From NCBI GenBank assembly GCA_903885165.1, contig CAISHO010000142.1:1-34853 (forward strand): 34,853 nucleotides of DNA, in the 5' to 3' direction. A model generated the notes under the pieces. It had not been told where the DNA came from. It made no database searches and saw only the letters and a list, made by a program, of their open reading frames with translations. Position numbers and translations under genes: made by a program. The stretch comes from an uncultured Nitrosomonadales bacterium. GTDB taxonomy: Bacteria > Pseudomonadota > Gammaproteobacteria > Burkholderiales > Gallionellaceae. Positions 1 through 34,853 of the stretch are shown here, in pieces; within the stretch, counting starts at the first letter, position 1; every line of letters begins with the position of its first letter.

Positions 1-353
1 ACGATCGTGCTGCGCTCATCGCTGATCGATAGATGATGACCACTGATACCCAGTTGCGCAAGATAAGTCCGCAATGTGACATCGAACTGCAATACCGGCT
101 TACCCAAACCGTCATGACTGATACTGATCCGGCTCAAACTCACCGGATGGCGTAATCCGCTACCCACCGCCTTGGCAAAGGCCTCCTTGGCGGCGAAGCG
201 CTTAGCCAGAAAACGTGCAGGATGGGCGTGAGACTGAAATTCAGGCAACTCGGCTTCGCTTAACAATCGTTCGGCCAGACGCTGTCCGTGTCGCTGCCAC
301 ATCGCTTCGATGCGGGAGTATTCAACGATGTCCGTGCCGATACCGAAAATCAT
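1..353 (-). CDS. acpS: Holo-[acyl-carrier-protein] synthase, 3' end outside window
   Basis: Transfers 4'-phosphopantetheine from CoA to the serine of apo-ACP, activating it for fatty acid synthesis. The frame opens with ATG at 351-353 and gives MIFGIGTDIVEYSRIEAM, the classic N-terminal AcpS motif with the Mg-binding Asp. It continues to FLAKRFAAKEAFAKA (second signature, with the metal-binding Glu) and a C-terminal stretch resembling ISHDGLGKP. About 117 codons are visible; the family is about 120-130 residues, so only the last few residues and the stop are missing. The start lies one base after the pdxJ stop, so the two are translationally close, as is common in proteobacteria. It is the last visible gene of the lepA-to-acpS operon. 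Confidence 0.95.
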   Translation of the reverse strand, partial: MIFGIGTDIVEYSRIEAMWQRHGQRLAERLLSEAELPEFQSHAHPARFLAKRFAAKEAFAKAVGSGLRHPVSLSRISISHDGLGKPVLQFDVTLRTYLAQLGISGHHLSISDERSTI

Positions 354-354
354 T

Positions 355-1080
355 TCAGACTGGCTTGCCCGTCAGCAAACCCTTCATCTTACGTACCGCC
401 GCATCAAGACCAATAAACACCGACTCGGCAATAATCGCGTGCCCGATATTCAGTTCGACGATATTGGGAATCGCGATGATATCCTGCACATTGTGATAAT
501 GAAGACCGTGACCGGCATTGACCTGTAGACCACCCGCATGGGCGTATTGGGCGACACGACGGATGCGTTCGAGTTCAAATTGATGTTCAGGCACGCTGTC
601 AGCATCGGCGTATTTGCCGGTATGCAACTCGATCACAGGCGCACCGCTGCGTATCGCCGCATCGATCTGCTTTTCATCGGCGTCGATAAACAAGGACACG
701 CGAATTCCTGCATCCGCACAGCGCTCGCAAGCCGATTTCACCGCATCGAAATAACGAATCACATCCAGACCGCCTTCGGTAGTCAACTCTTCACGACGTT
801 CAGGCACCAGGCACAGATCGTGCGGTTTGACGCGCAGCGCATTGGCTATCATCTCAGGGGTTACCGCGCATTCGAGGTTCATGCGGGTTTGCAGCATGCC
901 GCGCAACACGTCCACATCGGCATCCTGAATGTGGCGACGATCCTCACGCAGATGGATGGTGATGGCGTCCGCCCCGGCTTCCTCGCAGATTAACGCCGCG
1001 CGCACCAGATTGGGATAACGTGCACCGCGCGCCTGACGCAGGGTCGCCACATGGTCGATATTCAGTCCTAGTTTGATCAT
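355..1080 (-). CDS. pdxJ: Pyridoxine 5'-phosphate synthase
   Basis: Condenses 1-deoxy-D-xylulose 5-phosphate with 3-amino-2-oxopropyl phosphate to form pyridoxine 5'-phosphate, the last ring-forming step of the DXP-dependent vitamin B6 pathway; a cytosolic TIM barrel. The 241-residue length is normal. The N-terminus has [16 protein letters not shown], then [17 protein letters not shown], both diagnostic PdxJ blocks carrying substrate-binding and catalytic residues; a glycine-rich [12 protein letters not shown] segment near residue 190 matches the phosphate-binding part. The ATG overlaps the recO stop by 4 bases (1077-1080), indicating translational coupling. The acpS start follows its stop almost directly. 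Confidence 0.97.
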
Positions 1081-1802
1081 AGTTTTTGCAGATCCTTAAT
1101 CAATTCGCGCGTATGCAGCGTTCTTCCACCCAGATGGTGATTGAGCAGCATACGCATCAGTTGTTTGCTCTGTTGAGCCACGGTTGCATCGGAATAATCA
1201 TCCTCCGCCATCGCCATCAAAGTTTTGCCTAAAACCTTGACGCCTGCGTGCAGATCGCCGCGATCGGGAATCGCACCTTGTTCGACCACGTACCGATAAC
1301 TGGCCTCCGCTGTGACCGGCAGACCGCTGCCCGCCTCCACGCCCAACTCAAGTGCATAACCTAATTCTTGCAGCATGTGTTTTTCGAAGCAGCGCAAGGT
1401 GGCGGCATGGTCTGCTTCATGCGCCAGACGATACAGGGTTGCACGGTAATAATCGAACAGTTGCGCATGCGCATCGTCGCGCGCCAGCAGGTTGATCAGC
1501 AACTCGTTGAGATAGAACCCGCACATCAGCGCCGTGCCTTGCAGATAAGGTTGGCCGCCCTGCCATTCGGCCGCATGCAACGTGCGGACTTCTCCCTTAC
1601 CAAACCAGGACAACAACAGCGGCTGAAAACTCATCAGCACCCCGCGCAAGGCAGAACGGGGACGACGAGCGCCACGCGCCACTATCGCTAACCTGCCGTG
1701 CCGCTGACTATAGACATCGAGCAGCAGACTAGTTTCACGAAACGGATGACTGTGCAGCACAAACGCCAGTTCATCCTGTTGCCGGTTTTGCCGGGTCGTC
1801 AT
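1077..1802 (-). CDS. recO: DNA repair protein RecO
   Basis: Recombination mediator that works with RecR (and RecF) to load RecA on SSB-coated single-stranded DNA and to anneal strands. The 241 residues start with an OB-fold-like segment (about residues 8-85: [20 protein letters not shown], then [15 protein letters not shown]), typical of RecO, followed by the helical C-terminal domain. The zinc cysteine cluster of some RecO proteins is absent, which is usual for proteobacterial forms. The gene lies between era and pdxJ, its standard position, and overlaps pdxJ by 4 bases. A 47-base gap with short redundant GCTATTAGCTATC-like repeats separates it from the era stop. Confidence 0.93.
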
Positions 1803-1849
1803 TCTGATAAATCAGCTATTAGCTATCAGCCAGTTGCTAGCAGCCAGCT

Positions 1850-2800
1850 TTACTCGTAACCCAGCGTTTGCAACATACGTGCATCATCCGCCCAACCGCT
1901 ACGCACCTTGATAAACACTTCGAGGAAAACTTTACCGTCAAACAACTTCTCCATATCGAGACGCGCCTGGGTTGCGATTTCCTTGATCTTCTCGCCCTTC
2001 TTGCCCAGCAACATCGCCTTGTGCGCTTCCTTATCGACCAGGATAGCGGCGCTGATACGGCGCAATTTCTTGTCCATCTCGAATTTCTCGATCACCACAC
2101 TCACCGAGTACGGCAGTTCTTCTCCAGTGAAGCGGAATACTTTTTCACGCAGGATTTCTGAAGCCAGGAAGCGTTCGCTGCGATCGGTCACTTCTTCCGG
2201 ATCGTAAATCAGCCCGCCTTCAGGCAGGAAGCTGCGCAAGGTATCGCGCAACTCTTCGATTTTCTTGCCGAATTTCGCGCTTACCGGAACGATGTCGGCG
2301 AATTTAAAATCTTTCGCGACACTTTGTGCAAAATCAAACAGTTGCCCCTTATCGGCAATTTCATCGATCTTGTTGATTACCAGCAAGACCGGGCAATGAT
2401 CCGGCAGCAAACGAAGCACTTCCTTATCGCGTTCATCGTAACGCATCGCTTCGAGCACATAGAGTACGATTTGCACATCGCGCAGACTGTTGGTTACCAC
2501 ACGGTTCATGCCGCGATTCAAGGCATTCAAATGTTTCATCTGAAAACCGGGGGTATCGACGAACACAAACTGCGTATGGTCATCGCTGTAGATGCCGTTG
2601 ATGCGATGGCGCGTAGTCTGTGCCTTGCGCGAGGTGATGCTGATTTTTTGCCCGATCAGATGATTGAGCAAGGTGGACTTGCCGACGTTAGGGCGACCTA
2701 CGATGGCGATATAGCCGCTGCGAAACACTTGATCAGTCTGATCTTCATCGTCGATTTCAACCGCATCGACATTCTCATTTAATTCATTGATATCATTCAT
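1850..2800 (-). CDS. era: GTPase Era
   Basis: GTP-binding protein that binds the 3' end of 16S rRNA through its KH domain and assists 30S maturation. GTPase motifs in order: G1 GRPNVGKST at residues 35-43, G3 DTPG at 82-85, G4 NKID at 143-146, then a SAK G5-like motif. The C-terminal KH domain contains [12 protein letters not shown]. At 316 residues it is slightly longer than the usual ~300 because of an acidic N-terminal extension of about 25 residues before the G domain. The ATG overlaps the rnc stop by one base, so the rnc-era pair is coupled as in most proteobacteria. Confidence 0.97.
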
Positions 2801-3477
2801 TATTTTTTTCCAATTATTTGATAGGCCGCCAGCGCTGCCTGCTGCTCGGCATTACGGCGACTAGTCCCGGCGCCTCGGGTAGATATTTTAAGTGTGCTTA
2901 TGTTGCACTCGACCTGAAAGAGTTGATCATGCGCCACGCCCTGAGTTTCAAGTACCGTGTAAACGGGTAACGATAAACGACGGCCTTGCAGATATTCCTG
3001 CAACAAGGTCTTGGCATCTTTACCCAGCGTAGTCATATCGACTTTGGCCAGATAAGGCACAAACAGATTCAACACCACCCGTTCTGCCGCCTCGAAACCA
3101 TCATCCATCAACACAGCGCCGAATAAGGCTTCAACGGCATCGGCTAGGATGGAAGGACGGCTGCAACCACCGCTTTTCAACTCACCTTCACCCAACCGCA
3201 ACTGACTACCGAGCTTAAGTTGTTGTGCGAAGATGACGAGGGTCGATTCTTTAACCAGATTGGAGCGGAGTCGCGAGAGATCGCCTTCGCTCAAATCAGG
3301 AAATTCAATATACAAATATTTGGCGATCACGCAGCCTAACAGGCTGTCGCCCAAAAACTCCAGACGCTCATTGTGATCCGGCGCAAAGCTGCGATGAGTC
3401 AGTGCGCGCTGCAACAATTGAGGCTGTTTGAATACATGCCCCAACTGCCGGCTCAACGCCCCCTTACTTTGGTTCAC
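2800..3477 (-). CDS. rnc: Ribonuclease III
   Basis: Double-strand-specific endoribonuclease that cuts rRNA precursors and structured mRNAs. The RNase III signature [10 protein letters not shown] lies at residues 38-47 (metal ligands Glu40 and Asp44), and the second acidic pair is in [11 protein letters not shown] (Asp113, Glu116). A C-terminal dsRNA-binding domain follows from about residue 153 ([12 protein letters not shown] to the lysine-rich end, with the [12 protein letters not shown] block). The 225-residue length is typical. Its start overlaps the end of the DUF4845 gene by 14 bases, and its stop overlaps era, so the three genes form a tightly packed unit. Confidence 0.97.
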
Positions 3478-3826
3478 TGCTGCAACTAAAATCGATGATC
3501 AGACTGATGTTCGCGACCACGGGAATCTTGACGACATAAGTCGCTGTCAACACCGGTTTACCGCCATTGCTGACCACATCGATATCCTCGGCTTTGATTA
3601 CATTGATGTCATCAATCGAGGCACGTTTATTAAATGAAGCGCGAATATCGCGTGCCGGCGCCTTTTGCATATCAGGGTCGGCGGCAATCGCAGCGAACAC
3701 CTTATTGATGGCGGCGTATTGCATATAGGACGGGATCAGCTTCATGCCGAAAATACTGACCAGCACCAGCAACATAGCGAGAAAAATAAATCCCGTCATG
3801 CTCATGCCACGTTGACGATTCAACAT
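3464..3826 (-). CDS. DUF4845 domain-containing membrane protein
   Basis: A 120-residue protein of unknown biochemical role with one N-terminal membrane helix (about residues 10-27, GFIFLAMLLVLVSIFGMKLIP) preceded by a short basic MLNRQRGMS-type leader that resembles pilin-like or small envelope proteins. The rest is a small, probably periplasmic alpha/beta domain. DUF4845 genes are a characteristic neighbour of lepB and rnc in betaproteobacteria and Pseudomonas, which is the main support for the call. It lies 12 bases after the lepB stop and overlaps the rnc start, so it is an operon member. Function is not known. Confidence 0.88.
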   Translation of the reverse strand: MLNRQRGMSMTGFIFLAMLLVLVSIFGMKLIPSYMQYAAINKVFAAIAADPDMQKAPARDIRASFNKRASIDDINVIKAEDIDVVSNGGKPVLTATYVVKIPVVANISLIIDFSCSSEPK

Positions 3827-3838
3827 TGTTTCCTCTCC

Positions 3839-4639
3839 TTAAATCGACTGACCGATGCGCTTCAGGTCAGAAAAATTCATCCAAACCAAAAATGCCCGTC
3901 CGACTATCTGGTAATCCGGCACAAAACCCCAATAGCGGCTGTCGCGGCTGTTATCGCGATTATCTCCCATCATGAAGTAATGACCTTCGGGCACTTTGCA
4001 ACGCACCGAATCTTCATCGTAGACGCAGTTTTCTCGCCCGGGAAACTCAGCCACCGACCCCAAATGCACGTTGGGCATATCGGGATTGACCAGCAGCGCA
4101 TGCTTTTTATCGCCCAGCGTTTCGTTGTAACGTTCGGTATGCACGAAATTCAAACCGCTTTCGACGTAATTATAATCACCATCCGATAACTGAACCTGCT
4201 CCACCCCATTGATCGTTAAGTGTTTTCTGCGATACACCACAGTATCACCGGGTAGACCTACCACGCGTTTGATATAGTCCACCGACGGATTTTCAGGGTA
4301 ATGAAACACCATCACATCGCCGCGTGCAGGATTGTTCAACTGAATGAGCTTCTTATTGACGATGGGCAGACGGATGCCATAGGTAAATTTATTCACCAGA
4401 ATAAAGTCGCCTACCTGCAGAGTCGGAATCATGGAACCGGAAGGAATCTTGAAAGGTTCCGCGATAAAAGAACGAATGCAGAACACGATCAGTATCACGG
4501 GGAAAAAGCTCTTGGCGTATTCCACCCACCACGGATCGGTCGCACCGATGCCGCGTTTATCGGCCAGCACGTAGCGATCCAGCAACCAGATACTGCCGGA
4601 TACCAGCAGCAGCACAAACATAATTAACGCAAAATCCAT
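3839..4639 (-). CDS. lepB: Signal peptidase I
   Basis: Inner-membrane serine protease that removes signal peptides from Sec- and Tat-exported preproteins. Two N-terminal transmembrane segments (about residues 3-21 and 44-60) are followed by the periplasmic catalytic domain. The catalytic serine is Ser69 in IPSGSMIPTL and the general-base lysine is Lys124 in VDYIKRVVGLPGD; the conserved GDNRDNSRDSR box is near the C-terminus. The 266-residue length is normal for a betaproteobacterial LepB. It is downstream of lepA, with a palindromic repeat in the gap, and upstream of the DUF4845 gene. Confidence 0.97.
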   Translation of the reverse strand: MDFALIMFVLLLVSGSIWLLDRYVLADKRGIGATDPWWVEYAKSFFPVILIVFCIRSFIAEPFKIPSGSMIPTLQVGDFILVNKFTYGIRLPIVNKKLIQLNNPARGDVMVFHYPENPSVDYIKRVVGLPGDTVVYRRKHLTINGVEQVQLSDGDYNYVESGLNFVHTERYNETLGDKKHALLVNPDMPNVHLGSVAEFPGRENCVYDEDSVRCKVPEGHYFMMGDNRDNSRDSRYWGFVPDYQIVGRAFLVWMNFSDLKRIGQSI

Positions 4640-4686
4640 TTTATTCCTTAAAAACTACACAACAAATCATTACACAAACATGAGTT

Positions 4687-4774
4687 GTCATTGCGAGCAT
4701 TGCGCGGCAATCCAGAAAATCAACTACCCTGTCAAAACGCTAGATTGCCACGTCGCTGCACTCCTCGCAATGAC
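4687..4774 (-). repeat. Palindromic interspersed repeat (REP/MITE-like) between lepA and lepB
   Basis: Head-to-head inverted arms: GTCATTGCGAG at 4687-4697 pairs with CTCGCAATGAC at 4764-4774, and GGCAATC at 4706-4712 pairs with GATTGCC at 4743-4749. Read on the minus strand, the right half gives GTCATTGCGAGGAGTGCAGC followed by GACGTGGCAATC. From memory this resembles a dispersed extragenic palindrome seen in many proteobacterial genomes. The whole element is about 88 bp and could fold into a long hairpin in the lepA-lepB transcript. No coding capacity is evident. Confidence 0.8.
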
Positions 4775-4800
4775 GGGTACATTATTTACATATACACTCG

Positions 4801-6591
4801 TCAATCATCTACGCGCAAAATCGCCAGGAAAGCTTCCTGTGGAATTTCCACATTGCCCACCTGTTTCATGCGCTTCTTACCGGCCTTTTGTTTCTCCAGC
4901 AGCTTTTTCTTACGCGAAATATCGCCGCCGTAACACTTGGCCAACACGTTTTTGCGCATCGCCTTAACGTTTTCACGTGCGATGATATTGGAACCGATGG
5001 TCGCCTGAATCGCCACGTCATACATCTGACGCGGAATCAGTTCACGCATCTTGGCCGCCACTTCACGACCGCGATACTGACTATTGGCACGATGCACGAT
5101 AATCGCCAGCGCATCGACCTTCTCACCGTTGATCAGCATATCCACCTTAACCACGTCTGCCGGACGATACTCCTTGAACTCGTAGTCCATCGAGGCATAG
5201 CCGCGCGACACAGATTTAAGTTTATCGAAGAAATCCATCACGATTTCCGCCATCGGCATCTCGTAGACCAGTTTCACCTGCTTGCCGTGATAGCTGATAT
5301 TGATCTGTTGTCCGCGCTTATGCGTACACAGGGTAATCACAGCACCCACATACTCGTTGGGCATATACAGATTGACGGTAACCACAGGCTCACGAATCTG
5401 CTCGATTCTGGACGGATCCGGCATCTTGGACGGGTTATCCACCGTCAATACCGTACCATCGCGCAGTACCACTTCGTAAATCACGGTAGGCGCGGTGGTG
5501 ATCAAGTCCATATCGAACTCGCGTTCCAAACGCTCCTGCACGATTTCCATGTGCAACAAACCCAGGAAGCCGCAACGGAAGCCAAAACCTAACGCCTGCG
5601 ATACCTCAGGCTCGTAATGCAAGGCCGCATCATTGAGCTTAAGCTTCTCCAGTGAGTCGCGCAGCGCCTCGTATTGATTCGATTCAACCGGAAACAATCC
5701 AGAGAAAACCTGAGACTGCACTTCCTTAAAGCCCGGCAAAGCCTCTTTTGCGGGCCTGGCCTGATGGGTGATGGTATCGCCCACACGCGCCGATTTAAGT
5801 TCCTTGATCCCGGCGATAACAAAACCCACCTGCCCGGCACTCAAGGTTTCACGCGGCTGCGACTTCGGCGTAAATACACCGATGTGTTCGGTCAAATGTT
5901 GCGCGCCGGTCGCCATAAACAGGATTTTCTCCTTGGGCTTCAAGGTGCCGTTCATCACCCGCACCAGCATCACTACGCCGACGTAATTATCGAACCAGGA
6001 ATCCACGATCAGGGCTTGCAGCGGCGCGTTGACATCGCCTTTAGGCGGCGGCACCTTAACGATCAGTGATTCCAGTACATCCTCCACACCCACGCCGGTC
6101 TTGGCCGAGCAATGCACCGCATCGTGCGCTTCGATACCGATGACTTCTTCGATTTCTTCGATGGCGTTATCTGGATCGGCTGAAGGCAAATCGATCTTAT
6201 TCAATACCGGCACGACTTCCACACCGAGATCCAGCGCGGTGTAGCAATTGGCGACCGTCTGCGCTTCCACGCCCTGGGACGCGTCCACAACCAGCAGCGC
6301 GCCTTCACAAGCTGACAGGGAGCGTGACACTTCGTAGGAAAAGTCCACGTGTCCTGGCGTATCGATCAGGTTTAGATTGTAGATTTGCCCGTCACGCGCC
6401 TTGTAACTCAAGGCGGCTGTCTGCGCCTTGATGGTAATGCCGCGCTCGCGCTCTATATCCATAGAATCAAGAACTTGCGCATCCATCTCGCGATCGGACA
6501 AACCGCCGCATAAATGAATAATACGATCTGCAAGCGTAGATTTGCCGTGATCGATGTGGGCGATAATAGAAAAATTACGAATTAGCTGCAT
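4801..6591 (-). CDS. lepA: Elongation factor 4 (back-translocating GTPase LepA)
   Basis: Ribosome-binding translational GTPase involved in initiation/ribosome biogenesis and recovery of stalled ribosomes. The 596 residues begin [20 protein letters not shown], with the P-loop at 11-19; [15 protein letters not shown] and NKIDLP follow as G2-G4 motifs. The EF-G-like domains III and V and the LepA-specific C-terminal domain are all present, including the lysine-rich [18 protein letters not shown] stretch near the end. Length matches the family. It is the first gene of the minus-strand operon that runs to acpS; the promoter should lie in 6592-6725, which it shares divergently with the DUF2147 gene. 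Confidence 0.98.
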
Positions 6592-6785
6592 GGAATTCCA
6601 ATAGATACCGCACGCCCGACGGCCTGAATTAATCAGCCTGAGCGTACAGAAATTTCACAAAGTATGGATTCTAGCCGATTTAGGCCATATACGCAGAGGA
6701 GTTCGATAAAAAGCCTCTCCCTTCTGTGCTATTGTCTCCACATTATGTTTCTCTGACCCGATACCCGTTAACATATTGTTACAAA

Positions 6786-7247
6786 ATGAAAACAATCAAA
6801 ACACACTTGGTTAATATACTATTCCTGATGTTGTTTAGCACTTGGGCCAACGGCGGCGAATTGGCGGGGCTGTGGCAGGAGTATAACGATGACACAGGTA
6901 ATCCCGAAGCGCTGATCCGCATAGAAAAACTCTCTGACGACAGCTATCAGGGAAAAATAGAAAAAATTCTGCCGGAAGCTACAACCAACGCGGCCATGCT
7001 TTGCAAAAACTGCCAGGGTGATCTACACAATCGCCCTCTACTGGGTCTGCGCATCTTGTCCGGCCTGCATCGCAAAGACACGACGAGATTTGAAGGTGGC
7101 CAAATCATTGATCCTGATGACGGAAAAATTTATCGCTGTAATATCAGGCTGCTGGAAGATGGTAAGACCATTGAAGTGACGGGCTACCTCAGCTTTAACT
7201 GGATCGGACATTCAGAAATATGGCGAAGAATAGCGAGTGGCAAATAA
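6786..7247 (+). CDS. DUF2147-like secreted protein
   Basis: A 153-residue exported protein, chosen from ATG 6786 because that start gives a clean signal peptide (MKTIKTHLVNILFLMLFSTW, cleavage near residue 23). The mature part opens with a GLWQEYNDDTG block, has an ALIRI strand and a CKNCQG motif, and contains GLRILSG and GGQIIDPDDGKIY, followed by a C-terminal WIGHSEIWRR; this layout is that of DUF2147, a small beta-rich periplasmic family of unknown function. Longer upstream starts (GTG 6726) would break the signal peptide. It is divergent from lepA and 19 bases before the next gene. Two cysteines in CKNC could bind metal or form a disulfide. Confidence 0.82.
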   Translation: MKTIKTHLVNILFLMLFSTWANGGELAGLWQEYNDDTGNPEALIRIEKLSDDSYQGKIEKILPEATTNAAMLCKNCQGDLHNRPLLGLRILSGLHRKDTTRFEGGQIIDPDDGKIYRCNIRLLEDGKTIEVTGYLSFNWIGHSEIWRRIASGK

Positions 7248-7266
7248 ATAAAATCAAGGATATTCT

Positions 7267-8619
7267 GTGATTGCAGCAAAAATTTATCTTAAAAGAACAC
7301 TGGCCAAATTAAATACGCTGCTCGGCCAAGGTTTTGTCATGAGCGTGACGATCATCCTTCTGCTTAGTTTCGCGGCAAGTTCGGCTATTTTTATCTTTAT
7401 GAATGCGGCCGCACCCGACACGATTACCATCGCCAGCGGACCGCTCGGCAGCACATTCCAGACGACCGCTGAAAAATACAAAAAAATTCTGGCCAAAAGT
7501 GGCGTCACTTTAAAAATTCTGCCCTCTGAAGGCTCGCTGGATAACTTCAACAAGTTATCCAACCCCAAGATAGACGTCGACATCGGCTTCGTACTGGGTG
7601 GCCAAATCGACAGCGCCAAGACCGACAACCTGGTTTCGCTAGGCAGTATTTCCTATCAGCCACTGTTGATTTTTTATCGGGGCCAACCTAAAAACCTGCT
7701 TTCCGATTTCAAGGGTATGCGTCTTTACATCGGGCCGAAAGACAGCGGCTCCGATACCCTGTCACGCTCGCTCCTGCTGGCCAACGGCATCCAACCTGAC
7801 AGTAACTTGCTCAATAGCCTATCTATGCCGCCCGATAAGGCATTACTGGAAAATCAGGTCGACGCCATATTTCTGATGGGTGAGACCACTTCGATCGACA
7901 CAATGCGCCATTTGATGCACACACCCGGCTTACACGTATTTAATTTTATCCAGGCAGAAGGTTATACACGCAGGATTAACTATCTGAACAAATTGGAAGT
8001 TCCTCAAGGCGCTTTCGATCTCGGAAAAAATATACCCGAAGAAAGTTTGTATCTGGTCGGGCCCACTGTTGAACTCATCGCACGGGATACACTGCATCCT
8101 GCTCTATCCGACCTACTGCTGGAAGCGGCCAGAGAAGTACATGGAACGGCTTCGGCCTTCAAAAAACGCGGCGAGTTTCCCGCCCCCTTGGAGCACGAAT
8201 TTCGCATCAGCGAAGACGCCACCCGTTATTACGAAACGGGAAAAAGCTTCCTATATCGCACCTTCCCGTTTTGGGTCGCGAGTCTGATCGCGCGAGCACT
8301 CACCATCATCGTACCACTCGCCCTGTTCGTCATCCCTTCATTACAACTGGTCCCGGCAATTTACCGCTGGCGATTGGAGTCGCGCATTTACAAGTGGTAT
8401 AAAGCCTTGTTGGATCTCGAACGCGATGGCTTTAAACCTTCAGCGGACAACCAACGGCGTGAAGAATTGCTGCGGCATCTGGAACACATCGAGCAGTCTA
8501 TCAATAAAATTGTCGTACCGGCTTTCTGCGGACATCTGTTCTATGATCTGCGTCAACACATTAATTTCGTTCGCAAGCGGCTACAGGCTGGCAAACATGA
8601 AGCGCAATCCAAGGCATAG
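7267..8619 (+). CDS. TAXI-family TRAP solute-binding protein with C-terminal membrane anchor
   Basis: A 450-residue protein with an N-terminal membrane segment (about residues 25-47), a periplasmic TAXI-type binding domain (about 50-310, beginning TITIASGPLGSTFQTTAEKY, the usual ligand-binding start of the family), a second hydrophobic segment (about 335-365) and a basic, helical cytoplasmic tail of about 85 residues. The GTG at 7267 has AAGGA six bases upstream; ATG 7339 is an alternative. Classical TAXI proteins are soluble and work with a fused TRAP permease; no permease gene is in the window. It may therefore act as a ligand sensor rather than as part of a transporter, which is inference. 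Confidence 0.8.
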   Translation: MIAAKIYLKRTLAKLNTLLGQGFVMSVTIILLLSFAASSAIFIFMNAAAPDTITIASGPLGSTFQTTAEKYKKILAKSGVTLKILPSEGSLDNFNKLSNPKIDVDIGFVLGGQIDSAKTDNLVSLGSISYQPLLIFYRGQPKNLLSDFKGMRLYIGPKDSGSDTLSRSLLLANGIQPDSNLLNSLSMPPDKALLENQVDAIFLMGETTSIDTMRHLMHTPGLHVFNFIQAEGYTRRINYLNKLEVPQGAFDLGKNIPEESLYLVGPTVELIARDTLHPALSDLLLEAAREVHGTASAFKKRGEFPAPLEHEFRISEDATRYYETGKSFLYRTFPFWVASLIARALTIIVPLALFVIPSLQLVPAIYRWRLESRIYKWYKALLDLERDGFKPSADNQRREELLRHLEHIEQSINKIVVPAFCGHLFYDLRQHINFVRKRLQAGKHEAQSKA

Positions 8620-8627
8620 TTACCTTT

Positions 8628-8960
8628 ATGGAAATGACTATTTCACTGCTATTACTTACCGCGCTACTTCTGTTTTGGCTAAATAGCCTGAGCGCACTGG
8701 AAGCCGCGCACAAGTACGGGAAAAAAGTTTGCAACGAAATCAACGTACAGTTTCTCGACGATACCGTCGCATCCACCTCGATTTCACTGGCACGTGATCC
8801 GCGCGGTCGACGCGTGTTGCGCAGGACATACCGGTTTGAATTTAGCGAAACCGGCAACAACCGGCGTGAGGGTAAGCTAATCATGTTGGGCGATAACGTC
8901 GAGTCTATGAGTATGGAACCCTATCAAATCGAAGATAAATCCGCATTTATCGAGGGTTAA
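8628..8960 (+). CDS. DUF3301 family membrane-anchored protein
   Basis: A 110-residue protein with one N-terminal hydrophobic helix (about residues 4-20, SLLLLTALLLFWLNSL) followed by a conserved soluble part: AAHKYGKKVCNEINVQFLDDTV, a basic RDPRGRRVLRRTYRFEFS stretch, then GKLIMLGDNVESM. This arrangement is that of DUF3301, a proteobacterial family of unknown function. It lies 8 bases after the TAXI-protein stop and is probably co-transcribed with it. The single cysteine in VCNEINVQFLDD is a typical feature of the family as I recall it. No function can be assigned. Confidence 0.82.
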   Translation: MEMTISLLLLTALLLFWLNSLSALEAAHKYGKKVCNEINVQFLDDTVASTSISLARDPRGRRVLRRTYRFEFSETGNNRREGKLIMLGDNVESMSMEPYQIEDKSAFIEG

Positions 8961-9071
8961 TCATACTTATTAAGACTACGACATCATCAAAATGCTAGGT
9001 TTTTCACCGTAAAGCATTACACTCTCAACTTCACAAGCGATAGACAGGCACGAGCCGACATTTTCGCCATT

Positions 9072-9087
9072 GCCCGCTACGGGCTTT
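9072..9087 (+). terminator. Short GC-rich hairpin upstream of the 9110 gene
   Basis: GCCCG (9072-9076), loop CTA, CGGGC (9080-9084), then TTT. It lies between the DUF3301 stop and the ATG at 9110, only 25 bases before that start. It may end the upstream transcript or act as an attenuator/5' UTR hairpin. The T tract is short, so a terminator call is tentative. Confidence 0.35.
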
Positions 9088-9109
9088 CATATATATCCAA
9101 GGTTAAACG

Positions 9110-9586
9110 ATGTACCCAGTCCATGATGTTGATACACTTCTATTACTCGCCATTTCCCTGTCTTCCAAAAGGCGTCCGGCTCAACTTAATGAAATCGTCG
9201 CCGCCTACGAATTGATACAGGGTGCGACCTTTTCTGAAGAAAAAATCTCAGAGTCCTTTGGCCGGCTAGCCAATTTCGGTTTGATCAGCGAAATAGAGGG
9301 CGGTTTTGCCTTATCAGAAGAAGCGCAACAACACATCACAGGACAACCCAAGAAGGTGGACACACAGGAGCGCGTCTTCAGCATCAAAGCTAATCTCTCG
9401 GCCTATAATCCCAAGGGAGAACACGCAGCGATCACCGTGACGACGGAACAACTCGCCGCTGCGATGAGATCGCATCTGGCAGGTAAAACGCAGACCGTTA
9501 AAAATTTATTTGTGCCCAGACCAAAGCCGGAAGTAGATACCAAACGGCCAGGACGCCGCAAACCGCTACCCTCCCGCCGCCGTTAA
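9110..9586 (+). CDS. Unknown protein, possible winged-helix N-terminal domain
   Basis: A 158-residue protein I do not recognise. Residues 1-75 look like a small helical or winged-helix fold: two helices around LLLLAISLSSKRRPAQLNEIVAAYEL, a third with FSEEKISESFGRLANFGLIS, then a hairpin-like EIEGGFALSEEAQ. This order resembles transcription-factor or PadR/MarR-type wings. Residues 90-130 give a second short segment and the C-terminus is strongly basic and proline-rich (KRPGRRKPLPSRRR), suggesting nucleic-acid contact. AAGG lies 8 bases before the ATG. It ends two bases before a strong terminator, so it is the last gene of the plus-strand group. Confidence 0.65.
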   Translation: MYPVHDVDTLLLLAISLSSKRRPAQLNEIVAAYELIQGATFSEEKISESFGRLANFGLISEIEGGFALSEEAQQHITGQPKKVDTQERVFSIKANLSAYNPKGEHAAITVTTEQLAAAMRSHLAGKTQTVKNLFVPRPKPEVDTKRPGRRKPLPSRRR

Positions 9587-9587
9587 T

Positions 9588-9614
9588 AAAAAGCCCCGCT
9601 AAGCGGGGCTTTTT
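9588..9614 (+). terminator. Strong intrinsic terminator
   Basis: AAAAAGCCCCGCT at 9588-9600 pairs with AGCGGGGCTTTTT at 9602-9614, with one unpaired base between (in practice a TAA loop and a GCCCCGC stem). The A and T flanks make it effective in both directions, so it could also stop read-through from the ccm operon, which converges on it from the right. Confidence 0.92.
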
Positions 9615-9829
9615 ATTAAGCTGAATAGAACTCGTGGCCGTCGACGTCATCCGTGCCATGGCTCTGTTCGGCAGATGCTGTTGTCATTTCGGCCATGACA
9701 TCGGTTACAGGTTTTCAAAGCACATGCTATTCACCTACATGTACTTTCAGGACAACAGCGCCACCAAATAAAATACAACTTATTGATTCTATGAAGGTAT
9801 TTTATAGACAATTCTCAGTTAACGAGACG

Positions 9830-11074
9830 CTACTTTACAACACTACTTATCTCAATAGTAAGTCCCTTAGCACCCGGCTTGATTGAAGCGGAGAGCCCTT
9901 CCAGATCACCGGACTGGGCGACCGGCGTACCGGATTTGGACACGCGCGCCACAACGATTACCTTATCAAAGCCAGAGAGTTTCAACTGCGGCTGCATCGC
10001 CATGCTGTCGTCCAACGTAAATTCCATCGGCAAATCCTTGACCTGTTTGCGGATCACGGCCAGCGGCATTTTTGGACCTTCTGCCGCACGTGCCAGAATA
10101 AACACCACATCGTCAGGCGACACTTTGCCAATCAATGACTTGCTCAACATGACTTTTCCGGTGATGGCTGCCGCTGAATTAGCAGGGGCTTTTTCCGCCA
10201 TAGCGGGCATCGCAGCCAACTTTTCTCGTCCGCCCTTTTGCATCGCCAGATACTCTCGCGCCTGCTTCAGCCCGCCCTGTATCATCTGAATATCAGGATA
10301 ATCCGGTGGCAGCAGACTGATCAATTTTTGCCAGTGGGTAATCGCGACCACATAATCACCGCGCTCCATCGCCGCAGAACCGGCCAGCGCAAGCGCCGTT
10401 GTATTATTCCCGTCGAGCGCCAGCGCCTTGACCAGCAACTTGGTTGGTTCCCCCAGCAACGACTGATTATTAGTCATCGCCATCGCATCCGCATAGTTGG
10501 TCCAAAGTTGCGACTCATTGGGCACCAGTTTGACCAGTTGCTCATAGGCGCGCACCGCATCCGGAAAACGCTGCAATTCCGAATAGGAACGTGCCAGCAC
10601 AAGCCAGCCGTCCGGATTCTCAGGCATCTTGACCAACTTGGCTTCCAGTTCCTGCAAGGCGACTTCAGAACGCAGCACGCCAAAATCTTCCGTTGCGGCG
10701 TGTTGTGCTTGCGGCAGCATAGCACCACTGTTACCGATCTTAAGATAGAGCAGCACGCTGCACAGCGGAATGAGCACCATCAGCACCAGCGCCAGAACGC
10801 GAGCAGGACTGTGCGATACGGGTGCATCGCTGGATTTGACTTCCTCGATAAGACGTACTTGCAACTCATGCCGTCCCTGCTCATAGGACTCCTGACTCAG
10901 CAGGCTATTTTTCAGATCTGCATCCAGTTCGACCGATTGATCACGCAGAATTTCAAGGTTGGCCGCATCACGCAACACGGCATTGCTTTTAACCGATTTA
11001 CGCCACAAGGGCCAAACCACAAACGCCAGCGCAGCAACGAGCAGCACTGAACACCATATCCAGAATAAGGTCAT
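9830..11074 (-). CDS. ccmI: Cytochrome c maturation protein CcmI (TPR apocytochrome chaperone)
   Basis: Holds apocytochrome c and presents it to the CcmF/CcmH heme ligation complex. The 414 residues start with one transmembrane helix (about 4-22) and a cytoplasmic segment containing NLEILRDQSVELDADL, the conserved CcmI N-terminal block. A second helix follows near residues 93-112, then TPR repeats (about 130-275, with GWLVLARSYSELQRFPDAVRA and LWTNYADAMAM) and a C-terminal periplasmic beta domain (about 305-414) as in longer CcmI proteins. It overlaps ccmH by 4 bases and is the last gene of the ccm operon. Confidence 0.92.
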   Translation of the reverse strand: MTLFWIWCSVLLVAALAFVVWPLWRKSVKSNAVLRDAANLEILRDQSVELDADLKNSLLSQESYEQGRHELQVRLIEEVKSSDAPVSHSPARVLALVLMVLIPLCSVLLYLKIGNSGAMLPQAQHAATEDFGVLRSEVALQELEAKLVKMPENPDGWLVLARSYSELQRFPDAVRAYEQLVKLVPNESQLWTNYADAMAMTNNQSLLGEPTKLLVKALALDGNNTTALALAGSAAMERGDYVVAITHWQKLISLLPPDYPDIQMIQGGLKQAREYLAMQKGGREKLAAMPAMAEKAPANSAAAITGKVMLSKSLIGKVSPDDVVFILARAAEGPKMPLAVIRKQVKDLPMEFTLDDSMAMQPQLKLSGFDKVIVVARVSKSGTPVAQSGDLEGLSASIKPGAKGLTIEISSVVK

Positions 11075-11583
11075 GCTTGTGTATCCTTCTTACCAGCCTG
11101 CCCGACAGGCTCAGGTGCATCATTCAAAGCTGCTGAGGGTTCATTCAGCAGGGAGGCAGCGCGCTGTTCGTCCTGCACGGAGAGGGTCGTATCGACCACT
11201 ACGCCGCGACGCTTCTTCAACTGATAAAACAAGCCGAGTCCGCCCAACAACAGCAAAATAAAGGGCGCCATCCATAACGGCATGGTTTCCTTATCCACCG
11301 GCGGATCGAACAGCACGGACTTACCAAAGCGTTCAACCAATAGATCCATGATCTGCTGATCGGTAGCACCGGCCTTCATCTTGTCTCGCATGATGGCGCG
11401 CACATCGTTTGACCAATCCGAATGCGAGGTCGAAACAGGTTCACTCTGACAGACCAGACAACGCACCTTTTCCGCCAGGCGGATCATGCGCATTTCCATC
11501 ACTGGATCATCGGCGATGTCTTTGGCCTCGCCGGCAAAAGAAAAAACCGGCAACAACAATGCCAATATCAATAAAAATCTCAT
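11071..11583 (-). CDS. ccmH: Cytochrome c maturation thiol-reductase CcmH
   Basis: Membrane-anchored periplasmic protein that reduces or binds the CXXCH motif of apocytochrome c before heme attachment. Signal peptide at residues 1-17, then the active-site motif RCLVCQ with Cys42 and Cys45, corresponding to the family's LRCxxCQ. WSNDVRAIMRDKM and FGKSVLFDPP follow as family blocks, and one C-terminal helix (about 107-123) anchors it, with a short tail. The motif has a Ser-Glu after CQ where many homologues have Asn-Gln; this is conservative. Starts and stops overlap ccmG and ccmI by 4 bases each. Confidence 0.94.
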   Translation of the reverse strand: MRFLLILALLLPVFSFAGEAKDIADDPVMEMRMIRLAEKVRCLVCQSEPVSTSHSDWSNDVRAIMRDKMKAGATDQQIMDLLVERFGKSVLFDPPVDKETMPLWMAPFILLLLGGLGLFYQLKKRRGVVVDTTLSVQDEQRAASLLNEPSAALNDAPEPVGQAGKKDTQA

Positions 11584-12107
11584 TGTTTCTCTAACTCCGC
11601 AACCATGGGAAGAATCGTTTCACGCAAATTTTGCGGTGTGACGGGACCGATCAGCTTAAATTTAATGATGCCTTTTTTATCAATCACATAAGTCTCTGGA
11701 ACGCCATATACGCCGTAGTCAAATCCGACTTTTCCATCAAGGTCCGCGATCACCAGATTGTAAGGGTCGCCCGCATTGTTAAGCGTAGCCTCCCCATCCA
11801 GACGTTTGTCTTTGTAATCCAGACCCACGATAGGCACGATATTTTGATGAGACAATTCCATCAAGATCGGATGTTCGTCTTTACACGCGCCGCACCAGGA
11901 TGCCCAGACATTTAGCAACCACACCTTACCCAGCATTTCCTTCGGTGCAAACTGACGAGTTGCATCGTGCAACTGCGGCAACATGAAGGCAGGTGCTGGC
12001 TTACCGACCAAAGGAGACGGTACTTCTCGCGTATCGCGTCCCAGCCCCTTGTACAGGAACACCGACAAAACCAGAAAAATGACAAAGGGGAGGATGAAAC
12101 GCATCAT
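11580..12107 (-). CDS. ccmG: Thiol:disulfide interchange protein CcmG (DsbE)
   Basis: Periplasmic thioredoxin-like protein, tethered by an N-terminal helix (about residues 4-21), that keeps the heme-binding cysteines of apocytochrome c reduced with electrons from CcdA/DsbD. The active site is WCGAC (Cys72, Cys75) within NVWASWCGACKDEHP; the cis-proline region YGVYGVPETYVID is present, and VGLDYKDKRLD matches the CcmG-specific insert. Length 175 is standard. It overlaps both ccmF and ccmH by 4 bases. Confidence 0.95.
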   Translation of the reverse strand: MMRFILPFVIFLVLSVFLYKGLGRDTREVPSPLVGKPAPAFMLPQLHDATRQFAPKEMLGKVWLLNVWASWCGACKDEHPILMELSHQNIVPIVGLDYKDKRLDGEATLNNAGDPYNLVIADLDGKVGFDYGVYGVPETYVIDKKGIIKFKLIGPVTPQNLRETILPMVAELEKQ

Positions 12108-14092
12108 GCCGCTGCTCCTTGCAAAGTGACTGCCTTTTTATGAATTCGATATCGGCGATCGGATACCGCCAGGATGCCGCCCAACCCCATCAATAAACAG
12201 CCCGCCCAGATCCAATCGATAAACGGTTTAATGTAGACACGCACCGCCCACGCACCCTCCGCTTCCGGTATCGGCTCGCCCAGCGACACATACAAATCGC
12301 GGAATACGCCGGTGGTAATCGCAGCCTCAGTCAACGGCATGCCGGATACATTGTACTGACGCTTTTCAGGCTCAAGTTCGGTGACTAAATGCCCATCGCG
12401 ACTGACGCTGACATGTCCGACCCCTGCCACGTAATTTGGTCCTTGTGATTCTGTCACCCCGTTGAAACGGAACTCATAACCACCGGCAACCACCGTGTCG
12501 CCAACGTTCATGCGCAGATCGCGTTCGGTTTCATAACCTTTGACCAGCGTCACCCCGATGATAAACAGTGCCACGCCCAGATGCGCCACCTGCATGCCGT
12601 AGTAACTCAGACTCTGAGCGCGCACGCGCTGCATAAAGCGCCCCTGCCCTGCCCAGCGCTGACGCAGACTGACCACCAGCGTTGCGATCACCCAGAAAGC
12701 CATCAGCAAACCTAAAACGATCATCGGTGACCATTTATTGGATTCTAAAGATAAAAATTTACCCATCAAAAGTGGCAAAAGCACAGCTAACACCAGTGCA
12801 CTACCAAAAGCCCAACGCACGCGGCGAGCCAGATCAGGCACGGACATTTTTTTCCAGCGCGCTAACGGGCCTAAGCCCATCAGGAACACCATAGGCACCA
12901 TCAGCGGCACGAACACGGCTTCAAAATACGGCGCACCGACCGACAATTTTCCGTAGCCCAAGGCATCCATGAACAAGGGATACAGGGTACCGATAAATAC
13001 CGATGCGGAGGCAACCGACAGCAACACGTTGTTGGACAACAACAGGGATTCGCGTGAAACCATGTCAAACTTGCCGCCCAAGCCCACTTTTGGTGCGCGC
13101 CATGCGAACAGCAACAGCGATGCACCGATCACGAGCACCAGAAAACTCAGGATGAAGATACCGCGTTTCGGATCTGACGCGAACGAATGTACGGAAGTCA
13201 AGACACCGGAACGCACCAAAAAGGTACCCAACAGACTCAACGAAAACGCCGCAATCGCCAGCAACACCGTCCAACTCTTGAACGCACCGCGTTTTTCCGT
13301 CACCGCCAGCGAGTGGATCAGTGCTGTACCCAACAACCACGGCATGAACGAGGCATTCTCGACCGGATCCCAGAACCACCAACCGCCCCAGCCTAATTCG
13401 TAATACGCCCAACCGGATCCTAACGCGATACCGATAGTCATAAATACCCAAGCCACGGTAGTCCACGGGCGTGACCAGCGCGCCCAGGTCGCATCGAGTT
13501 TACCGCCCAGCAAGGCTGAAATCGCAAAGGCAAAAGCCACCGAGAAGCCGACATAACCCATATAGAGCATAGGCGGATGGATCACCAGACCCGGATCTTG
13601 CAACAGCGGATTGAGATCACGACCATCCGCCGCAGCCGGCAACAGGCGCTCAAACGGGCTGCTGGTGAACAACATAAACAGCAGAAAACCCACTGAAATC
13701 ATGCCCATCACGCCCAGTACCCGCGCGACCATTTCTTCAGGCAGATGTTTGCTAAAGGCGGCGACAGCAGCGGTCCAAACCGACAAAAAGAACGCCCATA
13801 ACAGCAACGAGCCTTCGTGCCCGCCCCAGATCGCCGCAAAGCGATATTGTCCGGGTAGTTGCGAATTGGAGTGCTGCGCGACATACAGCACGGAAAAATC
13901 ATTAGAGAGGAAGGCGTTCGCCAGCGTGGCAAACGCCACCCCGATCAGCAACATCTGCCCATAAGCTAATGGACGTGCGACCCCCATCAATACACTGTTG
14001 TTGCGCGCTGCACCGAGTATCGGCAGCACGCCCAATGTCGTCGCAAGAAACAGCGCGACGATTAAAGAAAAATGACCTAGCTCAGGAATCAT
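12104..14092 (-). CDS. ccmF: Heme lyase subunit CcmF
   Basis: Large polytopic membrane protein that accepts heme from CcmE and ligates it to apocytochrome c. The 662 residues contain the tryptophan-rich heme-handling motif WGGWWFWDPVENASFMPWLL, flanked by conserved periplasmic histidines, and about 14-15 hydrophobic segments. IWGGHEGSLLLWAFFLS near residue 90 and the LGTFLVRSGVLTSVHSFA block are also diagnostic. The C-terminal soluble part has GYEFRFNGVTESQGPNY. Length matches the family; the ATG at 14092 is followed by an acidic-free hydrophobic N-terminus typical of CcmF. Confidence 0.97.
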   Translation of the reverse strand: MIPELGHFSLIVALFLATTLGVLPILGAARNNSVLMGVARPLAYGQMLLIGVAFATLANAFLSNDFSVLYVAQHSNSQLPGQYRFAAIWGGHEGSLLLWAFFLSVWTAAVAAFSKHLPEEMVARVLGVMGMISVGFLLFMLFTSSPFERLLPAAADGRDLNPLLQDPGLVIHPPMLYMGYVGFSVAFAFAISALLGGKLDATWARWSRPWTTVAWVFMTIGIALGSGWAYYELGWGGWWFWDPVENASFMPWLLGTALIHSLAVTEKRGAFKSWTVLLAIAAFSLSLLGTFLVRSGVLTSVHSFASDPKRGIFILSFLVLVIGASLLLFAWRAPKVGLGGKFDMVSRESLLLSNNVLLSVASASVFIGTLYPLFMDALGYGKLSVGAPYFEAVFVPLMVPMVFLMGLGPLARWKKMSVPDLARRVRWAFGSALVLAVLLPLLMGKFLSLESNKWSPMIVLGLLMAFWVIATLVVSLRQRWAGQGRFMQRVRAQSLSYYGMQVAHLGVALFIIGVTLVKGYETERDLRMNVGDTVVAGGYEFRFNGVTESQGPNYVAGVGHVSVSRDGHLVTELEPEKRQYNVSGMPLTEAAITTGVFRDLYVSLGEPIPEAEGAWAVRVYIKPFIDWIWAGCLLMGLGGILAVSDRRYRIHKKAVTLQGAAA

Positions 14093-14122
14093 GCGTAGCT
14101 TTCAAGTATTTAATTGTATTGA

Positions 14123-14584
14123 TTATTTGACAGCAGGAGCGCTAGCCGGAGAACTCGCGGCAGTGCCGGCTTTCTTCAGTGCATCTGCGGCTTCCGGCGG
14201 CATGTAGTTTTCATCATGCTTGGCCAGCACTTCGGCTGCGTGCATTACCCCGTCGGCTTCCATCTTGCCTTGGGCTACCACGCCCTTACCTTCCTTGAAC
14301 AGATCAGGCAAGATCCCCCGGTACACCACCGGCAGACTCTTTTTCAGATCGGTGATAACGAAATGCACGGTCAGACCATCGCCCTCACGCTTCATACTAC
14401 CTTCTTCGACCAGACCACCAATGCGGAAACTGCGGCCTTGCGGCGCTTCCTTGTTGTAAACCTGAGTCGGCGTGAAATACAGGCTGACGTTATCCTTCAA
14501 CGCATTCAACACCAGCATGACTGCCAAACCGACGGCGGCAAGCGCCACGACAATATATAGTGCTCTTTTCTGACGCGGTTTCAT
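14123..14584 (-). CDS. ccmE: Periplasmic heme chaperone CcmE
   Basis: Binds heme covalently on a histidine and shuttles it from CcmABCD to CcmF. The 153 residues begin with a basic [10 protein letters not shown] segment and a membrane helix (about 9-27), then an OB-fold beta barrel. The heme-attachment motif KHDENY places the covalent histidine at His123 and the axial tyrosine at Tyr127. [14 protein letters not shown] and [14 protein letters not shown] are standard CcmE blocks. The last 25 residues are Ala/Pro/Ser-rich and disordered. One base separates its start from the ccmD stop. Confidence 0.97.
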
Positions 14585-14585
14585 C

Positions 14586-14759
14586 CTAGATTCCTTCCGA
14601 TTCTTCAGCTTCGCGCATCAGGCGCACCTGTTGTAGCGTAATTTTGCGTTTATGCATCACCATGGCGATTTCAATCGCAAATATCAAAAATGCCACCCCG
14701 TAGGAACCTATCCATACGTAGGTCAACGGATTTTCTCTCATCCAGATATCCAGACTCAT
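14586..14759 (-). CDS. ccmD: Heme exporter protein CcmD
   Basis: A 57-residue single-helix protein needed to release holo-CcmE from the CcmABC complex. The start chosen is ATG 14757-14759, which overlaps the ccmC stop in a TAATG arrangement; longer upstream readings run through ccmC in another frame. It has [20 protein letters not shown], a helix of about 20 residues ([19 protein letters not shown]) and a basic tail with [12 protein letters not shown], all expected of CcmD. Confidence 0.9.
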
Positions 14760-15493
14760 TATTTCACCTCCGCCAGTTGAGCGATCCACTTGGTATGCCG
14801 TTCGCGTTCCAGAATAATGCTGCGCACCCGCATCAGGGTGACCGCAATTGCATACAGCCAGCAGGCCACCAGCATGGTGAACATCGCCTGTTGCATCGCG
14901 ATGTGCATGGACGTGCCGGAGTATTTGATGGTCGAACCCTGATGCAGGGTATTCCACCATTTAACCGAGAAATAGATGATGGGCACGTTCACGGAACCTA
15001 CGATGGCGAGTAAGGCGGCGGCACGATCAGCCCGGCGCGGATCATCGATGGAAGCGTGCAGCGCGATGAAACCCAGATATAAAAACAGCAAGATTAATTC
15101 CGAAGTCAGACGTGCATCCCACACCCACCATGCACCCCACATCGGCTTGCCCCACAGCGCGCCGGTCCACAGCGAAATAAAGGCGAACAAAGCGCCGGTA
15201 GGCGCAACCGCACTGGCCATCATGGAGGACAGTCGCGTATTGAAAATCAGACCCAGCGCCGCATAACCTGCCATCACAAGATAGAGAAACATCGAGATAA
15301 TCGAGGTCGGCACATGAATGAAGATAATGCGGTAGAACTGACCCTGCGTCGCATCCATAGGCGCGACGGCAAATCCGATATACAGCGCGATCGCACATAA
15401 AATCACGGACGAGATGGCAAACCAGGGTATCAGTTTACCGGCCAATCCGTAAAATGTGGTGGGTGCAGAATATTTAAACCAGTTTATCGCCAT
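14759..15493 (-). CDS. ccmC: Heme exporter protein CcmC
   Basis: Six-helix membrane protein that catalyses transfer of heme to CcmE. The 244 residues include the tryptophan-rich WWVWDARLTSELILLFLYLG motif and conserved periplasmic histidines: one in the RIIFIHVPTS segment and one in WWNTLHQGS, the usual heme axial ligands. Length and topology are standard. It lies 9 bases after ccmB and overlaps ccmD by one base. Confidence 0.97.
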   Translation of the reverse strand: MAINWFKYSAPTTFYGLAGKLIPWFAISSVILCAIALYIGFAVAPMDATQGQFYRIIFIHVPTSIISMFLYLVMAGYAALGLIFNTRLSSMMASAVAPTGALFAFISLWTGALWGKPMWGAWWVWDARLTSELILLFLYLGFIALHASIDDPRRADRAAALLAIVGSVNVPIIYFSVKWWNTLHQGSTIKYSGTSMHIAMQQAMFTMLVACWLYAIAVTLMRVRSIILERERHTKWIAQLAEVK

Positions 15494-15502
15494 AATCCTT
15501 TA

Positions 15503-16186
15503 TTACTCCATCGAAATACGCAAAGCCTGCGCCGTCACCCAGGGGGTAAACGCGAGCGCCAACACCAGCAAAGCACCCATCAAAGACAGATGGGCTGATA
15601 CATTCAATCCGCTGGTCACCGCCTGCACCGCGCCCGTACCGAAAATCAGCACCGGTATACACAGCGGCAACACCAGCAACGACAACAACACCCCACCACC
15701 GCGCAAGCCTAAAGTCAGCGCCGCGCCGATCGCACCCACCATGCTCAATATCGGCGTTCCCAGCAGCAAACCCAACATCAGCACGCCTATGCCTTCTACC
15801 GTCATATCGAACTGCAAGCCTAACACTGGCGTCATCAACACCAGCGGTAAGCCTGACACCATCCAGTGTGAAGCCATCTTACCCAGTACCAGCACCGACA
15901 GCGACTGAGGGGCTAACAGCATTTGTTCTAGCGTACCATCCAAATAGTCTGCCGAGAATAACCTGCCCAACGACAACATTGATGCGAGTAAGGCCGCTAC
16001 CCATAACACGCCCGGCGCCATCTTGCGCAACATATCCATTTCGGGCCCTACGCCCAGCGGAAACAGGCTCACCACCATCACGAAGAAAAACAGGGTGGTC
16101 AGCACATCCGCACGGCGACGCATCGCCAGCACCAGATCGCGGCGCACCACTAACACCAATAGTGCAAAAAGGGATAATTTTTTCAT
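15503..16186 (-). CDS. ccmB: Heme exporter protein CcmB
   Basis: Membrane permease subunit of the CcmAB ABC transporter that powers release of holo-CcmE. The 227 residues hold about six hydrophobic helices. RRDLVLAMRRRADVLTTLFFF at the N-terminus and LFSADYLDGTLEQMLLAPQS in the middle are CcmB hallmarks. It starts one base after the ccmA stop and ends 9 bases before the ccmC start. Confidence 0.96.
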   Translation of the reverse strand: MKKLSLFALLVLVVRRDLVLAMRRRADVLTTLFFFVMVVSLFPLGVGPEMDMLRKMAPGVLWVAALLASMLSLGRLFSADYLDGTLEQMLLAPQSLSVLVLGKMASHWMVSGLPLVLMTPVLGLQFDMTVEGIGVLMLGLLLGTPILSMVGAIGAALTLGLRGGGVLLSLLVLPLCIPVLIFGTGAVQAVTSGLNVSAHLSLMGALLVLALAFTPWVTAQALRISME

Positions 16187-16187
16187 A

Positions 16188-16802
16188 TCATGACAGCATC
16201 AGGCTGCGCATTTCTATTCCATCCACCGTCAGCGGCTGATGAGTCGTGAAGATCACCATACCCTGCTGCGCCAAATGCTCACCAATCAAATCGCCTATCA
16301 TCGCCACCGCTCCGACATCCAAGGCGGCCAGTGGTTCATCCAATATCCATAACTTCGCATCGCTCACCAGCAAACGCGCCAAAGACACCCGGCGACGCTG
16401 ACCTTGTGAAAGCACCTTGGTCGGCAATCGTTCACGACCTTTCAAACCCATACGGCGCAAGGCGAGAATCGCATCCGACTCACTCAACTGAACGCCAGAC
16501 ATCCCAGCAGAAATCATCAGATTCTCCAGCGCACTCAACTCGTCCTTGATGGCGTTCAAATGCCCCAGATACATCATCTGAGCGTAATAATCCTCAGCCA
16601 GCGTCCGCACATCCTCACCACACCAGGCGATCTTGCCCTCGTCCGGCGTGATAAAACCACACAATGTGCGCAGCAAACTGGTTTTACCACTGCCGTTAGC
16701 GCCCTGGATCTGCATGATCTGCCCCGGATAGAGCGAAAAGCTCAATCCTGAAAACAAGCGATGATCGCCGCGACTGCAAGCTAGGTTGCTGATTTCCAGC
16801 AT
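16188..16802 (-). CDS. ccmA: Cytochrome c biogenesis ATP-binding protein CcmA
   Basis: ATPase of the CcmAB complex. I chose ATG 16800-16802 (204 residues) because it puts the Walker A motif GANGSGKTS at residues 34-42, as in other CcmA proteins, and because the longer reading from 16877 runs into the divergent fabI promoter. The signature [15 protein letters not shown] and Walker [13 protein letters not shown] are intact. CcmA is the first gene of the operon, which is transcribed ccmA to ccmI in that order, with a promoter expected in the 109-base gap shared with fabI. Confidence 0.94.
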
Positions 16803-16832
16803 GAAGATAGACCTGAAATTTAACAACCCCGA

Positions 16833-16883
16833 ATTATATACGATTGCTTCAAAGCAATGCGCACCATTCATTTGCATTATAAT
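16833..16883. promoter_or_regulatory. Divergent ccmA/fabI promoter region
   Basis: A perfect TATAAT lies at 16878-16883 on the plus strand, 28 bases before the fabI ATG. On the minus strand another TATAAT is formed by 16833-16838, about 30 bases before the ccmA ATG. Neither has a convincing -35 box at 17 bases, so the -10 calls rest on the hexamers and their positions. Confidence 0.5.
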
Positions 16884-16911
16884 CAGCGCTGACCAACCTA
16901 AAAGGACTCAC

Positions 16912-17700
16912 ATGGGATTTCTGGCCAATAAACGAATTCTGATTACCGGCATGATCAGCACCCGCTCAATCGCCTATGGCGTCGCGCAAGCTATGCACCG
17001 CGAAGGCGCACAACTGGCTTTCACCTATCAGGGGGAGCGCGTGCGTGAACGTGTGCTGGGACTGGCTAAACAATTTGACAGTGATCTGATATTTCAATGC
17101 GATGTCGCCTCTGACGACGAAATCAATCAGCTATTTTCCGATCTGAATCAGCACTGGGACGGTTTTGACGGTTTTGTGCATGCGATTGCCTTCGCCCCGC
17201 GCGAAGCCCTCGAAGGCGAATTCCTCACCGGCTTCAACCGCGAAGCCTTTCGCATCGCACATGACATTAGTTCATACAGCTTCCCAGCCATGGCAAAAGC
17301 GGCACTACCAATGATGGAAGGCCGGAATGCCGCGATCTTGACGTTAAGTTATCTAGGCGCCGTGCGTACTATGCCCCACTACAACGTGATGGGTATGGCG
17401 AAAGCCAGCCTGGAAGCTTCCGTACGCTATCTCGCGATGCAACTGGGGGCCCGGGGCATACGCGCCAACGGCATTTCAGCCGGCCCCATCCGAACCCTGG
17501 CTGCGGCAGGTATTGCCGATTTTGGCAAACTGCTGGGCTACAATGAAAAACACGCACCACTCAAGCGTAATGTCACCGTTGAAGAAGTCGGTAATGCGGC
17601 CGCCTTTCTGTGCAGCGATCTGGCCAGCGGCATCACAGGAGAAATCACCTATGTAGATGGCGGCTTCAATACCACGGCACTGGGCTCAACAGAGGAATAA
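16912..17700 (+). CDS. fabI: Enoyl-[acyl-carrier-protein] reductase (NADH) FabI
   Basis: Reduces trans-2-enoyl-ACP in the last step of each round of type II fatty acid synthesis. The start is ATG 16912, with AAAGGA 6 bases upstream, giving 262 residues. The SDR fold has [13 protein letters not shown] at 13-25 as the nucleotide-binding loop, and the FabI active site Tyr-X6-Lys is YNVMGMAK at Tyr157/Lys164 in the context [28 protein letters not shown] is the substrate-loop block. Its length equals that of E. coli FabI. It is transcribed alone, divergent from ccm. Confidence 0.97.
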
Positions 17701-17702
17701 AC

Positions 17703-17726
17703 AACCACCGCCTAAAGCCGGTGGTT
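17703..17726 (+). terminator. Weak hairpin after fabI
   Basis: AACCACCG (17703-17710) pairs with CGGTGGTT (17719-17726) around an 8-base loop, starting 3 bases after the fabI stop. There is no proper T run, so termination may be partial. Confidence 0.5.
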
Positions 17727-17843
17727 TATCGTGTCAGAGAAATTTCAACTCTTGGGAGTTTCGCTGACACCAGCTCAGCAGCTCACAAAACTAAGCATCT
17801 GTTTCAGTGCGAGTTAGTAAATAGTATTGCGTGACGAGAAGAT

Positions 17844-19496
17844 TCATCCAATGCGACAGGAAGACTTTTTGTCTCCACTCGCGCATATATTGCATTCATC
17901 TGCCAAGCAGAACTGTCCACGTCCAGCATTCTTGGCTTGATACATAGCCTGATCAGCCGCAATCAATAATTTTTCCGGGGCACATTCGCCATCGCCTATG
18001 GCAATACCGACGGAGGTTCCTAATTGACAAGTTTGATCCCGGATAACAAAGGACTGTTGAAATACTTCCAGGCATTTATTTGCCACTAACTCAGCAGCAA
18101 CTCGAGCATTCTGACTCAGATCCGACAGCAGAATGACAAACTCGTCGCCACCCACGCGAGCCAAGGTATCCTCGCAGCGCATTACTGCCCCAAGGCGTTT
18201 GGCCACCTCGCATAGAGCGGCATCCCCCGCTTCATGCCCCAGTCCGTCATTGATCGGTTTGAAGCCATCCAAATCCAGAAACAATACGGCAACTTGCCAT
18301 TGGTTACGCTTTGCTCTTGCAAACGCTTGTTTCATACGATCTGCCAACAGTTGCCGATTAGGAAGTCCGGTGAGTGTGTCGTGTTGCGCAAGATGCTCCA
18401 GTTCGGTTCGGCTTGCGAGCAATTTTGACAAAAGGCGATTGAATGCGAGTGTCAGGTGTCCAACTTCGTCATTGCGCACCAGCGGAAGAGGTTCGAGAGG
18501 GATTTCACCGAGCGTCATTTGGTTTGCATGCAGTGCCGCATTCATGAGCGGGCGCAGAACACGGCGCATGGCAAACACCATGAAGAGAATAAAGAGTGGC
18601 AGCATGATCATCGCACTTTTAATAATATAATCACGCAAGCGGGTAACGGAGGCGAACGCTTCACGGGTTGGTAGTCTGGCTACAACAAACCAGCCGCTGT
18701 CAGGGACGGAAGAGAACGCAGCCAATTCTTCGATGTTACGCGCATTGATAGTGACCCCGGCGCCACGAAATCCCTTCATCGCTTTATCGTGTAATTTATT
18801 TATTCCTTCCATCGGCGTTGGCTTAAGAACCAGACTGGCATCTGACGCACCGACAAACAAGTTGTCGCGCGGTGAAATTAACAATAACCCCCCTGTGCTG
18901 CCGATGCGAGTTGTGTATAGCGCTTCCATAAAGTTAGAAGAATGTAGCGCAGTAATTCCTACCAGCACGGCCAGTACTTTTCCTGTAGCGTCACGTAATG
19001 GCATCGCCATCGGTAACACAGGCACATTGGAGGCTCGTCCGTTGACGGCACAACCAATTGCAGGATTGCCCTTCATGGCTTGTTGAAAATAGTCACGATC
19101 TGCATAAGACTTGCCGGTTCGTTCAGGTAACGCGGGGTAGGCCGCCAGCACAATACCGGTAGGATCAAGAACGAATAAGCCTAATGAGAACAGCGGGTTC
19201 ATGTCTTGATGTTCACCTAGCCATGCCTGTAACTGTTTCGGATTGTGTAGTAATACCGGCGGGATTTTTTCCGCAGCACGAGCCAGAAATTCACGGCGCT
19301 GCACGATGTCGCGATTAATATCCTGTGCGACATAATCTGCTATCGTCAGCAGTTGAGCCGATGTCAGTTCGCTCACGTCTTTGCGCAGGTAATCGGTCAG
19401 AATAAAAACTCGACCAAGCGCGCCGCTAATAAGGATCGCTATGCCGAGCAAAATCAAGCGGGTAGTGATGCTGTTGAAATTGGGACGGAGATTCAT
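17844..19496 (-). CDS. Membrane diguanylate cyclase with CACHE-type sensor, HAMP-like and GGDEF domains
   Basis: Makes cyclic di-GMP from two GTP. From ATG 19496 (550 residues) it has one N-terminal helix, a periplasmic double-CACHE-like sensor domain (about residues 40-290, with SYADRDYFQQAM and AMPLRDATGKVLAVLVG blocks), a second helix, a HAMP-like linker (with RNDEVGHLTLAFNRLL) and a C-terminal GGDEF domain (HDTLTGLPNRQLLADRM to RVGGDEFVILL and beyond). The GGDEF motif is intact, and RCED, five residues before it, is a canonical inhibitory RxxD site, so product inhibition is expected. A TTG start at 19541 is possible but lacks support; no good ribosome site is seen for either. The ligand is unknown. 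Confidence 0.9.
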   Translation of the reverse strand: MNLRPNFNSITTRLILLGIAILISGALGRVFILTDYLRKDVSELTSAQLLTIADYVAQDINRDIVQRREFLARAAEKIPPVLLHNPKQLQAWLGEHQDMNPLFSLGLFVLDPTGIVLAAYPALPERTGKSYADRDYFQQAMKGNPAIGCAVNGRASNVPVLPMAMPLRDATGKVLAVLVGITALHSSNFMEALYTTRIGSTGGLLLISPRDNLFVGASDASLVLKPTPMEGINKLHDKAMKGFRGAGVTINARNIEELAAFSSVPDSGWFVVARLPTREAFASVTRLRDYIIKSAMIMLPLFILFMVFAMRRVLRPLMNAALHANQMTLGEIPLEPLPLVRNDEVGHLTLAFNRLLSKLLASRTELEHLAQHDTLTGLPNRQLLADRMKQAFARAKRNQWQVAVLFLDLDGFKPINDGLGHEAGDAALCEVAKRLGAVMRCEDTLARVGGDEFVILLSDLSQNARVAAELVANKCLEVFQQSFVIRDQTCQLGTSVGIAIGDGECAPEKLLIAADQAMYQAKNAGRGQFCLADECNICASGDKKSSCRIG

Positions 19497-19541
19497 GAGG
19501 ATAGTCACAAGGAAAACAGTCCAGTTAAATATACGATTCAA

Positions 19542-19799
19542 AATTGTACTTGTAAGTCAATAGCTGGTTTTAGGTTATATATTCAGCATGTTGAATTACG
19601 ACTGATGACACTTTTTTGCTTGTCAAGAACGTCAGTTTTTTTGCTGGATGTTTCCACATCGAACATCCTGTAATGGCACTTTTCTGAAATTAAAAAATGG
19701 CGGCAATATAGCTGCGATTTGTGAACGTCGTCCGTCCTTTGCTGATCCCTTCGTTACATTTCATGATTCGCCACTGCAATGGATGATTGTACTCGGATT
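19542..19799. other. Stretch without an intact gene upstream of the diguanylate cyclase
   Basis: Together with the remnant at 19800-20115 and 20116-20162, this 621-base gap between the diguanylate cyclase and nnrS holds no intact gene. The AT-rich part near 19550-19620 contains a minus-strand TTGACT that could be a -35 box for the diguanylate cyclase, without a good -10. I see no other feature. Confidence 0.5.
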
Positions 19800-20115
19800 C
19801 GAGCAGAAAATTGGCTATCAAAATTGATTCTGAATGCAGATAAGTCTCTGTACATTCTGGCAGCATGGTTTACTGCCGGCGATTGTGCCGATCACCGGTT
19901 GCGCTGTAAAGATCTTTACCCTCTTTCTGTGTCTAGCAAGACGCCTGAATTTGTATCGTCACAGCTTCTTTAGCACTGTTCCTGATCGTGACCGCTGCTG
20001 TCGACTGCCTAACAGACAACTCAATCTGGGTAGGGTCGAGATCCTAAGCACTCGCCGGACCGGACGCGAACAGAGCACCAAGCAGGCTTACCTGAAACAC
20101 AGACAAGCGGTGCAT
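19800..20115 (-). pseudogene. Decayed PapD-like fimbrial/pilus chaperone remnant
   Basis: Reading the minus strand from ATG 20113-20115 gives a signal-peptide-like MHRLSVFQVSLLGALFASGP and ASA, then amber (20044-20046), then DLDPTQIELSVRQSTAAVTI-RNSAKEAVTIQIQASC, a second amber (19933-19935), then TQKEGKDLYSATGD and a frame loss near 19890. The pattern is that of the first half of periplasmic chaperones: a strand such as PTxxELSxxQ, a TIRN turn, VTIQIQA, then W-x-Q-x-x-G-x-D-x-Y. The second stop falls where the family has Trp (TGG to TAG). Sequence after 19890 is too degraded to align by eye. No usher or pilin gene is nearby. Confidence 0.55.
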
Positions 20116-20162
20116 ATTCCAATTGCAGTTTGAGTTTATCAAGACCAACTCATTGCCAGATA

Positions 20163-21323
20163 TCAATGTTCTTTTCCATCCACCCGCGATTGCAACAAAT
20201 ATGGAATATAGCGCCAGGCGAGCACAGAGTAACTAAAAAACCAGCAGGCTGCGGCAAGCATAATCCAAATTTTATAGTCAGCCTCATCAATCTGCGGCGC
20301 GATCAATCGATAGGCAAATGCCAGCAGCATCAGCCAGAGCACCAGTTTATCTCCAAAATCAAATACCACCATGCGACCGGTGTGCCCCTTAGTAATGCGC
20401 ATCAGCATAGCCGGTATAATCAGCCCCATTGCACCAAAGGTAAATACATGAATAGAAATGGAAATCGAAAATTCAGGATGCCGCGTTAAACGCAAGGCTT
20501 CGATGACCAGTTGCGCGATGATCGCCAGATAGCCCAGATACATGATACCGATATCGAGTCGCTGCATGGCCAGATACGGTTTCCAGAACAAAAACCTGAA
20601 GCTCAACAGCAGCGCGGCGAGTAAAGCGATTGCGCCCGCCAGGGGCGGTGGCAGAAAACTGGCGAACACCAGTGTCAAACCAGACAGTTTGATGGCTAGG
20701 TTCAACGTCGAGTTACTCAAAATTTCAACCTGAAACGAACCACGCATGAATTGCGTTACGGTACGCTCCAGCATCACCAGAAATGCCACCCGAAACAATC
20801 CGACCGCCATCACCAGTCCGTCCTGAAAATAGTCCGCACTCAACAACAGATTCTTACTGATCAAAAACATCGGTAAAACTAGTAAAAAAAGGAAATTATC
20901 TCGATAGAAATCAGTCTTGCGGTTACGAGCCAGCGTCCAGGCAATCATCGCCACGATAGAACCCAGAAACAGATGATTGGAAAAGAAAAAAAGCCAATGC
21001 GGCAACAGCCCTTCAAACCACATCCCTGCCCGTTCCAGCAACCAGGCGACCACAAGAAACATCAGCGCAGCCCCGTGATAGCCGCGCACCTTGACCCAAC
21101 TACGGGTAGCAGTGAGCAAAAATCCACCCAGAACCGCCCAGCCAAAACCGAAAAACATCTCATGCGCATGCCACTGCAGCACTGAAAACGTCGTTTTCGG
21201 CGCGAGTATCAGGTCTGAATAAATCCATGCCCAGACTACCGGAAGCGTGAGACCGGCTAAGATTGCCAGTATAAAGAACGGGCGAAAACCCAGCAGCCAG
21301 AGGGGATGTGTAGAGAATTTCAT
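20163..21323 (-). CDS. nnrS: NnrS family membrane protein
   Basis: A 386-residue protein with about 12 hydrophobic helices. The start MKFSTHPLWLLGFRPFFILA matches the conserved PLWxLGFRPFF opening of NnrS, and LQWHAHEMFFGFGWAVLGGF with two close histidines is the next family block; HVFTFGAMGLIIPAMLMRITKGHTGR is the diagnostic late block. NnrS proteins are heme- and copper-containing and protect cells against nitric oxide, as shown for Rhodobacter and Vibrio homologues. It lies 41 bases after nsrR on the same strand, consistent with a common transcript under NsrR control. Confidence 0.93.
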   Translation of the reverse strand: MKFSTHPLWLLGFRPFFILAILAGLTLPVVWAWIYSDLILAPKTTFSVLQWHAHEMFFGFGWAVLGGFLLTATRSWVKVRGYHGAALMFLVVAWLLERAGMWFEGLLPHWLFFFSNHLFLGSIVAMIAWTLARNRKTDFYRDNFLFLLVLPMFLISKNLLLSADYFQDGLVMAVGLFRVAFLVMLERTVTQFMRGSFQVEILSNSTLNLAIKLSGLTLVFASFLPPPLAGAIALLAALLLSFRFLFWKPYLAMQRLDIGIMYLGYLAIIAQLVIEALRLTRHPEFSISISIHVFTFGAMGLIIPAMLMRITKGHTGRMVVFDFGDKLVLWLMLLAFAYRLIAPQIDEADYKIWIMLAAACWFFSYSVLAWRYIPYLLQSRVDGKEH

Positions 21324-21364
21324 CGAATTTTAAAGAAGTAATTGAGGAGAGATAAGCACCAATT

Positions 21365-21829
21365 TCAACTGCGCGCGACGCGTACGGCTGGTATTTTTTC
21401 CAACATAAGAGCGGCATTAAACGTTGCACCCTCCTTCACCAGATCTGCCAGCGTCGATTGTCGCAGCACGGCAAAAAAGGCAGCAAGCGCGTTATCAAGC
21501 ACCCCGCTCAACTTGCAAGCTCCGATAATTACACAAGGATTTTTTGCCTCGCCGAAACACTCCACCAGATTGAAGTCGTCTTCGGTGGCACGCAGCACAT
21601 TCTCGACGTTAATTTCAGAGGGAGAACGCGCGAGCTTGACGCCACCATTGCGCCCGCGAGTGCTGACTATCAGACCGGATTTAGTCAGTTGATGAGAAAT
21701 TTTCACAAGATGATTTTTTGAGATGGAAAAACGTTCGCTGACCTCCTGTATAGTGACGGATTGTCCATAGCGCAATGCCAGATACATCATCAGGCGTAAC
21801 CCCAGATCCGAATAGAGCGTCAGTTTCAT
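21365..21829 (-). CDS. nsrR: Rrf2-family nitric-oxide-sensing repressor NsrR
   Basis: A 154-residue Rrf2 regulator. The opening MKLTLYSDLGLRLMMYLALR and the helix-turn-helix segment SVTIQEVSERFSISKNHLVK are like NsrR, and TRGRNGGVKLARSP is the wing. Three cysteines at 91, 99 and 105 (C-x7-C-x5-C) correspond to the [Fe-S] ligands of NsrR; in E. coli the spacing is Cys91-Cys96-Cys102. IscR-type spacing does not fit. NO damage to the cluster relieves repression. The gene starts two bases after the HPP gene stop, and a matching palindrome lies upstream of the operon. Confidence 0.88.
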   Translation of the reverse strand: MKLTLYSDLGLRLMMYLALRYGQSVTIQEVSERFSISKNHLVKISHQLTKSGLIVSTRGRNGGVKLARSPSEINVENVLRATEDDFNLVECFGEAKNPCVIIGACKLSGVLDNALAAFFAVLRQSTLADLVKEGATFNAALMLEKIPAVRVARS

Positions 21830-21831
21830 CC

Positions 21832-22761
21832 CTACCCCTCAAAGGCAACTTGCCGTATCCTGCGCCAGGCATCGTCTTTCAGTATCACTTCATATTGCTG
21901 CCAGTTGCTAAAGTCGGTCAGCGTCGCCGTTTTAACGATACCTTCCCCGTAGCCTGTCACGACTTGATAAGTCACCTCATCGCCCGACAAAAATTGCACC
22001 TTACGCACCGAAAGATCTTCTCCCTGCTCGCCATTGCTGTAATAAAGCCCCGCCGAAATTTGTTCTGACAAATCCGACAATTGCCAGGCATGCTTAACGG
22101 CCAGCCGGTATATTTTGCTCAAATCATCCTCAGAAATATCGACATAGGAACCGATCTCGCCCAATGCATATTTAAAATCTCCATGACCCAACTGGTTGTG
22201 CACTTCGGTTTTTTGCACCTTAGCCGCCGCCGGCCGTAAACCTGCAGGATAGCGACGCCACGGAAAAGCATAGTTCACCAAGACGGCAACTATCAGAATC
22301 ACCATCGCATTGAGCAACACCGGCGTCAACACAAACTGAAAACCCATCGCGTGCAGCGATTCTCCGCCCATCACCGCAGTGAGCGCGGTAGCACCTCCCG
22401 GCGGATGTATACAACGCAGATAGTACATCGCCGCGATCGCCAATCCAACTGCGAGGGGCGCTGCGATCAGCGGGTTTGAAATTGATTGCGCGCATGCAAC
22501 ACCGATCAGGGCGGACACCAGATGACCGCCCAGCACGGGCCAGGGCTGAGAGAGCGCGCCACCCGGCACGGCAAACAGCAAGACCGCCGAAGCGCCCATC
22601 GAGGCGACCAGCATGGCAGCCCCTTGTATCCCCAGATAATGCCCGCTTACCCAAATAACCAATAAAACTCCGATGAATCCACCGGCTGCCGAAATGAGTT
22701 TTTCGGCGTGACCGGTCGCGTCAGCCGAAATTCCCAATATCTTATTGATTTTATTTAACAT
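21832..22761 (-). CDS. HPP family membrane protein with extra C-terminal domain
   Basis: A 309-residue protein. Residues about 20-175 hold 5-6 hydrophobic helices and the HPP signature CIHPPGGATAL near residue 117; GGHLVSALIGVA precedes it. HPP proteins are integral membrane proteins, and a plant plastid member has been linked to nitrite transport. Residues about 185-309 are soluble and mostly polar (HGDFKYALGEIGSYVDISED, then WQLSDLSEQISAGLYYSNG and a beta-rich end); I do not recognise this part. The gene lies between a DUF2249 gene and nsrR. Together these suggest a role with nitrite or NO, which is inferred from context. Confidence 0.85.
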   Translation of the reverse strand: MLNKINKILGISADATGHAEKLISAAGGFIGVLLVIWVSGHYLGIQGAAMLVASMGASAVLLFAVPGGALSQPWPVLGGHLVSALIGVACAQSISNPLIAAPLAVGLAIAAMYYLRCIHPPGGATALTAVMGGESLHAMGFQFVLTPVLLNAMVILIVAVLVNYAFPWRRYPAGLRPAAAKVQKTEVHNQLGHGDFKYALGEIGSYVDISEDDLSKIYRLAVKHAWQLSDLSEQISAGLYYSNGEQGEDLSVRKVQFLSGDEVTYQVVTGYGEGIVKTATLTDFSNWQQYEVILKDDAWRRIRQVAFEG

Positions 22762-22792
22762 TTTTTAGATGACACAATTGACGAAGGCTCGA

Positions 22793-23053
22793 TTATAGCC
22801 GTTTAAAATTGATCGCGATTTGACCGGGTTCCCGACTGACGTAGTGAATTGAAATCCGCTCTCCGTAACGCTGTGTTAGTTGCGAGAGCAGAGGCACAGG
22901 ATCGTGATCGTTGACGAAACTCATGGTCTCACCAGGATTCAAGGCATCCAGCGCACCAAAAATGGCGGCATGACGAAAGCGTTTTGCAACACCGCGCGCA
23001 TCAAACGGATAGCACAAATCAAAAGAAATGGTATTAGCGCAATTGTGTGTCAT
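22793..23053 (-). CDS. DUF2249 protein
   Basis: An 86-residue protein starting at ATG 23051-23053, chosen because AAAGGA lies about 8 bases upstream; the longer frame from 23098 lacks this. The core has FDARGVAKRFRHAAIFGALDALNPGETM, then the family motif NDHDPVPLLSQLTQRYG and a closing EPGQIAINFKRL, which define DUF2249, a small TusA-like fold common near denitrification and NO-stress genes. It has one Asp-His-Asp-Pro (DHDP) motif. It is the first gene of the leftward set and starts 54 bases from the nearest base of the NsrR-like palindrome. Confidence 0.85.
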   Translation of the reverse strand: MTHNCANTISFDLCYPFDARGVAKRFRHAAIFGALDALNPGETMSFVNDHDPVPLLSQLTQRYGERISIHYVSREPGQIAINFKRL

Positions 23054-23106
23054 ACGGGTGTCCTTTTTAGTTGGAAAAATTACAGTCACAGCGCTCATCG
23101 CGTTTT

Positions 23107-23129
23107 AACATGTATAAATGATACATGTT
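23107..23129. promoter_or_regulatory. Perfect palindrome, candidate NsrR operator
   Basis: AACATGTAT (23107-23115), 5-base spacer AAATG, ATACATGTT (23121-23129). The 9-5-9 layout and the AAnATGnAT half-site match the known NsrR consensus (AAGATGCAT-type half-sites in a 23-bp dyad). It lies between the divergent DUF2249 and hemerythrin genes, overlapping where both promoters should be; a TATAGT is at 23135-23140 on the plus strand. Confidence 0.75.
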
Positions 23130-23175
23130 TTATTGTATAGTGCGTAAAGTTTCTAAAACACTAAAGGATATGCAG

Positions 23176-23610
23176 ATGAGCACCCTTTCCACATTCATGA
23201 GCTCTGGACACAAAACCTGCGATGAAGCCTTCGCCATCGCCGAGGAAGCTGCCTTGGGCGGAAACTGGCACAAAGCGAGCGACGCCTTCAATGCGTTCCA
23301 CAACGACATGGCGCAGCATTTTCGCATGGAGGAAGAGATATTATTTCCTGCACTAATCAGCAGCGGAGGACCATCCGGGCCAGTGTCGATCATGCTCATG
23401 GAGCATGCGCAGATGAACGAGTTAATAGAACAGATGGCTGATTCCGTAGCCGGACAGGATGCGGAAGAATACGGCGGTTTATCCGAAACGCTGCTGATCG
23501 TGATGCAACAACACAATCTCAAGGAAGAGCAAATTCTCTACCCCATCGCTGATCGTATTTTGGCGTGGCAAATGGATGAATTATTCACACGACTCAAGGC
23601 AGTTGAATAG
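23176..23610 (+). CDS. Hemerythrin-domain protein (DnrN/YtfE-like context)
   Basis: A 144-residue four-helix protein with the diiron histidines and carboxylates of the hemerythrin fold: His12, His48 and Glu52 in FHNDMAQHFRMEEEILFPAL, His77 in MEHAQMNEL, His113 and Glu117/118 in QQHNLKEEQILYP. ATG 23176 was chosen because AAGGA lies 7 bases upstream; ATG 23170 is too close. NO-induced proteins of this type repair Fe-S clusters or bind NO/O2. It lacks the N-terminal ScdA domain seen in YtfE/RIC. It is the first gene of the rightward set. Confidence 0.9.
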   Translation: MSTLSTFMSSGHKTCDEAFAIAEEAALGGNWHKASDAFNAFHNDMAQHFRMEEEILFPALISSGGPSGPVSIMLMEHAQMNELIEQMADSVAGQDAEEYGGLSETLLIVMQQHNLKEEQILYPIADRILAWQMDELFTRLKAVE

Positions 23611-23612
23611 CA

Positions 23613-23828
23613 ATGATCGCACTGGATGTACGCGGACTGCCACCGCCCGAACCTTTCGAGCAGATCATGCTGGCGCTGGAAACACTCATCAAAGACGATG
23701 TGCTGCGCGTGCTGATACACCGCGAACCCTATCCGCTCTATGAGATGTTGCGCGAATCAGGCTACCGCCACCAGACCACCGCGCTGCCAGACGGCAATTT
23801 TTCCATTGAGATCGGCCGGGCATCATGA
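23613..23828 (+). CDS. Second DUF2249 protein
   Basis: A 71-residue protein: IALDVRGLPPPEPFEQIMLA, the exact opening of DUF2249, then LIHREPYPLYEML and a C-terminal NFSIEIGR strand. It is shorter than the divergent paralogue at 22793 and has REPYPLY in place of DHDPVPLL. It starts two bases after the hemerythrin stop and overlaps the next gene by 4 bases (ATGA), so it is co-translated with both. The function is unknown; the genetic link with a diiron protein suggests a redox or Fe-S partner, which is inference. Confidence 0.85.
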   Translation: MIALDVRGLPPPEPFEQIMLALETLIKDDVLRVLIHREPYPLYEMLRESGYRHQTTALPDGNFSIEIGRAS

Positions 23829-25087
23829 GTACTGCCATGCTCAGCACCGAACAGGCACCGCCTATTACTGTTCCGCTGCGCTTCTTTGCCATGGCCCCCC
23901 TGTTTTTACTGCTGGCTGCCGCAATACTAGCGACAGGTAACAGTTTCACCGACGCGCCCTTACTTTTGGCCGCCACCCACTGCCTGACGCTGGGATTTAT
24001 CACGATGGTAATGGCAGGCGCCATGCAACAGATCTTGCCGGTGGTCATCGGAAGTCCTATGCCGGCCTCAAAATCGATTGCCTGGCTCACCCTGTTGCCG
24101 ATGAGCACGGGTACGTTATCGTTAGCCGGCGGTTTTCTATATAGCAACCCTGCTCTGCTCTATGCCGCCTGCCTAATATTGGGCTTCGGTTTTTTAATAT
24201 TTATTTCGGCCTGCCTGATCGCCATATATCGCGCCGCCGCACGAACGTCCACCCAATTCGCGCTATTGCTGGCCATTCTCACCCTGACCATCACGGCCAC
24301 CTTGGGTATCATTCTGGCAAACGGCTATGCATCCGGCACCGCATTAGACTATTCGAAACTGACCGCCGCGCACATCAGCATGGGGCTAGGTGGTTGGGTG
24401 ATATTGCTGATTGCCGGTGTCTCCTATCAGGTAGTACCGATGTTCCAATTGACACCTAATTATCCCGGCTGGTTCTCGTCTGGTTTTGCGCCCGCCCTGT
24501 TCGTCGTCCTGCTGCTGGGTCTAGTTGCTCGCTGGTGGGATGTCATTTCATTGGGCTATTTATCAGCCGGACTTTTCTGGATGTTGGCGGTCAGTTTTGC
24601 AATAATCACCTTGAGACTGCAAAGCCAGCGCCGGCGACGGGTTGCCGATGCGACTTTGAGCTTTTTCCGGTTAGGGATGAGCAGCCTGTTGTGCGTCGCA
24701 CTACTTTCAACGTTAGCCCTGTATCCACCGCTGCAAGAAGATTTGACGACACTGTCCGTCGTCATTTTCATCACGGGTTTTGCGCTATCCGTGATTTTTG
24801 GCATGTTATACAAGATTGTGCCGTTCCTGGTCTGGTTCCATCTGTTTCGCGGCGGCGTCAAAAAAGGCGTGCCCAACATGAAATCCATTATCCCTGAAGT
24901 CTGGATGTGGCGGCATGTACAGTTGCACCGGGCGACCCTGCTGGCGATCCTGACCGCTTCAATCTGGAATCCGGCCCGCTGGCTGGCAATAACAGGGCTG
25001 GCACTCCAAAGCATACTACTGAGTTATGCCCTGTTCACGGCGATTACCATTTATCAGCGGACTCTTAAAAATCTCACTAACGCCTGA
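23825..25087 (+). CDS. 12-helix membrane protein, NnrS-like or heme-copper-oxidase-I-like
   Basis: A 420-residue protein with about 12 hydrophobic segments and no large soluble domain. Histidines lie in or at the ends of helices: His52 in AATHCLTLGFITMVMAGAM, His183 in AAHISMGLGGWVILLIAG, His339 in PFLVWFHLFRGG, and His364/His368 in WRHVQLHR. This spread is reminiscent of heme-binding membrane proteins such as NnrS and the CcoN/NorB subunit. It has no close match to the NnrS opening at 21323, so I call it a distant relative only. It lies between DUF2249 and SirB genes. Confidence 0.7.
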   Translation: MSTAMLSTEQAPPITVPLRFFAMAPLFLLLAAAILATGNSFTDAPLLLAATHCLTLGFITMVMAGAMQQILPVVIGSPMPASKSIAWLTLLPMSTGTLSLAGGFLYSNPALLYAACLILGFGFLIFISACLIAIYRAAARTSTQFALLLAILTLTITATLGIILANGYASGTALDYSKLTAAHISMGLGGWVILLIAGVSYQVVPMFQLTPNYPGWFSSGFAPALFVVLLLGLVARWWDVISLGYLSAGLFWMLAVSFAIITLRLQSQRRRRVADATLSFFRLGMSSLLCVALLSTLALYPPLQEDLTTLSVVIFITGFALSVIFGMLYKIVPFLVWFHLFRGGVKKGVPNMKSIIPEVWMWRHVQLHRATLLAILTASIWNPARWLAITGLALQSILLSYALFTAITIYQRTLKNLTNA

Positions 25088-25088
25088 C

Positions 25089-25460
25089 ATGAATCTGATT
25101 AAAACACTCCATGTATCCTGTGTCCTAATCAGCTATACGCTGTTTTTTCTGCGCGGAATCTGGACACTGAAAGCGTCCAACATCATGCAGCAACGCTGGG
25201 TCAAAATCGTGCCACATCTGGTCGATACCCTGCTGATTTCTTCTGCCATACTGCTCGCCTACTCGATCGGACAATACCCGTTTCAAGACGTCTGGCTAAC
25301 CGAAAAATTTCTCGCCCTGCTGCTGTATATCGGGCTGGGGTCCATTGCCCTGCACGGTGGTAAAAATATGACGCAACGCCTGTTAGCCTGGCTGGCCGCA
25401 CAAGCGATATTTGCCTGCATTGTGACCATCGCCCTCCGCCACGCATCCATCTTCCTATGA
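25089..25460 (+). CDS. SirB-family membrane protein
   Basis: A 123-residue protein with four hydrophobic helices. MNLIKTLHVSCVLISYTLFF is a typical SirB opening with the conserved His in KTLHV; LRGIWTLK, KIVPHLVDTLLISSAI and a late GGKNMTQRLLAW complete the pattern. ATG 25089 begins one base after the stop of the preceding membrane gene. SirB proteins are of unknown function despite an old link to invasion regulation in Salmonella. Co-transcription with hemerythrin and NnrS-like genes suggests a link to NO stress here. Confidence 0.87.
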   Translation: MNLIKTLHVSCVLISYTLFFLRGIWTLKASNIMQQRWVKIVPHLVDTLLISSAILLAYSIGQYPFQDVWLTEKFLALLLYIGLGSIALHGGKNMTQRLLAWLAAQAIFACIVTIALRHASIFL

Positions 25461-25826
25461 CTATCAATAATAATCAATAAGCTAAAATCCTAAACTCGGC
25501 AGTTCAATTATTGATTCGGACAACCGCTTTTTAAGTTAACCAATATGAAAAAGTGTTCTGTTCAACATGATTCTCACGACTTGACGTACTGGCCGTATGC
25601 GCAACTTATGAGCAGTTATATACCCGGCAGTCGGTTTGGAGCACCTGCACAGAAAGTCCGTCGGATGGCAGCGGGCGGCGAAATCTGACCAGATATTCGC
25701 CCGACTTCCCCAGTCTTCGCAAATACTTAACGTAAATTTGAAGCTGAGAATGAAGCAGGCATAGCGACACTATGCCATCACCCCGGGGGTGACGGCATAG
25801 TAATTATGATGCAAACCAGTGAAAAA
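25461..25826. other. Intergenic region with hairpin and a doubtful small ORF
   Basis: The 366-base gap between the SirB gene and the DUF2934 gene holds the palindrome at 25770-25800 and, on the plus strand, a 47-codon ATG frame at 25545-25688 without ribosome site or recognisable homology. Otherwise I see nothing. Confidence 0.6.
25770..25800 (-). terminator. Long GC-rich hairpin downstream of the DUF2934 gene
   Basis: CTATGCC-A-TCACCCC (25770-25784) pairs with GGGGGTGA-C-GGCATAG (25785-25800), about 14 paired bases with one mismatch. It lies 26 bases after the stop of the minus-strand gene. There is no T tract on the minus side, so it could be a terminator of unusual form, an mRNA-stabilising hairpin, or a small repeat. 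Confidence 0.5.
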
Positions 25827-26264
25827 CTAACCGGCCAGTTTGGCAGATATTTCCATCTCGGCCTGGGACCAATGTTCAAGGGAGTTTCCCTGAAAATTGG
25901 ATCGTTCGGCGATATAGTAAGCGGCTGTTTCCACCATACGGTAGCGTTCCTGAGCCGACGGTTGCGCGACAGCCAGTTTTTTAACTGATTTTGCTGTGGC
26001 TTTGACGGGAGTCTTTTTTGTCGCTGCTGACTTTTCCGCAACAGGCAATTTTTTGACCGCCGCTTTTTTCGGCGCTTTTTCAATCGCAGGGAAAGGCCAT
26101 ACGGCGGATTCTATCGTGACGACTTTAGGAGGCGCTGATTTTGCCGTCTTAGTCGTTGTTTTTTTTGCGGTGGCCGACTTTTTTACCGGCGCGGCCGCGC
26201 TATCGTTCGCCTCTACCTTTTTACTCGCGGCCGTTTTCTTAACAACCTTCTTTTCTTCTGCCAT
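25827..26264 (-). CDS. Lys/Ala-rich protein with C-terminal DUF2934 domain
   Basis: A 145-residue protein. Residues 1-105 are low-complexity Lys, Ala, Thr and Pro with KKTAASKK, SATAKKTTTKTAKS, KKAAVKK and KATAKSVKK, very like histone-H1-type or AlgP-like DNA-binding tails. Residues 106-145 form DUF2934: ERYRMVETAAYYIAERSNFQ-GNSLEHWSQAEMEISAKL, with the conserved WxxAExEI end. DUF2934 is a short domain seen in many betaproteobacterial low-complexity proteins. The net charge suggests nucleic-acid binding or condensation, which is inferred. The gene appears to stand alone. Confidence 0.75.
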   Translation of the reverse strand: MAEEKKVVKKTAASKKVEANDSAAAPVKKSATAKKTTTKTAKSAPPKVVTIESAVWPFPAIEKAPKKAAVKKLPVAEKSAATKKTPVKATAKSVKKLAVAQPSAQERYRMVETAAYYIAERSNFQGNSLEHWSQAEMEISAKLAG

Positions 26265-26415
26265 AATTGCGATCCCCCTGATGACTACAAAACCACACGA
26301 AGCCCAATGATATTGCGCAGACCTCCAACGGTCAACCCATCCCTGTGCTTAACCGGCTTTATACAACAGAAATAAGTCAGGGTGATGACAGTCGAATGTT
26401 CACGAGTGAGCTTCG

Positions 26416-27528
26416 TTAATTCTGAGACTGGCGCAGTGCAACTCGCTTCAGATACGCTTCCCGCGCGATCTGTACGTCTTCCAGAAAGTACGGCAACTCT
26501 TTGAGCAACATGGCTTGAGGACCGTCGACCAGCGCCGCTGGCGGTTGCGGATGAAAATCTACCAGTACCATATTCGCTCCTGCCAACACACCTTGTGCCG
26601 TGACATGCATCATGTCCATGATGCCATCCGGCGAGGCGGCGCGTGAACCCACTGAATGCGAAGGATCAACACATACCGGCATGCGCGTTAAGCGTTTGAC
26701 CACCGGCACATGGGCGAAATCGACGAAATTGCGGTGCGGATCGGCCATATTGGTCTTCATACCGCGCAGACAGAACACCACGTTCCGATTGCCTTCTGAG
26801 GCCAGATATTCCGCCGCATTCAGCGATTCATCCAGCGTGATACCAAAACCACGTTTGAGCAACACCGGCATCTTGGTTTGACGACCGACGATCTTGAGCA
26901 ATTCAAAATTTTGCGTGTTCCGCGTGCCGATTTGCAGCATCACACCGGTCGGGTCCCCCGTTTGATGCAGCGCCTCATTGATTTCATCCAGATGCGATTC
27001 GTGGGTGATTTCCATCGCCATCACACGAATGCCATATTTTCCTGCCAATTCAAAAACATAGGGCAGGCAGTTTTTACCGTGCCCCTGAAACGCATAAGGA
27101 CTGGTGCGCGGCTTGTACGCACCCATGCGGGTGCAGACCTGACCGTTGTCGCGCAAAGCTTTGAGCATGATCTCGACATGTTCGCGATTATCTACCGCAC
27201 ACAGACCGGCGAATACATGCAAGGTATCCTGACCGAAGCGCACGCCGTTGTACTCAAAGTGCGTGGGACGTTGATCATCCTTGTGGCGCCCCAAAATACG
27301 ATATTCCTCGGACACCCTCACCGCTCGCTCGACGCCGGGCAGAGCATGCATCTGGTCGATGTCCAATTGTTTGGTGTTGCCGATCAGATATAGTTCGGTC
27401 AGATTCTGCTCGCTGCCCTGCTCGACATGAACGCGCACCCGTATGCCGGGCAAGGTCGCCAAATGTGTCAATAAAGACTGGTACTCAGCGGAGGTTTCTC
27501 CGACATGGGCGGCTAAAATCAGAATCAT
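26416..27528 (-). CDS. 3-deoxy-7-phosphoheptulonate (DAHP) synthase, type I beta-like
   Basis: Condenses phosphoenolpyruvate with erythrose 4-phosphate, the first step of the shikimate pathway. The 370 residues have an N-terminal ferredoxin-like regulatory domain (about 1-75), as in Thermotoga-type enzymes, then the TIM barrel: LHVFAGLCAVDNREH (metal-ligand Cys110; the usual motif is AGPC, here AGLC), GAYKPRTSPYAFQGHG, VLLKRGFGITLDESLNAAEY and VCVDPSHSVGSR (metal-ligand His). The ATG overlaps the HAD nucleotidase stop by 4 bases. The substitution of Leu for the usual Pro in AGPC is minor but visible. The N-terminal domain is the likely site for aromatic amino acid feedback. Confidence 0.9.
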   Translation of the reverse strand: MILILAAHVGETSAEYQSLLTHLATLPGIRVRVHVEQGSEQNLTELYLIGNTKQLDIDQMHALPGVERAVRVSEEYRILGRHKDDQRPTHFEYNGVRFGQDTLHVFAGLCAVDNREHVEIMLKALRDNGQVCTRMGAYKPRTSPYAFQGHGKNCLPYVFELAGKYGIRVMAMEITHESHLDEINEALHQTGDPTGVMLQIGTRNTQNFELLKIVGRQTKMPVLLKRGFGITLDESLNAAEYLASEGNRNVVFCLRGMKTNMADPHRNFVDFAHVPVVKRLTRMPVCVDPSHSVGSRAASPDGIMDMMHVTAQGVLAGANMVLVDFHPQPPAALVDGPQAMLLKELPYFLEDVQIAREAYLKRVALRQSQN

Positions 27529-28187
27529 GCGTTTTCCTTTGAATTATTTAACACCCGGTGCACCGCGCCCGGCAACTGCAGCACCGAACGCAACTTCACA
27601 TCCACACATTCCGGCATTCTGCTCTGCTCGCTGATCCACACCGTGCGCATGCCAAGACGTTTAGCCGCCTGCAGATTTTCCAGGCTGTCTTCGACCATCA
27701 CGCATTCTGCCGCCCTGACCCGATGCCTGCGCATCACATGACGGAAGCCTGCGAAATCCGGCTTAGGCCGATAGCGGGTTTGCTCAACCGCGATCAAATC
27801 GTCAAATAAATTATTTATTTTCAACAGGTTAAGAACATCCAGCGCATAGTGACGGGGCGCATTGGAAAACACTACCTTTTTACCCGGCAGAGCGCGCAGC
27901 ACATGGCGCAGACGCGACTGGCGCAGCACCATGCGTTCGAGTTCAGGAAACTGATGGGTATGCCAGAGAAAATGAGCGGGGTCTGTGCCGTGGTGGCGCA
28001 TCAATCCGCTCAAGGTCGCACCATAGCGCTGCCAGTAATCCATGCGCAGCGCGTTCGCCTCAACTTCTGACAACTGCAGATGTTCCTGCAAGTAGGCGGT
28101 CATGCTGCGATTGATATGTGGAAAGATGTGCGGCGTCGCGTTGTGCAGCGTGTTGTCCAGATCAAAAATCCACAGGGGCGAGTTCAC
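27525..28187 (-). CDS. HAD-superfamily pyrimidine 5'-nucleotidase-like hydrolase
   Basis: A 220-residue HAD phosphatase of the SDT1/pyrimidine 5'-nucleotidase subgroup. Motif I is FDLDNTLHN (nucleophile Asp9, acid Asp11), motif II the FSNAPRHY serine, motif III the lysine in RYRPKPDF, and motif IV MVEDSLENLQAAK with the acidic pair. The helical cap lies between motifs I and II. It is 13 bases after argB and overlaps the DAHP synthase, so this forms a short operon. The substrate is not known; UMP/CMP dephosphorylation is the family norm. Confidence 0.88.
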   Translation of the reverse strand: MNSPLWIFDLDNTLHNATPHIFPHINRSMTAYLQEHLQLSEVEANALRMDYWQRYGATLSGLMRHHGTDPAHFLWHTHQFPELERMVLRQSRLRHVLRALPGKKVVFSNAPRHYALDVLNLLKINNLFDDLIAVEQTRYRPKPDFAGFRHVMRRHRVRAAECVMVEDSLENLQAAKRLGMRTVWISEQSRMPECVDVKLRSVLQLPGAVHRVLNNSKENA

Positions 28188-28200
28188 GTCTTAAAGTCGT

Positions 28201-29115
<915 letters not shown>

Positions 29116-29158
29116 TTACAACAACGGGCATGGCAAAGATGCCGAACATGACGATAGT

Positions 29159-30046
29159 TCAATCCGGAAACACGCCGGTAGACAGATAACGGTCACCACG
29201 GTCACAAACGATAAACGCGATTACCGCATTTTCCACCTGCTGCGAAATCCGCAAGGCAACGGCCAGCGCCCCGCCCGAAGAAATGCCGCAGAAGATTCCC
29301 TCCTCAGATGCCAAGCGGCGCGTCATTTCCTCTGCGTCCGATTGACTAACATATTCCAGCCTGTCGATATTAGTGCCGCTGTAGATTTTCGGCAGATAAG
29401 CTTCGGTCCATTTGCGTATACCGGGGATTTGCGCACCAGTCTCCGGTTGCACGCCGATGATCTGTACGTTGGGATTTTGTTCCTTGAAATAACGTGAGCA
29501 GCCCATGATGGTGCCGGTCGTCCCCATGCTGCTGATAAAATGCGTCAGACGGCCGTCGGTATCGCGCCAGATTTCCGGCGCCGTGCCTTCATAATGGGCC
29601 AACGGGTTATCGGGATTAGCGAACTGATCGAGTATGATGCCGCGCCCCGCATCGCGCAGTGCGACAGCCGTATCGCGCGCCAGCTCCATACTGCCTTCTT
29701 TCGAGGTCAAGACCAGCTCTGCGCCGAATGCCTTCATGGTCTGGCGACGTTCCACACTCTGGTTTTCCGGCATCACCAAAATCATCTTGTAGCCGCGCAT
29801 CGCCGCCGCCATCGCCAGCGCAATGCCGGTATTACCGCTGGTCGCTTCGATCAGGGTATCGCCGGGTTTAATCTCGCCGCGCTGTTCAGCACGAACAATC
29901 ATGGACAGCGCAGGTCTGTCCTTCACAGATCCGGCCGGATTATTGCCTTCCAATTTAGCCAGCAACACATTGCTGGTATGGCCCGGTATGCGTTTTAAGC
30001 GTACCAGCGGGGTATTACCAACAAATTGATCTATAGATGAATACAT
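29159..30046 (-). CDS. cysM: Cysteine synthase B (O-acetylserine sulfhydrylase)
   Basis: PLP enzyme that makes cysteine from O-acetylserine (CysM type also uses thiosulfate). I chose ATG 30044-30046, giving MYSSIDQFVGNTPLVRLKRI, because this matches the usual CysM opening; an in-frame GTG at 30065-30067 would add seven residues. The PLP lysine is Lys42 in AGSVKDRPALSM; TSGNTGIALAMAAA and the SSMGTTGTIMG phosphate loop follow, and IFCGISSGGAL lies near the end. CysM rather than CysK is indicated by DRPALSM and GTTGTIMGCSRYFKE. It is probably first in a cysM-argB-HAD-DAHP group. Confidence 0.93.
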   Translation of the reverse strand: MYSSIDQFVGNTPLVRLKRIPGHTSNVLLAKLEGNNPAGSVKDRPALSMIVRAEQRGEIKPGDTLIEATSGNTGIALAMAAAMRGYKMILVMPENQSVERRQTMKAFGAELVLTSKEGSMELARDTAVALRDAGRGIILDQFANPDNPLAHYEGTAPEIWRDTDGRLTHFISSMGTTGTIMGCSRYFKEQNPNVQIIGVQPETGAQIPGIRKWTEAYLPKIYSGTNIDRLEYVSQSDAEEMTRRLASEEGIFCGISSGGALAVALRISQQVENAVIAFIVCDRGDRYLSTGVFPD

Positions 30047-30135
30047 GTCTTGATCTTGATATTTCACGAGGGCGCCATGATAACTGGGGACACGATAAAC
30101 CGCATCCCGATTACGACAAATCGCGCCCGTTGAAA

Positions 30136-30999
30136 TTAGCCCCAGTCGCCACCGCTATCATCCGAACTGGCGATATTTGAACTGTCATCCCAGGAGCCGG
30201 TGTCTGCGATACCGAAGTCTGAGCCGCCCATGTTGTTGGGTGCCATATTATTCGATGAACTGTTCCATGAGTCAGCCTGAGGTGCGGCACTGTGACCGCC
30301 ATCCAAGAAGTGATGCGCCAGCGCCTCGCCCGCCACCATCCCCACACCCACAGCAGCACCGGTCGCAAGGCCACCCATGATTCCACTCCCCATCCCTCCG
30401 CCGCCCATACCACCACCCATTGGTGCCATGCCGCCTTGCCCCATGCCACCACCCGTCGGCCCCATACCACCGCCGTAAGGATTCATAGGTGCTGCCGCTT
30501 GAGGATAGTTCCCCTGATACACGGGCTGGCTACGCGCCGTTTTAGCACGCATAATCAGGAAGATCACCGTACACGCCGCTACACCCAACAGCAACATACC
30601 CCAAGGAAAACTATTGGCGGGCTGGGTCTGATAGTTGGAGACAGACGACGGATTAGGCTGACTGACATGATGCGATGCAGAAATCCGGCTCTTCAAATCC
30701 TGTACAGACTGCGCATTCGCGAACGGCAGCCCCGGCTTTAAGCGTTCCGCTGTCGCGAGTTCATTCTCTGCCTGACTCAACTGACCTTGCTTGGACAGCA
30801 ATTCGGCTTCGACGAAATGCGCCTTGGCACTGTTCGGATGCGCGCTTAGCACCGTGCCCATCATTTTTTGCGCTTCATCCAGATGACCCGACTGCGCGGC
30901 CTTATAGACTTGATCCAGCGTCGGTCCGTCTTCCGCGTAAGCCGCGCCATATGAAAGTGACAACGCCAATACCAACCCGCAAGCTACATTCTTAAACAT
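30136..30999 (-). CDS. Secreted/membrane TPR-like protein with Gly/Met-rich region
   Basis: A 287-residue protein starting at ATG 30997-30999, supported by GGAGA 6 bases upstream. It has a signal peptide (1-22), two to three TPR-like helices (about 25-95, YKAAQSGHLDEAQKMMG and SAKAHFVEAELLSKQGQLSQ), a disordered linker, one membrane helix (about 133-150), a Gly/Met/Pro-rich region (about 165-210, repeated GGGMG), a hydrophobic GLATGAAVGVGMVAGEALAH segment, and an Asp/Ser-rich end. The second half resembles small bacterial membrane proteins with glycine-zipper-like helices. Function is unknown. Confidence 0.75.
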   Translation of the reverse strand: MFKNVACGLVLALSLSYGAAYAEDGPTLDQVYKAAQSGHLDEAQKMMGTVLSAHPNSAKAHFVEAELLSKQGQLSQAENELATAERLKPGLPFANAQSVQDLKSRISASHHVSQPNPSSVSNYQTQPANSFPWGMLLLGVAACTVIFLIMRAKTARSQPVYQGNYPQAAAPMNPYGGGMGPTGGGMGQGGMAPMGGGMGGGGMGSGIMGGLATGAAVGVGMVAGEALAHHFLDGGHSAAPQADSWNSSSNNMAPNNMGGSDFGIADTGSWDDSSNIASSDDSGGDWG

Positions 31000-31142
31000 G
31001 GAATATCTCCAATTAAATTGTTCTGTGCATATGGGGACACGCCCTGAAATATACAATAGACAAGATGATAAATATTATCGGGATTAAAATTTATCAATTT
31101 GATTAATAATAATATTTTAATATTCCAACACTTCAATTTCAC

Positions 31143-31799
31143 TCACGATCCCACCAGACTGGCCGCGATATTGATCGACAGTCCAATAATAGTGACATTA
31201 AACAAAAAACTCAGTATAGATTGTGCCAGCACCGTTTTGCGCATCGAATGCGACATGATGCTGACATCGGATGTTTGAGCCGCAACGGCGATAGTAAACG
31301 AGAAATACAAAAAGTCCCAATAGTCCAGATTATCTTCCTTTTCAGGAAAACTGAGCGCCCTCCGGGTCGCAGGCGACCGGTAATAAATACGTGCATAGTG
31401 AAAAGTGAACAAGGTTCCAACCAGCAACCATGAACCCAATACGGTGGCCCCGGTAAAAGCATAATGGGACAGGCGCAATTGGGAAGATAACCCTTTGATG
31501 GTCGACAATTCGAGCACAATGGCCGCGACACTCACGATCGCCGCAATCGACATGATCGCCAGGATTACACCCGCGCTTTGATCCTCCTGTTCGGCAATCG
31601 AGCGCACCCTGACATGATTGGCGCGCATCATCAGCCACCCCATCAGCCCCAGATAAAACCACACCGTCACATTCCAGGCGATCAATCCTCGCACGACCAC
31701 ACTCCACTGCATGGGCAGCAGCAGTCCAATGATGATGCCCGCGACGATCGCAGTGATCAGACGAGGGCGAGTGCGGATAATTTTATGAGCTGGAAACAT
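31143..31799 (-). CDS. DUF1345 membrane protein
   Basis: A 218-residue protein with five to six hydrophobic helices. The DUF1345 pattern is visible: GLIAWNVTVWFYLGLMGWLM, then VRSIAEQEDQSAGVILAIMS, YAFTGATVLGSWLLVGTLFT, HYARIYY and YWDFLYFSFTIAVAAQTSDV, an ion-channel-like stretch (pore-loop-like TSDVSI), then a last helix. The family is predicted to be membrane-embedded, with unknown function. It is transcribed alone on the minus strand. Confidence 0.88.
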   Translation of the reverse strand: MFPAHKIIRTRPRLITAIVAGIIIGLLLPMQWSVVVRGLIAWNVTVWFYLGLMGWLMMRANHVRVRSIAEQEDQSAGVILAIMSIAAIVSVAAIVLELSTIKGLSSQLRLSHYAFTGATVLGSWLLVGTLFTFHYARIYYRSPATRRALSFPEKEDNLDYWDFLYFSFTIAVAAQTSDVSIMSHSMRKTVLAQSILSFLFNVTIIGLSINIAASLVGS

Positions 31800-32032
31800 A
31801 TGAACTAAAAGGGGTGGAGGAGCAAGATTGTGTCATTGTAAACTTCCGGTAGCTACTGAAGAATCTCATGAGTTCAATCGGCAGCATTTCAAGTGCAAAT
31901 AATTTATCTTAGCTGCAATCCAAGAAACCTCAGTGCGTTGCCGGCAGTTATTTTGAAATGACATACTGTTTTAATGAATAATTTATCATTTTAAAACCTG
32001 ACAAAATTAAGTCATGCATATTCATTTTATAG

Positions 32033-32602
32033 CTAAGAAAAAAGTGCCGTTCCCCACAAGACAACACCTCCCGTTGCTGCCACTACCGCCGCAACAAATA
32101 ACCATTTTTTGCGGGTTAGTACGGTAATAGACGCCAGAGAAATGGCAATCTGTATTAGCGTCATCGCCTGCGCCAACTTGTGGTGCGGGCGCAATAAACG
32201 CTCGCTTTCGCCATCCGCTTTTCTGGATTCCGCTTCAAAAGTCTCCGCCTTTAGCTTAATGTCCTTCTTATCATTTTCATACCTCAGTAATTGCTCCTTG
32301 TAAAAAGCCTGTTTTTGAACGGGCGCCAACTCAGAGGCAATTTCCATCAAATGCTCTTTACTGCTCTTGGATTCATAAAAATTCCACTGATCGGAAGCAT
32401 CAGCCTTCCTCAGAACAGCCTCATTTTTCAACAACATGGACTCATTCTGGGTGGCTCCGCCCTGATAGCTGACGATAGCGCCTAGCGAGGCAAGAATAGC
32501 CGTAAAAATAGCCACCTGGCTGGAAAGCTTATCTCCGCTTTGAGCATGATGCTCAACCTCGTGCTCATGCGCGCCATGCACATGAAATCCGTCTTCCGAC
32601 AT
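32033..32602 (-). CDS. DUF4337 membrane protein
   Basis: A 189-residue protein chosen from ATG 32600-32602, with AAGGAG 5 bases upstream; the 32644 frame start is not supported. The histidine-rich N-terminus (HVHGAHEHEVEHHAQ) is followed by a helix (about 28-46, QVAIFTAILASLGAIVSYQG), a long helical region (about 50-140, including DASDQWNFYESKSSKEHLME), and two C-terminal helices. This layout is that of DUF4337. The N-terminal histidines could bind metal. Unknown function. Confidence 0.85.
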   Translation of the reverse strand: MSEDGFHVHGAHEHEVEHHAQSGDKLSSQVAIFTAILASLGAIVSYQGGATQNESMLLKNEAVLRKADASDQWNFYESKSSKEHLMEIASELAPVQKQAFYKEQLLRYENDKKDIKLKAETFEAESRKADGESERLLRPHHKLAQAMTLIQIAISLASITVLTRKKWLFVAAVVAATGGVVLWGTALFS

Positions 32603-32668
32603 ACCCACTCCTTGAATAAAATTTACTTTAACGATACGGATCACCGATTATATAAATTCGGCGTCCGA

Positions 32669-33031
32669 TTATTTGTGCTCCTGGTCAAACTTACTTTCTG
32701 CTTCAGTCAAATGGCTCATCAATATATGAGAAATCATATTTACACCGATGCCGGCAAACACGGCCGGAATAAGGTAAAGCGCAAGAGAAAGCTCAGACCT
32801 GAAGACGCTGTCATCAATCAACGAGGGTGAAATTTTTGCCATCTCTTTCAGACGCTGCAAAAGGAATACATTTATCCCGGAAATCAATATCAATACGACA
32901 CCAAACAGCAGCACCGTTTTACGTGAAATTGCCCGTTTCCACATCATGTAAGCATAGAGGGTGACGGGCAGAATAAGCGAAAAGACGGTTAGGGCAAAAA
33001 ACTCGAATTCAAAAAATACCGATTCTTTCAT
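32669..33031 (-). CDS. Small three-helix membrane protein, unknown
   Basis: A 120-residue protein from ATG 33029-33031 (a TTG at 33035-33037 gives two more residues). Three hydrophobic segments (about 8-28, 38-58 and 84-105) alternate with short polar loops; a KEMAKISPSLIDDSVFRSEL segment lies between helices 2 and 3. I do not recognise the family. It is 66 bases upstream of the DUF4337 gene on the same strand and may be co-transcribed. Confidence 0.6.
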   Translation of the reverse strand: MKESVFFEFEFFALTVFSLILPVTLYAYMMWKRAISRKTVLLFGVVLILISGINVFLLQRLKEMAKISPSLIDDSVFRSELSLALYLIPAVFAGIGVNMISHILMSHLTEAESKFDQEHK

Positions 33032-33107
33032 TTTCAATTTACCCTTAACAAACAGTTGTCCGCATCAATTTTATTAAGAAAAACGCATTTAGCCTGGGCT
33101 CAATACA

Positions 33108-33410
33108 CTAATCCCCTCCAGTATTTCTGCGACCATCCTGATTAGCGCTTTGCTGGTTGCCAACATTCGCTGCTCGTGAATCTCCTTGCTGGCTGCCACC
33201 TTGTTGATTCTGCTGCTCACCACGACCGTGTTTATGGCGACCACCTTGTTGACCGCCGTTAGAACCGGCGCTTTGATAGCCATTGCCGTGATAGCCGCTG
33301 CCGCCTATGGTCGAATTGACGTCTGGATCACTCGTTTCGGCAAACACCGATGAAGAAATGCAAAACAATGCGACCGTGCACGCGATTTTCAGTTTTGAAA
33401 CCATCATCAA
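33108..33410 (-). CDS. Small secreted Gly/Gln/Asn-rich protein
   Basis: A 100-residue protein with a signal peptide (about 1-24, KIACTVALFCISSSVFAE) and a disordered mature part rich in Gly, Gln, Asn and Ser: GSGYHGNGYQSAGSNGGQQG, then RHKHGRGEQQNQQG and DGRRNTGGD. AAAGGTG lies just upstream of the start, and two further in-frame ATG codons follow the first one. It resembles neither a known domain nor a housekeeping gene. It shares a low-complexity, Gln/Gly/Arg-rich style with the gene at 34431. Confidence 0.6.
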   Translation of the reverse strand: MMMVSKLKIACTVALFCISSSVFAETSDPDVNSTIGGSGYHGNGYQSAGSNGGQQGGRHKHGRGEQQNQQGGSQQGDSRAANVGNQQSANQDGRRNTGGD

Positions 33411-33443
33411 TCACCTTTAGTCGGTTTGCATTCTGGCAAGGGT

Positions 33444-33514
33444 GGCAATTTGTCGGCTATCGGTTTCCCGACATAACACGAGGGGTGCGTATTACATCAC
33501 ACCGACAAACTGCC
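33444..33514. repeat. Inverted repeat downstream of the Spy-like gene
   Basis: GGCAATTTGTCGG (33444-33456) pairs with CCGACAAACTGCC (33502-33514) with 12 of 13 bases complementary, separated by 45 bases. A nested CCGACA at 33468-33473 pairs with TGTCGG at 33451-33456. It could be a terminator or regulatory site between two minus-strand genes. Confidence 0.45.
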
Positions 33515-33550
33515 ATAACTTTACTAATTGCTGCTTACTCCATAAAAATA

Positions 33551-34030
33551 TTATTTCTTATCATTCATATCACGATCATGGTGATGATGCATCATATGAT
33601 GACGATTCATGAAGTGGCTATCGAAGGTATTTTTCTGCCCTATATTCAATGTGTTATAGAATATTTTAACCACGGCAACATGCTCAGTCATACTTTTTTC
33701 ATGCGCCTTCATACCATCCAACATGCGATCAAGACGATCCGGCGTACTCAAATTTGACCAGTCTTTATACTCATGCCTGACCATTTCGGAGGGCTTCATC
33801 TTTCCTGCAAATTCACTCCATGCGGTTTCCTGAGCCGCTGACAGTTTCAACGCGCTGTGCAGTTCATTCATACGCTGATCGTGACGCTCGCTATCACTAT
33901 GCGCGTTGCTCCAGGAATGATCGCAGCCACCTTTCGAGGTAGACGGCTCATTGGCAAATGCGCTATTACCGAGCAAAACAACCAGACTGCAGCCCAACAT
34001 CGTAACGAGGGTTTTTTGATTGATACTCAT
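33551..34030 (-). CDS. Spy/CpxP-family periplasmic protein
   Basis: A 159-residue secreted protein: signal peptide (about 1-26, LVTMLGCSLVVLLGNSAFAN), then helices with RMNELHSALKLSAAQETAWS, the LTxxQ-like motif of Spy/CpxP, and MKPSEMVRHEYKDWS. Spy-type proteins are periplasmic chaperones or stress sensors. The C-terminus is Met/His-rich (HFMNRHHMMHHHHDRDMNDKK), which points to metal binding. It lies next to small low-complexity genes on the same strand. Confidence 0.82.
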   Translation of the reverse strand: MSINQKTLVTMLGCSLVVLLGNSAFANEPSTSKGGCDHSWSNAHSDSERHDQRMNELHSALKLSAAQETAWSEFAGKMKPSEMVRHEYKDWSNLSTPDRLDRMLDGMKAHEKSMTEHVAVVKIFYNTLNIGQKNTFDSHFMNRHHMMHHHHDRDMNDKK

Positions 34031-34078
34031 GATTCTCTCCTGTTTAAATTTAAAGATTGCGACTTGTATTTTCTGACT

Positions 34079-34369
34079 TTAATTCCGGCGTTCCTCTGCG
34101 CGCTGACGCTCTTCGTCCCGACCATGACGACCTTCTGCCCGACCATGCTGTTCATCTCGACGCCTATCGTCTTTGCGCCCTTCATCATCACGAGGCACCA
34201 TTCTGGCCGGTGCTTGCGCGATGACAGGTACCGCCCGGCTATTATTCAAATCGATGCTGGCAGCCACTCCCTAGCCGTTAAGACTGATAGACAAATCATC
34301 GGGGCGCACCGTGGCAACACATAACAACACTGTGGCCAAACCGACAACAGGTAATTGATATTTTTTCAT
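34079..34369 (-). pseudogene. Small secreted charged protein with in-frame amber codon
   Basis: The frame from ATG 34367-34369 gives a signal-peptide-like MKKYQLPVVGLATVLLCVAT, then VRPDDLSISLNG, a TAG at 34271-34273, then VAASIDLNNSRAVPVIAQAP and a very charged tail with repeated RDE/RR/HGR (DEGRKDDRRRDEQHGRAEGR). AGGAG precedes the ATG by 8 bases, so the gene looks intended to be read whole. The TAG splits it after codon 32, giving a pseudogene, a sequencing error, or read-through. A GTG at 34265-34267 could restart but has no ribosome site. Confidence 0.55.
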
Positions 34370-34430
34370 TTCAAATACTCCTGAATTTAATTCAAAAACT
34401 CATGTCCTTGATAATCAACTGGCGCGTTGT

Positions 34431-34853
34431 TCAATTGCCGCTGATGAACGGACTGGCGTTTCCCGCGCCCCTGCTTTGTCCCTGTCCTGAACCCTGAGTT
34501 TGTCCCTGTCCAGAACCTTGGCTTGGGCTTGAGTTTTGCCCCTGTGATTGCCCTCTTGTTCCCTGGCCTTGGGTTTGACCTTGACCTTGGTTCTGGCCTT
34601 GCCCCTGTCCTCTTTGACCTTGCGACTGACCGCCTCTGTCCTGACCGCCTCTGTCCTGACCGCCTCTGTCCTGACTTCCTCTGTCCTGACTTCCTCTGTC
34701 CTGGCCTCTTCTGTCCTGACCTCCTCTGTCCTGACCTCCTCTGTCCTGACCTCCTCTGTCCTGACCTCCTCTGTCCTGACTTCCTCTGTCCTGACTTCCT
34801 CTGTCCTGACTTCCTCTGTCCTGACTTCCTCTGTCCTGACTTCCTCTGTCCTG
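34431..34853 (-). CDS. Repetitive Gln/Asp/Arg/Gly-rich protein, 5' end outside window
   Basis: An open minus-strand frame runs from the window edge to TGA at 34431-34433, about 140 codons. The first part is a run of 15 pentapeptides of the form DRGSQ or DRGGQ (one DRRGQ). The remainder is GQGQ-rich (QGQGQNQGQGQTQGQ), ending in GNASPFISGN. No domain is visible. It is intrinsically disordered, hydrophilic and possibly secreted, but its start and signal are outside the window. Confidence 0.7.
   Translation of the reverse strand, partial: QDRGSQDRGSQDRGSQDRGSQDRGSQDRGGQDRGGQDRGGQDRGGQDRRGQDRGSQDRGSQDRGGQDRGGQDRGGQSQGQRGQGQGQNQGQGQTQGQGTRGQSQGQNSSPSQGSGQGQTQGSGQGQSRGAGNASPFISGN
34626..34853 (-). 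repeat. 15-bp coding tandem repeat (15 units, continuing past the window)
   Basis: Unit CTGACTTCCTCTGTC or close variants, exactly 15 bases, read 15 times without a gap. From the low end: three with CGCCT in the middle, two with TTCCT, one divergent (CTGGCCTCTTCTGTC), four with CTCCT, five with TTCCT. The variants are grouped in blocks, the sign of stepwise expansion. The period keeps the reading frame. Confidence 0.95.

Follow-up and report, generated by a model that had tools for sequence, protein, structure and literature searches.

An NsrR-type divergent locus of an uncultured Gallionellaceae bacterium carries a hemerythrin-DUF2249-TM12 unit associated with denitrification genes

Do the eight genes that flank one palindrome in the DNA of an uncultured Nitrosomonadales bacterium (Gallionellaceae) form a single nitric oxide (NO) response system, and what might they do? 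The window, i.e. the whole 34,853-nucleotide stretch that was analysed, had been predicted to hold eight genes head-to-head around one palindrome, and all eight were found in place, in two divergent arms sharing as their centre a perfect 9-5-9 palindrome. Seven of the eight families were upheld by Pfam. The features are as follows:

20163-21323, minus strand: nnrS (386 aa), a membrane protein belonging to NO-response operons; PF05940, 230 bits, profile 1-371 of 371
21365-21829, minus strand: nsrR-type Rrf2 regulator (154 aa); PF02082, 126 bits; Asp8 and Cys91/99/105
21832-22761, minus strand: HPP-family membrane protein; PF04982 (TM_HPP), 170 bits
22793-23053, minus strand: DUF2249 (a); PF10006, 90 bits; the ORF extends to 23098
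23107-23129, no strand: NsrR-like operator, perfect 9-5-9 palindrome; motif from PMC1274295
23170-23610, plus strand: hemerythrin-like (HHE) protein (146 aa); PF01814, 77 bits; alignment with YtfE
23613-23828, plus strand: DUF2249 (b), TusA-like; PF10006, 62 bits; TusA, 28.7 bits
23825-25087, plus strand: TM12 (420 aa), 12-helix protein with a predicted heme-copper-oxidase fold; invariant H52 and H183
25089-25460, plus strand: SirB-family four-helix membrane protein (123 aa); PF04247, 131 bits; AF2 pLDDT 87

The short spacing on which the original prediction relied is borne out, with gaps of 1-41 nt and one 4-nt overlap. In the left arm, the gaps are 41 nt (nnrS-nsrR), 2 nt (nsrR-HPP) and 31 nt (HPP-DUF2249); in the right arm, 2 nt separate the hemerythrin and DUF2249 genes, DUF2249 and TM12 overlap by 4 nt and 1 nt separates TM12 from sirB. 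The hemerythrin gene most likely starts at 23170, a start preferred because the ORF start at 23125 falls within the palindrome, and for the leftward DUF2249 (a) the preferred start is 23053, behind AAAAAGGA. The PF04982 match of the HPP protein is confined to residues 18-172, with a C-terminal extension beyond.

The two arms of the palindrome, AACATGTAT-N5-ATACATGTT (23107-23115 and 23121-23129), are 100% complementary and fit the published NsrR motif ATGYAT-N5-ATRCAT (PMC1274295). Across the 2.44-Mb genome this motif occurs exactly in two places, the palindrome included, and from the genomic rate an exact match would fall by chance in the shared promoter region of about 116 bp roughly once in 10,000. 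The second exact place lies within a coding sequence, which we take to be ftsQ; as judged from the exact matches, a wide genomic NsrR regulon was rejected, since this one other site is coding. With at most one mismatch, 13 genomic places were found versus 2 for the reversed-pattern control; inside the window, the one-mismatch count (1 found versus 0.58 expected) was not significant. A consensus scan of the shared region detected no sigma-70-like promoter.

Regarding the regulator, Asp8 and the three Cys, the NsrR cluster ligands, are kept without exception in an alignment of 21 sequences, the window's included, and all four align with those of NsrR 5n07, the closest relative of solved structure. 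The protein scored 108.5 bits with the NCBIfam NsrR equivalog, under the cut-off of 182 bits, and 133.9 bits with the RirA model, above the NsrR model and below RirA's own cut-off of 193. Despite this higher score, RirA was rejected as the identity of the regulator, being outweighed by Asp8 and the operator; RirA has another residue at the Asp8 position and its motif differs from that of NsrR. With the cluster ligands retained and an NsrR-type operator between the arms, the NsrR-type assignment made at the outset stands.

How far the eight genes belong together was read from 117 distinct loci (116 of them foreign) collected by TM12 alone, so that the neighbours were unselected. Neighbourhoods were read by running HMMs over stop-to-stop ORFs and taking the coordinates of the domains; greedy gene calling, which gave many wrong-strand ORFs and missed TM12 in several loci, was discarded, and whole-ORF models, which inflated SirB scores, were set aside. 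The full eight-gene order was found in 2/117 loci, the window and one relative (L087), some contigs stopping short of the outer genes; the claim that the eight genes form one system was therefore not sustained. Hemerythrin and DUF2249 genes lie at most 2 kb upstream of TM12 on the same strand in 101 of the 117 loci. Within 6 kb of TM12, HPP was found in 10 loci (two weak), SirB in 17 (one weak), NsrR in 18, a DUF2249 (a)-type protein in 24 and NnrS in 26. HPP, SirB and DUF2249 (a) are thus more loosely attached to a hemerythrin-DUF2249-TM12 unit, hereafter the core. It should be noted that hemerythrin and TM12 occur without DUF2249 in 8 loci and on C. necator pHG1, where the pair is H16_RS32790-RS32785, and that no hemerythrin gene adjoins TM12 in S. 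meliloti, whose pSymA has the order DUF2249-TM12-DUF2249; a three-protein chain is therefore not obligatory.

The sites that accompany the core differ between groups. Of the 92 loci that lie outside the Gallionella-like clade, 67 have an FNR/DNR-type site with at most one mismatch (controls: 2 for the reversed pattern, a mean of 3.2 for shuffles), compared with none of the 16 loci within it. In this clade, NsrR-like sites were exact in 2 loci and present with at most two mismatches in 11 of 16 (controls: reversed 2, shuffles mean 1.7), and 5 of the 16 members had no such site. The core would thus be preceded by an FNR/DNR-type site in most other bacteria examined and by NsrR-like sites instead in the Gallionella-like clade, and the best reading is that NsrR control over the core was acquired once, in that clade.

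The association of TM12 with denitrification was surveyed in 150 genomes from the order, one of them the window's own, 43 with TM12 and 107 without; nirS, nirK and cNOR were covered genome-wide and qNOR-like genes were counted near TM12 only. TM12 was present in 23 family-level groups. nirS or nirK was carried by 34/43 TM12-positive genomes versus 21/107 others (Fisher 1e-11) and cNOR by 25/43 versus 11/107 (Fisher 3e-9), p-values that overstate the association because the surveyed genomes are related. NirK alone was not associated (6/43 versus 11/107, p 0.57). By the cut-offs applied, nine of the 43 TM12-positive genomes have neither nirS nor nirK and five also lack cNOR, among them a genome of the same genus (G115) and one (G057, locus L071) with a qNOR-like gene near TM12. 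The window's genome itself has nirS and norCB. The NO/nitrite defence first proposed for the locus hence holds in part: the regulator, the operator and a statistically strong link with NO metabolism speak for it, but the unity of the eight genes gives way to that of the core.

The neighbours of TM12 point in the same direction. Within 6 kb of it, the 116 foreign loci contain a Crp/Fnr regulator in 24 cases, a NirS-family gene in 20 (16 sharing at least 40% identity with a NirS, the other 4 sharing 23-25%) and a NorB-type gene in 17 (13 cNOR and 4 longer qNOR-like). TM12 is flanked by norB-norD-hemN and nnrS-nirK on S. meliloti pSymA and lies amid nar, nnrS and nosZ on C. necator pHG1. Its neighbourhoods also include U32/SCP2 genes, presumably ubiUVT, and a metal-sulfur cluster assembly factor adjoins it in Aliarcobacter and, after one DUF2249 gene, in S. 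meliloti. When 20 representatives of the 45 listed neighbour clusters were passed through Pfam, 12 had no match at E 1e-5 and were taken as antisense ORFs. A literature search with guessed S. meliloti locus tags gave no paper with expression data.

TM12 had no Pfam match over the cut-off, and NCBIfam gave none even with E relaxed to 1. Its AF2 model (pLDDT 96) has 12 helices, in agreement with the count given in the original prediction, and Foldseek matched it to CcoN (E 1e-6, TM 0.73) and NorB (E 7e-5, TM 0.60), with a probability of 1.00. From this model, TM12 can confidently be predicted to adopt the heme-copper-oxidase fold. Across the family, H52 and H183 are the only invariant His, and they occupy matching places in two four-helix units. 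Members of the heme-copper oxidase superfamily have six heme- or metal-binding His; two are therefore too few for an oxidase or an NO reductase, and TM12 shares the fold of CcoN and NorB but not the ligand set that a catalytic heme-copper or heme-iron pair requires. The window's TM12 reached 9.3 bits with COX1 (PF00115; cut-off 34.8), and among 41 members, at E up to 1, 4 matched COX1 (best 7e-5) and 5 matched NnrS (PF05940; best 6e-7), other weak Pfam matches being left out. By hhalign, the TM12 profile gave weak probabilities of 5% with NnrS and 1% with NorB, and the comparison with CcoN was also weak. NnrS, which is encoded close by, and TM12 are both multi-helix proteins of NO-response operons; the window's TM12, however, has no PF05940 match. 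TM12 may already be among the novel heme-copper-oxidase-superfamily families of Pei 2014, which the consulted part of PMC11218638 cites as tying DUF2249 to the superfamily. Separately, the idea that SirB supplies a fourth oxidase-like component was rejected: its best match in the PDB had E 0.31, and no oxidase subunit I was among the top matches.

The HHE protein has the ligands H14, H50, E54, H79, H115 and E119 in the YtfE-type pattern H...HxxxE...H...HxxxE, kept at 99-100% in 110 sequences (window included), and an extra conserved C17. It shares this di-iron pattern with YtfE/RIC but is short, has the additional Cys17 and falls far under the NCBIfam cut-offs (RIC model: 37.4 bits, cut-off 204.7). 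DUF2249 (a) has two invariant His (29 sequences, window included). In DUF2249 (b), PPEP replaces CPxP, the motif holding the catalytic Cys of TusA, and there is no Cys (105 sequences, window included); its TusA score barely passes, at 28.7 versus a cut-off of 28.6. The original prediction saw the partner families as having little biochemistry, which does not hold for HPP, a family with one protein credited with nitrite transport (Maeda 2014, as described in the consulted part of PMC4137279), nor entirely for DUF2249, whose COG4309 is already assigned to the NsrR and NnrR regulons in the parts consulted of PMC1274295.

That NsrR regulon of beta- and gammaproteobacteria (Rodionov 2005, PMC1274295) shares with the window the operator motif, the predicted members nnrS and COG4309, and a link to norB, with which COG4309 is paired there; the parts consulted do not name hemerythrin-DUF2249-TM12, HPP or SirB. 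In Methylophaga, an nnrS-nsrR-dnrN/ytfE cluster groups NnrS, NsrR and a di-iron protein as in the window, and its transcripts were 2.4-16 times as abundant in anoxic cultures with nitrate; it has a true YtfE where the window has a short HHE protein, and TM12, DUF2249, HPP and SirB go unnamed in the consulted parts of that account (PMC11526790).

Taken together, these results suggest, with a probability of about 55%, that the eight-gene locus serves denitrification as an NO-responsive accessory module in which iron centres are protected or repaired, and the core probably helps to guard these centres against NO. Denitrifiers produce NO inside the cell, so their iron needs guarding, and YtfE and NnrS are thought to relieve NO damage at iron centres. 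As judged from motif and ligands, an iron-sulfur NsrR bound to the one palindrome would repress both arms until NO from the cell's own NirS damages its cluster and both arms open. As the comparison of loci shows, the right arm has at its heart the conserved core of the di-iron hemerythrin-like protein, the Cys-less TusA-like DUF2249 and TM12. In TM12, His52 and His183 may hold a single heme b between them. TM12 could take electrons from the quinone pool and pass them through DUF2249 to the di-iron protein, which would strip NO from damaged iron or Fe-S centres or restore them, while HPP would move nitrite.

Other readings of the core were weighed against this module. It is possible, though on balance unlikely, that the core serves to mature or assemble denitrification enzymes, with TM12 handling membrane heme and the HHE and DUF2249 proteins iron or sulfur, so that cd1 nitrite reductase or NO reductase becomes active. 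The linkage of TM12 with NirS-family, NorB-type and U32/SCP2 genes and the adjoining cluster assembly factor would agree with this; against it count the 5/43 TM12-positive genomes without nirS, nirK and cNOR (one with the qNOR-like gene), the 21 nirS/nirK genomes without TM12, and NsrR control, which would suit defence more than assembly. We give a low probability to DUF2249 and TM12 being a sensor of nitrate, nitrite or NO that tunes denitrification like DrpA of Thermus, a DUF2249 protein whose loss alters nitrate control according to the consulted part of PMC6282519. Crp/Fnr genes near TM12 (24/116 loci) fit such a role, but Pfam finds no DNA-binding or signalling domain in the core proteins, and the constancy of the di-iron ligands fits chemistry as well as sensing.

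The eight genes could also be a loose stress-gene neighbourhood in which the palindrome governs one arm or nsrR only, as the rarity of the full order and the optional HPP, SirB and DUF2249 (a) might indicate; the retention of the core and the NsrR-like sites recurring upstream of it in the clade make this very improbable. A new type of NO reductase, with a di-iron catalytic site and TM12 as putative quinol-fed heme b partner, could be imagined from the conserved di-iron ligands, the oxidase-type fold and the two matched His, but is hardly to be expected with cNOR already present in 25/43 TM12-positive genomes.

A bolder form of the protective module, which we regard as distinctly unlikely, takes the core for a membrane-linked di-iron enzyme system of a kind not described before. 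TM12 would be a remnant of the oxidase fold with one heme and would feed quinol electrons, via the TusA-like carrier without Cys, to a soluble di-iron site, where cellular iron would be freed of NO or nitrosyl groups. If true, this would be a further route for NO beside NO reductases and flavohemoglobins. The analysis isolates an unnamed gene unit and gives its membrane protein TM12 a predicted fold. An activator-type site in some bacteria and a repressor-type site in others before one and the same core provide a natural contrast, so that the function of the core can be put to the test in experimentally accessible denitrifiers, for example Cupriavidus necator H16 or Sinorhizobium meliloti.

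Gene and family searches, together with palindrome analysis, bore out the original prediction that eight genes lie head to head around one palindrome, with nnrS, nsrR, HPP and a DUF2249 gene (DUF2249a) leftward and a hemerythrin-like (HHE) gene, a second DUF2249 gene (DUF2249b), TM12 and sirB rightward. The hemerythrin start was corrected to 23170 and that of the leftward DUF2249 gene to 23053.

Features of the window referred to in the text.
21832-22245, leftward: C-terminal extension of the HPP protein (~135 residues after residue 172), which has no Pfam match
23107-23129: palindrome between the arms
23170-23610, rightward: HHE protein
23825-25087 (+): TM12, a 420-aa membrane protein of 12 helices
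34387-34851 (-): open-ended reading frame at the contig end, with short repeats like GQRKSGQRRS

Both hexamers of the palindrome agree with the NsrR motif gATGyAT-(N5)-ATrCATc, as given by Rodionov 2005 (PMC1274295), and exact matches to this motif occur at two places in the window's genome, the second being within a coding sequence. The predicted NsrR-type regulator was also recovered, as Asp8 and three cysteines of the Rrf2 protein align with those of NsrR in PDB 5n07 and are invariant in all 21 aligned sequences, the window's included. The protein scores below the NCBIfam NsrR cut-off (108.5 of 182 bits); the RirA model outscores the NsrR model, yet likewise stays below its own cut-off.

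A search for TM12 in 150 genomes of the order, counting that of the window, gave matches in 45, of which 43 span most of its length. The 42 foreign places taken with their surroundings were joined by 80 loci from a genome collection, the best 80 of 576 confirmed and so biased to near relatives; removal of six duplicates left 117 distinct loci, the window counted. The closest TM12 among these best 80 of 576 is that of L087, a proteobacterial assembly from Lac Pavin (64%), followed mainly by those of Gallionella, Sideroxydans and other Gallionellales assemblies, which makes a Gallionella-like betaproteobacterium the probable host of the window. In the 117 loci (best 80 of 576 included), the 2 kb upstream of TM12 hold both hemerythrin and DUF2249 on the same strand at 101, hemerythrin without DUF2249 at 8, DUF2249 without hemerythrin at 4 (one at a contig end) and neither gene at 4, of which two lie at contig ends and two are rearranged. 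Most gaps between the domains of this core, where present, are short, with medians of 50 and 42 nt. In the 6 kb around TM12 in the same loci, again with the best 80 of 576, we found NnrS at 26, DUF2249a at 24, NsrR at 18, SirB at 17 (one weak) and HPP at 10 (two weak), and the whole eight-gene order in the window and L087 only, some contigs ending early. Conservation of the order outside close relatives, on which the prediction had been staked, therefore held in part: the full order is limited to one close relative, but the core within it is widespread (101/117). Both halves of this result bear on the rival view of the eight genes as a loose neighbourhood. L071 and L072, placed on a very long branch in the TM12 tree, lack the preceding hemerythrin-DUF2249 pair; downstream of TM12 they have two DUF2249b-type domains, then a DUF2249a gene and a qNOR-like gene.

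Operators were surveyed in 108 distinct regions upstream of the hemerythrin gene, 92 outside and 16 inside the Gallionella-like set. Outside it, the FNR/DNR-type site TTGAY-N4-RTCAA (FNR not being distinguishable from DNR) was present with at most one mismatch at 67 of 92 loci and exactly at 48, against 2 and 0 in reversed controls and means of 3.2 and 0.1 in shuffles. Of the 51 exact sites, 42 begin 68-94 bases upstream of the hemerythrin domain start. Inside the set, no FNR/DNR-type site was found at this tolerance (0/16), and NsrR-like sites occurred at 2, 7 and 11 of the 16 loci (exact, up to one and up to two mismatches; reversed controls 0, 0 and 2; shuffle means 0.25 for one mismatch and 1.7 for two), leaving five loci where none was found at up to two mismatches; the corresponding counts outside were 0, 2 and 6 of 92. 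Because the set is a single branch in a quick unrooted TM12 tree (17 rows, SH-aLRT 100), within a supported 48-row branch where 24 rows have FNR-type sites, the apparent switch from FNR/DNR-type to NsrR-like control is, as read from sequence, one event without independent replication. At L068 and L069, which have a divergent NsrR gene, sites of both types are present at one or two mismatches, and another branch has neither kind in 15 of 19 rows.

TM12 tends to occur together with denitrification genes. NirS or nirK was detected in 34/43 TM12-positive and 21/107 TM12-negative genomes (Fisher 1e-11; as the sampled genomes are related, the p-values here overstate), NirS alone in 28/43 and 10/107, cNOR in 25/43 and 11/107, and NnrS in 40/43 and 38/107. 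NirK alone showed no association (6/43 and 11/107, p 0.57).

Neighbours within 6 kb of TM12 at 116 foreign loci, including the best 80 of 576.
Crp/Fnr regulator: 24
NirS-family protein: 20
U32 proteins: 18 and 16
NorB-type protein: 17
SCP2: 14
Cytochrome c: 14

At least one of these groups is present at 65 of the 116 loci (best 80 of 576 included); 63 of the 65 belong to the 100 loci outside the Gallionella-like set, and the 16 foreign loci inside it contribute only 2. Identity to the NirS representative reaches 40% or more for 16 of the 20 NirS-family neighbours; the other four, at only 23-25%, are perhaps NirN or NirF. Among the 17 NorB-type neighbours, 13 are cNOR-like (76-92% to NorB of the window's genome) and four are longer (~780 residues), qNOR-like by length. 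On S. meliloti pSymA, TM12 has a DUF2249 gene on either side and then a metal-sulfur cluster assembly factor, without hemerythrin, between norB-(AAA ATPase)-norD-hemN and nnrS-nirK; on C. necator H16 pHG1, hemerythrin-TM12-Crp/Fnr, without DUF2249, lies between nar, nnrS and nosZ. Both TM12 proteins are annotated 'hypothetical protein' and score 202 and 253 bits on the TM12 model.

The window, one entire contig, belongs to a genome of 2.44 Mb in 151 contigs (99.7% complete) that carries nirS with two more cytochrome-d1-domain genes on contig 49 and a norC-norB-norE-norQ-norD set on contig 44 (names read from reading frames, the NorB family also by search); the NirK model found no match in it. 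Since nirS is present, the organism should produce NO itself. Adjoining norCB divergently on contig 44 is a second multi-helix protein (L167:487-1722 (-)), which bears HVH and HLH motifs. Its score on the TM12 model is only 21 bits, so any kinship is distant at best.

The HHE protein keeps H...HxxxE...H...HxxxE at 99-100% (110 sequences). YtfE structures are its best matches among solved proteins (E 2e-6), although it scores far below YtfE/RIC models. Three residues past the first di-iron His stands Cys17, conserved in 97% of the 110 sequences and not known to belong to the usual hemerythrin ligand set. DUF2249b reaches the cut-off of the TusA model but carries PPEP (kept letter by letter in 92, 95, 94 and 100% of 105 sequences) in place of the sulfur-carrying Cys of the TusA motif. 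Two His of DUF2249a are kept in 29/29 sequences.

TM12 itself had no match above cut-off in Pfam and none in NCBIfam at E up to 1; among 41 family members scanned at E up to 1, NnrS was matched by 5 (best 6e-7) and COX1 by 4 (best 7e-5). The AlphaFold2 model (12 helices, pLDDT 96, pTM 0.94) resembles above all CcoN chains of cbb3 oxidases (E 1e-6, TM 0.73), also found by the sequence profile (E 2e-4), and next NorB of cNOR (E 7e-5, TM 0.60); profile comparisons with NnrS and NorB were weak. The region of His52 aligns with the HVH-bearing CcoN segment, His52 falling on the second His, a ligand of the low-spin heme. His52 and His183, the only invariant His, are predicted to lie in long helices 2 and 6, at equivalent positions within four-helix units one and two; the third unit of the model has no such invariant His. 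The simplest reading is that TM12 would bind one bis-His heme b and have no catalytic heme-metal centre.

Rival readings take the core for an NO reductase, a maturation factor or a sensor. In five TM12-positive genomes nirS, nirK and cNOR all fall below the cut-offs used. One of these five has the qNOR-like gene near TM12 (L071); the remaining ones agree more with defence than with a pathway component. Another is G115, of the window's genus, whose locus (L033) keeps NsrR, HPP, HHE, DUF2249, TM12 and SirB, with NnrS also unmatched by these cut-offs.

DUF2249 is already known in NsrR regulons (PMC1274295), and DUF2249 proteins of Thermus and haloarchaea have been linked to nitrate respiration (PMC6282519, PMC11218638). 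A literature search covering mainly open-access papers, among them these three and PMC6710368, PMC8191878, PMC9549626, PMC10256816 and PMC5701242, brought up no description of the hemerythrin-DUF2249-TM12 core; the families of Pei 2014 may include TM12.

What the sequences show is the gene content, the operator motif, the ligands, a conserved core, a predicted fold and the company that the genes keep, and on this basis the genes are read as a module. In literature summarised in PMC11526790, NnrS is described as shielding the iron pool from dinitrosyl complexes, and a role in protecting Fe-S is ascribed to YtfE. The module would be repressed by NsrR until NO lifts the repression; TM12, with a putative single heme, may then pass electrons to the di-iron protein, which would relieve nitrosylated or damaged iron.
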